62,473 nt of DNA from NCBI RefSeq assembly GCF_014640615.1, contig NZ_BMHH01000023.1, forward strand, positions 1-62,473, in the 5' to 3' direction. The position numbers were made by a program, and so were the translations under genes. This DNA comes from Paramesorhizobium endophyticum (GTDB lineage: Bacteria; Pseudomonadota; Alphaproteobacteria; Rhizobiales; Rhizobiaceae). This document shows positions 1-62,473 of this stretch, piece after piece. How positions within the stretch are numbered: the stretch's first letter is position 1; every line of letters begins with the position of its first letter. The notes beneath the pieces are model-generated. The model did no database searches. It was not told the DNA's origin and saw nothing but the letters and a program-made list of their open reading frames with translations.

Positions 1-60
1 CTCAGAATCTATTTTCCGCTAACTTGCAACAACGCTTTTATACTCATGTGCGATTCCCCT

Positions 61-298
61 ACCCCTTGCGGGGGGCCGAAGGACGGGCCGAGACCCGTGG
101 CTCGGCCCCGGCAAGTGGCCCGAAGGGTCGGGTGGGGGTGGTGACGTTTGCGCGACGATCTTCGAAGCAAGCGCAAACGTCACCACCCCCATCCGCCCGC
201 TAACGCGGGGTTCGTCGCTGGAAAAGCCAAATCGTTGGCTTTTCCTCGGCCTTCGGCCGAACGCTCCTCAATCCCCGCAAGGGGGAAGGGGGCGCTAA
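61..298. repeat. Intergenic mosaic palindrome, family B copy 1 (GGTGGTGACG type)
   Basis: The first 306 bases hold no gene. The core is an inverted repeat: a left arm with GGGTGGGGGTGGTGACG near 131-147, and a right arm with CGTCACCACCCCCATCCGCC near 177-196. The centre between them is the self-complementary stretch GTTTGCGC...GCGCAAAC. An added hairpin, GAAAAGCCAAAT...TTGGCTTTTC (about 220-244), is also found inside the unrelated-looking repeat at 40684-40908. The downstream edge abuts the 3' end of the DUF1499 gene. Confidence 0.8.
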
Positions 299-306
299 CC
301 GGCCTC

Positions 307-1089
307 TCACCCCTCCGGCGGCGCGCCCTGCAGCTTTTCGTCGAGCGCGTTCATGAAATCAGTCACATAGCGGGCATTCGCGCCCAGATCCCGCTTTCCG
401 TAGCGCGAGACGGAGCGCATATCGACATAGGTCGTATCCCCCTCATCCGTCAGGCGGGTAGCGACGTCACTGGTGAGGCCGGGGATGAGGCCGTGCGCCA
501 CTGCCTCCACGGTGGTTTCGAGCTGCTCGCCCGGCATGCCGAAGCGGCCGGTGACGGTCCAGCCCTTGTCCTTCAGAACCGCCATCACCGCCTCGAGAAC
601 CCGGTCGGGCGAGCCCTCATAGCGCCGCCCGGTCACCTGCGGATAGGCCGCCACCTGCAGGGGCGCGCGGGCGGACACATCGTCATCAATCGGGTTCATT
701 CCGTTTTCCCGCGGGTAAGCGGCGTGGAACCTGGGCGGCGCATCGAGATCGGTGGAGATGTCGTAGAGCGGCGGGGTCACATAGGCCTGATAGGCGACCC
801 CGCCGAACGGGGCGAGCACGCAGATCGCAATCAGCGCGCCCCAGAGGGAGCGCACGCCGCCCTTGTCGCCATTTCTCCAGAGATTGACGAAGCCCTTCAA
901 CGCCAGCGCCAGCGCCAGAAGCGCCAGCGCCGCTACCAGCCCGGCGAGGATGGTGAAATCCGGCGTGCGGATGGCCTCGAAATGATGGCCAGCCGTGGAA
1001 AGGGCGAACAGCACGGCAGAAAACACCGCCAGCCGCAACGCCCATATGGCGGAGCGCGATTTTCGACGCTCATAGCGTAGTTTTTTCAC
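307..1089 (-). CDS. DUF1499 domain membrane protein
   Basis: The protein has 260 residues. Three hydrophobic helices lie at about 16-38, 44-66 and 80-100. A soluble C-terminal part (about 115-255) resembles DUF1499, with the family's recognisable PxxVxxA...VLKDKGWTVTG stretch and a DVATRLTDEGDTTYVDMRSVSRYG segment. The start is a GTG preceded by GAGGG at suitable spacing. DUF1499 proteins are common in Rhizobiales and have no established function; this one is expected in the inner membrane. It stands alone: its 3' end runs into repeat family B, and about 200 bases upstream lies an IS remnant. Confidence 0.85.
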   Translation of the reverse strand: MKKLRYERRKSRSAIWALRLAVFSAVLFALSTAGHHFEAIRTPDFTILAGLVAALALLALALALKGFVNLWRNGDKGGVRSLWGALIAICVLAPFGGVAYQAYVTPPLYDISTDLDAPPRFHAAYPRENGMNPIDDDVSARAPLQVAAYPQVTGRRYEGSPDRVLEAVMAVLKDKGWTVTGRFGMPGEQLETTVEAVAHGLIPGLTSDVATRLTDEGDTTYVDMRSVSRYGKRDLGANARYVTDFMNALDEKLQGAPPEG

Positions 1090-1208
1090 CGGTGCCCTCG
1101 TTGCGTGAATGATCTCATCCGTCCGGCCTCGCGCCTTGCCGCATCCGAATTCCCACTCGCCCCTCCTTAGTTATTCGAAGGGCGGACGGGCATCTCCCCT
1201 CCTCCAGT

Positions 1209-1238
1209 CGTCATCCTCGGGCTTGACCCGAGGATCCA
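1209..1238. repeat. REP-like palindrome, left half interrupted by an IS
   Basis: CGTCATCCTCGGGCTTGACC begins a hairpin in which CCTCGGG pairs with CCCGAGG around CTTGA. A reverse-complement copy of its outer half lies at 2099-2119, on the far side of the transposase relic. The two halves look like one longer palindromic element split by the insertion. Confidence 0.75.
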
Positions 1239-1274
1239 CGGCTAGGTGGCGGAAGCGGTAATATCACCCGCAAC

Positions 1275-2085
1275 GGGATCATGAATCAATGTGCTTGTAT
1301 TGGCTTGTCCGCCGGCATGTTTTCGACCGACTTGTGGAGAAGTACAAGGCCGACCGCCGGATCCGGCGGCTCGACACGAAAAGCCAGTTCGTGGCGCTAC
1401 TGTTCGGGCAGCCACCTTCACCAGCCAAAGGGCGGGCGACATCACCCCGGCCAAGGCGATGCCGCTCGAACCGGGCATGACCTATGTGTTCGATCTGGGC
1501 TATTATGACTTCCACTGGTGGGCTGAACTGGACGCCAAAGGCTGCCGCTTCGTCTCGCGTCTGAAAAGCAACACCTTGCTCGACGTCATGGCCGAACAGG
1601 CAGTCCCCATGGACAGCAATATCCTCAGCGACCGTATCGGCTTTCTGCCCCAGCGCATGGCCAGTTCGCGCCGCAACCCCTTCGCCGACCCGGTGCGTGA
1701 AGTCACCGTGCGCATGAACACAGGCACAATCATACGCCTTGTCACGAATGATCTGGACGCACCCGTCGAGGAAATCGCCGATCTCTACAAGGAACGCTGG
1801 CAAATCGAGCTGTTCTTCAAATGGATTAAGCAGAACCTCAAGCTGCGCCACTTTCTCGGCACGTCCGAGAATGCCGTGCGCATCCAGGTCTTTGTCGCCC
1901 TGATCGCCCTTCTCGTGCTGCGCTCCGCCCAGGCAACACAACAAACCATAACGCAGCCGCGCGCCTTCACTTGCCCCGTGCGCCTCAATCTCATGCACCG
2001 GCGCTCAATCACCGCCCTCAAAACGCCACTCCCACCGACCCCGTGCGACCAAAGGCAAATGCTATTAGACCTGACACAGGTTTAA
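1275..2085 (+). pseudogene. Decayed IS4-family transposase (DUF4372 + DDE), internally deleted and frameshifted
   Basis: Two adjoining reading frames together give an IS4-type transposase. The N-terminal frame (from about 1289) reads HVFDRLVEKYKADRRIRRLD and ends at FVALLFGQ near 1410, typical of the DUF4372 head. The sequence then jumps, in another frame, to DITPAKAMPLEPGMTYVFDL near 1440. A stretch of roughly 100 or more residues of the family is therefore missing and the frame is lost. The catalytic half is well kept: DLGYYDFHWW, VTNDLDAP, and a YKERWQIELFFKWIK segment that fits the IS4 Y-R-E-K signature. No intact terminal inverted repeats were identified. It is a non-functional relic. 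Confidence 0.85.
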
Positions 2086-2098
2086 ACCGGACAGCAGT

Positions 2099-2119
2099 GG
2101 GTCAAGCCCGAGGATGACG
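2099..2119. repeat. REP-like palindrome, right half beyond the IS relic
   Basis: GGGTCAAGCCCGAGGATGAC is the reverse complement of the outer part of the repeat at 1209-1238. The expected inner GGATCCTC arm is absent here, so the insertion or later decay removed it. Confidence 0.7.
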
Positions 2120-2235
2120 ATGGAAGGGGAAAACAAACATTCGTGGCTAATTGAAAAGACTCATTGCGATGCCATATTTCAACACGCATATGAGAGTGGG
2201 GGCCTTGTTCGAGTCGAGTAAGAAAAGTGTGGGAC

Positions 2236-2652
2236 ATGAATCAACCCCCGATACCCAGCCTCCTGCGGGAGACACCAAAAGACGAAAACCAAACCACGCT
2301 GGAAGCGGTCGAGGTCGAGTTCGCGCTTGGCGCACAGGATGTGCTGTCCGACGGGTTCGACAGCGCGCTGGCCAAGGCGGCGAAGCTGGTAAATGGCGAG
2401 GTGCTGTTCAACATGCCGGCGCTCGACACCAGCGAGGCGCAGCGGATCGGTGCCATCGCCATTCCGGGCACGCCGCACGACCAGATCATTTTCGTAACCC
2501 TGCTCAATGACGGCATGACGCTCTCGCTTTCGCCGCTGAAGGGCGGCAACGCGCTGTTCGAAAGCCTCGGGCGGAATTATGCTGATGTGATGAAGAAGGT
2601 GAGCGAGATAGGGAGTGGTGAAAACAGTGAGATAGGGAAGAGCGAGTCGTGA
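2236..2652 (+). CDS. Hypothetical protein with repeat-derived C-terminus
   Basis: The protein has 138 residues from the ATG at 2236; an in-frame GTG three codons upstream is also possible. I do not recognise the family. The body (about 15-120) is a compact soluble sequence with VLSDGFDSALAKAAKLVNGE and IGAIAIPGTPHDQIIFVTLL, no membrane segments and no cysteines. The last 15 or so residues (EIGSGENSEIGKSES) are encoded by the GAGATAGGG/GTGAGATAG tract that forms the hairpin repeat at 2601-2700, so the original C-terminus was probably near residue 122. It is convergent with the polysaccharide deacetylase gene, with only 39 bases between the stop codons. Confidence 0.6.
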   Translation: MNQPPIPSLLRETPKDENQTTLEAVEVEFALGAQDVLSDGFDSALAKAAKLVNGEVLFNMPALDTSEAQRIGAIAIPGTPHDQIIFVTLLNDGMTLSLSPLKGGNALFESLGRNYADVMKKVSEIGSGENSEIGKSES

Positions 2653-2700
2653 GATAGTGGCTCCGTTCACTATCACTGTTCACGACCTTCACTATTTCAC
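2601..2700. repeat. GAGATAGT-tract hairpin (family H copy 1)
   Basis: Degenerate repeats of GTGAGATAG(G/T) on the left face CACTATCACTGTTCAC-type repeats on the right, giving an imperfect long hairpin. It lies between convergent genes and contains both stop codons: the hypothetical gene stops inside the left arm, and the deacetylase stop TAG is in the right arm. It may act as a bidirectional terminator. Confidence 0.75.
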
Positions 2701-3438
2701 CGGATTCATCGTTTCCGACGTCTCGACATCCTCCAGCCGCACGAAGCGGAAGCCCCTGGCTTTCAGCGCCAGAACACCCTTGACCACGCCCGCCCCTGCC
2801 GAATGGGTGGGCTGATTGATGTGGGCAATGATGACATCGCCGTCCTTGACCGCAGCGATACGCTTTTCTGCTGCCGCCGCCAGAAGCGAGGCGCCCTGGT
2901 CGCCGTTGAGCGAATAGCCGGCGATCTTGTAGCCCATCTCCTTGATGAGCTTGACGGCATCGAGCGAATAGCGCGCCGTCGCGCCACGATACCAGTGCGG
3001 GGTCACGCCCGTCGCAGCCTTCACCGCGTCTGCGCCGCCCTGCACTTCCGCCCGCACCGCCTCCAGGCTGCCCGCCGTCTTGATGCCATACATGGTCGGC
3101 ACGCTGTCGATGGGCGGCACATGATTGAGGCCGTGGTTCTCCAGCTCGAACAGGTCCGGATGCGCCTTCATGATGCCGAGGGCTTCCGGATTGGTCTTGA
3201 TCCAGCGCCCCGTGATGAAAATCGTCGCCGGGATCTTGTTTTCCACGAGCATGTCGAGAATGCGCCGGTCCGTCTGCCCCATGCACGCATCCAGCGTCAG
3301 CGCCACCTGCGGACCGTTCGCGCCGCCCTTGGCGATGTGGAGTTGGGGCTCGACGATATCGGATGCTTGGGCGGGGGAGAAGGATAGGGCGAGGAGGATG
3401 AGGGGCGTTGCGAAAATATTTAATCGCATATTATTCAC
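2692..3438 (-). CDS. Secreted polysaccharide deacetylase-like protein (NodB fold)
   Basis: The protein has 248 residues with a signal peptide (MNNMRLNIFATPLILLALSF, cleavage near AQA-SD). The NodB homology domain spans about 45-235. Motif 1 reads ALTLDACMG (Asp50) instead of the usual TFDDG. Motif 2 reads ENHGLNH (His102, His106), in keeping with the metal-binding H-x3-H. TPHWYRGATARYS near 150 corresponds to motif 3, and HINQPTH near 205 supplies a late His. The family removes acyl groups from polysaccharides or peptidoglycan in the periplasm; the substrate here is unknown. The altered motif 1 keeps only one of the two acidic residues, so activity is likely but not certain. Confidence 0.85.
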   Translation of the reverse strand: MNNMRLNIFATPLILLALSFSPAQASDIVEPQLHIAKGGANGPQVALTLDACMGQTDRRILDMLVENKIPATIFITGRWIKTNPEALGIMKAHPDLFELENHGLNHVPPIDSVPTMYGIKTAGSLEAVRAEVQGGADAVKAATGVTPHWYRGATARYSLDAVKLIKEMGYKIAGYSLNGDQGASLLAAAAEKRIAAVKDGDVIIAHINQPTHSAGAGVVKGVLALKARGFRFVRLEDVETSETMNPVK

Positions 3439-3570
3439 TTATTTGTGATGTTTACTGGTTATTGAGAGAATAACACCTGGGAAATACTTTCAGCAATCAA
3501 TTTAAATTAATGGTGAATATTCTGCCTCGTTGCGCGCTTCACCACCCCTCTGCTCCGCCGGACGGCCTCG

Positions 3571-3722
3571 CGCCCTCCCTCCCCCTTGCGGGGAGGGTGG
3601 CCCGAAGGGTCGGGTGGGGGTGGTGACGCACACGCCACTGTCTCCAGCAAAAGCGCACCCGCCACCACCCCCATCCGCCTGCTAACGCGCCCTCCTTCCC
3701 CGCAAGGGGAAAGGAGGGCGCC
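3571..3722. repeat. Intergenic mosaic palindrome, family B copy 2
   Basis: The 326-base gap between the deacetylase start and the ppdK stop holds this inverted repeat and no gene. The arms carry CCCTCCCTCCCCCTTGCGGG and CCGCAAGGGGAAAGGAGGGC at the outside, and GGGTGGGGGTGGTGACG against CGCCACCACCCCCATCCGCC inside. Confidence 0.8.
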
Positions 3723-3764
3723 CAACTGGCTCGGCAGGGCAGAAGAAGGGGTTACTTCAAATGT

Positions 3765-6431
3765 TTATCCCCTCGCCCTCACCGCCGCCTGCGCCGCTGA
3801 CAGCCTGGCGATCGGCACCCGGAACGGCGAGCAGGACACGTAATCCAGCCCCGCCTCCTCGCAGAAACTTATCGATGCCGGATCGCCGCCATGCTCGCCG
3901 CAGATGCCTAGTTTCAGCCCAGAGCGCACGGCGCGGCCGCGTTCGGCGGCAAGCCTGATCAGTTCGCCCACGCCTTCGAAATCGAGCGAGACGAAGGGGT
4001 CGCGTTCGATGACGCCCTTGCGCTGGTAGGTGGCGATAAAGGAGGCCGCGTCGTCGCGGGAGATACCGAAGGTGGTCTGCGTCAGATCGTTGGTGCCGAA
4101 GGAGAAGAACTCCGCCGTCTCCGCGATGTCCCCGGCGCGCAGGGCGGCGCGTGGCAGCTCGATCATGGTGCCAACCATATAATTTATCCGCGCGCCGGTC
4201 TCGCTGGCGACCTCCGCAGCGACGGCGCCGATGCGCACCTTGACGAAATCGAGCTCGGCCTTGAGCCCGACCAGCGGCACCATGATTTCCGGCACCACGG
4301 GCGCGCCCGTCTTGCGGCCTGCTTCCACGGCTGCTTCAAAAATGGCGCGGGCCTGCATTTCGGCAATCTCGGGATAGGAAATCGCCAACCGGCAGCCGCG
4401 ATGGCCAAGCATGGGGTTGAACTCGTGCAAGGCTTCCGTCCGCTCGCGCAGTTTTCTTGCGTCTACCCCCATAGCCTCAGCCACTTCCGTGATTTCAGCC
4501 TCGGTCTTGGGCAGGAATTCGTGCAGCGGCGGGTCGAGCAGGCGAATGGTGACGGGCAAACCGTGCATGATTTCGAAAAGCTCGACGAAATCCGAGCGCT
4601 GCATCGGGAGCAACTTGGCGAGCGCCGCGCGCCTGCCCTCCTCCGTATCGGCCAGGATCATCTCGCGCATGGCGAGAATGCGCGTTCCCTCGAAGAACAT
4701 ATGCTCGGTGCGGCAGAGGCCGATGCCTTCCGCACCGAAGGAGCGGGCCGTGCGGGCATCCGCCGGCGTCTCGGCATTGGCGCGTACCTTCATGCGGCGC
4801 GCCAAATCGGCCCATTCCATGATGCGGCTGAAATCGCCTGACAGCTCCGGTTGGAGCATCGGCACCCGGCCGTTCAGCACCTGCCCGGTGCCACCGTCGA
4901 TGGTGACGACATCGCCCTTTTTCAGCGTCACGCCCATGGCCATCATCGTGCCGTTGCGGTGATCGACGCGCAAATTTCCCGCGCCCGACACGCAGGGCTT
5001 GCCCATGCCGCGGGCGACCACCGCGGCGTGGCTGGTCATGCCGCCGCGCGTGGTAAGGATGCCTTCGGCGGCGTGCATACCGTGAATATCCTCCGGGCTC
5101 GTCTCCACCCGCACGAGGATGACCTTGCGCCCCTCCGCCTTCGCGGCCTCCGCATCCTCGGACGAGAATACGATCTCTCCCGTCGCCGCGCCGGGCGAGG
5201 CGGGCAGGCCGCTGCCGATGATCTTGCGTTCCGCCTTCGGGTCTATGGTCGGGTGCAGAAGCTGGTCGAGCGAGGCGGGGTCGATGCGCAGCACCGCCTC
5301 CTCCCTGGCAATCAGCCCCTCCTCGGCCATCTCCACCGCGATCTTCAGCGCCGCCTTGGCGGTGCGCTTGCCGGAGCGGGTCTGGAGCATCCACAATTTG
5401 CCGCGCTCGATGGTGAATTCGAGGTCCTGCATGTCGCGGTAATGCTTTTCCAACGTCTCGGCGACGCGGACGAATTCGGCGAAGGCGTGGGGCATCACCT
5501 TCTCGAGCGAAGGCTTGTCGGAGCCTGCCTGAATGCGCGCCGCCTCGGTTATGTTCTGGGGCGTGCGGATGCCGGCGACGACATCCTCGCCCTGCGCATT
5601 GACGAGGAACTCGCCATAGAGCTTCTTCTCGCCCGTGGAGGGATTACGGGTGAAGGCGACGCCGGTGGCGGACGTCTCGCCCATATTGCCGAACACCATC
5701 GCCTGCACATTGACCGCCGTGCCCCAATCGGCGGGAATGTTGTGAAGGCGGCGATAGGTGATGGCGCGGGCGTTCATCCAGCTGGAGAAAACCGCGCCGA
5801 TCGCCCCCCAAAGCTGCTTCTGGGGCGATTGCGGGAACGGTTCGCCCAGCTCTTCCTCTACCTTTTCCTTGTAGCGCGCGATCACATCCTTCCAGTCGCC
5901 GGCGGTGAGGTCCGTATCGACATCCGCGCCGAGATTGGCCTTGGCGTCCTCAAGGATTTCCTCGAAATAGGAGTGATCGACGCCGAGCACGACATCGCAA
6001 TACATCTGGATGAAGCGGCGGTAGCTGTCATAGGCAAAGCGCTCGTCGCCGGACTCGCGCGCGATGGCCTCGACCGTCTCGTCATTGAGGCCGAGATTGA
6101 GCACGGTATCCATCATGCCCGGCATGGACGCGCGGGCGCCCGAGCGCACCGAGACGAGCAGCGGCTTCATCGCATCGCCGAAGGTCCGGCCGGTCAGCGC
6201 GGCGATGTGGGCGAGCGCCGTCTCGACCTGGCGCTCCAGCTCATCGGGATAGGTGCGGTCGTGGTCGTAATAATAACGGCAGACCTCCGTGGTGATGGTG
6301 AAGCCGGGCGGAACCGGCAGGCCAAGGCTCGCCATCTCGGCCAGATTGGCGCCCTTGCCGCCCAGGAGTTCACGGTCCCGCGCCGCGCCTTCCGCCTTGC
6401 CGTCGCCGAATGTGTACACCCACTTCGCCAT
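3765..6431 (-). CDS. ppdK: Pyruvate, phosphate dikinase
   Basis: PpdK interconverts pyruvate + ATP + Pi and PEP + AMP + PPi in the cytoplasm, linking gluconeogenesis and C4 metabolism. The protein has 888 residues, the usual length. The start MAKWVYTFGDG is chosen over an upstream in-frame ATG because GGAGGGAAG precedes it. The ATP-grasp domain occupies about 1-340 (GGKGANLAEMASLGLPVPPG). The swivelling phosphohistidine domain is near 400-510, with the GGMTSHAAVVARGMGKPCVS active-site loop. The PEP/pyruvate TIM barrel fills the rest and ends in the GICGEHGGDP catalytic-Cys loop. All active-site landmarks look intact. It is transcribed alone, diverging from the VOC gene, with repeat family B beyond its 3' end. 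Confidence 0.97.
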   Translation of the reverse strand: MAKWVYTFGDGKAEGAARDRELLGGKGANLAEMASLGLPVPPGFTITTEVCRYYYDHDRTYPDELERQVETALAHIAALTGRTFGDAMKPLLVSVRSGARASMPGMMDTVLNLGLNDETVEAIARESGDERFAYDSYRRFIQMYCDVVLGVDHSYFEEILEDAKANLGADVDTDLTAGDWKDVIARYKEKVEEELGEPFPQSPQKQLWGAIGAVFSSWMNARAITYRRLHNIPADWGTAVNVQAMVFGNMGETSATGVAFTRNPSTGEKKLYGEFLVNAQGEDVVAGIRTPQNITEAARIQAGSDKPSLEKVMPHAFAEFVRVAETLEKHYRDMQDLEFTIERGKLWMLQTRSGKRTAKAALKIAVEMAEEGLIAREEAVLRIDPASLDQLLHPTIDPKAERKIIGSGLPASPGAATGEIVFSSEDAEAAKAEGRKVILVRVETSPEDIHGMHAAEGILTTRGGMTSHAAVVARGMGKPCVSGAGNLRVDHRNGTMMAMGVTLKKGDVVTIDGGTGQVLNGRVPMLQPELSGDFSRIMEWADLARRMKVRANAETPADARTARSFGAEGIGLCRTEHMFFEGTRILAMREMILADTEEGRRAALAKLLPMQRSDFVELFEIMHGLPVTIRLLDPPLHEFLPKTEAEITEVAEAMGVDARKLRERTEALHEFNPMLGHRGCRLAISYPEIAEMQARAIFEAAVEAGRKTGAPVVPEIMVPLVGLKAELDFVKVRIGAVAAEVASETGARINYMVGTMIELPRAALRAGDIAETAEFFSFGTNDLTQTTFGISRDDAASFIATYQRKGVIERDPFVSLDFEGVGELIRLAAERGRAVRSGLKLGICGEHGGDPASISFCEEAGLDYVSCSPFRVPIARLSAAQAAVRARG

Positions 6432-6651
6432 CGCGCTTCCCTCCAAACCCTCGTCCGCTCCAAGCTTTAAGCGATGGACGCAACAGGCCACAACCGGAAA
6501 AATGCTGCACTGCATAATCAAATCGATTAGCGTCGGTCCCCTCCCCGTCCACCGCCGCTCACGCTTCCCTCTATTCAAACCCTGCATTTCATCTCTTGCA
6601 TTTTTCGCGGGCCCTGTCTAGAACATAAAGCGAACAAATCTGGAGGTGATC

Positions 6652-6996
6652 ATGCGCAAGACGGGAAAGCTCGATTATCTGGAATTGCCGGCCGGCGGCG
6701 GAACGCTTGATATGGTCAAGAATTTCTACAGCGCGGCCTTTGCCTGGACCTTCACCGATTACGGGGCCACTTACTCGGCGTTCGACGAGGGGCTTGAAGG
6801 CGGCTTCGACGCGGCATCACTGGAACCGGCGACAAAGCCGCTGCCGGTGCTTTACTCCGAAAATCTGGAGGAAACGCTCGATGCGGTGGAAAAGGCCGGC
6901 GGCACAATCGTGAAGCCCATCTTTTCCTTCCCTGGTGGACGCCGGTTTCACTTCACGGACCCGGCGGGGAATGAGCTGGCGGTGTGGGGGACGTAA
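6652..6996 (+). CDS. VOC (glyoxalase/bleomycin resistance fold) family protein
   Basis: This is a single-domain protein of 114 residues. The ATG at 6652 follows TGGAGGTG with good spacing. The sequence has the compact beta-alpha-beta-beta-beta pattern of vicinal oxygen chelate proteins: KLDYLELPAGG at the start, a YSAAFAWTFTDYG helix, and a C-terminal GGRRFHFTDPAGNELAVWG typical of the second metal-site strand. Substrate and metal cannot be deduced. It is divergent from ppdK and convergent with the DUF930 gene, with no operon partner. Confidence 0.85.
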   Translation: MRKTGKLDYLELPAGGGTLDMVKNFYSAAFAWTFTDYGATYSAFDEGLEGGFDAASLEPATKPLPVLYSENLEETLDAVEKAGGTIVKPIFSFPGGRRFHFTDPAGNELAVWGT

Positions 6997-7023
6997 GACG
7001 GCCGGCAAGGTCTCCACGCCTCG

Positions 7024-7671
7024 TCATTCGCCGGTATCATCCACCGAAAGATAATGCGCGGCCCATTGCTCCCTTGGGATGGGCTCGCCGACCTGGAATT
7101 CGAAGGAGGCGACGGTTTTGAGATCGACGGTCAGGCTGCAGCGAAATTTGACGTGGTACCATCGGCCCTTGCTGCGGAATGCCGCGCTGTCGGCGATGAC
7201 AATTGCGCCGTCGATCCTCGTGTCGTCCATCGCATAGGCGATGAGGCGGTCGGGCTGGAACTCCTGCTTCCAACGCGCGATCTGCTCCATCGCCTCGGCG
7301 TCGCATAATTGCTCCATGCGGTCAGGACCGGAGAGCTGCGCCAGCGCCTCCCGCGCCTGCCGGCTGCGCGGGCCAGCCAGCATCCGCGCGGCGTAGAGGC
7401 TGGTGGCGCGGATCATGGGAGCTGGCGCGGCGGTGGCTTGCGCGGGCGGTTTTGATGGCGCGAGGGATTTTGGCGGCGCGGTGAGTTCGCGCATCACCGG
7501 GGCGGGTGGAGGCGGAGGGAGAAGCTCGACGGAGATGGCTTCTTCGGGAAGCGGTATTGTTGCGGGTGTTTTAGGGAGGGAAAAGAGAAGGATGAGGAGA
7601 AGGGCGTGGAGGGCGAGCGAGGCGGCAATGGCCGGGCTCGGAAAGCGGGTGGAGAGGTTTGCGCGCGTCAC
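7024..7671 (-). CDS. DUF930 domain protein with TonB-like N-terminal layout
   Basis: The protein has about 215 residues from the GTG at 7671. It has a short N-terminal hydrophobic anchor (AASLALHALLLILLFSLP), a proline-rich linker (VELLPPPPPAPVMRELTAPP through about residue 85) and a C-terminal DUF930 domain with paired cysteines (QLCDAEAMEQIARWKQEFQP and VKFRCSLTVD). The layout suggests a periplasmic, membrane-anchored protein; function is unknown. The start is uncertain. The frame stays open upstream to 7746, but that extension is encoded by palindromic repeat family A and reads GRWPAGQRRG-type repeat peptide. The GAGGAGGGG in the repeat arm may serve as the ribosome binding site. Confidence 0.75.
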   Translation of the reverse strand: MTRANLSTRFPSPAIAASLALHALLLILLFSLPKTPATIPLPEEAISVELLPPPPPAPVMRELTAPPKSLAPSKPPAQATAAPAPMIRATSLYAARMLAGPRSRQAREALAQLSGPDRMEQLCDAEAMEQIARWKQEFQPDRLIAYAMDDTRIDGAIVIADSAAFRSKGRWYHVKFRCSLTVDLKTVASFEFQVGEPIPREQWAAHYLSVDDTGE

Positions 7672-7673
7672 CA

Positions 7674-7821
7674 CCCCCCTCCTCTGGCCTGCCGGCCATC
7701 TCCCCCTCAAGGGGGGAGATTGGCTGATAGGGCCGTTACCGCTCATTCTTAAACCTAAATGATTGATGACGGCCTGATCTCCCCCCCTGAGGGGGAGATG
7801 CCCGGCAGGGCAGAGGGGGGT
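7674..7821. repeat. Long mosaic palindrome, family A copy 1
   Basis: The left arm carries TCTGGCCTGCCGGCCATCTC and the right arm GAGATGCCCGGCAGGGCAGA; each arm has its own CTCCCCCTCAAGGGGGGAG-type inner hairpin. It sits at the 5' end of the DUF930 gene and may provide its start context. The remaining gap to 8144 is filled by family C. Confidence 0.85.
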
Positions 7822-7925
7822 ATCGTCAAGCGAAACCGTTTAAACATGGGGAAGCCTATACAATGCGCCATATGTTTGGTGGAATCGGCTGTTTCCGGTT
7901 TAGGGCCGTTGCTGTCATGGAGAGG

Positions 7926-8095
7926 TAGAGGCTTGGATCCCAGTGACAAGCACTGGGATGACGGGTTGCTTTGCTGTTGGCAACCAAATCTTCAACCTCT
8001 CCGCTTGGCAGAAGCATATCCGGTATCGGACAAAACATCTGCACGCGTCATCCCAGTGCTTGTCACTGGGATCCATGCCTCTACGGCTGAGCTGC
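7926..8095. repeat. Double-hairpin repeat, family C copy 1 (ATCCCAGTG...CACTGGGAT)
   Basis: ATCCCAGTGACAAGCACTGGG on the left is repeated in inverted orientation on the right (CCCAGTGCTTGTCACTGGG), so each end is a hairpin and the two ends can also pair. The centre shares TTGCTTTGCTGTTGGCAACC-type sequence and CTCCGCTTGGCAGAAGCATA with copy 3 at 22979. It lies between DUF930 and the smc 3' end. Confidence 0.85.
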
Positions 8096-8144
8096 CGCTA
8101 TGATCAATAAACGAGCCATCTTTTTCGCCCAAAGATGCAATGCC

Positions 8145-11100
8145 TTAACTCGCCTCCAGCAGCCGTTCCGCCATTTGCAGGTCGACCGACACCAACTGCG
8201 AGACGCCTTGCTCGGCCATGGTGACGCCGAACAGGCGGTTCATGCGGGCCATGGTGATTGGGTTATGGGTGATGACGACGAAGCGGGTTTCGGTCGAGGC
8301 GGCCATCTCGTCCATCAGATTGCAGAAGCGCTCGACATTGTGGTCGTCGAGCGGGGCGTCCACCTCATCGAGCACGCAGATCGGCGCGGGGTTGGTGAGG
8401 AACACCGCGAAGATCAGCGCCATCGCCGTCAGCGCCTGCTCGCCGCCTGACAGCAGTGTCATGGTCTGCGGCTTCTTGCCGGGCGGGCGGGCGAGGATTT
8501 CGAGGCCGGCATCGAGCGGATCGTCGGATTCGATCAGCTGCAATTCCGCCGTGCCGCCGCCGAAAAGATGGGTGAACAAGCGCTGGAACTGCGCGTTGAC
8601 CACGTCGAAGGCGGCAAGCAGGCGTTCGCGGCCCTCGCGGTTCAGGTTCTGGATCGCCTGGCGCAGCTTCTTGATCGCCTCGATCACGTCCTCGCGCTCG
8701 CCGACGATAGCCTCCAGCCGCTCGGCGAGTTCCTGCTGCTCCTCCTCAGCGCGCAAATTGACCGCGCCAAGCCGCTCGCGCTCGAGCTTGAGCCGTTCAA
8801 GCCGCCGGTCCACATCCTCGACATCGGGCAGCGGGTCGCCGGGTTTCAGGCCGGTCTGGCGGAAGGCCTCATGGGGAGCGCAGTTGAGCGCTTCTGCGAT
8901 GCGGCGCTCGGCATCCTTACGGCGCTCCTCGGCGGCGGTGACCCGCTCCTCGGCGCGGGCGCGGGCCTCGCGCGAGATGGCGAGGTTCTGGATCGCCTCG
9001 GTGGCGAGCCGGTCGAGTTCCGCCTGCTTGGTTTCGGCCAGCGCCAGCCGGTCGGCGGCCTCGCGGCGGCGCGCTTCCGCCTCGGTCAGTTCGGTCATGA
9101 GTGCGCGGCGGCGCTCCTCGATCTCGTCGGGCGCGTCGGCCAGTTCTTCCGCTTCGGCGGCGGTCTCGGCGCGGCGCTCCGAGAGCGACTCGATCTGCCT
9201 GTCGGCATTGGCGGCGCGGGCAATCCAGCTCCTGCGCTCGCGGTCGATGGCCTCTAACCGCTTCATGCGCGTCTCCGCCTCGCGGCGCAACCCTTCATAG
9301 GCCGCCCGCGCCTCGGCCAGCGCGGCGCGACCGGCCATGACCTCGCCGGTCTGCGCATCGAGCCGCGCGGTCAATTCGGCGATGTCGGGCATGGCGGCGA
9401 GGCGGTCCTCGGCTTCCACCAGCTGGGCCTGCGCTTCCTCCAGCGAATCGACGATGCGGTTCCTCGCCTCATCCAGCGCGGCGCGGCGGCTCGACAGCTG
9501 ACCGGCGGCGCGTTCGGCGGCGGCCAAGGCCTCGCGCGCGTCGTCCAGCGCGCGTTGCGCGGCGCGCCAATGATCTCGCGCCATGCGCTCGCGGTCCACC
9601 GCCTCGCGCACTGCCGCCTCGCCGCGTGCAACTTTCGCCTCGATCTCGTGCAGGCGCTGCCGTGCCTCGACCGCTTCCAGTTCCAGCTCGGCCAGCCTAT
9701 TTTTCTGGGCAAGGCGCTGCGCGGCAGGGGTCGGCGCGTCGGCGCTGGCGGTATAGCCGTCCCAGCGCCAGAGGGCCCCTGCACGGCTCACTAAGCGTTG
9801 GCCGGGTTTCAGAAGCTTCTGCAAGCGGGGGCCGTCGGTCTCGTCCACCACGCCGATCTGCTTGAGCCTGCGGGAGAGCTCACGCGGGGCGCTCACATGG
9901 AAAACGAGCGCGTCCACTCCCTCCGGCAAGAATGGGTCATTCTCATCAACGCCAGCTCCGGCCCAGAAGACCGGGGCGTTCGTATCGGCAGGGGCGTCGA
10001 GGTCTTCGCCCAAGGCCGCGCCCAGCGCCGTCTCGAAGCCTTTGTCCACCCGGACGGACTCGACGATGGCGGCATACTCGCCGGATGCGTCGGCATTGAT
10101 GATCCGGGCGAGCGTCTTCGCCTCAGTCTCGATGCGGCTGACCTCGCCGCGCGCGTCATTCAGCGGCTGGCGCAGGGCGGCTTCGCTGGCACGCGCCTGC
10201 TCGACCTGCTCCTCGGCCATAATCGCGGCTTCCTCGGCAGCGACGACAGCCTCCTCCGCCGCCTCGACGGCGAGGTGCTTTTCCGCGGGGTCCGGCAGGC
10301 CGGAAATCTGCGCCGCGAGGGTGGCGATTTCGCGTTCCACATCCTGCATCTGGTTTCGCAGCCGGTCGCGGCGGTCAGCCGCCTCGCGCAAGGAGCGCTC
10401 GCCCTGCGCCCGGCCGGCGGCGGCCTCGGCGCGCTCCGCCGTCACACGGGCCAGCGCCGCTTCGCTCTCCTTCAGCCTGCTATCTGCCTCCTCGAAGGCG
10501 GCGCGGGTTTCGATCTCGCGGTCGCCGGCGGTGTCGTTGTCGTCATGGAGCGCGCGCTCCTCCTCTTCGAGGCGCGCCAGAATATCGGCGTTCTCGCGCA
10601 CCATCTGCTCTTCGCGGACGATATCGCTCGCCAGCTGCTCCAGCCGCTTCATCAGTTCCGAGCGCCGGGCGCGGATGCGCTCGGCCTCCTCATCAAGCTG
10701 GCTACGGGCGATGGTGAGGCGCTGCAATGCGGCGGCGGCTTTGGCTTCCGCCTCGCGCAAATCCGGCAAGCGGTGGGCGGAGACCGCCTGCTCCTTCGCC
10801 GCGGCCATCTGCGCCTGCGCGCGCTCGGCGACAAGCACGGTGGCAGCCGACAGTGCGCTTTGCGCCTCCCCTTCCTGCGTTTTCGCCAACGTCCATTTCA
10901 GGTGCAGCAGGATGGCTTCGGCGCTGCGGATATCGGCGGAGAGCGTTTTGAAGCGGTTGGCCTGCCGCGCCTGGCGCTTGAGACTCTCCAACTGGGTTCC
11001 CAGTTCGCCGACCACATCCTCCAGCCGCTCCAGATTGCCCTCGGCGGCGCGCAGGCGAAGCTCGGCCTCGTGGCGGCGGGTGTGGAGACCGGAAATGCCT

Positions 11101-11603
11101 GCCGCCTCTTCCAGAAGCGCGCGGCGCGCCTGTGGCTTGGCCTGAATGAGCTCGCCGATACGCCCCTGCCCCACCATGGAAGGCGACCGCGCGCCGGTGG
11201 ACTGGTCGGCAAAGAGAAGCTGCACGTCCTTTGCGCGCGCCTCCTTGCCATTGATGCGATAGACAGAGCCGGCCTCGCGCTCGATGCGGCGGGAGACCTG
11301 CAATTCGTCGGCATCGTTATAGGGCGCGGGGGCGGTGCGGTCATGGTTCTGGAGGAACAACGTGACCTCGGCGGTGTTGCGCGCGGGCCGGTTGCCGGAG
11401 CCGGAGAAGATGACGTCGTCCATGCCGGACGCGCGCATGTTCTTATAGGAGTTCTCGCCCATCACCCAGCGCAGCGCTTCCACCAGATTGGACTTGCCGC
11501 AGCCATTTGGGCCGACAATGCCGGTCAGCCCGCTCTCGATGACGAACTCCATCGGCTCGACGAAGGATTTGAAGCCGACGAGGCGGAGTTTGGAGAAGCG
11601 CAT
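8145..11603 (-). CDS. smc: Chromosome segregation protein SMC
   Basis: The protein has 1152 residues. The start MRFSKLRLVGFKSF is supported by AGAGGAG upstream; a longer open frame is repeat-encoded. The Walker A loop IVGPNGCGKSN is near residue 33. Two long coiled coils rich in Ala/Glu/Arg (about 165-500 and 660-1000) flank the hinge, which contains DASGEYAAIVESVRVDKGFE. The C-terminal ABC signature LLSGGEQALTAMAL and Walker B APICVLDEVDAPLDD are present. SMC homodimers organise and condense the chromosome. It is the downstream member of dciA-dsbA-smc, all leftward, with family A repeat between dsbA and smc. Confidence 0.97.
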   Translation of the reverse strand: MRFSKLRLVGFKSFVEPMEFVIESGLTGIVGPNGCGKSNLVEALRWVMGENSYKNMRASGMDDVIFSGSGNRPARNTAEVTLFLQNHDRTAPAPYNDADELQVSRRIEREAGSVYRINGKEARAKDVQLLFADQSTGARSPSMVGQGRIGELIQAKPQARRALLEEAAGISGLHTRRHEAELRLRAAEGNLERLEDVVGELGTQLESLKRQARQANRFKTLSADIRSAEAILLHLKWTLAKTQEGEAQSALSAATVLVAERAQAQMAAAKEQAVSAHRLPDLREAEAKAAAALQRLTIARSQLDEEAERIRARRSELMKRLEQLASDIVREEQMVRENADILARLEEEERALHDDNDTAGDREIETRAAFEEADSRLKESEAALARVTAERAEAAAGRAQGERSLREAADRRDRLRNQMQDVEREIATLAAQISGLPDPAEKHLAVEAAEEAVVAAEEAAIMAEEQVEQARASEAALRQPLNDARGEVSRIETEAKTLARIINADASGEYAAIVESVRVDKGFETALGAALGEDLDAPADTNAPVFWAGAGVDENDPFLPEGVDALVFHVSAPRELSRRLKQIGVVDETDGPRLQKLLKPGQRLVSRAGALWRWDGYTASADAPTPAAQRLAQKNRLAELELEAVEARQRLHEIEAKVARGEAAVREAVDRERMARDHWRAAQRALDDAREALAAAERAAGQLSSRRAALDEARNRIVDSLEEAQAQLVEAEDRLAAMPDIAELTARLDAQTGEVMAGRAALAEARAAYEGLRREAETRMKRLEAIDRERRSWIARAANADRQIESLSERRAETAAEAEELADAPDEIEERRRALMTELTEAEARRREAADRLALAETKQAELDRLATEAIQNLAISREARARAEERVTAAEERRKDAERRIAEALNCAPHEAFRQTGLKPGDPLPDVEDVDRRLERLKLERERLGAVNLRAEEEQQELAERLEAIVGEREDVIEAIKKLRQAIQNLNREGRERLLAAFDVVNAQFQRLFTHLFGGGTAELQLIESDDPLDAGLEILARPPGKKPQTMTLLSGGEQALTAMALIFAVFLTNPAPICVLDEVDAPLDDHNVERFCNLMDEMAASTETRFVVITHNPITMARMNRLFGVTMAEQGVSQLVSVDLQMAERLLEAS

Positions 11604-11638
11604 TAGTGAGCTCCTCTGCGGAGAGGTTGGCGCGCGAA

Positions 11639-11797
11639 CACCCCCCTCTGCCCTGCCGGGCATCTCCCCCACACGGGGGGAGATTGGCCTTCATCGGGGA
11701 TGGCTCTTATTCTGCTGCGTTGGGGATTGGCAAAAACGCAATACACAGCCGATCTCCCCCCTTGTGGGGGAGATGGCCGGCAGGCCAGAGGGGAGTG
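11639..11797. repeat. Long mosaic palindrome, family A copy 2
   Basis: CCCCCCTCTGCCCTGCCGGG is on the left and GAGATGGCCGGCAGGCCAGA on the right, with a roughly 60-base unpaired centre. It lies between the dsbA-like stop and the smc ribosome binding site, inside the presumed operon. Confidence 0.85.
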
Positions 11798-11831
11798 GGT
11801 GACAAGTAAGCTCCGCCCGCCCCTCCCCCTA

Positions 11832-12539
11832 TCAGAGAAGGCCGTCGATGATCGCCGACATCTGCTGAACCGACAGCGCTCCAACGTATTTCTTCCCGTT
11901 AATGAAAAAGGTCGGGGTCGCGGTGATGCCGAAGTCTTTTTCGCCGCGCTCCCGCGTTGCGTTCAGATCATCGAGAAGTTGCTGGTTCGTCAAGCAAGCC
12001 TTGAAGGACTCTTGTGTAAAACCGGCGAGCTTGGCGATCTGCAGCAGCGGCGCCTCGGCGTCCTGCGCGGCGGCCCATTGCATCTGCTGCTTGAACAGCA
12101 CCTCGACCATCGGGAAATAACGGCCGTCGGGCGCGCAGCGCGCCAGCATGAAGGCGGCGGAGGCGCGCGGGTCGAACGGGAACTCGCGGAAGATCAGCCG
12201 CACCTTGCCGGTGTCGATATATTTCTTCTGGATCTCCGGCAGCGTGTTGACCGAGAATTCGGCGCAGTGCGGGCAGGTCATCGAGGCATATTCCACGATG
12301 GTGACAGGCGCGTCGGCCTTGCCCAGCACCTCATCCTTGAGCTTGCCCGGCTCGTAAAGCTTCGCGGTGTCCACCGTGCCCTGGGGCTCCGGCGCGTCAG
12401 CGGTCGTGGCGCCCGTGGTCTCCTTCGACGGCGTCGAGGAAGCGGCGTCCGAGGAGTCGCTGCAGGCAGCGAGCGTCAGGCCGGCGGCGGAAATGGCCGC
12501 AAGGGAAAGAATGTCTCTACGGTTCAACTTGGCAGCCAT
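11832..12539 (-). CDS. DsbA-family thioredoxin-fold lipoprotein
   Basis: The protein has 235 residues. The N-terminus (NRRDILSLAAISAAGLTLAAC) is a lipoprotein signal with a lipobox ending at Cys26 and a Tat-like RR. A Ser/Thr/Ala-rich linker follows. The thioredoxin domain starts near 65 and has the CPHC active site (89-92) of DsbA-like oxidants, then FREFPFDPRASAAFMLARCA and TPTFFINGKKYVG with the cis-proline. It probably catalyses thiol-disulfide exchange at the periplasmic face. It lies between dciA and smc. The start chosen is MAAKLNRRD, because the longer frame overlaps the dciA coding end. Confidence 0.9.
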   Translation of the reverse strand: MAAKLNRRDILSLAAISAAGLTLAACSDSSDAASSTPSKETTGATTADAPEPQGTVDTAKLYEPGKLKDEVLGKADAPVTIVEYASMTCPHCAEFSVNTLPEIQKKYIDTGKVRLIFREFPFDPRASAAFMLARCAPDGRYFPMVEVLFKQQMQWAAAQDAEAPLLQIAKLAGFTQESFKACLTNQQLLDDLNATRERGEKDFGITATPTFFINGKKYVGALSVQQMSAIIDGLL

Positions 12540-12618
12540 CCGAATCACCCATATGGTTCGTCCAATTTGGCTCTTTTCTATGCGAGCGCGGACGCGAAGT
12601 CTTTGGATTTTCGTCAGA

Positions 12619-13122
12619 TTACCGTTTTTTAATCTTCTCGGCAACCACGCTACGGCCAAGCCGGGCAAGCGCAGCGCGCAGGCCATCGTCCTCGATATCC
12701 TTCGTCACCGCCTCGATGCGCTTTTCGGCGGCGGCGTCGATGACCGGCGGCCTGGGACGAACCGGCCTGCCCGAGGTCACGGGCTTCTGCTCGATCTTGA
12801 TGCGCCCGATGGCGGCAAAGCCGAGGAAGGCATTGACGCGGCTCATGATTTCGCCCGTCTCGTGCTGGATGCGGATGGCGGCGAAGCCCTCGCAGGCGAT
12901 CACCAGCGTGGCAGGCTGAAACGGGTCGTCCTCATGGGCGCGGCGCGGCCAGAGGATCTTCAGCGGGCGCGACTGGGAGCCGAGCGCCGAACCGATGATA
13001 TCCTCCCAGGACTGCACCAGCGCCAGATTGATGCCCGCACGCTTCTGCAGCACCGGGTCGATGACGCCCGAAGCCATGTCCGCCAGCGGCCTGAAACCGG
13101 TATAGCCCGGACCCTTGCTCAT
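12619..13122 (-). CDS. DUF721 / DciA family protein
   Basis: The protein has 167 residues with GGAGAGAA before the ATG. The N-terminal half has the DUF721 pattern: LVQSWEDIIGSALGSQSRPL followed by ATLVIACEGFAAIRIQHETG. DUF721 proteins of the DciA group load or assist the replicative helicase DnaB in bacteria lacking DnaC. The basic, proline-rich tail (VTSGRPVRPRPPV, ending EKIKKR) is typical of an extended alphaproteobacterial form. It heads the leftward dciA-dsbA-smc cluster; a REP-like palindrome sits 19 bases upstream of its start. Confidence 0.85.
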   Translation of the reverse strand: MSKGPGYTGFRPLADMASGVIDPVLQKRAGINLALVQSWEDIIGSALGSQSRPLKILWPRRAHEDDPFQPATLVIACEGFAAIRIQHETGEIMSRVNAFLGFAAIGRIKIEQKPVTSGRPVRPRPPVIDAAAEKRIEAVTKDIEDDGLRAALARLGRSVVAEKIKKR

Positions 13123-13140
13123 TTCTCTCCAATTTCAGCC

Positions 13141-13183
13141 GCATGATCTTGTCCAAAAAGTCTGCAACTTTTTGGGATCATGC
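13141..13183. repeat. REP-like 43-mer palindrome (family E)
   Basis: GCATGATCTTGTCCAAAAAG pairs with its reverse complement around CTGCA. It is located between the epimerase 3' end and the dciA start. Closely related copies are at 25385 and 33987, with degenerate ones at 18396 and 23888. Confidence 0.9.
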
Positions 13184-14149
13184 TTTATAAGCGCGAAACC
13201 ATTCGACGAATAGAGGAATGCCCTTCGAAAGCGGCGTTACCGGGGCGAAGCCCAAATCCCTGGCGGCGAGTTCAATGTCGGCATAGGTGCGCGGCACATC
13301 GGCAGGCGGCATCGGCTCGAGCTTCTTGATCGCCTCGCGGCCGGTCGCCTTTTCGATCTCGACGATGAAATCCCCAAGGGCGACGGGGTTGCTGTTGCCG
13401 AGATTATAGACCGGAGCGGTGTCGTCGGGGCGTTCCAGAATGCGCCTTGCCGCGCCAAGCACACCAGCGACGATATCATCGATATACGTGAAATCACGCA
13501 TCATCTCGCCATTGTTGAAGACGCGGATCGGCTCACCTTTCAGGATGGCGCTTGTAAAGAGCCAGGGCGCCATGTCGGGGCGGCCATAGGGGCCGTAGAC
13601 GGTGAAGAAACGGAGGCCCGCGGAGGGGAGCTTGTGCACATGCGCGTAGGAATGGGCGAGCAACTCCCCTGCCCGCTTGGTGGCGGCGTAGACGGAGACG
13701 GGCCGATCCACCGTATCAGCCTCGCTGAACGGTATCTTGTCATTCGCGCCATAGACCGAGGACGAGCTGGCATAGACGACGGGCGGGCGCTTGGGCATGG
13801 TGAGCGCCTGCTCGAATATCGTCACCTGCCCCTGCACATTGGCCGAGACATAGGCGGAGGGGTTCTCGATGGAATAGCGCACACCGGCCTGCGCGGCGAG
13901 GTGGATGATGATGTCGGCGTCCATGTCCGGCCCGATGGCGGCCTTCAGCGCTGCCGGGTCGGCGATATCGGCCTGGGCGAAGCGGAAGCCATCCAGCCCG
14001 TGCAAAGCGACAAGGCGCGTCTCCTTCAGCGCCACCGGGTAATAGGCGTTGAGATTATCGATTCCCACGATTTGCCAGCCTTGGCTGAGCAAGGCCCTGG
14101 CCGTGTGGAAGCCGATGAACCCGGCCACGCCTGTTACAATCGCTTTCAT
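13178..14149 (-). CDS. NAD-dependent epimerase, UDP-glucuronate 4-epimerase type
   Basis: This is an extended short-chain dehydrogenase of 323 residues. The NAD-binding GVAGFIGFH motif is at the start, IIHLAAQAGVRYSIENP near 75, a catalytic YAATK (from VSVYAATKRAGELLAHSYAH), and FFTVYGPYGRPDMA, which is typical of UDP-glucuronate or UDP-glucose 4-epimerases. It would supply a sugar nucleotide for surface polysaccharide. Its ATG lies one base after the O-antigen ligase-like stop, so the two are translationally linked. The exact substrate is inferred from the RPDMAPW stretch and from length. Confidence 0.88.
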   Translation of the reverse strand: MKAIVTGVAGFIGFHTARALLSQGWQIVGIDNLNAYYPVALKETRLVALHGLDGFRFAQADIADPAALKAAIGPDMDADIIIHLAAQAGVRYSIENPSAYVSANVQGQVTIFEQALTMPKRPPVVYASSSSVYGANDKIPFSEADTVDRPVSVYAATKRAGELLAHSYAHVHKLPSAGLRFFTVYGPYGRPDMAPWLFTSAILKGEPIRVFNNGEMMRDFTYIDDIVAGVLGAARRILERPDDTAPVYNLGNSNPVALGDFIVEIEKATGREAIKKLEPMPPADVPRTYADIELAARDLGFAPVTPLSKGIPLFVEWFRAYKA

Positions 14150-14150
14150 G

Positions 14151-15482
14151 TCAATTCGTTCCCACCGCCATGCTGCGCCGCTCCGCCATGATACGACGGG
14201 AGGTGGCAGCATTGAGCGCACCCAAGAAAAAGAAGATCGCCGAGATCGTCGCTTCATGCAGCAGCGGGTTATGCAGCATTCCATAGGTCGCGCAGATCAC
14301 GATGAAATAGACCATGCACCGCGTCATGCCAGGACCTTGGGAATGCCGGAAAAGGTGCGACAGGCCGAACCATGCGCAGGCCGAGAGAAGGATGAGGCCG
14401 ATCACGCCGTCATTGAGCAATTCATCGAGAACGGTGTTGTGCACATGTCGGAACCCTTCAAGCATTGGGGCATCCGCGCCGGCCTTGGCGCGAACCTCAG
14501 CCATTTTCGCGGTAGGCCCAACGCCGATCAACGGGTGCTCCCTTATGACCTGTATCGCGCTATCCCACAGGCTGAAGCGGATTCCGGAGGACAACTTGTC
14601 CTGCCAATTGCTCATTTTGCCTGTGTTATAATATTGCACAATTCCGGCAAAGCGATCGTCAACGATACGGTCCACAGGGCCGAATGAGGCAAGGCAGACC
14701 CCGGCCAGGCAAAGGACAACATAGGATGCCGTTCGGAATCTCGGGGCGAAATGGCGCAAGCATATCCATGTCTCGACAAGCACGAAGACCGGCAGGACGG
14801 CGAGGACGGCGCGCGTCTGCGAGGTCAGCACGGCAGCTGTTCCCAGTATGAGCCAGAGCGAGCCATTGGGCAGGAAACGCGGCGCTCCCTTTACCGGAAT
14901 GGCGGCCCCGATTGCAGCGACACCCACGATGAAAGCGAAAACGGCCGCATTGCCGCCGACACCGATACGGCCGCCGTGAAGGGCAGCCAGCATGATGGAG
15001 GCAAGAAAAGCCATGACCACGCCTATTCGGGATCCGAGCACGAAAACCTTGAGGGGATCGCGCATGAGGACCATGCCCGGGCCGGCAAACGAAAGCACGA
15101 CGAAAAGCAGCGTATAGCCGACCTGCCTGTTATCAATAATCGGCTCGCCCCTCGCGAGGACAAGCCCGAGCGACCACACACCGTAAAGCACCGCACAAAT
15201 ATAGAAATTACGCGCAAAAAGGCGCGCCGTACTGTGCCGCCCACAAGCCAGATAGATTCCGATGCAGGAAAAGACGAACAGGATGACGGGCCCTAGACCG
15301 ACGCGCATCGGCATGGCCGCCGCACCGACGCCCAATATCCATGAATCGAGCCGCCGCCGCCGCAAAAAGGATTTTTGCAACAGGCTCATCCCATCCCATC
15401 CGTCAGGCGTTTTAGGGTAGCGTAAAGCATAGGGTGTTGACAGTCGCTTACCTTGAACATCAATGTCCCGATTCGCTTCCAT
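14151..15482 (-). CDS. O-antigen ligase / polymerase family membrane protein (WaaL/Wzy-like)
   Basis: The protein has 443 residues from MEANRDIDVQ; an upstream ATG at 15557 would add 25. About ten to twelve hydrophobic helices span residues 45-430. The large periplasmic loop region contains REHPLIGVGPTAKMAEVRAK and HVHNTVLDELLNDGVIGLI, the hallmark of the Wzy_C/O-antigen ligase family (a conserved His in the periplasmic loop). It probably polymerises or ligates a surface polysaccharide. It is paired with the epimerase and divergent from mutY. The pair interrupts what looks like a housekeeping neighbourhood (dciA and mutY), so it may be an acquired module. Confidence 0.85.
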   Translation of the reverse strand: MEANRDIDVQGKRLSTPYALRYPKTPDGWDGMSLLQKSFLRRRRLDSWILGVGAAAMPMRVGLGPVILFVFSCIGIYLACGRHSTARLFARNFYICAVLYGVWSLGLVLARGEPIIDNRQVGYTLLFVVLSFAGPGMVLMRDPLKVFVLGSRIGVVMAFLASIMLAALHGGRIGVGGNAAVFAFIVGVAAIGAAIPVKGAPRFLPNGSLWLILGTAAVLTSQTRAVLAVLPVFVLVETWICLRHFAPRFRTASYVVLCLAGVCLASFGPVDRIVDDRFAGIVQYYNTGKMSNWQDKLSSGIRFSLWDSAIQVIREHPLIGVGPTAKMAEVRAKAGADAPMLEGFRHVHNTVLDELLNDGVIGLILLSACAWFGLSHLFRHSQGPGMTRCMVYFIVICATYGMLHNPLLHEATISAIFFFLGALNAATSRRIMAERRSMAVGTN

Positions 15483-15703
15483 GGTAGCAGTCTGACCCTC
15501 GCATAGGGAGCCGCTCATGCGAGCGATCAAGATTGATAACGTGGACTGAAACGGCAATGTGGCGCCTTTACGCTGGTTCGTTGCTTATCAGCGGTGGAAC
15601 GCATAGCCGCGAAAGTCAACAGGGCGCAGAGAACAGGCGATTGGAATTGGTCGATTCTTGTGACATTGCCCATGGATGCCCATTCCATGCGTAAAGGATT
15701 TGG

Positions 15704-16777
15704 ATGAACCGCAGGGTCCGGTATCTTCTTCAATGGTATGACGATCACCATCGCCTGTTGCCATGGCGCGTGACGCCCAAGCAACGAATGAGTGGGGAGG
15801 CTGCCAACCCTTACCGCGTGTGGCTTTCGGAAATCATGCTGCAGCAGACCACGGTGGAGGCGGTGAAGCCGTATTTCCAGGCTTTCGTCGCCCGCTGGCC
15901 GACGGTTGACGCGCTGGCTGCGGCAAGCGACGACGATGTGATGCGGGCATGGGCCGGGCTCGGCTATTATTCGCGCGCACGCAATCTGAAGAAATGCGCC
16001 GAAATCATCGCGGGAAAGATGGGCGGCGCGTTTCCCTCGACCGTCGAGGGGCTTAAGGCGCTGCCCGGCATCGGCGACTATACGGCGGCAGCCATCGCGG
16101 CGATCGCCTTCGGCAAGCCGGCGGCGGTGGTGGACGGCAATGTCGAGCGCGTCGTCACCCGGCTTTTCGCCATATCGACGCCGTTGCCCGGCGCGAAGCC
16201 CGAGATCCGTGCGTCGGTGCAGGCGATGACGCCGGAGAGCCGTCCCGGCGATTTCGCGCAAGGGATGATGGATCTGGGCGCCATGGTCTGCACTCCCCGG
16301 CGTCCCACCTGCGCGCTCTGCCCCGTCAACGACGATTGCAGGGCGCTTCGCACCAGCGATCCGGAGCTGTTTCCGGTTAAGGCCGCCAAAAAGGAGAAGC
16401 CGGTGCGGACCGGCGCGGCGTTCGTCGCGATATCGACCGCCGGCTCTGTATATTTGCGCAAACGTCCCGCGAAAGGCCTTCTCGGGGGCATGGCGGAGAT
16501 ACCGTGCTCGGGCTGGACGGCGCGTGCGGATGGCGATAGTTCCTTGGACGCGGCCCCCTTCCCCGCGCGATGGACGGCATCCGGCAGCATCGTCCATGTC
16601 TTCACCCATTTCGAATTACGGCTTGCCGTCTACCGGGCGGACAATGTCCCCGAAGGCGCGCTCGATGACGGGTGGTGGTCACCTCCGCATGAATTGCCGC
16701 GCGAAGCCTTGCCGACAGTCATGAAAAAAGCGATAGCGGCAGCATTGCCGGATGCATTCGCCAGGAGGAAAGCATGA
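15704..16777 (+). CDS. mutY: A/G-specific adenine glycosylase
   Basis: MutY removes adenine mispaired with 8-oxoguanine, preventing G:C to T:A changes. The protein has 357 residues; the ATG follows AAGGATTTGG. Seen in the sequence: catalytic Glu43 in SEIMLQQTTVE, the helix-hairpin-helix LPGIGDYTAAA near 120, catalytic Asp144 in VVDGNVERV, and the [4Fe-4S] cysteines C196-x6-C203-x2-C206-x5-C212. The C-terminal NUDIX-like domain that reads 8-oxoG is about 225-345, with HVFTHFELRL. It overlaps the downstream HAD gene by four bases. Confidence 0.96.
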   Translation: MNRRVRYLLQWYDDHHRLLPWRVTPKQRMSGEAANPYRVWLSEIMLQQTTVEAVKPYFQAFVARWPTVDALAAASDDDVMRAWAGLGYYSRARNLKKCAEIIAGKMGGAFPSTVEGLKALPGIGDYTAAAIAAIAFGKPAAVVDGNVERVVTRLFAISTPLPGAKPEIRASVQAMTPESRPGDFAQGMMDLGAMVCTPRRPTCALCPVNDDCRALRTSDPELFPVKAAKKEKPVRTGAAFVAISTAGSVYLRKRPAKGLLGGMAEIPCSGWTARADGDSSLDAAPFPARWTASGSIVHVFTHFELRLAVYRADNVPEGALDDGWWSPPHELPREALPTVMKKAIAAALPDAFARRKA

Positions 16778-17388
16778 GCCAGCCCGTCAAACACATCGTC
16801 TTCGACATCGGCAAGGTGCTGATCCATTACGACCCGCATCTGGGCTTTGCCGACATCATCCCCGATGAAAACGAGCGGCGCTGGTTCCTGGAAAATATCT
16901 GCACGCATGACTGGAACCTGGAGCAGGATCGCGGACGCACCTGGGAAGAAGCGGAAGCCTTGCTGATCGAGGCGCACCCCGACCGTACCGACCACATCCG
17001 CGCCTTCCGACAGAACTGGCACAAGATGGTGCCTTACGCCTATGAGGACAGCGTCGCGATCCTGGAAAAGCTCGTCGCCGATGGCCGCGACGTGACGATG
17101 CTGACCAATTTCGCCTCAGATACCTTGCGCGAGGCGCAGGCGCGCTTTCCCTTCCTGACGATCAGCCGCGGCGTGACCGTTTCGGGCGATATCGGCCTCA
17201 TCAAGCCCGATGTGGCGATCTACGAGCACCATGCCAAGGCATTCGATCTCGAGCCGGCGGCGACGCTGTTCATCGACGACTCCCCCGCCAATGTCGAAGG
17301 CGCCCGAAAGGCCGGCTGGCAGGCGGTGCAGTTTACCGGGGCAGGGAAATTGCGAGCGGATCTCCGGGCATGCGGTATCGAAGTATAG
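16774..17388 (+). CDS. HAD-superfamily hydrolase (subfamily IA)
   Basis: The protein has 204 residues. The start overlaps the mutY stop (ATGA) and has a strong AGGAGGAAAGC, so it is co-translated with mutY. The first motif HIVFDIGKVLIHYD shows Asp followed by Ile-Gly, replacing the second Asp of DxD (DIG). That change is seen in some HAD-IA members but may weaken phosphatase activity. Motif II is LTNF; the Lys is in GLIKPDVAIYEHH; motif IV is TLFIDDSPANVEGARKAGW. It probably acts on a small phosphorylated metabolite. Confidence 0.88.
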   Translation: MSQPVKHIVFDIGKVLIHYDPHLGFADIIPDENERRWFLENICTHDWNLEQDRGRTWEEAEALLIEAHPDRTDHIRAFRQNWHKMVPYAYEDSVAILEKLVADGRDVTMLTNFASDTLREAQARFPFLTISRGVTVSGDIGLIKPDVAIYEHHAKAFDLEPAATLFIDDSPANVEGARKAGWQAVQFTGAGKLRADLRACGIEV

Positions 17389-17813
17389 ATGGTTCCATCC
17401 ATGCTTCGACGCTGTTAACTTTCCAGGAACCGCAATATCCGGCGCCACACTAAGTGTCATTGCGGTGCCAAGCCTATGGCCCCTCGGCTGTGAGATCAAT
17501 CATTGTACCAGAATAATGGTCGTTGCGATGTCTATCCCATGGTCGGCATTGTTGACTTCTCGGAAGACCGGGGAACACCGTTAAGTGCAATACGCCATCT
17601 GGTGTATGTCTTTGATGAGGATCAGCCTCACGCCGGTGCCAGGGGTGCACGAGACAGGGAGCGTAGCGCGCGCCACGTGGAACCCAGGAGCAATCACCAA
17701 AAGTTGAAGGCTTTTCGGTTGCGGGCTGGGCGGCGAAAACAAAGTCTCGTCACTATTTGGAGGCACATTCCCTATCAATCGGACGACCTCCAGTCAAAGT
17801 CCTGATCATTGAA

Positions 17814-17850
17814 GCGCCCGCGGCTCCCGCCGCGGGCGCTTTAGTGTTTT
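17814..17850. terminator. GC-rich hairpin with T tract
   Basis: GCGCCCGCGG and CCGCGGGCGC form a perfect 10-bp stem with a six-base loop, followed by TTTAGTGTTTT. It looks like an intrinsic terminator for rightward transcription from mutY-HAD, although it lies 426 bases past the HAD stop, just inside the left inverted repeat. Confidence 0.6.
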
Positions 17851-17865
17851 ATTGGCCGGTTCCGG

Positions 17866-18305
17866 TTGTTCGCGACATTCGTGGATGCGGATTCCGGCTA
17901 TCCGCAACGCAAGACCGTTTCGGTGACGAAGGAGCTCGCGGATGCAGCCTTTATCGATGGTCAACCGGAAACGGTAACCGTATCGGCAACGCTGGCGAAC
18001 ACCATCGCAGGCAACGTCCCTACCCCTTCCATTTCTACCCCGCCGGCGCGACATTCGATGGAAACCTGGCCTGGTCGCAGAGCGCCTATACCAGCTACAG
18101 AAACACGAACCCGATCCTCGCGTATTTCCAATACACCAACAGTGCGAGCCAGGATCCAGTCACCCTGTATCTTTGCCTGCGTGTCGAGGATGATGCGTAT
18201 TTCGGCGATGTGGATGGGTACGTCAATGCCGACGGCGATTTCCTGCGATACGCCGCCCCCAACAACACGAAGCGCCCGGGACATTACGCCCCGAGCGCTC
18301 CATGA
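17866..18305 (+). pseudogene. Broken reading frame of unknown family inside the inverted-repeat element
   Basis: I do not recognise the product. Upstream the plausible frame reads DADSGYPQRKTVSVTKELAD and ETVTVSATLANTIAG. Near 18015-18030 the protein-like signal moves to another frame: FHFYPAGATFDGNLAWSQSA, then a tail with VEDDAYFGDVDGYVNADGDF, ending at 18305 inside the right inverted repeat. The aromatic- and Asp/Gly-rich tail resembles secreted beta-rich proteins, but no domain can be named. A single-base frameshift would explain the break. It could also be chance coding potential. Confidence 0.35.
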
Positions 18306-18395
18306 TCAGGACTTTGACTGGAGGTCGTCCGATTGATGAGGAGTGTGACTCCGAATAGTGACCAGACTTTGTGTCAGCGGTCTGGTCTTACGCGA

Positions 18396-18419
18396 AAAGC
18401 TTTCAACTTTTCGCGATCT
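18396..18419. repeat. Short hairpin past the ccrM stop (degenerate family E)
   Basis: CGCGAAAAGCTTTCAACTTTTCGCG is a near-perfect stem just downstream of the leftward ccrM stop. It shares the GAAAAG...CTTTTC core of family E and may help end ccrM transcription. Confidence 0.6.
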
Positions 18420-18429
18420 GCCGGCTTTC

Positions 18430-19608
<1,179 letters not shown>

Positions 19609-19755
19609 TTACTGAATTGCCCTTATGGTTACCGGACAGGGTAAATATGGCGTTAAGCGAAGCGCTCCCCCGCCATAAAACTTTGACGCCCGGCCAATTA
19701 AGGTGTAGCCCGAGGCCCGCAAATCTCTCCCCGCCATTGAACAGGATATCGCAAC

Positions 19756-20445
19756 ATGGCCGCACCGGAGCTCATCATTTTCGACTGTGACGGCGTTCTG
19801 GTCGATTCGGAAATCATCGCGGCGCGGGTCGAATCCGAGCTCCTGACCGATGCGGGCTACGCCATCGAGCCGGACGAGATCGCCGAGCGATTTTCCGGCC
19901 TGACCTGGCCGAGCATATTGCTGCTGGTGGAGCGGGAAGCCGGAATTCCCATTTCCGCCTCGCTGATCGATAAATCCGACCGAATCCTGGATGAGCGGCT
20001 GGCGAACGAGGTGGAAGCGGTCGAGGGCATCGCCAAGGTGGTTTCGGCGCTGAAGTTGCCCAAATGTATTTGCTCGAACTCCTCGACCAAGCGGCTTGAA
20101 CTGATGCTGAAACGAACAGGACTATACGATCTCTTCGCGCCCGACATCTTCGCCGCCGGCGAGGTGGGCACGAAGAAGGGCAAGCCTGCGCCGGACGTGT
20201 TCCTTTACGCGGCGGAGAAATTCGGCGTCGATCCGAAGAACGTCATCGTGATCGAGGATTCGGTGCACGGCATCCATGGCGCGCGCGCCGCGGGCATGCG
20301 CGTCATCGGCTTCACTGGCGGAGCGCACACCTATCCGGGACACGCCGACCGCCTGACGGAAGCAGGCGCGGAAACAGTGATCAACCGGCACAAGGATTTG
20401 CCTGCTGTTATCGAGGCGATGGCGGAGTGGTCGGAGGCGATTTAG
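19756..20445 (+). CDS. HAD-superfamily phosphatase (beta-phosphoglucomutase-like)
   Basis: The protein has 229 residues. Motif I is IIFDCDGVLVDSE (Asp nucleophile plus DxD). A helical cap spans about 18-85. Motif II is ICSNSS, the Lys is in KKGKPAPDVFLYAAEKFGVD, and motif IV is VIVIEDSVHGIHGARAAGM. All four catalytic motifs are intact, so it is probably an active sugar-phosphate phosphatase. It is divergent from ccrM. Its TAG stop is the first element of the (GTGAGATA)n tract downstream, so the 3' end is defined by that repeat. Confidence 0.92.
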   Translation: MAAPELIIFDCDGVLVDSEIIAARVESELLTDAGYAIEPDEIAERFSGLTWPSILLLVEREAGIPISASLIDKSDRILDERLANEVEAVEGIAKVVSALKLPKCICSNSSTKRLELMLKRTGLYDLFAPDIFAAGEVGTKKGKPAPDVFLYAAEKFGVDPKNVIVIEDSVHGIHGARAAGMRVIGFTGGAHTYPGHADRLTEAGAETVINRHKDLPAVIEAMAEWSEAI

Positions 20446-20560
20446 TGAGATAGTGAGATAGTGAGATAGTGAGATAGTGAGATAGTGAGATAGTGAACCG
20501 TAAGGTAGTGAAGCCGTTTTGCAACTACCTCACTATCTCACTATTCCCTATCTCACTGTT
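20443..20560. repeat. (GTGAGATA)n hairpin (family H copy 2)
   Basis: Six near-perfect tandem octamers GTGAGATA on the left are mirrored on the right by CTACCTCACTATCTCACTAT and TATCTCACTG. Because the unit is 8 bp and holds TGA and TAG, the left tract closes all three rightward frames. It lies between convergent genes and provides the stop codon of the HAD gene. Confidence 0.9.
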
Positions 20561-20562
20561 TT

Positions 20563-20745
20563 TCACGCCGCTGATTTCTTCCTGCTCCTCGGCGGCTCGT
20601 TGAGGTGCGCGAGGGTCTCCTCCGCCTGCTCCAGCGAGAGGCCGATCATCAGCTTGGTGCCTATAATGACGGGAACACCGGTGACCGTATCGAAAATGGC
20701 CCAGGTGTCAGTCGGTTCGAGAATGCGTTCGTATCGTGGTGTCAT
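20563..20745 (-). CDS. Small conserved hypothetical protein
   Basis: The protein has 60 residues from the ATG at 20745, chosen for AGGA eight bases upstream; an ATG at 20754 would add MPP. The sequence contains TDTWAIFDTVTGVPVIIGTK and SLEQAEETLAHLNEP, then a basic tail PRSRKKSAA. No membrane segment, cysteine or known motif is evident. Short proteins of this pattern occur in Rhizobiales; the function is unknown. It is convergent with the HAD gene. Confidence 0.6.
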   Translation of the reverse strand: MTPRYERILEPTDTWAIFDTVTGVPVIIGTKLMIGLSLEQAEETLAHLNEPPRSRKKSAA

Positions 20746-20839
20746 GGGCGGCATCCTATATTCGAACCGGTTGATATAATCCTCACACCCACGCTCATTT
20801 TTTAATCAAATTTGGTTTAAATATTAAGCGTAAAACTGA

Positions 20840-22465
20840 TCAGCCGACCTTTGTCCCCGGCCTATTTTTCTTGCGCCGCCTTCTCAGCGCGATAATACCG
20901 TCCTGCTGTTCCAGCCGCCGGATCAACCTGGCGGCGGGGACGGGGCGGCCGAAATACCATCCCTGCCCCATCACCTGGACGGGCAGGTTGCGGAAATAAT
21001 CGGCCTGCGCTTCCGTCTCGACGCCTTCGGCGACGATGTCGAGCTTGTGCTTGAGCGCCATGTCGATGATCTGCGGCACGATCGAGACCGTCACCGCATC
21101 GGTGCCGACGGTGCGGGTGAAGGCGCGGTCCATCTTCAGGGCATCGACATTGAGCTCGCCCAGATAGGAGAGGCTCGAGTAGCCGGTGCCGAAATCGTCG
21201 ATATAAACCGAATGGCCGCGCGACCTCAGGCGGGCGATGCCCTCGATGGCGGCGCGGGAGTCGGCGGCAGAGCGCTCGGTCAGCTCAATGCCGATCTGCT
21301 GGGGCTCGATATCGGCGTAGTGCAGCCCCTCCTCGATCGCGACAAGGAATTTCGGGTCGTCGAGATCCGAGGCCGTCACATTGATGGTGATGCGGAAATC
21401 CCGGTGCAGACGCAGCGTCTCGCCCATTTCCTTGATGACACGGTCTAGCACATAGCGGGTGATGCGCCCGGCCATTCCCCTTTGCTCGGCGATGGCGACG
21501 AAGACATCGGGGGGAACGAAATCGCCATTGCTCTGCCATCTTATCAGCGCTTCGGCGGCAACGATCCTGCCATCGGTCACATCGACCACCGGCTGGTAGA
21601 CGAGGGTCAGCTCCTCGCGCGAAAGAGCCCGGTTGAGCCGGGCCATCAGCGATTGGTCGCGGCGGCGGAAATCGACCCAGCCAAGCCCGGCAAGCGCGCC
21701 GAGCGCCGCCCCGAGCATAGTGATGGCGTTGACATAGCTCGTGCTGTCGAGCGCGCCGACACCGGCCCAGACGGCGACGCACAGGCCCGACCGGTCACAG
21801 CTGTCGCGGCGGAGCACATCGCCCTTCGATGCCCAGGTGGCGGGACCCGTCGATTGCGGACTGCTTCCATCCTCGTCACCGAACATCTGGCCGAAGCTGC
21901 GCGTCTCGAGATTGCCGTAGAAGACGGCGAAATGATAAGGTTCCTGCTTGAACGTGTCGAATGCCCGAGGGTCGATGACGACATCGGTGTTTCCCTTGGC
22001 CAGGATCGGAGCCCGGCCGGAGGAAACCGTCAATGGCGAGTCGGGATAAAATTGCGTCCCGTCCGCCAGCACGACGGGCGCGAATTTCGGCATATGCACG
22101 TGTTTGCTGGGCGTGCCCAATATCGTGGAGCAGACGACGGCGCCGTTCCTGATACGCCCGATATCCTTTGCATTGCGTGTCTCGAAAAGCATGTTGCGCA
22201 GCAGCTGGATTTCAGTATCCGAGCAGAAGGGATAGGGCGACGTGTTGGCGACGTTTATGGCGCCGTTGGCCTCGTTGACGACGGCGATGGCATGGGTCAG
22301 GAGCTGGTTCGAATAGGCGGTAAGTTCCGCCTGGTCATGGGACAGGCGCATGCGCGTGCCCAGCAGATGGCCAAGCCCTCCCCCCAGCAATGCAGCCAGA
22401 AGCACCACCAGGAAAATGGGGGAAGTCCGGAAAATGGGGCGCAAACGATCGATCACTGAATTCAC
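20840..22465 (-). CDS. Membrane-bound EAL-domain c-di-GMP phosphodiesterase with CSS-type periplasmic sensor
   Basis: The protein has 541 residues and a GTG start. One N-terminal helix (about 17-38) and a second near 240-258 enclose a periplasmic domain with two cysteines, PFCSDTEIQLLRNMLFETRN and VVCSTI. This is the CSS-motif sensor layout, in which the cysteine redox state controls the enzyme. The EAL domain (about 275-520) has EALIRW, the metal-binding region DDFGTGYSSLSYL, and AEGVETEAQADYFRNL near the end. It would hydrolyse c-di-GMP in the cytoplasm. It stands alone; an AT-rich leader with an inverted repeat lies upstream. Confidence 0.92.
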   Translation of the reverse strand: MNSVIDRLRPIFRTSPIFLVVLLAALLGGGLGHLLGTRMRLSHDQAELTAYSNQLLTHAIAVVNEANGAINVANTSPYPFCSDTEIQLLRNMLFETRNAKDIGRIRNGAVVCSTILGTPSKHVHMPKFAPVVLADGTQFYPDSPLTVSSGRAPILAKGNTDVVIDPRAFDTFKQEPYHFAVFYGNLETRSFGQMFGDEDGSSPQSTGPATWASKGDVLRRDSCDRSGLCVAVWAGVGALDSTSYVNAITMLGAALGALAGLGWVDFRRRDQSLMARLNRALSREELTLVYQPVVDVTDGRIVAAEALIRWQSNGDFVPPDVFVAIAEQRGMAGRITRYVLDRVIKEMGETLRLHRDFRITINVTASDLDDPKFLVAIEEGLHYADIEPQQIGIELTERSAADSRAAIEGIARLRSRGHSVYIDDFGTGYSSLSYLGELNVDALKMDRAFTRTVGTDAVTVSIVPQIIDMALKHKLDIVAEGVETEAQADYFRNLPVQVMGQGWYFGRPVPAARLIRRLEQQDGIIALRRRRKKNRPGTKVG

Positions 22466-22585
22466 TGCCTGTCATGGAAAGAAAATTTTGCAACCCTGCC
22501 ATTCAGGGGCGATAAAAGCTTACAAACATTAGAATTTTAATAAAATTACTTCAGGTATACTCAAAAAATACTTTGATGCGGAAGT

Positions 22586-22604
22586 ATTCATATACCATAT
22601 GAAT
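22586..22604. promoter_or_regulatory. Inverted repeat in the AT-rich leader of the EAL gene
   Basis: ATTCATAT and ATATGAAT flank ACC. It is about 120 bases upstream of the leftward EAL gene, in the only AT-rich stretch of this intergenic region, and could be an operator. No regulator is identified. Confidence 0.35.
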
Positions 22605-22691
22605 TAATGAATGTGGCCAGAGAGAGGCGATCACATTGAAAATTATGGATTTTCATGATTAAAGTTGTCATTCAAAGGTGAATTGCTGCGG

Positions 22692-22866
22692 TTACTTCCA
22701 CGTTGAGGCGTGGATTCCTGTGACAAGCACAGGAATGACGCCTGCTTTGCTGTTGGCGACCCGCCACCCGGGCCTCTCCGCTTGGGCAAGAACGGTCCTC
22801 GATAGCGCAGAAAATCTCCACCCCGTCATTCCTGTGCTTGTCACAGGAATCCATGCCTCAACAGCC
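22692..22866. repeat. Double-hairpin repeat, family C copy 2 (variant stems)
   Basis: The layout matches the copies at 7926 and 22979, but the stems read ATTCCTGTG...CACAGGAAT instead of ATCCCAGTG...CACTGGGAT. Both differences are compensated on the opposite arm and repeated in the inverted end. Together with copy 3 it fills most of the 724-base gap 22466-23189, which has no gene. Confidence 0.85.
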
Positions 22867-22969
22867 GTGTTACAGCAACGGCGCCAAATGGCATCCAACT
22901 TGATCTATCAAAACATGAACGACTCTAAATGGAAACAATGGACCATTCTTTATCGTTACGGCCATGCCG

Positions 22970-23136
22970 CCGCAGAGGAATGGATCCCAGTGACAAGCAC
23001 TGGGATGGCGGGTTGCTTTGCTGTCACCAGCCAACCTTCGATCTCTCCGCTTGGCAGAAGCATATCCGGTAGCGGAAAAAACATCACCACCCCGTCATCC
23101 CAGTGCTTGTCACTGGGATCCATTCCTCTGCGTCTC
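22970..23136. repeat. Double-hairpin repeat, family C copy 3
   Basis: GGATCCCAGTGACAAGCACTG on the left and CCCAGTGCTTGTCACTGGG on the right surround a centre with CTCCGCTTGGCAGAAGCATA, shared with copy 1. It is placed in tandem with copy 2, about 100 bases apart. Confidence 0.85.
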
Positions 23137-23189
23137 CACAACGCGGTCCCGAACGGAATTCAGGCAATTCCATCAAAACAGGAGCCGCA

Positions 23190-23738
23190 TTACTTCGCGT
23201 TAGCCGGCCCTTCATCGTAACCGACGAAAACCTGCACGTTTCTTTGGGCGGGAGCCGGGAAGGTGATGCCCTTGTCGTTGAAGATGAACTGGGTTGCCGT
23301 CGTGGGATCGGTGACGCTGACCTGATATTTATGCAGCTTCGAATAAAGCACCGCGTCTCCCTGCATCACTGCGACGCGGATCGGCATGGTGATGGTGCCG
23401 GCTTTGAAGCGCGGGCCCGGGACGATTTTGCCTGCAGCGGCGACGTCCATGGTGATCGTGCCGGGGCCGTATTGGCAGGCGCGCGTCACATCGGCCATGG
23501 AGGCCTGATAGACGATGCGGGACTTGTCCTGCTCGCCGCCTTTTTCATAGGTGTTGAAGAAGGCCGTTCCTTCGCGCAGCACCACGCCGGGGCACCAGGC
23601 GCGCAGCTCGGCCTCCGTGATTTTCGGCTCACTGGGCGTTTCCGATCCGCCCTTGGTCGTGCATCCGGCGGCTGCCAGAACCAGCGCCATCGCAAAAACT
23701 TGATGGAACGCGGAACGATTGTATGATGCTTTATTCAT
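23190..23738 (-). CDS. Putative lipoprotein of unknown function
   Basis: The protein has 182 residues from MNKASYNRS, preceded by AGGGAAG. The signal sequence ends in a lipobox, LVLAAAGC, so the mature protein should be lipidated near residue 25. The mature part is beta-rich with ITEAELRAWCPGVVLREGTA, ITMPIRVAVMQGDAVLYSKL and TATQFIFNDKGITFPAPAQ, without a motif I can name. Similar small lipoproteins occur in Brucella relatives. It is divergent from thrC, from which it is separated by a degenerate REP-like palindrome. Confidence 0.75.
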   Translation of the reverse strand: MNKASYNRSAFHQVFAMALVLAAAGCTTKGGSETPSEPKITEAELRAWCPGVVLREGTAFFNTYEKGGEQDKSRIVYQASMADVTRACQYGPGTITMDVAAAGKIVPGPRFKAGTITMPIRVAVMQGDAVLYSKLHKYQVSVTDPTTATQFIFNDKGITFPAPAQRNVQVFVGYDEGPANAK

Positions 23739-23887
23739 GAACCGGACTTCCCTGCACTGATGAACCTGTTCTATACCACGCCATGGACCACCGCCAATGG
23801 GGCCGCGCGACGGTGTTTTCCCGTTTTTTGCCGCAGAGGGCAAGCCGTCTTGAACCCCGCGCGACCGATCTGCAGGATTTTTTAACA

Positions 23888-23929
23888 GCATGATCATATT
23901 CAAATGTGCGCAACATTTCGGGATAATGC
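23888..23929. repeat. Degenerate REP-like palindrome upstream of thrC (family E)
   Basis: GCATGATCATATTCAAATGT... ends in ACATTTCGGGATAATGC. The ends match family E, but the stem sequence has changed with partial compensation. It lies 20 bases before the thrC start. Confidence 0.7.
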
Positions 23930-23948
23930 TGTAAAGGGCCAGGATGAC

Positions 23949-25340
23949 ATGAAATATGTGAGTACCCGCGGCGAAGCGCCGGTTTTGGGATTTTCCGATG
24001 CGCTGCTGGCGGGGCTCGCGCGTGATGGGGGTCTCTATCTTCCCCAGGAGTTCCCGGTCTTCTCGCCGGAGGAAATCCGTTCACTGCGCGGCAAGTCCTA
24101 CGCCGATATCGCAATACACGTGCTTTCGCCCTTTACCGGCGGCGAGATTCCGCAGGCGGATTTCGAGCGGATGATCCGAGAAGCCTACGCCAGCTTCCGC
24201 CATGAGGCCGTCTGCCCGCTTGTGCAGACCGGTGCGAATGAGTTTGTTCTCGAACTCTTCCACGGGCCGACGCTCGCCTTCAAGGATGTGGCGATGCAAT
24301 TGCTGGCGCGGCTGATGGATCATGTGCTTGCCGAGCGGGGCGAGCGGGCGACCATCGTCGGGGCAACCTCGGGCGATACGGGCGGAGCGGCCATCGAGGC
24401 CTTCGCGGGCCGCGACCGGACGGATATCTTCATCCTCTTCCCCCATGGCCGCGTCTCGCCGGTGCAGCAGCGGCAGATGACGAGCTCGACCGCAGCGAAT
24501 GTCCATGCGCTTTCCATCGAAGGCAATTTCGACGATTGCCAGGCGCTGGTGAAGGGCATGTTCAACGATCTGAAATTCCGCGATGCGCTGTCGCTGTCGG
24601 GGGTCAATTCGATCAACTGGGCGCGGATCATGCCGCAGGTGGTGTATTATTTCACCGCCGCGCTGGCGCTGGGCGCGCCGGACCGTCCGGTTTCCTTCAC
24701 CGTTCCCACCGGTAATTTCGGCGACATCTTCGCCGGTTACGTCGCCAAGCGCATGGGCCTGCCCATAAACCGCCTTGTCGCGGCGACCAATGACAATGAT
24801 ATTCTCTACCGCACGCTGCAATCGGGCGCCTATGAGACGCGCGGCGTCATCCAGACCACCTCGCCTTCGATGGACATCCAGGTTTCCTCCAATTTCGAGC
24901 GGCTGCTCTTCGAGGCGCATGGGCGCGACGCGGCGGCAGTGCGCCGGCTGATGGACGGGCTCAAGCAATCGGGCGGCTTCTCCATCGGCGAGGCGGCGCT
25001 TGAGCGCATTCGCGCGGAATTCGGCGCGGGCCGCTCCACCATGATCGAGACGGCCAAGACGATCCGCTCCGTGCTTCATGACAGCGGCTACCTGCTCGAT
25101 CCGCATTCGGCCATCGGCGTCAAGGTTGGGCGCGACCATGCCGGTGATGAGCCCATGGTGGCGCTGGCCACCGCGCATCCGGCCAAATTTCCGCAAGCCG
25201 TGGCGGAGGCGAGCGGCGCGACGCCGCAGCTTCCCGCATGGCTTGGCGATCTCATGACGAGAAAAGAGAATTACACGGTGCTTCCCAACGATCTTAAAAT
25301 CGTGGAAGATCATATCAGCCGCAAATCCAGGGTAGGTTAG
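23949..25340 (+). CDS. thrC: Threonine synthase
   Basis: ThrC converts O-phosphohomoserine to threonine with PLP. The protein has 463 residues, the long bacterial class. The start MKYVSTRGEAP is chosen because CCAGGATGAC precedes it. The N-terminal segment has the class signature VSTRGEAP...GFSDALLAGLARDGGLYLP. The PLP lysine is in PTLAFKDVAMQLLARLMD near 113. The phosphate-binding loop is GATSGDTGGAAIEAF near 140, and the glycine-rich VPTGNFGDIFAGYVAKRMG is near 250. The partner gene thrB is about 9 kb away, after rnhA. It is followed by the M16 peptidase gene with a family E palindrome between. Confidence 0.97.
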   Translation: MKYVSTRGEAPVLGFSDALLAGLARDGGLYLPQEFPVFSPEEIRSLRGKSYADIAIHVLSPFTGGEIPQADFERMIREAYASFRHEAVCPLVQTGANEFVLELFHGPTLAFKDVAMQLLARLMDHVLAERGERATIVGATSGDTGGAAIEAFAGRDRTDIFILFPHGRVSPVQQRQMTSSTAANVHALSIEGNFDDCQALVKGMFNDLKFRDALSLSGVNSINWARIMPQVVYYFTAALALGAPDRPVSFTVPTGNFGDIFAGYVAKRMGLPINRLVAATNDNDILYRTLQSGAYETRGVIQTTSPSMDIQVSSNFERLLFEAHGRDAAAVRRLMDGLKQSGGFSIGEAALERIRAEFGAGRSTMIETAKTIRSVLHDSGYLLDPHSAIGVKVGRDHAGDEPMVALATAHPAKFPQAVAEASGATPQLPAWLGDLMTRKENYTVLPNDLKIVEDHISRKSRVG

Positions 25341-25384
25341 AACCACATTGAGACGAATATCCTCTACCAATTTGTTTTTTATCC

Positions 25385-25428
25385 GCATGAGTCTTATCCG
25401 AAAAGTCTGCAACTTTTCGGGATCATGC
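25385..25428. repeat. REP-like 43-mer palindrome (family E)
   Basis: GCATGAGTCTTATCCGAAAAG pairs with CTTTTCGGGATCATGC around TCTGCAA. It sits between thrC and the M16 peptidase start, 23 bases upstream of the latter. Confidence 0.9.
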
Positions 25429-25451
25429 GTGCGGGAGGGAGTCTAAAAAGC

Positions 25452-26744
25452 ATGGGTGTTGAAGTAAGCCGTCTATCAAACGGGCTGGCCATTGCCACCG
25501 AGGCGATGCCGAATGTCGAGAGTGTCGCGCTCGGAATATGGGTCAAGGCCGGTTCCCGCAACGAGGCGAACGACCAGCACGGCATCGCCCATCTCCTCGA
25601 GCATATGGCGTTCAAGGGCACCGAAAACCGCACGGCCTGGCAGATCGCGGCTGACATCGAGAATGTGGGAGGCGAGATCAACGCCGCCACCAGCGTCGAG
25701 ACCACGTCCTATTACGCCCGCGTGCTGCGCAACGACGTGCCGCTGGCCATCGATATTCTCTCCGATATCCTGACCTCCTCCAAATTCGACGCGGACGAGT
25801 TGGAACGGGAGAAGCATGTGATCATGCAGGAGATCGGCGCGGCGCATGACACGCCCGACGATATCGTCTTCGACCGCTTCACCGAAACCGCCTTCCGCCA
25901 CCAGCCGGTGGGCCGCGCCATCCTGGGCGAGCCGGAAACGGTGGAGGCCTTCACGTCAGCCGATTTGCGCACCTATATGGAACAGCAATATAGCGCCGAC
26001 CGCATGGTGGTGACGGCGGCGGGCGCAATCGACCATGACGATTTCGTCCGCGAGGTGGAGTCGCGGCTGGGCGGCTTCCGTTCGCATTCCACCGGGCCGC
26101 TGCCGGACCTGGCGCATTATGTCGGCGGCGATTTCCGCGAGCATCGCGATCTGATGGATGCGCAGGTGCTGATCGGCTTCGAGGGCCGCGCCTATCATGT
26201 GCGCGATTTCTACGCCTCGCAGATATTGGCGATGGCTCTCGGCGGCGGCATGTCCTCGCGGCTGTTTCAGGAAGTGCGCGAGAAGCGCGGCCTTTGCTAT
26301 TCCGTCTATGCCTTCCATTGGGGCTTTTCCGATACCGGCCTCTTCGGCATCCACGCCGCGACGGGGCGCGACGATCTGACCGAACTGGTGCCCGTCATCC
26401 TCAACGAGCTACATGAGGCTTCGCAGAATATCAGCGAGGAAGAAGTGAACCGCGCCCGCGCCCAGTACCGCGCCAGTCTTTTGATGTCGCAGGAGAGCGT
26501 GGCGAGCCGCGCCGGGCAGATGGCGCGGCAAATCCTGCTCTATGGCCGCCCGGTGACCAATGACGAGCTTCTGGACCGGCTTTCGCACATCACCGCCGAG
26601 CGGCTCACCGACCTCGCCGGACGGATGTTCCTCGATACCAAGCCGACCGTCGCCGCCGTGGGCCCGGTGGGAAAACTGATGCATTTCGAGGGCGTGAGCG
26701 ATGCGCTGTCGACACGGGCGCAGACGCGGAAGATGGCGGTTTAA
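25452..26744 (+). CDS. M16-family zinc peptidase (processing-peptidase-like)
   Basis: The protein has 430 residues. The N-terminal catalytic half has the inverted zinc motif HLLEH (47-51 in GIAHLLEHMAFKGT) and the distal Glu in a EREKHVIMQEIGAAHDTPDD helix. The C-terminal half contains GGGMSSRLFQEVREKRGLCY, the Arg/Tyr segment that binds substrate. The organisation is that of bacterial homologues of the mitochondrial processing peptidase beta subunit. It is probably cytoplasmic or membrane-associated; the substrate is unknown. In related genomes it commonly follows thrC, as here, and precedes a GNAT gene. Confidence 0.95.
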   Translation: MGVEVSRLSNGLAIATEAMPNVESVALGIWVKAGSRNEANDQHGIAHLLEHMAFKGTENRTAWQIAADIENVGGEINAATSVETTSYYARVLRNDVPLAIDILSDILTSSKFDADELEREKHVIMQEIGAAHDTPDDIVFDRFTETAFRHQPVGRAILGEPETVEAFTSADLRTYMEQQYSADRMVVTAAGAIDHDDFVREVESRLGGFRSHSTGPLPDLAHYVGGDFREHRDLMDAQVLIGFEGRAYHVRDFYASQILAMALGGGMSSRLFQEVREKRGLCYSVYAFHWGFSDTGLFGIHAATGRDDLTELVPVILNELHEASQNISEEEVNRARAQYRASLLMSQESVASRAGQMARQILLYGRPVTNDELLDRLSHITAERLTDLAGRMFLDTKPTVAAVGPVGKLMHFEGVSDALSTRAQTRKMAV

Positions 26745-26754
26745 AGCGCTTGAG

Positions 26755-26956
26755 ATGGAAACGCTGGCGCCAAACACCCCCCTCTGCCCTGCCGGGCATC
26801 TCCCCCACAAGGGGGGAGATTGGCTGACACAACTCGCCGCGTCCATTCCACATTGTCTGCGATTGGTACCGAACGGCCATGAAGGCGTAATCTCTCCCCT
26901 TGCGGGGGAGATGTCCGGCAGGACAGAGGGGGGTACTGTCCCGCCGACGTTTCCAT
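26755..26956. repeat. Long mosaic palindrome, family A copy 3
   Basis: The full outer arms are visible here: ATGGAAACGCTGGCG on the left and CGCCGACGTTTCCAT on the right, with CCCCCCTCTGCCCTGCCGGG and its partner inside. It lies between the M16 peptidase stop and the GNAT start. Confidence 0.88.
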
Positions 26957-26987
26957 TCAAACCCAAACTGGTTTAGGGCCTCCGGCC

Positions 26988-27587
26988 ATGATCGCCCTGC
27001 CCTTCGCCAGGAGCAGCACTCATTTTTCCTTACGCGGGGCGCGTATCTATCTCCGCGCGCCGCAAGGCGGCGATTACAAGGCATGGGCGGCCTTACGGGC
27101 CGAGAGCCGCGAATTCCTCACGCCATGGGAGCCGCGCTGGAGCGAGGACGATCTGGAGCGCGGGGCCTTCCGCCTGCGCATCCGGCGCTATCAGGAAGAA
27201 GCGCAGGCGGGAACGGGCTATCCGTTCTTCCTCTTCCGCAATTCCGATAACCGACTCATCGGCGGCATCACGCTGGGCAATATAAGGCGCGGCGTCGGGC
27301 AGAACGGCATGATCGGCTATTGGTGCGGCGTACCATTCGCCGGCCAGGGCTACATGAGCGAGGCTCTGGAACTGGTTATCCCCTTTGCATTCGACCAGTT
27401 GAGATTGCACCGCCTCGAAGCTGCCTGTATTCCCAATAATAAGCGATCCACAAGGCTTCTCGAAAAAGCCGGATTCCAGAGAGAGGGGCTGTTACGCTCC
27501 TATCTCAAGATCAATGGCCTGTGGCAGGACCATGTCCTCTACTCGCTCATCGAAGATGACAGACGCATGATTAGAGGCGCCCGATAG
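26988..27587 (+). CDS. GNAT-family N-acetyltransferase (RimJ-like)
   Basis: The protein has 199 residues. After an N-terminal strand (RGARIYLRAPQGGDYKAWAAL), the acetyl-CoA binding region shows IGYWCGVPFAGQGYMSEALE, the Q/R-x-x-G-x-G/A loop in the form FAGQGYM. HRLEAACIPNNKRSTRLLEK follows, as in ribosomal-protein alanine acetyltransferases. Its acceptor is unknown. The last base of its TAG stop is the first base of the GTG start of the next gene (TAGTG), so the GNAT and EAL genes are translationally coupled. Confidence 0.9.
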   Translation: MIALPFARSSTHFSLRGARIYLRAPQGGDYKAWAALRAESREFLTPWEPRWSEDDLERGAFRLRIRRYQEEAQAGTGYPFFLFRNSDNRLIGGITLGNIRRGVGQNGMIGYWCGVPFAGQGYMSEALELVIPFAFDQLRLHRLEAACIPNNKRSTRLLEKAGFQREGLLRSYLKINGLWQDHVLYSLIEDDRRMIRGAR

Positions 27588-30481
27588 TGTCACGATTCTC
27601 TTACAGCCCGCTGAAAATGCTCTCCCGCATTTTTCTGTTCGTGCTGTTTGCCGTCAGCGGCGCCGGTCCGTCGTTTGCGTTCGAGCCCATCAAGATTTCC
27701 AAGGAAGACACCGCGCTCGATCTTTCCCGCGCGGTCGAAATCTTCCGGAACCAGGGCGAAAGCTTCCAGGTTTCGACCGCGCCGGGCGCTGACGGCATCG
27801 TGCGCCGCATCGAGGTGCAAGCCAATGACAAGCGCAGCCAGGGCGACTGGGCGGTCTTCGCCATCGCCAACCCAACCGACGAGCAGATCGACCGGCTGAT
27901 CGTCGCGCCACATTTCCGTCTCGTCGGCTCGGGCTTCGTCTGGCCGGATCTCGGCTCGACCCGCATCAATTCCATCACCCCCAGCGAAGGCTTCGCGCTC
28001 GACCGGCAGGCGAGCCCGGACGCCGATGTCTTCCGCATCACGCTCAATCCGAACTCGGTGGTGACGCTGGTGGCCGAACTCGGCTCTCCCAACCTGCCGC
28101 AGGTCTATCTGTGGGAGCCGGAGGCCTATAAGGACACGATCAACGCCTACACGCTCTATCGCGGCATCATCCTGGGCATTTCAGGCCTTCTGGCGCTGTT
28201 CCTGACCATCCTCTTCGTCGTCAAGGGCACATCGCTCTTTCCCGCCACGGCCGCGCTCGCCTGGGCGGTGCTTGCCTATATCTGCGTCGATTTCGGCTTC
28301 TGGAACAAGCTGATCGAGATCACGCCCGGCAATGAGCAGATCTGGCGCGCGGGAACGGAAGTGGGCCTTGCGGCGACGCTGGTGATCTTCCTCTTCACCT
28401 ATCTCAATCTCAACCGCTGGCACGACCATTTCAGCTATGGCGCGCTGACCTGGGTGCTGAGCCTGATGGCGCTGATCGGGGTCGCCTATTTCGACCCGCC
28501 GATCGCCTCGGGCATCGCGCGCATCTCCTTCGCGCTCACGGGCGTCGCCGGTGTCGCCATCATCGGCTATCTCGCGGTCAAGGGCTATGACCGGGCGATC
28601 ATGCTAATCCCCACCTGGATCCTGATCCTGATCTGGATCGCGGGCGCGTGGCTGACCATTTCCGGCCGTCTCGACAATGACATCGTGCAGCCGGCGCTGG
28701 GCGGCGGCCTCGTGCTGATCGTGCTGCTCATCGGCTTCACCGTCATGCAGCACGCCTTTGCCGGCGGGGCGCTGCATCACGGGCTCTTCTCCGACATGGA
28801 GCGGCAGGCGCTCGCCATCATCGGCTCCGGCGATATCGTCTGGGATTGGGACGTGCCGCGCGACCGGGTGGTGACGACGCCCGACATCGACAATCTGCTC
28901 GGCGCGAGCGCCAGCCAGTTGCAGGGGCCGGTGCGCAACTGGCTGCCCGCCATGCACACCGACGACCGCGACCGTTTCCGCTCCACCCTTGACGCCATTC
29001 TCGAAAACCGGCGCGGGCGCATTGCGCAGACCTTCCGCCTGCGGGCAAGCGACGGGCATTATCACTGGTTCGCCCTGCGCGCCCGGCCGGTGATCGGCTC
29101 GGATGGCGAAATCGTCCGCTGCGTCGGCACGCTCATCAACGTGACCGAGCAGAAGAAGGCGGAGGAGCGGCTGCTGCACGACGCCGTGCATGATAACCTG
29201 ACCGGGCTGCCGAACCGCGAATTGTTCCTCGACCGGCTGGGCAACGTCATCCATATGGCGCGCAACGAGAGCAAGCTGCGGCCCACCGTCTTCGTCATCG
29301 ATATCGACCGCTTCAAGCAGGTCAATGACAGCCTTGGCATGTCGGCGGGCGATACGATCCTGCTCACCATTTCGCGCCGCCTGCACCGCCTCTTGAAACC
29401 GCAGGATACGCTGTCGCGCCTTGCCTCGGACCAGTTCGGTCTCCTGCTCACCTCCGAAAGCGACCCGGCCCGCATCGCCGCCTTCGCCGAGGCGCTGAAG
29501 CAGGCCGTGCGCGCGCCCATCGCCTATGCCAAGCGCGAGATCGTGCTGACCGCCTCCATCGGCCTCATCAGTTGGACGAGCGCAGCGACGAATGCCGAAG
29601 ACCTCGTCAAGGACGCGGAACTGGCGATGTATCAGGCCAAGCGCTATGGCGGCGACCGGATCGAGCCGTTCCGCCCCGCCTTCCGGGCCATTGGCAGCGA
29701 CAAATTGCAGATGGAATCGGACCTTCGCCGCGCCATCGAGCGTCAGGAACTCGCCCTCGTCTACCAGCCGATCGTGCGGCTGGACGATGGCAGCATCGCC
29801 GGCTTCGAGGCGCTCTTGCGCTGGGAGCATCCACGGCGCGGCGCGGTGCCGCCTTCGGAGTTCATCCCGGTCGCCGAAAGCTCCGGCCTCATCGTCCAAC
29901 TCGGCCTTTTTGCCATGAGCCAGGCGGCGCAGGATGTATTCAGCTGGCGTGAAAGCTTTCCCGGCATGGACATCTTCGTCTCGGTCAACCTTTCGAGCAC
30001 GCAGCTGATCCGGCAGGATCTGATCAGCGACGTCCGCTCCGTCCTCTCGCGCACTCATATCGCGCCGGGAAGTCTCAAGCTGGAGCTGACGGAATCGGTG
30101 ATCATGGAAAACCCCGAGCAGTCCGCGCATGTGCTTTCGGCGATCAAGGACATGGGCGTGGGCCTGTCGCTCGACGATTTCGGCACGGGCTATTCCTCAC
30201 TCTCCTATCTGACCCGCTTCCCCTTCGACATGATCAAGATCGACCGCTCCTTCGTGCGCAGCGACCAGGCGCAGAAGGCAACGCTGCTGCGCTCCATCGT
30301 CTCGATGGCGCACGATCTAGGGCTGGCAGCGGTGGCAGAAGGCGTGGACAACGAAAAAGACGCCCTGCATTTGCGCCAGCTCGGCTGCGAATATGTGCAG
30401 AGCTTCATGTTCGGCCAGCCCATGTCCGCCGACGCGGCAAGCCGCCTGCTGAAGGAGCAGCTGGAGCCCGCGGCGGCGTGA
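27587..30481 (+). CDS. Membrane sensor with PAS, degenerate GGDEF and EAL domains
   Basis: The protein has 964 residues; the GTG start overlaps the upstream stop. A signal-like N-terminus (to FAFEP) is followed by a periplasmic beta-rich domain (about 45-175) and seven or so transmembrane helices (about 185-395), a 7TMR-DISM-like arrangement. A PAS/PAC domain lies at about 405-520 (GSGDIVWDWDVPRDRV). The GGDEF-like domain starts with DAVHDNLTGLPNRELFLDRL, but its signature is RLASDQF (about 609-615) in place of RLGGDEF, so it should not make c-di-GMP. The EAL domain (about 700-950) is intact with EALLRW and DDFGTGYSSLSYL. It is predicted to be a c-di-GMP phosphodiesterase gated by an external signal. 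Confidence 0.93.
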   Translation: MSRFSYSPLKMLSRIFLFVLFAVSGAGPSFAFEPIKISKEDTALDLSRAVEIFRNQGESFQVSTAPGADGIVRRIEVQANDKRSQGDWAVFAIANPTDEQIDRLIVAPHFRLVGSGFVWPDLGSTRINSITPSEGFALDRQASPDADVFRITLNPNSVVTLVAELGSPNLPQVYLWEPEAYKDTINAYTLYRGIILGISGLLALFLTILFVVKGTSLFPATAALAWAVLAYICVDFGFWNKLIEITPGNEQIWRAGTEVGLAATLVIFLFTYLNLNRWHDHFSYGALTWVLSLMALIGVAYFDPPIASGIARISFALTGVAGVAIIGYLAVKGYDRAIMLIPTWILILIWIAGAWLTISGRLDNDIVQPALGGGLVLIVLLIGFTVMQHAFAGGALHHGLFSDMERQALAIIGSGDIVWDWDVPRDRVVTTPDIDNLLGASASQLQGPVRNWLPAMHTDDRDRFRSTLDAILENRRGRIAQTFRLRASDGHYHWFALRARPVIGSDGEIVRCVGTLINVTEQKKAEERLLHDAVHDNLTGLPNRELFLDRLGNVIHMARNESKLRPTVFVIDIDRFKQVNDSLGMSAGDTILLTISRRLHRLLKPQDTLSRLASDQFGLLLTSESDPARIAAFAEALKQAVRAPIAYAKREIVLTASIGLISWTSAATNAEDLVKDAELAMYQAKRYGGDRIEPFRPAFRAIGSDKLQMESDLRRAIERQELALVYQPIVRLDDGSIAGFEALLRWEHPRRGAVPPSEFIPVAESSGLIVQLGLFAMSQAAQDVFSWRESFPGMDIFVSVNLSSTQLIRQDLISDVRSVLSRTHIAPGSLKLELTESVIMENPEQSAHVLSAIKDMGVGLSLDDFGTGYSSLSYLTRFPFDMIKIDRSFVRSDQAQKATLLRSIVSMAHDLGLAAVAEGVDNEKDALHLRQLGCEYVQSFMFGQPMSADAASRLLKEQLEPAAA

Positions 30482-30583
30482 TGTAGAGCTTGATGCGGTC
30501 CACCATGTACCGGAATTATACGCTCCTTGTCGAACATTAAGGAATTCTGTATATTCTTGATATTCTGGCAATTGGAGGCAATC

Positions 30584-30826
30584 ATGCGCGAGTTTGCAGC
30601 AGGCGGCCTTACCCGAAACACAGGCGATCTGTTCGAGGCCGCGGCCGTTGCTCCCGTCGCTATCACCAAGCATCGGAAGCCCCGTTATGTGGTCATGTCC
30701 ATGGAACGCTACGAAGCGCTTATGAAAAGCGCAAATTCGCAAGTCGCTATCGATGTGGCAGACATGCCGGAAGAGCTGGGCAAGCTTTGGGATAAGGGGG
30801 TCGAGGACCATTTCCGTGGCCGCTGA
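30584..30826 (+). CDS. Phd/YefM-like antitoxin
   Basis: The protein has 80 residues and the start follows GGAGGCAATC. The fold signature is present: LTRNTGDLFEAAAVAPVAIT followed by KHRKPRYVVMSMERYEALM, the DNA-binding and dimerising half of prevent-host-death antitoxins. The C-terminal helix (about 50-80, DVADMPEELGKLWDKGVEDH) would neutralise the toxin. Its stop codon overlaps a downstream PemK-like frame that carries a premature stop, so it may be an antitoxin without an active partner. The AT-rich sequence just upstream probably holds the autoregulated promoter. Confidence 0.82.
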   Translation: MREFAAGGLTRNTGDLFEAAAVAPVAITKHRKPRYVVMSMERYEALMKSANSQVAIDVADMPEELGKLWDKGVEDHFRGR

Positions 30827-31235
30827 TTTTCCCAAGGCCGGACAGATCATTGAATATCATTATCTCTGGAAATGGCAGGCGGATCGGGGCGAAACCGAAG
30901 GCCGTTAAAAGAGACCGAGTTGCGTCGTTCTGGTGGTGCAAGACCATGCAGGAAACCATTTGCTGTTCATTGCGCCGATAACAAGCAAGGAGCCTGCAAC
31001 GGGTCGCCAGGCTGTCCTGATCCCGGAGACAGAAGCGCTCAGGGCCAATCTCGACCGTGATTTGCGCCTCTGGGTCATGGTCGACGAGTTGAATGCCGAT
31101 ATTTTGGAAAAGTCCTATACTTTGGAGGATCGTACGCCTCGTGGACAATTCAGCCAGGCATTCACCGACAAGCTCATCCGTGCAGTGACTGACGTACGAG
31201 CGGCGGGAATGTTGAGGCTTTCGAAACGGACGTAG
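30816..31235 (+). pseudogene. PemK/MazF-like toxin interrupted by an in-frame TAA
   Basis: From a GTG overlapping the antitoxin end, the frame reads ADFPKAGQIIEYHYLWKWQA through GETEGR, then TAA (30906-30908, codon 31), then KRPSCVVLVVQDHAGNHLLF, a continuous PemK-like sequence. Relatives in this family read FPxPGxVIxYxYLW...GREEGxKxRPCAVVL, so the TAA stands exactly where a Lys codon (AAA) would be. The rest is open for 109 codons and ends RLSKRT. As it stands the full toxin cannot be made; an internal restart near MVQDHAGN (30933) would lack the conserved N-terminus. The family identification is from memory of the consensus. Confidence 0.7.
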
Positions 31236-31245
31236 CTAAGCGCCG

Positions 31246-31848
31246 TCACGCATGCCCCACATCATTGACCAGGCGGGACAGATCAATGCCGAGATGGGCG
31301 AGCAGACGCTCATATTTGGTGGAGATGTCGCCGTCGAAGAGCAGGTCGCGCGAGGCGGGGCAGGTCAGCCAGCCATTGCCGGCGATTTCGGCTTCCAATT
31401 GGCCCGGCGCCCAGCCGGAATAGCCCAGCGCCATCAGCGCCTGCGAAGGGCCGCCATTGCCGGCGATGGCGCGCAGGATATCGACGGTGGCGGTCAGGCA
31501 GATATCGTCGGCCACGGGCACGGTGGAATCGACCATGTAATCATCCGAATGGAGCACGAAGCCCCGGCTCTGATCCACCGGCCCGCCATTGCGGACATGA
31601 ATCTGGCGCATCGCGTCCGGCAGGCTGATCGCCTCTTCTTCGCCGATGACGCCGAGTTGCACCAATAAATCGGAAAAGCGCAGCGACTGGACCTGATTGA
31701 TGATGAAGCCCATCGCCCCTTCGGTTGAGTGTGCGCAGATATAGACAACCGTACGCGCGAACCGGTCATCCCCCATGCTCGGCATGGCGATGAGGAACTG
31801 CCCGTTTAGAAACCCTCTGTTTCCTGGTGTCGTGTTGAGAATATCCAT
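31246..31848 (-). CDS. YqgE/AlgH family protein (DUF179)
   Basis: The protein has 200 residues from [20 protein letters not shown]. The DUF179 pattern is clear: [20 protein letters not shown], then [25 protein letters not shown], and [20 protein letters not shown] near the end. The family is widespread, compact and cytoplasmic, with no settled biochemical role. It is divergent from the DsbD-alpha-like gene; about 110 bases separate the two starts. A longer in-frame extension upstream exists but overlaps the divergent gene and lacks family similarity. Confidence 0.93.
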
Positions 31849-31960
31849 GGAGACAAAGGTAGCAACGGATCGGAAAATGGCAAAGGGATTTCCGCAAACG
31901 CGGTTTATTCTTGTTAGCAAATGGCTTGATAATGCCATCGTTCCACGGCAATTTCCGGCG

Positions 31961-32743
31961 ATGAAAAATAGCTTTATCCTCCTCGCTCTCCTGCTCGCAG
32001 TCTTCTTTGCGCCAAGCGTCGGCTTTGCCGCCAGTTCTCCCTTCGTGGAGGCGGCGGGCGGCAAGGTGCGGCTGCTCATCGACGTGCCGGAAAAGCCAGA
32101 GAAGAGCTTGCGCGGGGCGATCCAGATCGACCTTGCCGATGGCTGGAAAACCTATTGGCGCGACCCGGGCGATGCGGGCGTGCCGCCGCAGTTCGACCTT
32201 TCGGCAAGCAGCAATATAGCGGGCAGCGAAATCGCCTTTCCTGCGCCGCAGCGCTTCCCCGATGGGACGACGGGCTACAAGCATTCGGTGCTGCTGCCTG
32301 TTAGCTTTGAACTCGATAAGGCGGATGCGCCGACGCGCCTCAAGGGCCATGTATTTCTCGGCCTATGCGAGACGATCTGCATTCCCATGCAGGCGGAGTT
32401 CGATCTGCCGGTAAAGCCGGGGGACAAGGATGCGCTGGCGCATACTTTGGTCACCGCCGCCTTCGACCGTCTGCCTCTGCCTGCCTCACCGGAATTCGGC
32501 ATCCTGCAGGCAACCCGCAAAGATGGGAAGGCGATTTTCGACGTCCGGCTGCCGGATCAGGACGGCCCCGCCGAACTATACATCACCAGCGAAACGCTGG
32601 GATTCGCGGCGCCAAAGCTTCAAGGCGAGCGCTTCTCCAGCGAAATTCTCAGTGCTTCCGACAAATGGGCCAAGCCGGCGAAAGTCGAATACACCCTCGT
32701 GCAGGGCGACAAGGCCGTTTCAGGCATAGTGGAATTGCCTTGA
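31961..32743 (+). CDS. Periplasmic DsbD-alpha-like domain protein
   Basis: The protein has 260 residues. The signal peptide is [20 protein letters not shown], with cleavage near GFA-AS. The mature protein resembles the N-terminal domain of DsbD: a beta-sandwich with [36 protein letters not shown] and the cysteine pair in [15 protein letters not shown]. In DsbD this domain passes electrons to periplasmic partners. Here the membrane and C-terminal domains are absent, so it must take electrons from another protein or act differently. It is followed by the peroxiredoxin gene 56 bases on, suggesting a redox operon. Confidence 0.87.
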
Positions 32744-32799
32744 CGGAAAAGAGGCAGGCTATATCTCTAGCCCATCCGATAGTTTCAATGGAGGGTTTC

Positions 32800-33285
32800 A
32801 TGACGATCAAGGTTGGCGACCAAATTCCCGAGGCGACGTTCAAGGTCAAGACCGCCGACGGCATCAAGGATATGACCAGCGACGAGCTGTTCAAAGGCAA
32901 GAAGGTGGTGCTGTTCGCCGTTCCCGGCGCATTCACGCCGACCTGCAGCTTGAACCATCTGCCGGGCTATCTGGAAAATTACGACGCCATCATCGCCAAG
33001 GGCGTGGATACGGTCGCCGTGGTGGCGGTCAACGACCCGTTCGTCATGGGCGCATGGGCGGCGAGCACCGGCGGCGAAGGCAAGATCGTCTATCTCTCCG
33101 ATGGCAATGCGGCTTTCACCAAGGCCATGGGCCTTGACGCGGACATGTCCGGCGCGGGCTTCGGCACCCGGTCCAAGCGCTATTCGGCGCTGGTTGAGGA
33201 TGGCGCGGTGAAGGCGCTGAATATCGAGGAGAAGCCGGGACAGGCGGTGACGTCAGGGGCGGCGGAGATGTTGAAGCTGCTATAG
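32800..33285 (+). CDS. Peroxiredoxin, Prx5 type
   Basis: The protein has 161 residues; the ATG follows GGAGGG. The peroxidatic Cys49 lies in VPGAFTPTCSLNHLPGY, typical of Prx5-type peroxiredoxins. VVAVNDPFVMGAW follows. FGTRSKRYSALVEDGAVKAL near the end contains the conserved Arg. There is no second cysteine in the protein, so reduction must use a one-Cys mechanism with glutathione/glutaredoxin or a similar partner. It reduces peroxides in the cytoplasm. It is convergent with rnhA across a family A palindrome. Confidence 0.95.
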   Translation: MTIKVGDQIPEATFKVKTADGIKDMTSDELFKGKKVVLFAVPGAFTPTCSLNHLPGYLENYDAIIAKGVDTVAVVAVNDPFVMGAWAASTGGEGKIVYLSDGNAAFTKAMGLDADMSGAGFGTRSKRYSALVEDGAVKALNIEEKPGQAVTSGAAEMLKLL

Positions 33286-33288
33286 TAC

Positions 33289-33480
33289 TGGAAGCGTCGG
33301 CGGGACAGTACCCCCCTCTGTCCTGCCGGACATCTCTCCCACAAGGGGGGAGATTGGCTGGGAGCTCCGCTTTCGCCAATCGTCAACATTTCAGAATCGA
33401 GCGCCGTCATCGATGCAGGCCAATCTCCCCCCTTGTGGGGGAGATGCCCGGCAGGGCAGAGGGGGGTGTTCAGGCGCCTT
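33289..33480. repeat. Long mosaic palindrome, family A copy 4
   Basis: CCCCCCTCTGTCCTGCCGGA is on the left and GAGATGCCCGGCAGGGCAGA on the right, with an unrelated central stretch of about 60 bases. It lies between convergent genes (peroxiredoxin and rnhA), the only family A copy here in that setting. Confidence 0.87.
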
Positions 33481-33498
33481 CATTCGCCGACAATTCCC

Positions 33499-33969
33499 CT
33501 ACCCCACCACCGTCGTAGAAGCCCGCGTCCCGCCCCGCTTGAACGGCTCCATCCCCGCCCGCGCCAGCGCGTCAGCCCTTTCATTCTCCGGATGGCCGGC
33601 GTGGCCCTTCACCCAATGCCACGTCACCTTATGCCGCCGGTTGGCTTCATCCAGCGCCTGCCATAGCTCGCCATTCTTCACCGGCTTCTTGTCGGCGGTT
33701 TTCCAGCCGTTCTTCTTCCAGCCATGGATCCATTTGGAAATGCCGTCCATGACATATTTGCTGTCGGTATAAAGCTGCACCTCGCAGGGCTCCTTCAGCG
33801 AGGAGAGCGCTGATATCGCCGCCATCAGTTCCATGCGATTGTTGGTGGTGTTGGGCTCGCCGCCGGAGAGCTCCCTCTCCTGCCCGTTCCAGCGCAGGAC
33901 CGCACCCCAGCCGCCCGGTCCCGGATTGCCAGAGCAAGCGCCATCCGTATAAGCTTCCACCGTCTTCAT
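33499..33969 (-). CDS. rnhA: Ribonuclease HI
   Basis: RNase HI degrades RNA in RNA-DNA hybrids. The protein has 156 residues, the usual length. The catalytic acidic residues are all visible: Asp9 in [20 protein letters not shown], Glu in [13 protein letters not shown], Asp in [13 protein letters not shown], and the last Asp in [12 protein letters not shown] with the nearby catalytic His in [10 protein letters not shown]. The basic handle [15 protein letters not shown] is present. It is the last gene of the leftward run ispH-thrB-rnhA. Confidence 0.97.
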
Positions 33970-33986
33970 GTGTTCACTCCATTAAA

Positions 33987-34029
33987 GCATGATCCCGAAA
34001 AGTTGCAGACTTTTCGGACAAGTTCATGC
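33987..34029. repeat. REP-like 43-mer palindrome (family E)
   Basis: GCATGATCCCGAAAAGTTGC is followed by its complement, ending GACAAGTTCATGC. It fills the 65 bases between thrB stop and rnhA start. Confidence 0.92.
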
Positions 34030-34034
34030 GAACT

Positions 34035-35000
34035 TTAAAGCACCAGACCGTATTCGGCCGGCGAGTTGATCTGGCGGTGGAACCGCATGCGGCGGACATA
34101 TTCCATCGGGTCCTTCTTGACGACGAAACTGCCATCGGGAACCGTCAGCCAGTCGTAAAGCCGGGTCAGCATGAAGCGCAGCGCCGCGCCGCGCGACAGA
34201 ATGGGCAGCGCCGCTGCCTCCTCAGGAGAAAGCGGGCGGACGGAATTGTAGCCCTTGAGCAGCGCCGTGCCCTTGGTCAGGTTGAAGGAGAAATCCTTCT
34301 CGAAGCACCAGGCATTAAGGCAGACCGCCACATCATAGGCGAGCAGATCGGTCGAGGCGAAATAAAAGTCGATAAGGCCGGAAAGCCGGTCGCCCAGGAA
34401 GAAGACATTATCCGGAAAGAGATCGGCATGGATGACGCCTGATGGCAGCGTCGACGGCCAGTTCGCTTCGAGAAAGGCAAGGTCGCTTTCTGCTTCCGCC
34501 ACCAGCCCCGGCTCCTCCTCGTCGGCGCGGTCCCTCGCCTTCTCCCAGAGCGGACGCCAGCCGGAAACGGAGAGCGCATTCTCCCGCTGCATGGGAAAAT
34601 CCTGCCCCGCCAGATGCAGCCGCGCCAGCGCCTCGCCGACCGCATGGCAATGGGCGACGGTCGGGCGGCGCATCCACATGCCTTCGAGGAAGGTGACGAT
34701 GGCGGCGGGCCGTCCGGCAAGCTCGCCGATGACAGCGCCGTCCTTGCGATGCACCGGCAGGGGACAGTCGATGCCGTTTTTCGCCAGATGCTGCATCAGC
34801 CCCAGGAAAAACGGAAGGTCGTTCCGGTTCACCCGCTTTTCATAGAGCGTCAGGATAAAGGAGCCCTTGTCCGTGCGCAGCAGATAGTTGGAATTCTCCA
34901 CGCCCTCGGCAATGCCCTTGTAAGACATGAGGCAGCCGATGTCGTACAGGTCCAGAAATGCGGCGAGTTCGATCTCGTTGATGTCGGTGTAGACGGCCAT
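34035..35000 (-). CDS. thrB: Homoserine kinase (APH-like class)
   Basis: This ThrB is the aminoglycoside-phosphotransferase-fold type found in alphaproteobacteria and pseudomonads, and it phosphorylates homoserine for ThrC. The protein has 321 residues. Visible marks: [20 protein letters not shown] (nucleotide loop), the catalytic Brenner motif [17 protein letters not shown] with HxDxxxxN, and the metal-binding [22 protein letters not shown]. The position between ispH and rnhA is conserved in Rhizobiales. A GTGAGATAG hairpin lies immediately upstream of the start. Confidence 0.96.
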
Positions 35001-35009
35001 GGGGATTCC

Positions 35010-35093
35010 AGTGAGATAGGGAATAGTGAGGTAGTGAGATAGTAAAATAGCCCTACCTCACTATCTCACTGTTCACTACCTCACTACCTCTCC
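35010..35093. repeat. GTGAGATAG/GTGAGGTAG hairpin (family H copy 3)
   Basis: GTGAGATAGGGAATAGTGAG faces CCTACCTCACTATCTCACTG and further CACTACCTCACTACCTC. The ispH stop TAG lies in the right arm. The junction is between ispH and thrB, transcribed leftward. Confidence 0.88.
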
Positions 35094-36085
35094 CCATTCA
35101 CAAACGCCATATCCCGCGGCGTCAGTTCCACATCGCGCAGCTCGCGATTGACGAGAAAATTCTCGGTCTCGATGGCGGTTTCGGCGAGTTCGATCGTCAC
35201 GTCGTAGCGGTCGGAGAAGGCTTCGATGATCTCATCCACGATGATCTCAGGAGCGGACGCACCGGCGGAGAGGCCGACGACCGAGATGTCGCCGATGCGG
35301 TCCCACTCGATATCGGCAGCGCGCTGCACCAGCATGGACTGGCGGGCGCCGGCGCGCTCGGCCACTTCGACGAGGCGCTTGGAATTGGAGGAATTGGGCG
35401 CGCCGACGATGAGGAACAGATCACAGCCGGGGGCGGCTTCCTTCACCGCCTCCTGCCGGTTGGTTGTGGCGTAGCAGATCGATTCGGCTGATGGGGCGGT
35501 CAGTTCCGGGAAGCGGCGCTGCAACACCGCGATGATGCCCGCCGTATCGTCCACCGAAAGCGTGGTCTGGGTGACAAAGCCGAGCTTCGACGGATCCTCC
35601 GGCTGGTAGGCTTCGGCATCGTCAAGCGTTTCGATGAGCGTCACCGAACCCCCGGGGAGCTGGCCCATGGTGCCAATAACCTCGGGATGGCCGGAATGGC
35701 CGATGAGGATGACATGGCGGCCAAGGCGCTGGTGGCGCATGGCCTGTTTGTGGACCTTGGAGACGAGCGGGCATGTGGCGTCGAGATAGAACAAATTCTT
35801 CGCCATCGCGTCCTCGGGCACGGATTTCGGCACGCCATGGGCGGAGAAGACGACCGGCTGGCCGCGATGCGCCTCCGGGATTTCGTCCAGTTCCTCGACA
35901 AAGACAGCTCCACGCGCCTGCAAGCCCTGCACGACATAGCGATTATGCACGATTTCATGGCGCACATAGATCGGCGCGCCATATTTCTTGAGCGCGAGCA
36001 CCACGATCTGAATCGCCCGGTCCACGCCGGCGCAAAAGCCGCGCGGTCCGCACAGGCGAATGGTCAGGGGGTGTTTGGCGATCAT
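35084..36085 (-). CDS. ispH: 4-hydroxy-3-methylbut-2-enyl diphosphate reductase
   Basis: IspH is the last MEP-pathway enzyme, making IPP and DMAPP with a [4Fe-4S] cluster. The protein has 333 residues. The three cluster cysteines are in [16 protein letters not shown] (Cys at about 18), [20 protein letters not shown] (about 109) and a third in the [15 protein letters not shown] segment (about 204). The substrate-binding residues [24 protein letters not shown] and [15 protein letters not shown] are present. Dxs, the first enzyme of the pathway, is also in this window. Confidence 0.97.
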
Positions 36086-36093
36086 GATTGAAC

Positions 36094-36310
36094 CATTCCA
36101 TTTTCAGATAGAAACCTTGGCGGGACAGCGCCCCCCTCTGCCCTGCCGGGCATCTCCCCCGCAAGGGGGGAGATTACGCCTTCATCGACGCCGGCATCAA
36201 CCGCAGAAGTCGAATGAGAGGACCGAAGCTCATATCAGCCAATCTCCCCCCTTGCGGGGGAGATGTCCGGCAGGACAGAGGGGGGCGCTGTCCCGCCGAT
36301 ATTTCCATTC
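36094..36310. repeat. Long mosaic palindrome, family A copy 5
   Basis: It has the CCCCCCTCTGCCCTGCCGGG left arm and a GACAGAGGGGGGCGCTGTCC right arm. The centre includes TTACGCCTTCATCGACGCCG, shared with copies 6 and 7. It lies between the surf1 stop and the ispH start. Confidence 0.88.
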
Positions 36311-36328
36311 CGCGTGAATGCGTCGCTG

Positions 36329-37078
36329 TCAACCCCGCCCGTCAGAACGCCGACGCCAGACCCATACGCCAACCACGCCCGCCAGAGCAGCAGCGAGGCC
36401 ATACCACGTGACTGCATATTGCAGATGGTTGTTGGGCAGGTCGATGATGGTGACACCGCCGACAGGCAACCCGCCCGGATTGGGCGCGGTGTCGGCGTCG
36501 ATGAAGAAGGGCACCGTCCTTGATGGATCGAGACCCGCCGTCTGCGCCATCGCCGCCCAGTCCTTCCAGTAGAACATGTTCTTCGCCGGGTCATTGTCCG
36601 GCACGAGCGAGGACGGCTTCTGCGCCAGCGGATTGCGGGCGAGGCCTGATATCGTCACATCTGCGGCGACTTGGCCCTCCGTTCGCGTGGCGGCGTCCTT
36701 GCGGTCATAGGGGACGAAGCCGCGATTGACCAGGACGGCGCGGCCATCGTTTATTTCGAGCGGCGTATAGACATAGAAACCCGACTGCCCATGATGGGTG
36801 GCGAAGAAGTGCCGCTCGCCCTGGTGCTGAAACCGGCCCGTCACCGTCACCGGCCAATATTCGACATCGCCGGTTTTGGCGTAGAGCGCTTCGATTTCGG
36901 CCAGCGGGCGGGGCACAGATGCGACGCGCTCGGCGATGGTCGCCAGCAGCGCTTCCTTCCATTTGAGCCGCTCCACCTGCCATGTACCGAGCGCGATGAG
37001 CACGCAGAAGGCGGTGAGGCTCAAGGCGGCGACCAGCCAGGGAAACCGCCCTACCCTTTTTCCGGCGACCGCGGTCAT
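36329..37078 (-). CDS. SURF1 family cytochrome oxidase assembly protein
   Basis: The protein has 249 residues with one transmembrane helix at each end, as in SURF1: WLVAALSLTAFCVLIALGTWQVERLKWKE (about 14-40) and NHLQYAVTWYGLAAALAGVVG (about 217-238). The GTWQVERLKWKE motif, VTGRFQHQGERHFF and the late N-x-x-Y-x-x-T-W-Y pattern are family hallmarks. SURF1 helps insert heme a into cytochrome oxidase subunit I. Its start overlaps the DUF983 stop (ATGA), and it follows the coxC-DUF983 genes. Confidence 0.93.
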   Translation of the reverse strand: MTAVAGKRVGRFPWLVAALSLTAFCVLIALGTWQVERLKWKEALLATIAERVASVPRPLAEIEALYAKTGDVEYWPVTVTGRFQHQGERHFFATHHGQSGFYVYTPLEINDGRAVLVNRGFVPYDRKDAATRTEGQVAADVTISGLARNPLAQKPSSLVPDNDPAKNMFYWKDWAAMAQTAGLDPSRTVPFFIDADTAPNPGGLPVGGVTIIDLPNNHLQYAVTWYGLAAALAGVVGVWVWRRRSDGRG

Positions 37079-37446
37079 TGGTCGAGACGGCCTTCCGCCG
37101 CCTTGTTGCGGTATTGCAGGGTGATGAGAATGCCCTTGATGCAGCGCAGAAGGGCGAGGCTAAGAATGATAGCCAGCGGCACCCAGAGCAGGAAATGCAG
37201 CCAGAGCGGCGGGTTCCACGTCACTTCCATCCACAGCGCCAGGCCAACCACGACGAAGCCGATGATGAGGATGACGAAAGCCGCCGGGCCGTCGCCCGAA
37301 TCGGCGAAGGAATAGTCTAGGCCGCAATGATCGCATTGCTTGGCGGTTGACAGATAGCCATCGAACAGCCGCCCCTCCCCGCAGCGCGGGCAACGCCCGA
37401 GGATGCCGGCGCGGATGGGCTCGACGGGTAGATGGGCGTTCGGCAT
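37075..37446 (-). CDS. DUF983 membrane protein in the cox cluster
   Basis: The protein has 123 residues. The ATG at 37446 (MPNAHLPVEP) has AAGGA upstream; a GTG seven codons earlier is possible. A zinc-ribbon-like start RCPRCGEGRLF...QCDHCGLDY (two CxxC pairs) is followed by two hydrophobic helices (AAFVILIIGFVVVGLALWME, then LHFLLWVPLAIILSLALLRC). DUF983 genes commonly sit between coxC and surf1 in Rhizobiales, so a role in oxidase assembly is inferred from position only. Confidence 0.9.
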   Translation of the reverse strand: MPNAHLPVEPIRAGILGRCPRCGEGRLFDGYLSTAKQCDHCGLDYSFADSGDGPAAFVILIIGFVVVGLALWMEVTWNPPLWLHFLLWVPLAIILSLALLRCIKGILITLQYRNKAAEGRLDQ

Positions 37447-37516
37447 CGCTGCAATCCTTCTTTTCACGTCTTAAGCGGACACGCTGTCCCGCGACGTGTC
37501 CAATCGAACGAAACAC

Positions 37517-37549
37517 AAAAGGCGGCCATGTCGCCACAGCCGCCTTTTT
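37517..37549. terminator. Bidirectional hairpin after coxC
   Basis: AAAAGGCGGC and GCCGCCTTTT form a 10-bp stem with a 12-base loop, with T-rich flanks on both strands. It lies between the coxC stop and the DUF983 start, so it may reduce read-through within the leftward cluster. Confidence 0.75.
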
Positions 37550-37567
37550 CCTGGATTACCGAACCGA

Positions 37568-38446
37568 TCAGCCCTCGACCATCGGAGCGCCCCAGCCGCC
37601 CCAGACATAGATGGCGAAGAAGAGGAACAGCCAGACGACGTCGACGAAATGCCAATACCAGGCCGCCGCCTCGAAGCCGAAATGGTTCTTCGGGGTGAAG
37701 TCGCCGCGAATGGCGCGGATGAGGCAGACGGCGAGGAAGATCGTGCCGACGACGACGTGGAAGCCGTGGAAGCCGGTGGCCATGAAGAAGGTCGCGCCGT
37801 AGATCGAATTCTTGAACTCGAAAGGCGCGTGCATGTATTCATAAGCCTGCACGCAGGAGAAGAACAAGCCCAGCGCAACGGTCAGGGCGAGGCCCCAGAT
37901 CAGGCCCTTGCGGTCATTGTGCAGAAGCGAATGGTGCGCCCAGGTGACCGTCGTGCCCGACAGCAGCAGGATGACGGTGTTGTAGAGCGGCAGGTGCAGC
38001 GGGTCGAGCACCTCGATGCCCTTCGGAGGCCAGACGCCGCCGGTGAAAGCGGCGCGGGCGACCTGATGCACCTCGTTCGGGAACAGGCTCGCATCGAAGA
38101 ACGCCCAGAACCAGGCGGCGAAGAACATCACCTCCGAGGCGATGAACATGATCATGCCATAGCGCAGGTGCAGCGCGACGACGCGGGTGTGGTGCCCCTC
38201 GCGGCCCTCGCGGATGACCGCCGCCCACCAGCCATACATGGTGTAGAGCACGAGGATGAGGCCGATGATGAACAGCCACGGGCCAACGAAATTGATGCCG
38301 AACAGGTGCAGGTCGCTCTGATTCAGCCAGCGCATATAGCCAATGCCGCCCAGCGCCAGCACGAACGAGCCGACCGAGCTCAGGAACGGCCACGGACTTG
38401 GTTCGATGATGTGGTAATCGTGATTCTTCTGGTGGACGTCAGCCAT
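37568..38446 (-). CDS. coxC: Cytochrome c oxidase subunit III
   Basis: The protein has 292 residues from MADVHQKNHDYHIIEPSPWP, with GGGGAT upstream. It has seven predicted transmembrane helices (first near 17-40, last ending near 285). Typical COX3 stretches are WWAAVIREGREGHHTRVVAL, MFIASEVMFFAAWFWAFFDA, TVTWAHHSL and TGFHGFHVVVGTIFLAVCLI, ending AAWYWHFVDVVWLFLFFAIY. It is part of the aa3-type oxidase in the inner membrane. Upstream it has three 55-bp tandem repeats where its leader would be. Confidence 0.97.
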   Translation of the reverse strand: MADVHQKNHDYHIIEPSPWPFLSSVGSFVLALGGIGYMRWLNQSDLHLFGINFVGPWLFIIGLILVLYTMYGWWAAVIREGREGHHTRVVALHLRYGMIMFIASEVMFFAAWFWAFFDASLFPNEVHQVARAAFTGGVWPPKGIEVLDPLHLPLYNTVILLLSGTTVTWAHHSLLHNDRKGLIWGLALTVALGLFFSCVQAYEYMHAPFEFKNSIYGATFFMATGFHGFHVVVGTIFLAVCLIRAIRGDFTPKNHFGFEAAAWYWHFVDVVWLFLFFAIYVWGGWGAPMVEG

Positions 38447-38505
38447 TTCAATCCCCAAGGTTCATCTTATCCCCCGCTCCGCCGAGGCGAAGCCGGCTCT
38501 CTCAT

Positions 38506-38670
38506 TTACCTAACGCCAGTCCGGACGGAAAACCGCTTCACACTTTTCCTGGACTGGCTCTTACCTAACGCCAGTCCGGACGGAAAACCGCTTCACACTT
38601 TTCCTGGACTGGCTCTTACCTAACGCCAGTCCGGACGGAAAACCGCTTCACACTTTTCCTGGACTGGCTC
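38506..38670. repeat. Three perfect 55-bp tandem repeats (family G)
   Basis: The unit starts at TTACCTAACGCCAGTCCGGA, is repeated exactly at 38506, 38561 and 38616, and is followed by a 17-base partial fourth copy at 38671-38687. Each unit holds a 44-bp palindromic core, GCCAGTCC...GGACTGGC, with an inner ACCGCTTCACACTTTTCCTG. The array fills the 257-base ctaG-coxC gap. A variant core is inside the rlmD-like gene at 48408-48451. Confidence 0.95.
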
Positions 38671-38703
38671 TTACTTAACGCCAGTCCTTTCCCGGACCAG
38701 CTT

Positions 38704-39309
38704 TTATAGTTTCCCATTCCCGCCCCCAGCGCTCTGGGCCACCGGCTGCGGCTTGTCGATGGGGAAGAACGTATAGGACAGCGTGATCGTCCGGATGTCC
38801 TTCAAGTCCGGATCGTTGACGATGTCAGGATCGACGAAGAACACCACCGGCATGTCCATGTCCTCGCCGGGCTGCAACGTCGTATCGGTGAAGCAGAAGC
38901 ACTGCACCTTGTTGAAATAGGCCCCGGCGCGCTCCGGCGTCACGTTGAAGGTGGCGCGGCCGGATGTCGGCTGCCCGGCGACATTACGGCCCTCATAGCT
39001 GATCTGCTTCGTCTCGCCGATGCGCAGCGTCACTTGCCGCTCTTTCGGCTTGAAGTTCCAGGGCAGCGAGCCGGAGGTGTTGGCGTCGAAGCGGACATTG
39101 ATGGTGCGGTCGAGGATAACGTCCGACATTTGCTCGACCCGCTGCGTCGTGCCGCCATAGCCCGTCACCTGGCAGAACAGCCGGTAGAGCGGCACGGAGG
39201 CATAGGCGAGCCCGACCATCGACGAAAAGAGTGCGACACAGGCGATGGCCACCTTGCGGTTGGAACGTTGGGTGCTGTCCGACCGGACTGCGGGTGATGC
39301 ATCGGTCAT
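38704..39309 (-). CDS. ctaG: Cytochrome c oxidase copper chaperone CtaG/Cox11
   Basis: The protein has 201 residues. One N-terminal helix (KVAIACVALFSSMVGLAYAS) anchors a periplasmic Ig-like domain. The family marks are VPLYRLFCQVTGYGGTTQ with a cysteine, and the copper-binding CFCF in NKVQCFCFTDTTLQPGE, followed by DMPVVFFVDPDI. CtaG/Cox11 delivers CuB to subunit I. It has an AGGTGATC ribosome binding site right beside the family A repeat upstream. Confidence 0.96.
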   Translation of the reverse strand: MTDASPAVRSDSTQRSNRKVAIACVALFSSMVGLAYASVPLYRLFCQVTGYGGTTQRVEQMSDVILDRTINVRFDANTSGSLPWNFKPKERQVTLRIGETKQISYEGRNVAGQPTSGRATFNVTPERAGAYFNKVQCFCFTDTTLQPGEDMDMPVVFFVDPDIVNDPDLKDIRTITLSYTFFPIDKPQPVAQSAGGGNGKL

Positions 39310-39320
39310 GGGATCACCTG

Positions 39321-39513
39321 AAACGCTGGCGGGACAGTACCCCCCTCTGCCCTGCCGGGCATCTCCCCCACAAGGGGGGAGATTACGCCTTCATAGACGC
39401 TCGGCACCAATCGCAGAGGTCGCAAAGTAGAGATGGAGGGCGATGTCAGCCAATCTCCCCCCTTGTGGGGGAGATGTCCGGCAGGCCAGAGGGGGGTGAT
39501 CAGCGCTTCCATC
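39321..39513. repeat. Long mosaic palindrome, family A copy 6
   Basis: AAACGCTGGCGGGACAGTAC and CCCTCTGCCCTGCCGGGCAT lead into the inner hairpin, and the matching right arm ends GGCCAGAGGGGGGTGATCAG. It lies between coxF and ctaG. Confidence 0.88.
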
Positions 39514-39525
39514 AAAACACCATCC

Positions 39526-39687
39526 CTACATCGGCCTTACGAACACATTCGCGCCCAGTTTGGCAAACGTCCCCACATAGACCAGCACCACGAACAGCGC
39601 GAGCGCGATGGCAATCGCGAGCGAACGGCTGCGCTGGGCTTTCTTCTGCTTGTCGGTGAGGCTGATGGTCTCGAGCTGGTTCGGCAT
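39526..39687 (-). CDS. CoxF-like small membrane protein
   Basis: The protein has 53 residues from MPNQLETISLTDKQKKAQRS; two earlier in-frame ATGs are closer to the GAGG and less likely. It has one transmembrane helix (SLAIAIALALFVVLVYVGTF) after a basic stretch. Small proteins of this form, named CoxF, occur between ctaB and ctaG in rhizobial cox clusters and may be oxidase subunits or assembly helpers. The start is 12 bases past the ctaB stop, consistent with co-translation. Confidence 0.8.
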   Translation of the reverse strand: MPNQLETISLTDKQKKAQRSRSLAIAIALALFVVLVYVGTFAKLGANVFVRPM

Positions 39688-39698
39688 TTCCGTCATCC

Positions 39699-40643
39699 TC
39701 ATGCACCCATCCAATGCGCGGCGTTCATCACGATGGTCTCACCGAGGAGAACCGCGAACAGGCCGAAGAGATAAAGAAGCGAGAAGCCGAAAAGTTTCTT
39801 CGCCGATTTCAACGCCAGCTCGGGCGAAGGCGCGCGCCAGAGACGGAAGGCATAGGCAAAAAAGGTGACGCCCAGCAGCGCTGACACGACGCCATAGACC
39901 GGCCCGGCGAAGCCCATGGCCCAAGGCAGCACGCCGACCGGGGCGACGAGAAGCGTATAAAGCAGGATCTGCAGCTTGGTGGACGCCTCGCCGCGCACAT
40001 TCGGCATCATCGGGATGCGGGCGGCGGCGTAGTCATTGGTGGTGAAGAGCGACAGCGCCCAGAAATGCGGCGGCGTCCACAGGAAGATGATCATGAAGAG
40101 CGTCAGGCTTTCCCAGCTCACCTGCCCGGTGGCGGCGGCCCAGCCGATCATGGGCGGGAATGCGCCCGCCGCGCCGCCGATGACGATGTTCTGCGGCGTC
40201 GAGCGCTTCAGCCACATCGTGTAGACGACGGCATAGAAGAAGATGGTGAAAGCAAGCAGCGCGGCGGCAAGCCAGTTGACGAAGAGGCCCAGCGTCACGA
40301 CCGAGAAGGCCGAGAGGATGAGGCCGAAGACGAGCACTTCCTCACGCGAGATGACGCCCGCCGGAATCGGACGGTTGCGGGTGCGCTTCATCACCGCGTC
40401 GATATCCGCGTCATACCACATGTTGAGCGCGCCCGACGCGCCCGCGCCGACCGCGATGCAGAGGATCGCGATGGTGCCGAGCACCGGGTTCACATGAGCA
40501 GGCGCAAGCATGAGCCCCACCAGCCCGGTGAAGACGACAAGCGACATGACCCGCGGCTTCAACAGGGCGAGGTAATCACGGGCAGACGCCTCGGAAAGGC
40601 GGGCGCCGTTTTCGCCGGTCTGGTTTTGCTCGATGAGTGCCAT
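39699..40643 (-). CDS. ctaB: Protoheme IX farnesyltransferase (heme O synthase)
   Basis: CtaB adds a farnesyl chain to heme b to make heme o, the precursor of heme a. The protein has 314 residues with about nine membrane helices. The two Asp-rich motifs of the UbiA superfamily are visible: [20 protein letters not shown] near 103, and a second region [20 protein letters not shown] near 215. [16 protein letters not shown] near 28 is typical. It lies downstream of coxA within the leftward cluster. Confidence 0.96.
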
Positions 40644-40683
40644 TCTACTTCAACTTGCCTTACGTTTTCTTCGCCCCACCGTG

Positions 40684-40908
40684 ATTGCCCCTCACCCTTA
40701 CCGTTCGTCGCTCAAAAAGCCAAATCATTGGCTTTTTGTCCCGCTACGCGGGCCGCTCCTCAACCCCGTGAAGGACGGGGAGAGGGGGGCGTCATCGTTA
40801 TCGCTCCTTTCGCCTCACCCTGCACCTGGCAGGAGGAGAAGCGTGGAACGTTCCTGTCCCCCTCTCCCCTCCCCGCGTGCGGGGAGAGGGTAAGGGTGAG
40901 GGGCAATT
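40684..40908. repeat. Large composite palindrome (family F)
   Basis: This fills the 306-base gap between coxA and ctaB. The outer arms are ATTGCCCCTCACCCTTACCG and GGTAAGGGTGAGGGGCAAT. Nested within are AAAAAGCCAAATCATTGGCTTTTT (40714-40737), also seen in family B copy 1, and CCCCTCCCCGCG...GCGGGGAG hairpins. No gene is present. Confidence 0.85.
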
Positions 40909-40949
40909 GCGCCGTTTGCAATCGCCCGACTCCGACCTCGATGTATTCC

Positions 40950-42708
<1,759 letters not shown>

Positions 42709-42718
42709 AAAGGTCGGC

Positions 42719-43597
42719 TTAGTTACCAGCCACCTTAACATTCTTTTCCGCGTCGATGGAGGCCATCAGCGCCTTGTTTGCGCCCTGCAGGTCGTTGCGG
42801 GCCGCGGTCAGCCATGTGTCATATTGCTCCTGGCTGACGACACGCACGGCGATGGGCATGAACGCATGGTCCTTGCCGCACAGCTCCGAGCACTGGCCGT
42901 AGTAAAGGCCCGGCTTGTCGGCCTTGAACCAGGTTTCATTGATGCGTCCGGGAACGGCATCCATCTTCACGCCGAAGGCGGGCATCGCCCAGGAGTGGAT
43001 CACGTCGGCGCCCGTCACCAGGAGGCGGACGGTGGTGTTAACAGGAACGACCACTTCATTATCCACCGCGAGCAGGCGCGGATAGACGGCGCGGTCTTCT
43101 TTGCCGGCGGCCGCGCGGTCGCCATCCTGCAGCAGCAGCGAATCGAAGCTGACCGGGTTATCGACCTGGTATTCGTAGCCCCAGTACCACTGGTAGCCAG
43201 TCGCCTTGACGGTCAGCTTCGCCTCGTCAGGGGAATATTGCGCCGTGAGCAACTGGAAGGACGGGATGGCGAGGAACAGGAGTACAATCACCGGGGCGAC
43301 GGTCCAGACCACCTCGATCAGCGTGTTGTGGCTGACCTTGGACGGCTCGGGATTGACGCTGGCGCGATAGCGCAGGATGCACCAGATGAGCAGCACCAGC
43401 ACGAGAACCGTAATCGGGACGATGAACCAGAGCGTATAAGCCTCGAACCAGTGAATCTGCGCGGCGATGCCGGTGGCCGCCTCCTGAAACCTCCACTCCC
43501 ATGGCCGGGGCTGATCCGCATGCGCGGCCGGGCTGGACAAGAGCACCGCGAGAGCGCCCCCCAAAGCACCCATCGTCGTGACAATGTTCTTATTCAC
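42719..43597 (-). CDS. coxB: Cytochrome c oxidase subunit II
   Basis: The protein has 292 residues from a GTG (MNKNIVTTMGAL) with GGGAGAATC upstream. The signal peptide ends near PAAHA-DQ. Two transmembrane helices (about 55-78 and 95-118) precede the periplasmic cupredoxin domain. The CuA ligands are seen in VIHSWAMPAFGVKMD and YYGQCSELCGKDHAFMPIAV (His, two Cys, His, Met). It accepts electrons from cytochrome c. It is the first gene of the leftward cox cluster, so the main promoter should lie in 43598-43850. Confidence 0.97.
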   Translation of the reverse strand: MNKNIVTTMGALGGALAVLLSSPAAHADQPRPWEWRFQEAATGIAAQIHWFEAYTLWFIVPITVLVLVLLIWCILRYRASVNPEPSKVSHNTLIEVVWTVAPVIVLLFLAIPSFQLLTAQYSPDEAKLTVKATGYQWYWGYEYQVDNPVSFDSLLLQDGDRAAAGKEDRAVYPRLLAVDNEVVVPVNTTVRLLVTGADVIHSWAMPAFGVKMDAVPGRINETWFKADKPGLYYGQCSELCGKDHAFMPIAVRVVSQEQYDTWLTAARNDLQGANKALMASIDAEKNVKVAGN

Positions 43598-43846
43598 GTA
43601 AGATTCTCCCGATTGCAGGCCTGCTTCCATATTCTTTGGCCGGGCGTCACAATGCTGCCCGGTTCTCGCCCGTGTTCAAACCACACAATATCCCACACCG
43701 CAAGGAAGGCGAAGATCATCCCATGCGGCATTTTTGCGCGTTTGCTTTATATCAAGGCAATGGAGGCAGCGTACGATCGCGAAGACTGCCTTATCGATAA
43801 TGAAAACGACACTGCCCCGGGCTCGTTTCGTATTCTGATCAGCCCA

Positions 43847-44098
43847 TTAAAGAGGCGCGTCTTTTTGTATTGGCGACTCAGTACCGAGCTGCCGGATGCC
43901 CTCTCTCAAGCGTTCCGTATTGGCGGGGGTGGAGAGCAGATGCAATGTTTCCTGCATGCTTTCAAATTCACCTTGGGCGATCACCACGACAGCTTCCGCC
44001 CCTTGCCTTGTCACGACCAACGGAGCGCGGGAGGCAATGACGCTGTCAAAGTGAAACGCGATGTTTTTCCGAAATTCGGTCAGGCGAACATGAGTCAT
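43847..44098 (-). CDS. Orphan Phd/YefM-family antitoxin-like protein
   Basis: The protein has 83 residues from MTHVRLTEFRKNIAFHFDSV, with GGGAG upstream. THVRLTEFRKNI...DSVIASRAPLVVTRQGAEAVVVI is the N-terminal DNA-binding fold of YefM/Phd antitoxins, followed by EFESMQETLHLLSTPANTER, the usual YefM helix. A RelE/YoeB toxin normally follows directly; here the 249 bases downstream to coxB contain no such frame on this strand. It is therefore an orphan antitoxin or a stand-alone regulator. Confidence 0.82.
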   Translation of the reverse strand: MTHVRLTEFRKNIAFHFDSVIASRAPLVVTRQGAEAVVVIAQGEFESMQETLHLLSTPANTERLREGIRQLGTESPIQKDAPL

Positions 44099-44292
44099 GC
44101 CGGAACTCCCGATATAGATATGCGCGTCATTATGGACAGATTTGCATGAAGAGCCAAGTTTCCTCCTCCTTTGCGGGAAAGGGAAGCGGCCCATAATCCA
44201 GCCATGTTTTCCCGGCACGGAGCAATTAAGCGATCCCTTTTCTTCCCCGGCATAGCGCGTTAACGTTCCATGTGATTCGATCTGGAGTTTTC

Positions 44293-44841
44293 ATGACCCT
44301 TCGTAGCCTTGTCTCGCGTCTCGCTGTTGCCGCCACGCTTGTTTCGGCGCTTGTTCCGGCAACCGCGTTCGCCCAGCAGAATCAGCAGGCCCAGGCGGCC
44401 TCGCCGCAGCAGAAGGGCACCATGCGCTCGACGCATGGGGCGTGGTCGATCCTGTGCGACACACCGGCGGGCGCGAAGAGCGAGCAATGCGCGCTGATCC
44501 AGAACGTGGTCGCCGCCGACCGTCCGGAAGTGGGCCTCTCGGTGGTGGTGCTGAAGACGGCGGACAACAAGGCGCGCATCCTGCGTGTGCTCGCGCCGCT
44601 CGGCGTGCTCTTGCCCAACGGCCTCGGCCTCAATGTCGACGGCAAGGATATCGGGCGCGCCTATTTCGTGCGCTGCTTCGAGGATGGCTGCTACGCGGAG
44701 GTGATCCTGGAGGACCAGTTGATCCAGACCCTGCGCACCGGCAAGAACGCCACTTTCATCGTCTTCCAGACGCCGGAGGAAGGCATCGGCATTCCCGTGG
44801 AACTGAACGGGTTTGGCGAAGGGTTTGACAAGCTGCCTTAA
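44293..44841 (+). CDS. Invasion-associated locus B (IalB) family protein
   Basis: The protein has 182 residues with a signal peptide (SLVSRLAVAATLVSALVPAT, cleavage near FAQ). The ATG follows CTGGAG. A Gln/Ala-rich linker leads to the IalB domain: HGAWSILCDTPAGAKSEQCALIQ, with the conserved cysteine pair, PLGVLLPNGLGLNVDGKDIG and FVRCFEDGCYAEVILEDQLI with a second pair. The family was named in Bartonella, where it affects erythrocyte entry. Most members are general periplasmic proteins in Rhizobiales, so no virulence role should be assumed. Confidence 0.92.
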   Translation: MTLRSLVSRLAVAATLVSALVPATAFAQQNQQAQAASPQQKGTMRSTHGAWSILCDTPAGAKSEQCALIQNVVAADRPEVGLSVVVLKTADNKARILRVLAPLGVLLPNGLGLNVDGKDIGRAYFVRCFEDGCYAEVILEDQLIQTLRTGKNATFIVFQTPEEGIGIPVELNGFGEGFDKLP

Positions 44842-44849
44842 GGTTTGCA

Positions 44850-44990
44850 CCCTCCTTCCCCCTTGCGGGGAAGGTGTCCGCAGAGCGGGCGGATGGGGGT
44901 GGTGACGTTTGCGCAACGATCTTCAGCAGAAGTGCAAGCGTCACCACCCCCACCCGACCCTTCGGGCCACCCTCCCCGCAAAGGGGAGGG
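44850..44990. repeat. Intergenic mosaic palindrome, family B copy 3
   Basis: CCCTCCTTCCCCCTTGCGGG and GGATGGGGGTGGTGACG are on the left. GCGTCACCACCCCCACCCGA and CCTCCCCGCAAAGGGGAGGG are on the right. It follows the IalB stop by eight bases and may end its transcript. Confidence 0.88.
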
Positions 44991-45059
44991 AAATGGTGGG
45001 TTGCCCCCACCGCCTTGACACCTTACATCCGTTCATAACGACAAGAACGGATGTGCCCC

Positions 45060-46472
45060 ATGAAAAGCCTGATCGACAGTTTCGACGTCTCACAGGACGA
45101 AATCCGCAAGACGGTGGCCGATAGCCTCAAGCGTAGCGACGATGGCGAGTTGTTCGTCGAATATCGCGAGGCCGAATCGCTCGTCTTCGACAATGGACGG
45201 CTGAAGAACGGCTCCTTCAACCAGGAACAGGGTTTCGGGCTTCGCGCCGTCGCGGGCGAGGCGGTCGGCTATGCGCATTCCGGCGAGCTTTCGCATGCGG
45301 CGCTAAAACGGGCGGCGGATGCGGCCTCGGCAGTGGCGACCGGCTATTCGGGCATCTATGCCGCCCCTCCCCCCGGCACCAACCTGCATCTTTATGGCGA
45401 CGAAAACCCGCTCGGCAGCCCCAGCTTCGAGGCGAAGGTGAAGCTGCTGCAGGAGATCGACGCATATTTGCGCGCGAAAGACCCGAAGGTACGCCAGGTG
45501 TCGGTTTCGGTCGCGGGTTCGTGGCAGCATGTGGAGATCCTGCGCGCGGACGGCCATTTCGTGCGCGACATCCGCCCCTTGGTGCGGCTTTCCGTTTCCG
45601 TCGTGGCGGGACATGGCGACCGGCAGGAATCCGGCTCCTACAGCATGGGCGGGCGCAAGGCCTTCGGCGAATTCATCGCAAGCGACAGCTGGCGCTATGC
45701 CGCCGACGAGGCGCTGCGGCAGGCGCTGGTCAATCTCGAAGCCATCCCCGCCCCCGCCGGCACGTTCGACATCGTGCTTGCCAATGGCTGGCCCGGCGTC
45801 ATGCTGCATGAGGCGGTGGGCCATGGGCTGGAGGGCGATTTCAACCGCAAAAAGACTTCCGCCTTCGCCGGTCTGCTCGGCACGCAGGTGGCGGCCAAGG
45901 GCGTCACGGTCGTCGATGACGGCACGCTCGCGGAACGGCGCGGCTCGCTGACCGTCGATGACGAGGGCACGCCGACCAATTGCACCGTGCTGATCGAGGA
46001 CGGCAAGCTGGTCGGCTACATGCAGGACCGGCAGAACGCACGCCTGATGGGCATGAAGCCCACCGGCAACGGGCGGCGCGAGTCCCACGCCCATGTGCCG
46101 ATGCCGCGCATGACCAACACCTACATGCTCTCCGGCAACAAGACACCGGAGGAAATCATTGCCTCGGTGAAGAAGGGCATCTATGCCGTCTCCTTCGGCG
46201 GCGGCCAGGTGGATATCACCTCGGGCAAATTCGTGTTCGGCTGCACGGAAGCCTATATGATCGAAAACGGCAAGATCGGCGCGCCGGTGAAGGGCGCAAT
46301 GCTGATCGGCAACGGCCCCGACGCCATGCACCGCGTCTCGATGATAGGCAACGACACAAAGCTCGACAGCGGAATGGGCATGTGCGGCAAGGGCGGGCAG
46401 CAAGTGCCCGTCGGCGTCGGCCAGCCGCACCTGCGGCTCGACCAGATGACGGTGGGCGGAACGACGGTGTGA
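45060..46472 (+). CDS. tldD: Metalloprotease TldD
   Basis: TldD pairs with TldE/PmbA to form a protease that degrades unfolded peptides and matures small modified peptides; TldE is not in this window. The protein has 470 residues from MKSLIDSFDVSQDEIR. The zinc motif HEAVGHGLEGDFNRK (HExxxH) is near 255. The C-terminal IENGKIGAPVKGAMLIGNGP and GMCGKGGQQVPVGVGQPHLR are strongly conserved. An upstream in-frame ATG at 45051 adds three residues and cannot be excluded. Confidence 0.96.
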   Translation: MKSLIDSFDVSQDEIRKTVADSLKRSDDGELFVEYREAESLVFDNGRLKNGSFNQEQGFGLRAVAGEAVGYAHSGELSHAALKRAADAASAVATGYSGIYAAPPPGTNLHLYGDENPLGSPSFEAKVKLLQEIDAYLRAKDPKVRQVSVSVAGSWQHVEILRADGHFVRDIRPLVRLSVSVVAGHGDRQESGSYSMGGRKAFGEFIASDSWRYAADEALRQALVNLEAIPAPAGTFDIVLANGWPGVMLHEAVGHGLEGDFNRKKTSAFAGLLGTQVAAKGVTVVDDGTLAERRGSLTVDDEGTPTNCTVLIEDGKLVGYMQDRQNARLMGMKPTGNGRRESHAHVPMPRMTNTYMLSGNKTPEEIIASVKKGIYAVSFGGGQVDITSGKFVFGCTEAYMIENGKIGAPVKGAMLIGNGPDAMHRVSMIGNDTKLDSGMGMCGKGGQQVPVGVGQPHLRLDQMTVGGTTV

Positions 46473-46519
46473 GTTACTGACGAAACGCGGAGTTCTGTCT
46501 GTAACGGGCGGTAACGGTT

Positions 46520-46550
46520 TGTATATGTAAAATCCGAATTTACATATACA
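46520..46550. promoter_or_regulatory. Palindrome 1 upstream of the nucleotidyltransferase gene
   Basis: TGTATATGTAAA and TTTACATATACA are perfect 12-base arms around seven bases. Centred about 80 bases before the start codon, it could be an operator or a hairpin. Confidence 0.75.
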
Positions 46551-46574
46551 GCCGTTGCGGCAAGTGATGAAGCG

Positions 46575-46607
46575 CTGTATATGTAATTTCCGGTTTTACA
46601 TATACAG
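46575..46607. promoter_or_regulatory. Palindrome 2 covering the ribosome-binding region
   Basis: CTGTATATGTAA and TTACATATACAG are perfect 12-base arms ending eight bases before the ATG at 46615, where a ribosome binding site would be expected. No separate GGAGG-like site is seen, so this structure may control translation. Confidence 0.75.
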
Positions 46608-46614
46608 GCCACCC

Positions 46615-47745
46615 ATGGAACGGCTTTCGCTTGCGGCGCATACCCTGTTCGCCGACCTGCTTCAGAAAAGCATGGACGCGACGTTCAGCACGCAATTCCC
46701 CGAGAACGGCTCGTTTTCTCAAGTAAAGCGCAATGGCCGGGCCTATTGGTATTACATGGGCTATCAAACCGGGGCCGGTGGCGGCGATAAGCCCAAGAAA
46801 TGGTCGAAATATGTGGGTCCGGCCGATGATCCTGACATCACCAGGCGGGTCGAGGACTTCAAAGCCATACGGGAGAATTTCCGGGAGCGGCGGCAGATCG
46901 TCTCGGCCCTGACGGGCATGGGACTGCCCCGCCCGGATGCCCTTACGGGCGATCTGGCGGAATTGCTTTGGAAAGCTGGCTTGTTCCGCTTGAGAGCCGT
47001 TCTTGTGGGAACCGTCGCCTTCCAGACCTATGCGGGACTGCTTGGTGTGCGGCTTCCTTCCGCCCAGATCATGACCGGCGATCTCGACATCGCGCAATTT
47101 CATTCGATTTCGGTGTTTGTGGAGGATTCCATCCCACCGATCCTCGAAACCCTGCGTCAACTGGATCAGAGTTTTCGCGAGGTGCCGCATCAAAGCGACT
47201 CCCGCTTTTCCTCCGCCTTGGTCAATGCGCGAGGTTACAGGCTCGAATTCCTGACGCCGAATACGGGCAAGGCCGAATATTCCGACAAGCCCGCCATGAT
47301 GCCCGCGCTTGGCGGCGCGGCGGCGCAGCCCTTGCGTTTCATGGATTTTCTCATCCACCGGCCAGTCCGTTCGGCCCTGCTGCACAAGGGCGGCATTCCG
47401 GTTCTCGTTCCGGCACCGGAACGTTATGCCGTTCATAAGCTCATCGTTTCGGCGGACCGCGGCAAGGAGGCTTCGATCAAGGCGCGCAAGGATGCCGAGC
47501 AGGCGGGCCTGCTCATCGAGGCGCTCGATTTGAATTCGCAAGAGCTCGATACCGGCTTCGCATGGATGGAGGCCTGGCAGCGCGGAAGCGGCTGGCAGCG
47601 CCGGCTGGCCGCCGGGCGGAATCGCCTCGATAAAGACCGCGCCGCGCTTTTGCACAAGGCGGTTGCGGCGGCGGCAGGGCAAGAGAACAAGGCGTTGAGG
47701 GATCTGGGGTTCGGTGAGGATTTCGCCGGTACGGGACGGGGTTGA
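46615..47745 (+). CDS. Nucleotidyltransferase-fold protein (GSU2403 family)
   Basis: The protein has 376 residues. The start MERLSLAAHTLFADLLQKSM is the first ATG after palindrome 2. The central part has the nucleotidyltransferase pattern: VLVGTVAFQTYAGLLGVRLP (fold entrance helix) then MTGDLDIAQF, with the two catalytic-type Asp, near 160. YRLEFLTPN carries a late acidic residue, and APERYAVHKLIVSADR resembles AbiEii/NTP_transf_8 proteins. An N-terminal GRAYWYYMGYQ region looks nucleic-acid related. The substrate is unknown; related folds include toxins and tRNA-modifying enzymes. It is flanked on both sides by TGTATA-type palindromes, unlike any neighbour. Confidence 0.75.
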   Translation: MERLSLAAHTLFADLLQKSMDATFSTQFPENGSFSQVKRNGRAYWYYMGYQTGAGGGDKPKKWSKYVGPADDPDITRRVEDFKAIRENFRERRQIVSALTGMGLPRPDALTGDLAELLWKAGLFRLRAVLVGTVAFQTYAGLLGVRLPSAQIMTGDLDIAQFHSISVFVEDSIPPILETLRQLDQSFREVPHQSDSRFSSALVNARGYRLEFLTPNTGKAEYSDKPAMMPALGGAAAQPLRFMDFLIHRPVRSALLHKGGIPVLVPAPERYAVHKLIVSADRGKEASIKARKDAEQAGLLIEALDLNSQELDTGFAWMEAWQRGSGWQRRLAAGRNRLDKDRAALLHKAVAAAAGQENKALRDLGFGEDFAGTGRG

Positions 47746-47747
47746 GA

Positions 47748-47782
47748 CGGTTATACATTTTCCCGCAAATTATGTATAACCG
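47748..47782. promoter_or_regulatory. Palindrome 3 just past the nucleotidyltransferase gene
   Basis: CGGTTATACAT and ATGTATAACCG are perfect 11-base arms around 13 bases, beginning two bases after the stop codon. It is related to palindromes 1 and 2 by the TATACAT core and may serve as a terminator-like hairpin. Confidence 0.65.
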
Positions 47783-47790
47783 CCCCTCCC

Positions 47791-49080
47791 CTACCGCCCC
47801 TTACTCAGCAGCGCCACCGTTTCCACATGCGAGGACCACAGAAACTGGTCGATGGGCGTCACCCGGTCGATGCGGTAGCCGCCTTGGGTCAGAATGGCCA
47901 GATCGCGGGCGAGGGTCACGGGGTTGCAGGAGACGGCAACGACTTTCGCGATGTTCGACTTGGCGATTTCCTTGGCCTGCGTCTCGGCGCCGGCGCGGGG
48001 CGGGTCGAAGACGAGGCCGTCGAAGCGGGCGAGTTCCTTTGCCGTCAGCGGGCGGCGGAAGAGGTCGCGGCGCTCCATCGTGACCGGCTTCAGGCCTTGC
48101 GTGTTGCGGGCGGCGCGGTCGAGGGCGGCAAGGGCTGCGGCGTCGCTTTCCACCGCGTGGACGGCCATCTTTTCCGCCATGCGGAACGTGAAGGTGCCCG
48201 AGCCGCAGAAGAGGTCGGCGGCGCGTTTCGTCTTCGCAAGATGGCCCATGACGAGCGCGGACATCGTGTCTTCCGCTTCTGCCGTCGCCTGAAGGAAGCC
48301 GCCGGGGGGCACTTCGACGGCGACCTTGCCGAAATGGACGAGCGGCTTTTTCGGCTCAAGGACGATCTCGCCTTCGCAGGTGAGCCTCGCAAAGACATTA
48401 TTTTGCCGCAAGTCCGGACGGAAAACCGCTTCACACTTTTCCTGGACTTGCTTTGTGGCCATCATAAAGGATGTCAGCGCCTTGCGCCGCGCGGCGTCGG
48501 GCAGCTTGCTGCCGGTGGCGGCGATGTCGAGGCCGGATGCGGTGGCCGTCACGGTGAGGCGGAAAGGCTTTCCATCGGGCGCGATCAATGAAGCCAGTTC
48601 GCGCAGGTCAGCCAGCCGATCCGTAATGGCGGGTACGGTTACCGGACATTCTTCGATGTTAATGATCTCATGGCTCTGGTGGCGATTGAAGCCGAGCAGC
48701 ATTCCGCCATCCGTCCGGCGCGCGGCGAAGACGGCGCGGCGGCGGGTTTGCGGGGCGCAGGGAACGAGCGGATCGAGTTCGAAGGTGAGCTTGCGTCCGG
48801 TGAGCGCATCATTTACCAGCCCGCGCTTCCATGCCTGATAGTCATGCGCCTGCCAATGCTGGAGCGCGCAGCCGCCGCATGCCTCGAAATACGCGCAGGC
48901 GGGCGCGATGCGCTCGGGGGAGGCTTCGAGCAGCGCCATCAGCGTGCCGCGATTCTTTTCGCGCGCGATGTTCGCCACTTCGCCGGGGAGCGTGAACGGC
49001 ACGAAGACCTGTCCGTCCGGCAGATTGGCGACGCCGTCACCACCCGCGCCCATGGCCGCTATCGTTACCCGCACCGTCAT
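47791..49080 (-). CDS. RlmD/TrmA-like 23S rRNA (uracil-C5) methyltransferase with an in-frame repeat insertion
   Basis: The protein has 429 residues from MTVRVTIAAMGAGGDGVANL. A TRAM-like N-terminus is followed by the [4Fe-4S] cysteines CAYFEACGGCALQHW and a later Cys (EECPVTV). The AdoMet domain has AADLFCGSGTFTFRMAEKMA, and the catalytic Cys is in VVAVSCNPVTLARDLAILTQ. Residues about 210-225, KQVQEKCEAVFRPDL, are encoded by a copy of the 44-bp palindromic core found in triplicate at 38506. It sits in frame in the central domain before RLTCEGEIVLEPKKP. The start overlaps the tlyA stop, so the two RNA methyltransferases form an operon. RlmD or RlmC specificity cannot be fixed. Confidence 0.9.
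   Translation of the reverse strand: MTVRVTIAAMGAGGDGVANLPDGQVFVPFTLPGEVANIAREKNRGTLMALLEASPERIAPACAYFEACGGCALQHWQAHDYQAWKRGLVNDALTGRKLTFELDPLVPCAPQTRRRAVFAARRTDGGMLLGFNRHQSHEIINIEECPVTVPAITDRLADLRELASLIAPDGKPFRLTVTATASGLDIAATGSKLPDAARRKALTSFMMATKQVQEKCEAVFRPDLRQNNVFARLTCEGEIVLEPKKPLVHFGKVAVEVPPGGFLQATAEAEDTMSALVMGHLAKTKRAADLFCGSGTFTFRMAEKMAVHAVESDAAALAALDRAARNTQGLKPVTMERRDLFRRPLTAKELARFDGLVFDPPRAGAETQAKEIAKSNIAKVVAVSCNPVTLARDLAILTQGGYRIDRVTPIDQFLWSSHVETVALLSKGR
48408..48451. repeat. Family G palindromic core inside the rlmD-like coding region
   Basis: GCAAGTCC...GGACTTGC surrounds the same interior as the tandem array (ACCGCTTCACACTTTTCCTG). The arm base that differs (A for C) is compensated on the other side (T for G). 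It is read in frame on the minus strand without a stop. Confidence 0.95.
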
Positions 49081-49838
49081 TGGTCTTTGATTCCTGCTAA
49101 AAGATATTCGCGGTTGCCGTCGCCGCCTTCGATGGGTGACGGGCAGAGGCCCAAAGTGCGCCAGCCGGGCAACGTCTCCAGCCAAGCCGCCAATTCGTCC
49201 GCCACGCGCTCGCCATCCGCAGGGTCGCGCAGAATGCCGCCCTTGCCGATGCCCTCGCGCCCCACCTCGAATTGCGGCTTGACGAGCAGGACGCAGTGGC
49301 TCCCCGCTTCGGCCAGAGCCAATGCGGGCGGCAGGGCCAGTTTCAGCGAGATGAAGCTGACGTCGGAGACGACGAGATCGATCTTGCGGCCAGCGAGATG
49401 GCTTCGGTCGAGCGTGCGGGCGTTCAGCCCCTCGTGATTGGTCACGCCCGGGTCGCTGCGCAGGCGCTCATGCAATTGATCGTGGCCGACATCGACGGCA
49501 ACGACATGCGCCGCGCCGCGCTCCAGCAGCACCTGGCTGAACCCACCGGTCGAAGCCCCGATATCGAGCGCCGTGCGGCCTTTCACATCAATGCCGAAAT
49601 GGTCGAGCCCGGCGATGAGCTTCAATGCCGCGCGCGAGACATAAGCGCTCGCGGGATCATCGACTTCGACCTTGGCATCGGCGGCGACTGGCATTCCGGG
49701 CTTGGTGGCGGGCTTGCCGTCAATTTTCACCGTACCGCGCGCAATAGCGTCCCGCGCCCGCGAGCGGGTGGGGAAAAGGCCACGATCCACCAGGAGCTGG
49801 TCGAGGCGGGGACGGGAGGGACTGGAGTTGTCGTGCAT
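49077..49838 (-). CDS. tlyA: TlyA-family 16S/23S rRNA 2'-O-methyltransferase
   Basis: The protein has 253 residues. An S4 RNA-binding domain comes first (RPRLDQLLVDRGLFPTRSRA...GTVKIDGKPATKPG), then an FtsJ-like methyltransferase: ALDIGASTGGFSQVLLERGA (AdoMet loop), DLVVSDVSFISLKLALPPAL and VLLVKPQFEVGREGIGKGGI, with the K-D-K-E-type residues. TlyA enzymes 2'-O-methylate rRNA. The haemolysin name in databases is historical. It lies between dxs and the rlmD-like gene, an order kept in Rhizobiales. Confidence 0.95.
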   Translation of the reverse strand: MHDNSSPSRPRLDQLLVDRGLFPTRSRARDAIARGTVKIDGKPATKPGMPVAADAKVEVDDPASAYVSRAALKLIAGLDHFGIDVKGRTALDIGASTGGFSQVLLERGAAHVVAVDVGHDQLHERLRSDPGVTNHEGLNARTLDRSHLAGRKIDLVVSDVSFISLKLALPPALALAEAGSHCVLLVKPQFEVGREGIGKGGILRDPADGERVADELAAWLETLPGWRTLGLCPSPIEGGDGNREYLLAGIKDQ

Positions 49839-49888
49839 CGCGTCTTCATGACGGAGTGGGCGATGAAGAGCAAGCGGGGAATGTTTTG

Positions 49889-50092
49889 ATGGAAACGCTG
49901 GCGCTCTACGTTGCCCCCCTCTGCCCTGCCGGGCATCTCCCCCGCAAGGGGGGAGATTACGCCGTCATGAACGCCCGGCACCAATCGCTGACGTTGCAGA
50001 ATGAGCGTGGAGAGCCGTGCCAGCCAATCTCCCCCCTTGCGGGGGAGATGTCCGGCAGGACAGAGGGGGGCGCTGTCCCGCCGAGGGACGTT
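49889..50092. repeat. Long mosaic palindrome, family A copy 7
   Basis: ATGGAAACGCTGGCG, CCCCTCTGCCCTGCCGGGCA and inner hairpin are on the left; the right arm has GACAGAGGGGGGCGCTGTCC. It lies between dxs stop and tlyA start. Confidence 0.88.
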
Positions 50093-50108
50093 AATATAAC
50101 TACAAACT

Positions 50109-52028
50109 TCAAGCCCGCGATGGCGCGGCCACCACATCCTGCCCCAGCGCCGCGAATACCGCCTGCACGATCCCGGCCCTATCCAGCCCGACGCGTTTGT
50201 ACATCGCCTCGGGCTTGGCGTGGTCGATATAGACATCAGGTAGGGTCAGGGGCCGCACGCGCAGGCCGCCGTCGAGGAGGCCGTCATGGGCGAGGAAATG
50301 CAGCACATGCGAGGCGAAGCCGCCGATGGCGCCCTCTTCCACCGTGATGAGCACTTCGTGCTCGCGGGCGAGGCGGCGGATCAAATCTTCATCCAGCGGC
50401 TTGGCGAAGCGCGCGTCGGCAACGGTGGTGGAAAGGCCCGCGGCGTCCAGTTCCTCGGCGGCATCAAGGCATTCCTGCAGGCGCGTGCCGAAGGAGAGCA
50501 GCGCGACCTTGGTGCCTTCCTTGACGATGCGGCCCTTGCCGATTTCCAGCACCTGCCCGCGTTCCGGCATTTCCACGCCGACGCCCTCGCCGCGCGGATA
50601 GCGGAAGGAGATCGGGCCCTCGTCATATTCCGACGCCGTGCGCACCATATGGCGCAGCTCCGCCTCGTCGGAAGCAGCCATCACCACGAAACCGGGCAGC
50701 GCAGCGAGGAAGCCGGTGTCGAAGGAGCCGGCATGGGTCGCGCCATCGGCGCCGACAAGCCCGGCGCGGTCGATGGGGAAGCGCACGGGCAGCTGCTGCA
50801 ACGAGACGTCATGGACCACCTGGTCATAGCCGCGTTGCAGGAAGGTGGAGTAGATCGCGGCGAAGGGCTTCAGCCCCTCGGTCGCCAGTCCTGCCGCGAA
50901 GGTGACGGCGTGCTGTTCCGCAATGCCTACGTCAAAGGTGCGGTCCGGGAAGACCTCGCCGAAAAGGTCCAGCCCGGTACCACCAGGCATTGCCGCCGTA
51001 ATGGCGACGATGCGCTCGTCATGGCGGGCTTCCTCGATGAGGCTGGTGGCGAACACTTTGGTATAGGACGGCGCATTGGCCGGGGCCTTGGCCTGTGCGC
51101 CGGTGATGACGTCGAACTTATTGACGCCATGATATTTGTCGGCGGCGGCTTCCGCCGGGGCATAGCCCTTGCCCTTTTGCGTCACCACATGGATTAGCAC
51201 CGGGCCGTCCACGGTGTCGCGAACATTCTTCAATACCGGTAGCAGGTGCTCGAGATTATGGCCGTCGATGGGGCCGACATAATAGAAGCCGAGCTCCTCG
51301 AAAAGCGTGCCGCCCGTCCAGAAGCCGCGCGCATATTCTTCCGAAAGCCGCGCCTTTTCCTGCAGGAATTTCGGCAGGCGGCGGGTCAACTGCTTGGCGG
51401 TGTCGCGCAGGCTACGATAGGTCGGGCCGGAGACGAGGCGGGCGAGATAGGCGCTCATGCCGCCGACGGGCGGGGCGATGGACATGTCGTTGTCATTGAG
51501 GATGACGATCAGCCGCGCGTCGAGCGCACCGGCATTGTTCATTGCCTCATAAGCCATGCCCGCCGACATGGCCCCATCGCCGATGACGGAGATGACATTG
51601 CGCATCTCGCCCGTCAGCCCGCTTGCGACAGCCATGCCGAGCCCGGCGGAAATGGAGGTGGAGGAATGGGCCGCGCCGAAGGGGTCGTATTCGCTCTCCG
51701 AGCGCTTGGTGAAGCCCGAAAGCCCGCCCTCCTGGCGCAGCGTGCGGATGCGATCGCGCCGCCCGGTCAGGATCTTGTGCGGATAGGCCTGATGACCGAC
51801 ATCCCAAATGATACGGTCATGCGGCGTGTCGAAGACGTGATGCAGCGCCACCGTCAACTCCACCACTCCAAGGCCCGCGCCCAAATGCCCGCCGGTGATC
51901 GAGACCGCGTCGATCAGCTCGGCGCGCAATTCGGCGGCCAGCTGCGGCAGATCGCTCTCAGGCAGCTTGCGTAAATCGGCCGGCGTCGGCGCGCGGTCGA
52001 GCAGCGGCGTTGCGGGTCTCGTCGTCAC
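50109..52028 (-). CDS. dxs: 1-deoxy-D-xylulose-5-phosphate synthase
   Basis: Dxs condenses pyruvate and glyceraldehyde 3-phosphate with TPP to start the MEP isoprenoid pathway. The protein has 639 residues from a GTG ([20 protein letters not shown]) preceded by AGGAGATAACT. The TPP/Mg motif is [20 protein letters not shown]...NDNDMSI near 155-190. [20 protein letters not shown] holds the catalytic His region. The transketolase pyrimidine part has [17 protein letters not shown] near 375. The C-terminal domain ends [19 protein letters not shown]. Together with ispH it shows that the MEP route is used. Confidence 0.97.
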
Positions 52029-52086
52029 AGTTATCTCCTCATGATCAAGGACAGGCGTAACGCAATCGGGGCGAGGTCGCAAGCAG

Positions 52087-52140
52087 AAGGGAGTAAGGGA
52101 AGGGGAGTATGTGTCCCCTTCCCTACTCCCTTACTCCCTC
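52087..52140. repeat. GGGAGTAAGGG hairpin (family H variant, copy 5)
   Basis: AAGGGAGTAAGGGAAGGGGA is mirrored by TCCCCTTCCCTACTCCCTTA around GTATGTG. It abuts the pirin stop codon and lies 58 bases upstream of the dxs GTG. Confidence 0.88.
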
Positions 52141-53065
52141 AACTTTCCGGCAGCGGAATGAACTCTTCCTCATCCCCCGGCACGATGCCGAAACGGCCGG
52201 TGCGCCATTCTTCCTTGGCCTGCTCGATGCGCTCTTTCGAAGAGGAAACGAAGTTCCACCAGATATAGCGCTTCGAGGAAAGTGCAGCGCCGCCGAAGAG
52301 CATGACATGCGCCGCATGGTCCTCCGCAGCGGATATAATGATCTCATCGCCGGCGCGGAAGGCGAGAAGCCGGTCGGACTGGAAAGTTTCGCCTGAAATT
52401 TCGACCGCGCCGTCGAGAATATAGATGGCGCGCTCCTCCGCTGCGTTGGGGATGACGAAACGGCCGCCGGGCGCGATGCGGATATCGGCATAGAGCGTGT
52501 CGCTATATTGCGTGACCGGCGATTTTTCCCCATGCAACGCGCCGATGATAAGGCGTGCCTCAACGTTTTTGTCCCGAATCTGCGGCAGCTTGGCGGCTAC
52601 AGTGTGGTCGAAAGCGGGCGACGTCTCCTCCAGCGCGTCCGGCAGGGCAAGCCATGTCTGCAGGCCGGAGATGGAGAGCGGACCGGCGCGAAGCTCCTCC
52701 GGCGAGCGCTCGGAATGGACGATGCCCCGCCCCGCCGTCATCATATTCACATCGCCCGGCGCGATCACCATCTGCGTGCCCAGGCTGTCGCGATGGCGGA
52801 TCTGGCCGTCGAAGAGGTAGGTGACGGTGGAAAGGCCAATATGCGGATGGGGGCGCACGTCGATGGCCGCGCCGGGGCGCAGCAAGGCCGGGCCCATGCG
52901 GTCGAAGAAGATGAACGGTCCCACCAGCCGCCGCTTGGCAGTGGGAAGCGCGCGCCGCACCTCGAGCCCGCCAATGTCGCTGGTGCGCGGGATGATCAGC
53001 GTCTCGATGGAATCGACCGCGTGAGAGTCGCCTGGCTCGGGATCGGTGCCCGGGAAAAAGCTCAT
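52139..53065 (-). CDS. Pirin family protein
   Basis: The protein has 308 residues and a bicupin fold. The N-terminal cupin carries the metal-binding pattern VRPHPHIGLSTVTYLFDGQI (two His) with HRDSLGT and ...GIVHSERSPEE (His, Glu), typical of pirins including YhaK-like quercetinases. The C-terminal cupin has AGDEIIISAAEDHAAHVMLF and a conserved YIWWNFVSSSKERIEQAKEE tail. The function varies in the family (redox sensing, dioxygenase); no specific role can be assigned. It is separated from dxs by a GGGAGTAAGG hairpin. Confidence 0.92.
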   Translation of the reverse strand: MSFFPGTDPEPGDSHAVDSIETLIIPRTSDIGGLEVRRALPTAKRRLVGPFIFFDRMGPALLRPGAAIDVRPHPHIGLSTVTYLFDGQIRHRDSLGTQMVIAPGDVNMMTAGRGIVHSERSPEELRAGPLSISGLQTWLALPDALEETSPAFDHTVAAKLPQIRDKNVEARLIIGALHGEKSPVTQYSDTLYADIRIAPGGRFVIPNAAEERAIYILDGAVEISGETFQSDRLLAFRAGDEIIISAAEDHAAHVMLFGGAALSSKRYIWWNFVSSSKERIEQAKEEWRTGRFGIVPGDEEEFIPLPES

Positions 53066-53182
53066 GAGGGTTGTCCGCCATTCGTTTGAGGACGCTTGTC
53101 GCGCCGATATGTGGCGACTTTATAGGCGGATGCGGGGCGGGCAAGTCACTGGAATGGAGACGGAGTGTTTCGTGAAGGAAAG

Positions 53183-53330
53183 TCCCCTTCCCCCTTACGG
53201 GGAAGGTGCCCGCGTTAGCGGGCGGATGGGGGTGGTGACGACTGCGCTTTTGCTGAAGACCGTGGTGTAAACGTCACCACCCCCACCCGACCCTGCGGGC
53301 CACCCTCCCCCCAAGGAGGAGGGAGGGCGC
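53183..53330. repeat. Intergenic mosaic palindrome, family B copy 4
   Basis: CCCCTTCCCCCTTACGGGGA and GCGGATGGGGGTGGTGACG are on the left, GTCACCACCCCCACCCGACC and CCACCCTCCCCCCAAGGAGG on the right. The 288-base pirin-YidB gap holds nothing else. Confidence 0.85.
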
Positions 53331-53353
53331 GTTTTCGCGGAGCCGCGCTCTGC

Positions 53354-53779
53354 CTACAGCAGCTTCGCGAGATCCTGCTCGCTCGGAACCTGGCCGTTGG
53401 CGGTGAGCTTGTCGATGATGCCGGGGAGGTTCTGCGAAAGCTGCGACAGCACGTCGTCCTCGCTCAGCCCCGACTGCTGGGCAAGGTTGCTCACGGTCTG
53501 CGGACCCAGGGCCTGCCCGAGCTGCGTGGGCTCGATCGGCTGGTTCGGGCCGTTGCCGACCCATGAGCTCACCTTGTCGCTATGCCCGGCATTGCTCAGC
53601 TTGTCGAGAAGGCCGCTGAGGCCGCCGCCACTTGGCGCCGAGGTGTCCTGCACCGCACCCTGGCTGCTGCCGCCGCTCAGCATCTTGCCGACGAAAAGCG
53701 CGCCAAGGGCGAGCATCAGAGGCTTCGCGAGGCCGCCGCCGGGAACCGCCTGGCCAGAGGCATCGTCAAATAGTCCCAT
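53354..53779 (-). CDS. YidB/DUF937 family protein
   Basis: The protein has 141 residues; AAGGAGA precedes the ATG. An N-terminal hydrophobic Ala/Gly/Leu segment (GGLAKPLMLALGALFVGKML) and a Ser/Gly-rich linker lead to the YidB-type repeat: LSNAGHSDKVSSWVGNGPNQ, PIEPTQLGQALGPQTVSNLA, and GLSEDDVLSQLSQNLPGIID. The fold resembles the helical DUF937 module. The function is unknown; it is often found with stress genes. It is divergent from the GlsB-like gene, sharing a 138-base AT-rich promoter region. Confidence 0.88.
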   Translation of the reverse strand: MGLFDDASGQAVPGGGLAKPLMLALGALFVGKMLSGGSSQGAVQDTSAPSGGGLSGLLDKLSNAGHSDKVSSWVGNGPNQPIEPTQLGQALGPQTVSNLAQQSGLSEDDVLSQLSQNLPGIIDKLTANGQVPSEQDLAKLL

Positions 53780-53839
53780 GGGAATGTCTCCTTAAAATAA
53801 ATACCCGTCCATTTACTTATAGTCATCCAGTAAATACAG

Positions 53840-53865
53840 TTTTGCAAGTATGTGTTGTTGCAAAA
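53840..53865. promoter_or_regulatory. Inverted repeat in the yidB-glsB divergent promoter region
   Basis: TTTTGCAA and TTGCAAAA flank ten bases in the AT-rich stretch between two divergent stress-type genes. It is a candidate operator. Confidence 0.4.
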
Positions 53866-53917
53866 TACCTCGTAGTATGAAAATATATTTAAGGAATACG
53901 CATAGGAGAGGATTCCC

Positions 53918-54178
53918 ATGGGCTTCTTAAGCTGGATACTACTTGGTCTCATTGCCGGATTCATCGGAAGCAAGATCGTGAACAAGAGCGGCCAGGGCAT
54001 GTTCCTGGACATTGCGCTCGGCATCTTCGGAGCGATCGTCGGGGGGCTGGTCTTCAGCCTTTTCGGGGCAACCGGCATCACGGGCTTCAACATCTACAGC
54101 CTCATCGTCGCCGTGCTCGGCTCCGTGGCGGTGCTGTGGATTTATCATGCCATAACGGGCCGTAGCAGCCTCAGTTAG
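53918..54178 (+). CDS. GlsB/YeaQ/YmgE family membrane protein
   Basis: The protein has 86 residues; TAGGAGAGG precedes the ATG. It has three hydrophobic helices: LSWILLGLIAGFIGSKIV, GMFLDIALGIFGAIVGGLVF and YSLIVAVLGSVAVLWIYHAI. The glycine-rich GLIAGFIGSK and DIALGIFGAIVGG patterns define the transglycosylase-associated/GlsB family, small inner-membrane proteins induced by stress in many bacteria. The biochemical function is unknown. A clear intrinsic terminator lies 29 bases past the stop. Confidence 0.93.
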   Translation: MGFLSWILLGLIAGFIGSKIVNKSGQGMFLDIALGIFGAIVGGLVFSLFGATGITGFNIYSLIVAVLGSVAVLWIYHAITGRSSLS

Positions 54179-54207
54179 GCGGGGCCTGACGACATCGTGC
54201 CTCCAAC

Positions 54208-54238
54208 CCTATGCATCGTCATGGTGCATAGGTTTTTT
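54208..54238 (+). terminator. Intrinsic terminator after the GlsB-like gene
   Basis: CCTATGCA and TGCATAGG pair around TCGTCATGG, followed directly by six T residues. Confidence 0.85.
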
Positions 54239-54301
54239 AGACCGAACAAAGCGCAAAAAGCTGTTGCATTTTCAAAATTTTTAACCTCTGGGGGCTTCAA
54301 C

Positions 54302-55471
54302 ATGTCAAAGTTGCTGTATCTTCCAGAACTTGATGGGCTCAGGGCCATCGCATTTCTTTTAGTTCTGGTTTCGCATTTTCCCGTCACGACCACTTCCAGC
54401 ACCTTGAAGCTAATTACGATTTATGCGGGCGAGGTTGGTGTCAATCTCTTTTTTGTGATCTCAACCTATCTGTTTTTTACGATCTTGCCGAAGGAGTGGG
54501 ACGCAAGGGGGCGGATCAGCGTCCGCGATTTTATTATTAGGCGTTTGTTGCGGATTTACCCATTGCTGTTTGTTTTTGTGCTCGGATCAGTGGTGATATA
54601 TGGCACCACCGAATATTATCGTGCCGTATCTATACTATTGCTTATCGACAGCATCGTTCTAGCAATGACCACATTTAGTTATTCCGTTCTCTACACCGGG
54701 CATTTCTGGACTTTGTCGGTCGAGTTTCAAGTGTACCTTCTCATACCGGCTGCGCTTATACTCCTTAAGCGCATCGGCATGGTCAAATTTGCTTGGGCTA
54801 TTGCTGCAGTCTTTATATATTGCCTCGCCCTGCGGTTCGTTTTTTTCAAGCTGCAAATTGGACAACTCGCCTTCCAGGCTTTGTCATTTCTGAGCCCTGA
54901 GCCTTTCCTCGTCGGAATAGCGCTGGCCACATTCAAACCGCGCTGGCACTGGACGATCTCGGCCCTGGTAGCCGGCGGGGCCATGTTGATCTATTTCCGC
55001 CTACCATATCCATTCACGACGAGCATGCCAGGCATTATATTGGGGAAACCAGCCGGGGCGGTTATGCTCGCCGCTCTAATCGACATTGCGCTTCGTGCGC
55101 CCCTGGGCGCCATTCTGCGTCTGACACCTTTCCTATATTTAGGAAAGATCAGCTACGGCTTATATGTGTTTCACGTATGGGCTATCTGGCAAGTTGTACA
55201 AAGGCTCGAATTGGCGGGTTGGGTACTTCGGTCACCGTCGGAACCTCCCTCCACCGTCACATACTTTACCGTGCTGGCATTGGTGTTCACTGTGACAATG
55301 ATCGCCGCATCCATCAGTTTTTATGTCCTTGAGCGGCCCATCGATCGGCTGAAGCGGAGATTTACGATCGTGGAAACGAGAACCTCGGTGCGGGAGGAGC
55401 CGTTATTGACGGGAGTGAGTGGTTCTCGTTCAGCAATTCCTTCCCCATCGCTCGCGGTCGAGCGAGTTTAA
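54302..55471 (+). CDS. Acyltransferase-3 family membrane protein (OafA-like), atypical composition
   Basis: The protein has 389 residues from MSKLLYLPELDGLRAIAFLL. It has about ten transmembrane helices. The family signature is YLPELDGLRAIAFLLVLVSH with the catalytic-type His, and RRLLRIYPLLFVFVLGS and TGHFWTLSVEFQVYLLIPA follow, typical of O-acyltransferases that decorate lipopolysaccharide or other glycans. The gene and its leader are visibly more AT-rich than neighbours, with frequent TTA, TTT, ATA and AGT codons, suggesting recent acquisition. There is no polysaccharide partner beside it. Confidence 0.9.
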   Translation: MSKLLYLPELDGLRAIAFLLVLVSHFPVTTTSSTLKLITIYAGEVGVNLFFVISTYLFFTILPKEWDARGRISVRDFIIRRLLRIYPLLFVFVLGSVVIYGTTEYYRAVSILLLIDSIVLAMTTFSYSVLYTGHFWTLSVEFQVYLLIPAALILLKRIGMVKFAWAIAAVFIYCLALRFVFFKLQIGQLAFQALSFLSPEPFLVGIALATFKPRWHWTISALVAGGAMLIYFRLPYPFTTSMPGIILGKPAGAVMLAALIDIALRAPLGAILRLTPFLYLGKISYGLYVFHVWAIWQVVQRLELAGWVLRSPSEPPSTVTYFTVLALVFTVTMIAASISFYVLERPIDRLKRRFTIVETRTSVREEPLLTGVSGSRSAIPSPSLAVERV

Positions 55472-55495
55472 AACAAGTAGGAGTTGTAGGAATTA

Positions 55496-56008
55496 ATGGA
55501 ACTCATCCATTCCTACCTTGTGGCCTATGGAGCGGTTGCGCTGTTCGTCATCATCTATTTCGAATCGCTCGGCGCGCCGCTGCCCGGCGAAAGCGCGCTG
55601 ATCGCCTCGTCGCTGCTGGCGCTGCATGGCGACCTCAACCTCTATCATGTGCTGATCGCGGTCTTCTGCGGCGCGGTGCTGGGCGACAGCACGGGCTATC
55701 TCATCGGCCATCTCGGCGGGGTCAAGCTCATCGCCCGCTATGGCTATCTGGTGCGGCTGACGCCGGAGCGGCTGCAGGAATTCGAAAATGTCTTCACGAA
55801 AAAGGGGCCGTATATCGTCGCCACCGCGCGCTTCGTGCCCGTGCTGCGGCAATTGAACGGGATCGTCGCGGGTTCGATGAAAATGCCCTGGCCGCATTTC
55901 CTCATCGCCAATGCGATAGGCGCCGCCGCCTGGACGCTGCTATGGGGCGCAGGGCCCTATTTCTTCAGCGATTTCTTTCATCCGTTCTATGAGAGGATGA
56001 GAGAGTGA
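55496..56008 (+). CDS. DedA family membrane protein
   Basis: The protein has 170 residues; GTAGGAATTA precedes the ATG. The DedA pattern is present: FESLGAPLPGESALIASSLL, CGAVLGDSTGYLIGHLGG, and GPYIVATARFVPVLRQLNGIVAGSMKM with the conserved FxxxR...G region, ending in a helix with AIGAAAWTLLWGAGPYFF. It is somewhat short for DedA (about 200) because the C-terminal helix ends at FYERMRE, where the family H repeat begins. DedA proteins move lipids such as undecaprenyl phosphate or support the proton gradient; the role here is unspecified. Confidence 0.92.
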   Translation: MELIHSYLVAYGAVALFVIIYFESLGAPLPGESALIASSLLALHGDLNLYHVLIAVFCGAVLGDSTGYLIGHLGGVKLIARYGYLVRLTPERLQEFENVFTKKGPYIVATARFVPVLRQLNGIVAGSMKMPWPHFLIANAIGAAAWTLLWGAGPYFFSDFFHPFYERMRE

Positions 56009-56071
56009 GTAGTGAGTAGTGAATTAGATGATTTTCTATCTCACTACTCACTATCTCACTATTCACTATCT
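56003..56071. repeat. GTGAGTAGTGA-tract hairpin (family H copy 6)
   Basis: GAGTGAGTAGTGAGTAGTGAA faces CTATCTCACTACTCACTATC. It lies between convergent dedA and xseB, and both stops are inside: the dedA TGA is in the left arm, and the xseB TAG is in CACTATCTAATGG on the right. Confidence 0.9.
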
Positions 56072-56313
56072 AATGGCTCCACCCCCACGGGCTGGCCATC
56101 GCGCCCGAGACGGATTTTCTCGACCTTGTCCTCGGCGGCCTTCAGCAGCGCGTCGCAATGCTTTTTCAGGGCTTCGCCGCGCTCATAGATGCGGATGGAC
56201 TGGTCGAGCGGCACGTCCCCCCGCTCCAGATCTTCCACAATGCGTTCCAATTGCTCCAGCGCCTGCTCGAAGCTCATCGCGGCAATGTCGGCATTGGCGT
56301 TTTCGTCGGCCAT
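56059..56313 (-). CDS. xseB: Exodeoxyribonuclease VII small subunit
   Basis: The protein has 84 residues. [40 protein letters not shown] and [17 protein letters not shown] form the characteristic two-helix XseB. It assembles in several copies on XseA, which is not in this window, to degrade single-stranded DNA. The last residues (LDSE) are read from the family H repeat. It lies three bases after the histone-deacetylase-like gene stop, so the two form an operon. Confidence 0.96.
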
Positions 56314-56316
56314 GAT

Positions 56317-57264
56317 TCACCCTTTCATCAAGCGCGTCATATGCGCTGCGGCGGACCCAGACAAGCCCAGAAGATCATAGCCGCCTTCGAGCAGGCTGAC
56401 GAGGCGGTTTCCCGAAAAGCGCTCCGCCCGGTCCATGAGCTTGCCCGTCGCCCAGTCGAAATCGTCCTCGTCCAGATTGATCTCCGCCAGCGGGTCGCGG
56501 TGGTGCGCGTCGAAACCGGCGGAGATGATGATCAGGTCCGGGCGAAAATCGTCGAGCGCGGGCAGGACGCGGGTGGTGAACGCCTCGCGGAATTCGCGGC
56601 TGCCGTCGCCCGCCAGGAGCGGCGCGTTGACGATATTACCGGCCCCGGTCTCGTCCTTCGCGCCGGTGCCGGGGAAAAGCGGCATCTGGTGCGTCGAGCA
56701 ATAAAGCACCGTCGGATCGGACTGAAAGATGTCCTGCGTGCCATTGCCGTGATGGACGTCCCAATCGACGATGGCGACACGCTCTGCTCCATGCCTGCGC
56801 TGCGCATGGCGGGCGGCGATGGCGGCGTTGTTGAAGAGGCAGAAGCCCATGGCCCGCTCGCGCTCGGCATGGTGGCCGGGCGGGCGGGCGGCGACGAAGA
56901 CATTGTCCGCCTGCCCTTCGAACACGGCATCGACGGCGGCATTGGCCCCACCGATGGCGGTGAGCGCCGCTTCCCAGCTTTTCGGGCTCAGCACCGTATC
57001 CTCGTCGATGCGCGCGAGCGGCGGCGGTCCCTCCCCTTCCGCGGGCTCGGGAATGGCGGCGCGGATGCGCTCGATGAAGCTTTCGGGATGGGCGTAGAGA
57101 ATCGTCGCCTCATCCCCCATCGGCGCCTCGACACGGTCGAGCCGGTAGAACTCCTCTCCCTCGATGGCGGCATGGAGCGCGCGCAAGCGATCCGGCCGCT
57201 CGGGATGGCCCGGCGGGGTCAGATGTTCGAGGTAGATGGAATGCCAGTAAAGCCGTGTGGTCAT
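56317..57264 (-). CDS. Histone deacetylase-like amidohydrolase
   Basis: The protein has 315 residues from MTTRLYWHSIYLEHLTPPGH; an ATG at 57288 would add eight. The arginase/deacetylase fold has its zinc and catalytic residues: RPPGHHAERERAMGFCLFNN (two His), VDWDVHHGNGTQDIFQSDPT (Asp and His), ISAGFDAHHRDPLAEINLDE (Asp), and GGYDLLGLSGSAAAHMTRLM. Bacterial members deacetylate acetylpolyamines or other small acetyl compounds. It is upstream of xseB, an order usual in Rhizobiales. Confidence 0.94.
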   Translation of the reverse strand: MTTRLYWHSIYLEHLTPPGHPERPDRLRALHAAIEGEEFYRLDRVEAPMGDEATILYAHPESFIERIRAAIPEPAEGEGPPPLARIDEDTVLSPKSWEAALTAIGGANAAVDAVFEGQADNVFVAARPPGHHAERERAMGFCLFNNAAIAARHAQRRHGAERVAIVDWDVHHGNGTQDIFQSDPTVLYCSTHQMPLFPGTGAKDETGAGNIVNAPLLAGDGSREFREAFTTRVLPALDDFRPDLIIISAGFDAHHRDPLAEINLDEDDFDWATGKLMDRAERFSGNRLVSLLEGGYDLLGLSGSAAAHMTRLMKG

Positions 57265-57349
57265 GAGGGGTATATTAGGGCGGTTCATGCCATGAGGGAA
57301 CCGATTGTTGGCCTTTATTGTGGCGGAGAGGTTGATAGCGCCGCCAAGC

Positions 57350-57501
57350 GCCCTCGCCCTTCGAGGCTCCCCTTCGACAGGCTCAGGGTCGCACCTCAGG
57401 ATGAGGGCTACTGCTACGTTGCGGTCCCTTCACCCTCATGGTGAGGTGCGACCCTGAGCCTGTCGAAGGGGAGCCTCGAACCACGAGGGTGAAGGGCGCA
57501 C
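57350..57501. repeat. Large palindrome with GGCTCCCCTTCGACAGGCTC arms (family D)
   Basis: CGAGGCTCCCCTTCGACAGG and CCTGTCGAAGGGGAGCCTCG lie about 65 bases apart, with GCCCTTC/GAAGGGC at the outer ends and CTCACCAT/GGATGAGGG inside. It occupies the gap between the TetR gene 3' end and the HDAC-like gene start. There is a single copy in this window. Confidence 0.88.
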
Positions 57502-57511
57502 CATTTTTTTA

Positions 57512-58105
57512 TCACCTCACCAGCAATCCCTCCAGCAATGCCCTGAACACCGCGACAACCTTCCGTGACGTCGCTTCCGGCTCGTCGGAGTTGGCAATCG
57601 CCTGTGAGGCCTGGCTGCTGGCGCCGTTGATGAGGCGCGCCACGAGCCATGGGTCGAGACCGGACTTCACCACCCTCTCCTTCTGCAACAGCTTCAGGCT
57701 TTCGGCCATCGAGGCGGTGCAAGCATTGGCGTTCGGCCATTGCGAGGGGTCGCCCAGCACGGCGGGTCCATCGCGGAACATGATGCGCTGGATTTCCGGC
57801 TCCAGCGCCATCTCGATATAGCTCGTGCATTCCTCGACGAAGCTCTCCCAGCGCGTAGGCGCATTCTCGGCCATTTCGCGCACCCGCGCGCACATCTCTG
57901 TGTCGATCTCGGCGATCACCGCCTGGAGCAGGCCCTTCTTGTCACCGAAATGATGGTAGAGAGCGCCGCGCGTCAGGCCGGCGGCGGCGGTGAAATCGTC
58001 CATCGACGCCTCCGCATAGCCGACCGTGCCGAACGCCTCGCGCGCGGCGGCGAGCAGCTTGGCGCGCGTTTCCGCGATCATTTCCTTGCGCGGCTTGTGA
58101 GCCAT
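57512..58105 (-). CDS. TetR-family transcriptional regulator
   Basis: The protein has 197 residues; GGAGATGAA precedes the ATG. The N-terminal helix-turn-helix is KLLAAAREAFGTVGYAEASM...AGLTRGALYHHFGDKKGLLQ (about 15-60). The C-terminal half is the ligand-binding helical domain, with WESFVEECTSYIEMALEPEI and RLINGASSQASQAIAN. It is divergent from the MFS transporter and likely represses both genes by binding the three CATAC-type sites in the 115-base interval. The ligand is unknown, probably a transporter substrate. Confidence 0.92.
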   Translation of the reverse strand: MAHKPRKEMIAETRAKLLAAAREAFGTVGYAEASMDDFTAAAGLTRGALYHHFGDKKGLLQAVIAEIDTEMCARVREMAENAPTRWESFVEECTSYIEMALEPEIQRIMFRDGPAVLGDPSQWPNANACTASMAESLKLLQKERVVKSGLDPWLVARLINGASSQASQAIANSDEPEATSRKVVAVFRALLEGLLVR

Positions 58106-58118
58106 TTCATCTCCTTTT

Positions 58119-58185
58119 CATACACCGCGTATATTAATTGACATACGATACGTATGCAATTATCTATTCTCATACGTCACGTATG
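58119..58185. promoter_or_regulatory. Three CATAC-N5-GTATG-type operator sites between tetR and the MFS gene
   Basis: CATACACCGCGTATA (58119), CATACGATACGTATG (58142) and CATACGTCACGTATG (58171) are spaced 23 and 29 bases apart start to start. The second and third are near-perfect palindromes. Position and symmetry fit TetR dimer binding. Confidence 0.8.
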
Positions 58186-58220
58186 TAAGTGGTACTACCC
58201 CGATTCTCCAGGAGTTTCCC

Positions 58221-59435
58221 ATGTCCAATCCTTATCGCGAAATCTTCAGGGCGCCAGGCGCGAAGGGCTTCGCCGCTGCGGGGTTTTTCGCCCGGCTGCC
58301 CATCGCCATGGCGCCCATCGGCATCGTCGCCATGCTGTCGCAAACCTATGGCGAATACTGGCTCGCCGGTGCCGTATCCGCCATTTTTGCCCTGACCAAC
58401 GCGCTCCTCGCGCCGCAGATTTCACGGGCGGTGGACCGGCTGGGGCAGGCCAAGGTGCTGGCGCCGGCGACGATCATCTCCGTTGTGGCCTTTACGCTGC
58501 TGCTCCTCGCCACGCATCTGCGCTGGCCGACATGGACGCTCTTCGCCTCCGCCTTCTTTGCCGCGGCCATGCCGAGCATTCCGGCGATGTTGCGGGCGCG
58601 CTGGAGCGAACTCTTCCGCGACCGGCCCGAACTCAACACCGCCTTCGCCTTCGAATCGTCGGCGGATGAGCTGGTCTATATTTCGGGAGCGTCGCTTTCG
58701 GTGGGGCTGAGCGTCTCGCTCTTTCCCGAGGCGGGCATGCTCGCAAGCACGCTGTTCCTCGCCTTCGGCTCCCTCGCCTTCATCCTGCAACGTTCCACGG
58801 AACCCAAGGTGCGGCCCGTCACGCATGATGCCACCGGCTCGGCCATTCGTTTGCGCCCGGTGCAGATCATCACTTTCGCGCTCATCTTCATTGGCGCGAC
58901 CTTCGCCACCGCCGAGGTCACCACCGTCGCGATCACCAAGGCGCTGGGCCATCCCGACGCGGCGAGCCTCGTCATCGGCGTCTATGGCGTGGGCTCCTTC
59001 GTCGTCGGCCTTCTCATCGGGGCGCTGAAACTCACCATGCCGCTGCAGCGCCAGCTCGCAATCGCGGTCGGTATCATCGCGCTGACGACACTGCCGCTGC
59101 TGATGGAGCACACGGTGATGACGCTGGCGCTCACCGTCTTCCTCAGCGGCGTCGCGATCTCGCCCACCTTCATCACCGCCTTCGGCCTCATCGAGCGCCG
59201 CGTGCCCGAGGCCATGCTGACGGAGGGCGTGACGTGGGTCATGACCGGCATCGGTATCGGCATGGCTCTTGGCGCATTCGTCACCGGCCTGGTGGTCGAC
59301 CATTTCGGCGCGCAGAACGGCTTCTGGGTGTCGGTTGCGTCGGGGGTGATTGCGTTGACGACCGTGCTGCTGGGGCAGAAGACGCTGGCGGGGGAGCGGC
59401 GGCGGACGGGAGGTGTGGTGCCGGTGGCGGGGTAA
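58221..59435 (+). CDS. MFS transporter
   Basis: The protein has 404 residues with twelve predicted membrane helices; AGGAG precedes the ATG. An N-terminal bundle (about 15-190, with SRAVDRLGQAKVLAPATI, the loop between helices 2 and 3) and a C-terminal bundle (about 210-395, with FIGATFATAEVTTVAITKAL) show the major facilitator layout. It resembles sugar or drug efflux members, but no substrate motif is decisive. It is controlled by the divergent TetR protein, which makes export of a toxic compound the simplest reading. Confidence 0.9.
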   Translation: MSNPYREIFRAPGAKGFAAAGFFARLPIAMAPIGIVAMLSQTYGEYWLAGAVSAIFALTNALLAPQISRAVDRLGQAKVLAPATIISVVAFTLLLLATHLRWPTWTLFASAFFAAAMPSIPAMLRARWSELFRDRPELNTAFAFESSADELVYISGASLSVGLSVSLFPEAGMLASTLFLAFGSLAFILQRSTEPKVRPVTHDATGSAIRLRPVQIITFALIFIGATFATAEVTTVAITKALGHPDAASLVIGVYGVGSFVVGLLIGALKLTMPLQRQLAIAVGIIALTTLPLLMEHTVMTLALTVFLSGVAISPTFITAFGLIERRVPEAMLTEGVTWVMTGIGIGMALGAFVTGLVVDHFGAQNGFWVSVASGVIALTTVLLGQKTLAGERRRTGGVVPVAG

Positions 59436-59441
59436 CGCGAC

Positions 59442-59595
59442 GCCCTCCTTCCCCCTTGCGGGGAAGGTGCCCGCGTAGCGGGTGGATGGGGGTGGTGACG
59501 ATTGTACTCTAACGTCGACCGTAGCGCGCTGCCTTTACCACCCCCACCCGTCCGCTACGCGGCCACCCTCCCCGCAAGGGGGAGGGAAGGCGCGA
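59442..59595. repeat. Intergenic mosaic palindrome, family B copy 5
   Basis: CCCTCCTTCCCCCTTGCGGG and GGTGGATGGGGGTGGTGACG are on the left. ACCACCCCCACCCGTCCGCT and CCCTCCCCGCAAGGGGGAGG are on the right. It lies between the convergent MFS and ribB genes. Confidence 0.88.
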
Positions 59596-59619
59596 GCCCG
59601 CAAAAGTCAGCACCGATTT

Positions 59620-60732
59620 TTACAAAATCTCCGTCTTCACGATCTTTATCCCGAATCCCTCCAGCCCGACATAATGCCGCTCGCGTGACGCCAGCAGGCG
59701 GATGGAGGTAATCCCCAGATCCTTCAATATCTGCGCGCCGAGGCCGATCTGGCGCCATTCTTCCTCACGGGCGCGGGCTTCGGCGTGGGATTCCCGGTCG
59801 GCGGGGATGGCGTCGCGGGCGCGGGTGTCGCTGACCGCCTCGCGGACGCCAACGGAGCCTTGCCGCAGATAGACCAGCACGCCGCGCTTCGCCTCGGCCA
59901 TGCGCTTCAGGATCGTGTCGAGGCTGCACACGCCGCCGAACACATCGCTCAGCACGTCCTCGCGTTGGAGACGGACGGGCACGTCCTCGCCGTCGCGGAT
60001 GTCGCCGAAGACGATGGCGACGTGCTGCATCGGCTCCCAGGGCAGCTGGTAGGTATAGGCTTTGGCCGGGCCGGCGGAGGTTTCGACCGGCGCTTCGTTC
60101 ACCCGCTCGACGAGCGTTTCCTTGCGCTGGCGGTAGGCGATCAAATCCGCGACCGTGACGGTCTGGAGCTTATGCTCTGCCGCGAAATCGGCGATCTGCG
60201 GCCCGCGCATGACGGAGCCGTCATCATTGACGAGTTCGCAGATGACGCCGATGGGCGGCAGGCCCGCCAGCTTGCAAAGATCGACCGCCGCTTCCGTATG
60301 CCCCGAGCGCATCAGCACCCCGCCCTCGCGCGCGACGAGCGGGAAGATGTGGCCCGGACGGACGAAATCGGCGGCGCCGGCATTGGGGTTGGCGAGGTTG
60401 CGCACCGTCAGCGTGCGGTCGTCGGCGGAGATGCCTGTCGTGGTGCCGTGGCGGTAGTCGACGGTGACGGTAAAGGCTGTCGTATGGGCGGATTCATTGT
60501 CCGCCACCATGGGCGCCAGGTTCAGGCGCTTGGCCTCCTCGCGCGGCATGGGCGCACAGACGATGCCCGAGGTGTGGCGAACGATGAAGGCCATCTTCTC
60601 CGGCGTGCAATGCACTGCCGCGACGATCAAATCGCCCTCATTCTCGCGGCCGTCATCATCGGTGACGACAACGATCTCCCCGCGCTCGAAAGCGCGGATG
60701 GCATCGACGGTGCGTTTTTGGTCGAAGGTCAT
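59620..60732 (-). CDS. ribB: 3,4-dihydroxy-2-butanone-4-phosphate synthase with degenerate GTP cyclohydrolase II-like domain (RibBX type)
   Basis: The protein has 370 residues. The N-terminal RibB domain (about 1-205) is intact: VTDDDGRENEGDLIVAA (acidic metal loop), HTSGIVCAPM, and the late REGGVLMRSGHTEAAVDLCK. It makes the four-carbon riboflavin precursor from ribulose 5-phosphate. The C-terminal part (about 215-365) aligns in layout with GTP cyclohydrolase II, but the zinc Cys cluster (C-x-TGD...RCDC in true RibA) is replaced by REDVLSDVFGGVCSLDTILK near 255-270. RibA activity is therefore unlikely. A separate ribA would be needed elsewhere. It lies upstream of aroC's 3' end with no riboswitch seen. 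Confidence 0.93.
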   Translation of the reverse strand: MTFDQKRTVDAIRAFERGEIVVVTDDDGRENEGDLIVAAVHCTPEKMAFIVRHTSGIVCAPMPREEAKRLNLAPMVADNESAHTTAFTVTVDYRHGTTTGISADDRTLTVRNLANPNAGAADFVRPGHIFPLVAREGGVLMRSGHTEAAVDLCKLAGLPPIGVICELVNDDGSVMRGPQIADFAAEHKLQTVTVADLIAYRQRKETLVERVNEAPVETSAGPAKAYTYQLPWEPMQHVAIVFGDIRDGEDVPVRLQREDVLSDVFGGVCSLDTILKRMAEAKRGVLVYLRQGSVGVREAVSDTRARDAIPADRESHAEARAREEEWRQIGLGAQILKDLGITSIRLLASRERHYVGLEGFGIKIVKTEIL

Positions 60733-60787
60733 GCAGGATCCCCTACAGTTCAATTGAAACAATAGCTTGGAGGAACCCTGTCTCGGG

Positions 60788-61882
60788 TCAATTCTTCCCC
60801 GTCTGCCCCCGGTGCCTCAGATAATGGTCCGCAATGGCGCAGGCGACCATGGCCTCGCCGATGGGAACGGCGCGGATGCCGACGCAGGGGTCGTGGCGGC
60901 CCTTGGTCATCACGTCCACCTCATGGCCGTCCTTGTCGATGGAGCGGCGCGGGGTGAGGATCGAGGAGGTGGGCTTCACCGCGAAGCGCGCGACAACGGG
61001 CGCGCCGGTGGCGATGCCGCCCAGAATGCCGCCCGCATGGTTGGAGAGGAAGGTGGGCTTGCCATCCGGCCCCATGCGCATTTCGTCGGCATTTTCCTCG
61101 CCGGTCAGCCGCGCGGCCTCGAAACCATTGCCGATTTCGACGCCTTTGACCGCGTTGATCGACATCAGATAGCTGGCGATGTCCTGATCGAGCTTGGCAT
61201 AGATCGGCGCGCCCAGCCCTGCCGGCACGCCTTCCGCGACGATTTCGATGATCGCGCCCACGGACGAGCCCGCCTTGCGCAGGCCGTCGAGATATTCGGC
61301 GAAGATTTCCACCGAGCCGGCGTCGGGCGTGAAGAACGGGTTGTTGTCAACCTCGCTCCAGTCCCAGCGGCTGCGGTCGATGTCATGCACGCCCATCGCC
61401 ACCAGCGCGCCGCGCACGGTCAGGCCCGGCACGACCTTGCGCGCAATCGCGCCTGCGGCGACCCGTGCAGCGGTTTCACGCGCGGAGGAGCGTCCGCCGC
61501 CGCGATAGTCGCGGATGCCGTATTTGACGTCATAGGTGTAGTCGGCATGGCCGGGGCGATATTGGCGAGCGATATCGCCATAATCCTTGGAGCGCTGGTC
61601 GGTGTTCTCGATCATCATCGAGATGGGCGTACCCGTGGTGACCATCGTCACGCCGTCATCCTCGACCAGCACGCCTGAGAGCACGCGCACCTGATCCGGC
61701 TCGCGGCGCTGGGTGGTGTATTTCGACTGGCCGGGCTTGCGCTTATCCAGATAGGACTGAACCTCGCCTTGCGTGAAGCGGATGCCGGGCGGGCAGCCAT
61801 CGACCACGCAGCCAAGTGCGGGGCCATGGCTCTCACCCCATGTGGTGACGCGAAACAAATGGCCGAACGTATTGTGAGACAT
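60788..61882 (-). CDS. aroC: Chorismate synthase
   Basis: AroC makes chorismate from EPSP using reduced FMN, the last common step of aromatic biosynthesis. The protein has 364 residues; GAGGAAATCCC precedes [20 protein letters not shown]. Family signatures: [19 protein letters not shown] near the start, [31 protein letters not shown] near 115-145, and [20 protein letters not shown] near 300. The flavin and phosphate-binding Arg residues are in place. It precedes ribB on the same strand, about 55 bases away. Confidence 0.97.
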
Positions 61883-62113
61883 GGGATTTCCTCGGGTGCC
61901 CAAGCCGGGCAATAACAGCGCAGGTTTTATGGGGGTTTTGCGCGCCGGTCAAATCGCCCGCGCCAATTTGGCCGCGATTATGACTACCCACGCGATTCAG
62001 CGCTTTTGCAGCCTAAAAAATTCCTTAATACAAGTTTTTCCGATAATTATTTTGACACAATCCGCCGTCTATTCTTCACTTGGGCTCGTTGGATTCTTAC
62101 AGGGAAGACCGCC

Positions 62114-62365
62114 ATGCAGATTTTCATTGCCCTGCTTTTCGTGTTCGTATCGCTTTTTTCGACGATCGCCATGGCGGACGACGCCCAGGGCAAGATCACG
62201 CATATCGACGAGGACAGCAACACGATCACTCTCGATGACGGCAATATCTACAAGCTGCCGGGCGAGTTCGACTACAGCGCCATCAACGAGGGCATGAATG
62301 TCGCGCTTTCCTACGATGTCGTCGATAAGGACCGGTTCATCACGGATATCGAGGAGACGGAGTAG
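62114..62365 (+). CDS. Small DUF1344 periplasmic protein
   Basis: The protein has 83 residues; AGGGAAG precedes the ATG. The signal peptide MQIFIALLFVFVSLFSTIAM is cleaved near AMA-DD. The mature 60 residues match DUF1344: GKITHIDEDSNTITLDDGNI, LPGEFDYSAINEGMNVALSY, and a C-terminal acidic tail. It is a compact beta protein of unknown function, common in Brucella and rhizobia. The 107 bases after it to the window end hold no recognisable gene. Confidence 0.88.
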   Translation: MQIFIALLFVFVSLFSTIAMADDAQGKITHIDEDSNTITLDDGNIYKLPGEFDYSAINEGMNVALSYDVVDKDRFITDIEETE

Positions 62366-62473
62366 GCTGGAGCCCCACCCTCCCCTCAAGGGTAGGGCTA
62401 TCGCATATGAGTAATGAGGGTGAGGAAATCCTGGTCGGCCCATCTTGCCTTGAGCCGTTTGTGGCTGAGGGGA

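Follow-up and report, generated by a model that had tools for sequence, protein, structure and literature searches.

The intervening sequence in the 23S rRNA gene of Coxiella is 428 nt long, has a 28 bp stem with an S23 open reading frame (ORF) in its loop, and is excised by RNase III. Two to three tandem heptamers lie beside the ORF, and their number differs between strains. In the accessible text of that paper, S23 or four-helix-bundle proteins have no known function (PMC4990558). It is also the only description of such arrays around S23 genes that came up in searches of the open-licence literature.

Other short repeats have some of these properties. The P6b stem-loop of the Nostoc tRNA-Leu intron is built from a 7-nt motif, either TDNGATT or NNTGAGT; its length changes by whole repeats, and one motif class has repeatedly replaced the other (PMC4476775, accessible text). 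The TAACTGA heptamers of the Beggiatoaceae are intergenic, contain stops in all three frames and in some cases overlap gene ends (PMC4679880, accessible text). The RIME, Sm-repeats and ABC palindromes of Sinorhizobium are likewise dispersed intergenic repeats of the Rhizobiaceae (PMC2573895), their likeness to the present repeats being one of description in the accessible text.

The DNA analysed here is a stretch of 62,473 nt (the window), in which six hairpins made of short tandem units lie between protein genes. Like the 23S rRNA intervening sequence, they have terminal inverted repeats that form a long stem, and the S23 ORF is found in the loop of full-length relatives, one of which is in this genome. 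The window copies differ in having no ORF, in lying between protein genes rather than inside a 23S rRNA gene, and in the arms of their type, which are mostly of 7-8-mers with units that differ between species. The window elements are intervening-sequence-like in architecture but are not members of the rRNA class, since they are located elsewhere and the ORF is missing from all six. The NNTGAGT motif of Nostoc P6b fits the window unit AGTGAGT, although P6b is one locus inside a group I intron and the accessible text on it mentions no protein gene. Unlike the window hairpins, the TAACTGA heptamers are described in the accessible text as direct repeats, mainly toward start codons, that form no hairpin. 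We consider it likely that the six tracts belong, as gene-less (solo) copies, to a family of hairpin elements in which the full-length members carry a four-helix-bundle gene as their loop.

The six hairpins

A reading of the window from its sequence alone had reported six hairpins built from short tandem units. All six are present, with arms that are arrays of 7-8 bp units, and all are at gene ends (Table 1). Tandem Repeats Finder (TRF) assigned a period of 7-8 to the arrays at five sites; the tract at 2601 is too degenerate for TRF. With up to 3 mismatches, GTGAGATAGTGAGATA occurs 13 times in the window, against a mean of 0.09 and a maximum of 1 in shuffled sequence. Across the 4.93 Mb genome, of which the window is contig 23, GTGAGATAGTGAGATAG with up to 2 mismatches has 22 forward and 22 reverse places, overlapping places being counted apart, and the control has none. 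A search of the window against Rfam at gathering scores gave no matches, and six unit strings that were looked for had no match in the open-licence PubMed Central literature.

Table 1. Repeat hairpins of the window, with their units and neighbouring genes
Feature	Position	Strand	Units	Neighbouring genes
Putative solo hairpin element	2601..2703	none	degenerate GTGAGATA/GGGAGTG words	convergent genes 2236-2652 (+) and 2692-3438 (-)
Left arm of 20443 hairpin	20443..20496	+	6.8 copies of TAGTGAGA, with the G-rich strand pointing inward	HAD-hydrolase gene, which stops at the first TAG
Right arm of 20443 hairpin	20524..20557	-	4.4 copies of the complementary unit	convergent gene 20563-20745 (-) stops 5 nt past the arm
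Putative solo hairpin element (site 35010)	34999..35097	none	GTGAGATA/GTGAGGTA/GGGAATA	LytB/ispH gene 35084-36085 (-), stop within the right arm; APH-family gene 34035-35000 (-)
Putative solo hairpin element (site 42626)	42618..42715	none	GGGAGTAA words, apex AGTATGTTT	COX2 42719-43630 (-); COX1 40950-42602 (-)
Putative solo hairpin element	52087..52139	none	GGGAGTAA/GGGAAGGG	3' of pirin gene 52139-53065 (-)
Putative solo hairpin element (site 56003)	55989..56074	none	AGTGAGT/GTGAGATA	convergent VTT-domain gene 55496-56008 (+) and gene 56059-56313 (-), both stops inside

Other repeats were also seen in the window. At least seven copies of a different palindrome family (CCCCCCTCTGCCCTGCCGGGCATCTCCCCC...), the arms of which measure 44-68 bp, are present, at 7677, 11639, 26776, 33310, 36108, 39339 and 49913. 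Another, around GTGACAAGCAC, has 39-45-bp arms and 72-83-nt loops and is found at 7925, 22702 and 22971. A 55-bp direct repeat is present in 3.3 copies, 99% alike, at 38506-38687. Among the database records, one named Bacillus subtilis SK6B4 has, at locus L039, a contig very like Pseudochrobactrum, and looks mislabelled or contaminated.

Position relative to genes

All gene calls come from our own simple caller. None of the six sites is more than 12 nt away from the 3' end of a gene. Stops lie inside the repeat at 2601 and 56003 for both genes and at 35010 for one gene, and at the edge of the repeat at 20443 and 52087; at 42626 the stop is 12 nt outside. The gene calls thus agree with the sequence-only reading that a stop is inside or at the edge of the repeat at five of the six sites and that both convergent genes end within it at 2601 and 56003, and the sixth site, 42626, is also just 3' of a gene. 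The flanking genes are convergent at 2601, 20443 and 56003 and co-directional at 35010, 42626 and 52087. That the units close reading frames was likewise correct: the inward strand has a stop, so a frame that runs into the hairpin from either direction is soon closed within an arm.

For a wider census, 2.45 Mb of four genomes, in eight stretches, were scanned for tandem segments (lag 6-10) that make up one arm of a gapped palindrome. Sites with a palindrome score of at least 16 numbered five in the window against none in one shuffled copy, and 52 in the eight stretches against six. A single lexicon, judged by eye, is used in 44 of the 52: GTGAGATA, GTGAGGTA, GTGAGTA, GTGAATG, GGGAGTAA, GGGGAATA, GGCAGTAA and near variants. 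A composition filter gave 53 sites of all scores, from which seven were dropped by eye as not of the hairpin family and to which five were added by hand (two degenerate sites and three met as orthologues), leaving 51.

Nineteen of the 51 sites are in convergent, 30 in co-directional and 2 in divergent gaps, where gaps of at least 50 nt number 220, 873 and 362, respectively. Scarcity in divergent gaps is common to other palindromes (15 of 230) and so is not particular to the hairpin family. Nearness to stop codons is particular to it: 44 of 49 sites (51 less the two between divergent gene calls, which have no stop on their side) overlap a stop or are within 20 nt of one (median -3). Of the other intergenic palindromes, drawn from five of the eight stretches, 40 of 215 do so (median 43). 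The role at gene ends that had been proposed from the sequence stands only in part: the placement is real and strong, but the idea that the repeats define or replace the ends is not supported by the C-termini of orthologues.

Gene ends and transcription termination

It had been suggested that the repeat could end both translation and transcription and in this way define where genes end. The placement, the stops within the units and the stable stems predicted for 68 site-directions (-14 to -65 kcal/mol) are what such a function would lead one to expect. There is also a real repeat-encoded tail. At 2601, the gene on the forward strand is 11 residues longer than in genomes G005 and G001 and its last approximately 17 residues are encoded by the repeat, and the convergent gene, for a polysaccharide deacetylase, is approximately 22 residues shorter than in relatives. 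Repeat-made C-terminal tails do exist, above all at this site.

This is a clear exception, however, and the claim that the repeat defines gene ends is mostly wrong, because orthologues usually share the C-terminus without it. In all, 64 comparisons of C-termini were made, some pairs being counted in each direction. The difference is no more than 3 residues in 26 of the 30 comparisons in which both genes have the element, and in 26 of the 34 flagged by script as element-free. In at least six of these 34 a short or offset element is present after all, the C-terminus being unchanged in every case, so that a cleaner count is 20 of at most 28. For example, the HAD protein at 20443 ends in WSEAI, WSEEV or WSEAL in the five closest relatives, whether the repeat is present or absent.

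As in intrinsic terminators, a stable stem-loop is present just 3' of the stop; unlike them, the hairpins have no consistent U-tract. The 12 nt at the 3' end of the stem contain on average 3.3 T over the 68 site-directions, and 5 or more T in 17 of the 68, several of these coming, by eye, from the arm itself. Sense-strand G.U and A.C mismatches at co-directional sites number 47 and 40, no clear excess of the former. COX2 and COX1 are often co-transcribed. With 42626 between these two genes and 35010 between the LytB/ispH and APH-family genes, not all sites need be operon ends. The orthologous gaps without the element are also not enriched in hairpins. We judge a stop and terminator function that defines gene ends to be distinctly improbable.

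Replacement of an ordinary hairpin by the element was considered and rejected on the same gaps: single examples look convincing but the set does not, as the 14 element-free orthologous gaps have a median palindrome score of 7.5 against background medians of 8-10.

Orthologous sites

All six window sites have syntenic counterparts in G005 and G001, and different units are found at orthologous sites. At 20443, the units are GTGAGATA in G000 (this genome), AAGGCAGT in G005 and GTGAGATA/GGGAACA in G001. At position 64624 of G000_C1 and its orthologues, G000 has GTGAGTA-type words, G005 has GGCAGTA and G001 has GGGAGTAA. At 56003, GTGAGTA in G000 corresponds to GGTGAAT in G001, and G005 has no such element. 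Similar units are kept at some sites, as at 42626 (G000 and G001) and at the site at 110770 in G005 and 200336 in G001. In a second genus, the gene end beside rlmN carries the element in four species and not in a fifth, while at another gene end the units of three species differ and two species have no clear element.

The two arms of one site resemble each other in their words. The word distance between them is 0.242, against 0.506 when permuted within the genome, and none of 5000 permutations reached the observed value for 49 sites (51 less two without words on one arm); for G005 alone and G001 alone, 5 and 8 of 5000 did so.

The sequence-only reading held that the tracts grow and convert rather than being copied as one element. 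In its favour, arm lengths vary independently, which fits slippage, and both arms change together between species. It does not hold throughout, in that tracts of this type have been copied as whole elements in another genus (G021).

The hairpins could instead be 3' stem-loops grown locally, through slippage expansion and template switching (quasipalindrome correction), the shared words being due to a mutational or structural preference and not to descent. Template switching is described as able to create and maintain hairpins in the accessible text of a published study (PMC8794818). The number of units varies independently between the arms of the G021 copies, and at the site at 110770 in G005 and 200336 in G001 one arm is uniform in G001 and mixed in G005, the other arm being nearly the same. 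Local growth is hard to reconcile with the occurrence of the same words in the same polarity at unrelated sites, or with the same words in distant genera, and we think it unlikely; the shared cores and the protein gene described below also speak against it.

Distribution and polarity

In genome G021, one near-identical core recurs at seven loci, with a (AGTAAGGG)n array on one side and a (TATTCCCC)n array on the other, n being different on each side. One further copy of this core is in G123, and none is in the nine other genomes searched. When the seven copies were checked for target-site duplication, as in a MITE of a DDE transposon, TA was seen by eye at the left edge of all seven, but TA is also within the unit, and no duplication could be made out. 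In the window genus, the theme-B sites share the apex GGGAGTATGTTT, which is present at six places against 0.29 expected. Seven copies with one core, and an apex common to six sites, speak against local growth.

By word pattern, the G-rich strand runs inward in 45 of 45 array pairs and the reverse was not seen; the pattern itself has a background (114 arrays, 32 with reversed words). A further 24 arrays have no partner by the strict pairing test, two of these being inside genes.

An octamer-pattern search was positive in 18 of 297 Rhizobiaceae genomes and, in a sample of the class, in one of 385, namely this genome; the pattern misses 7-mers, so the spread is understated. A search of a plasmid collection with one G021 locus returned 13 records, none with most of the query.

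Many small intergenic palindromes near gene ends also bring to mind REP or REPIN sequences, which would be mobilised by a Y1 (RAYT) transposase. The Y1_Tnp domain (PF01797) was found in four of 16 genomes tested, this genome included, but not in the element-rich G001, G005 and G021, although a divergent Y1 family would escape a search with PF01797. We give this explanation very little credence.

Association with a four-helix-bundle gene

For a family of hairpin elements with a gene as the loop in its full-length members, the array at C3:311181 of this genome is informative. Apparently unpaired at first, it faces an array at 311610 across an ORF, so that at C3:311181-311640 a four-helix-bundle gene lies between GTGAGTA/GGGAATA and GTGAGATA arrays. 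The ORF matches PF05635 (4e-35), TIGR02436 (3e-35) and PDB entry 2gsc (XCC0516; 8e-18), and this genome has one such gene. A protein gene inside arrays is a further point against local growth of stem-loops.

PF05635 was found at 22 places in 14 of 18 genomes searched, several of them adjoining arrays that were already known, and by eye inverted arrays are on both sides of all 22. Loci for further scoring were not a random sample: they comprised all 22 from the 18 genomes, 26 further best-scoring ones and 24 others. A score that uses no lexicon found inverted flanks at 45 of 48 Rhizobiaceae loci, tandem flanks at 43 and the two together at 43; for control flanks 650 nt farther out the numbers are 1, 6 and 1, respectively. 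Two of the five that fail are cut by contig ends. Five of five further Rhizobiaceae loci also pass. The pass rate in other Proteobacteria is 11 of 19 loci, or 11 of 15 if only loci with full flanks are counted (controls: 2 of 15), and every one of the 19 scored arms has a period of 7. Seven of eight Nostoc-type and Catenovulum loci, hand-picked from the listed PF05635 places and scored with no control, have period 7 or 9 arrays with an inverted score of at least 16, and one of these has GGGAGTA units, as in the window.

The arms around the Rhizobiaceae genes are G-rich inward in 44 of 44 cases on the left and 46 of 46 on the right. Polarity was scored in Rhizobiaceae only, and at least one array from Nostoc, L364, has C-rich units on its left side. 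At locus L310, the flank upstream of the four-helix-bundle gene has approximately 13 GTGAGCA copies and the other side approximately 3, giving a strongly lopsided hairpin. The ending of long open frames at array edges (75 of 90 against 6 of 90) was not used, being biased by the stops that the arrays have in all frames.

Discussion

The solo hairpins and the gene-bearing loci agree in their words, period, polarity and position at gene ends. One site, which from the protein ends we take to be that of acyl-CoA dehydrogenase and hydroxyisobutyrate dehydrogenase, carries the gene in two genomes that belong to genus g73 (L314 and L348) and a solo GGCAGTA hairpin in one genome of genus g98 (L207). 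Position 238112 of G000_C1 is an empty site where G123 and G021 have the gene with arrays, and an empty site is also indicated at five further loci, as judged from the look of the upstream gene end. The gene is present in 14 of 18 octamer-positive genomes and 80 of 279 others (one-sided p of 4e-5, kinship uncorrected); both searches drew 297 genomes, and the genome handles shown agree. By genus, it is present in nine of nine pattern-positive genera and 48 of 109 overall, again with kinship uncorrected.

Against such an element, four of the 18 octamer-positive genomes do not have the gene. It is absent at all six window sites, and the loci examined include no gene-bearing orthologue of these sites. 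The solo copies could be the older form, with the gene inserted later, since solo hairpins are far more numerous than the gene.

In each tract the left arm is an inward 7-8-nt G-rich tandem array and the right arm its inverted counterpart. If these are elements of this kind, insertion would take place at or beside stop codons and may be tolerated there because the inward strand has stops and entry from either side would be equivalent. The arms would lengthen by slippage, and could be kept alike through arm-to-arm copying by template switching or through replacement by another copy. The stem in RNA may be a substrate for RNase III or a barrier at the 3' end, as for rRNA intervening sequences, and the four-helix-bundle protein may aid spread or maintenance in trans.

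More tentatively, the four-helix-bundle or S23 genes across bacteria may belong to a single class of selfish hairpin element, the stem of which is an inverted 7-9-mer array continually renewed by the element, which lands at stop codons and which sheds gene-less copies by the dozen. Its special cases would then be the intervening sequences of rRNA and, in the Nostoc tRNA intron, the heptamer stems. This wider reading we regard as possible, with the balance somewhat against it.

Sites at which the unit differs between orthologues although the two arms remain alike offer a natural system in which to study how hairpins stay matched during sequence replacement. Puzzling short tandem repeats at gene ends gain a source, and there is a warning that C-terminal tails such as that at 2601 can be made by a repeat. 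The genes found between inverted heptamers or octamers in Proteobacteria and Nostoc-type genomes make the protein family testable as part of an element. If the four-helix-bundle genes are indeed one selfish class, this would provide a biology for a large orphan protein family.
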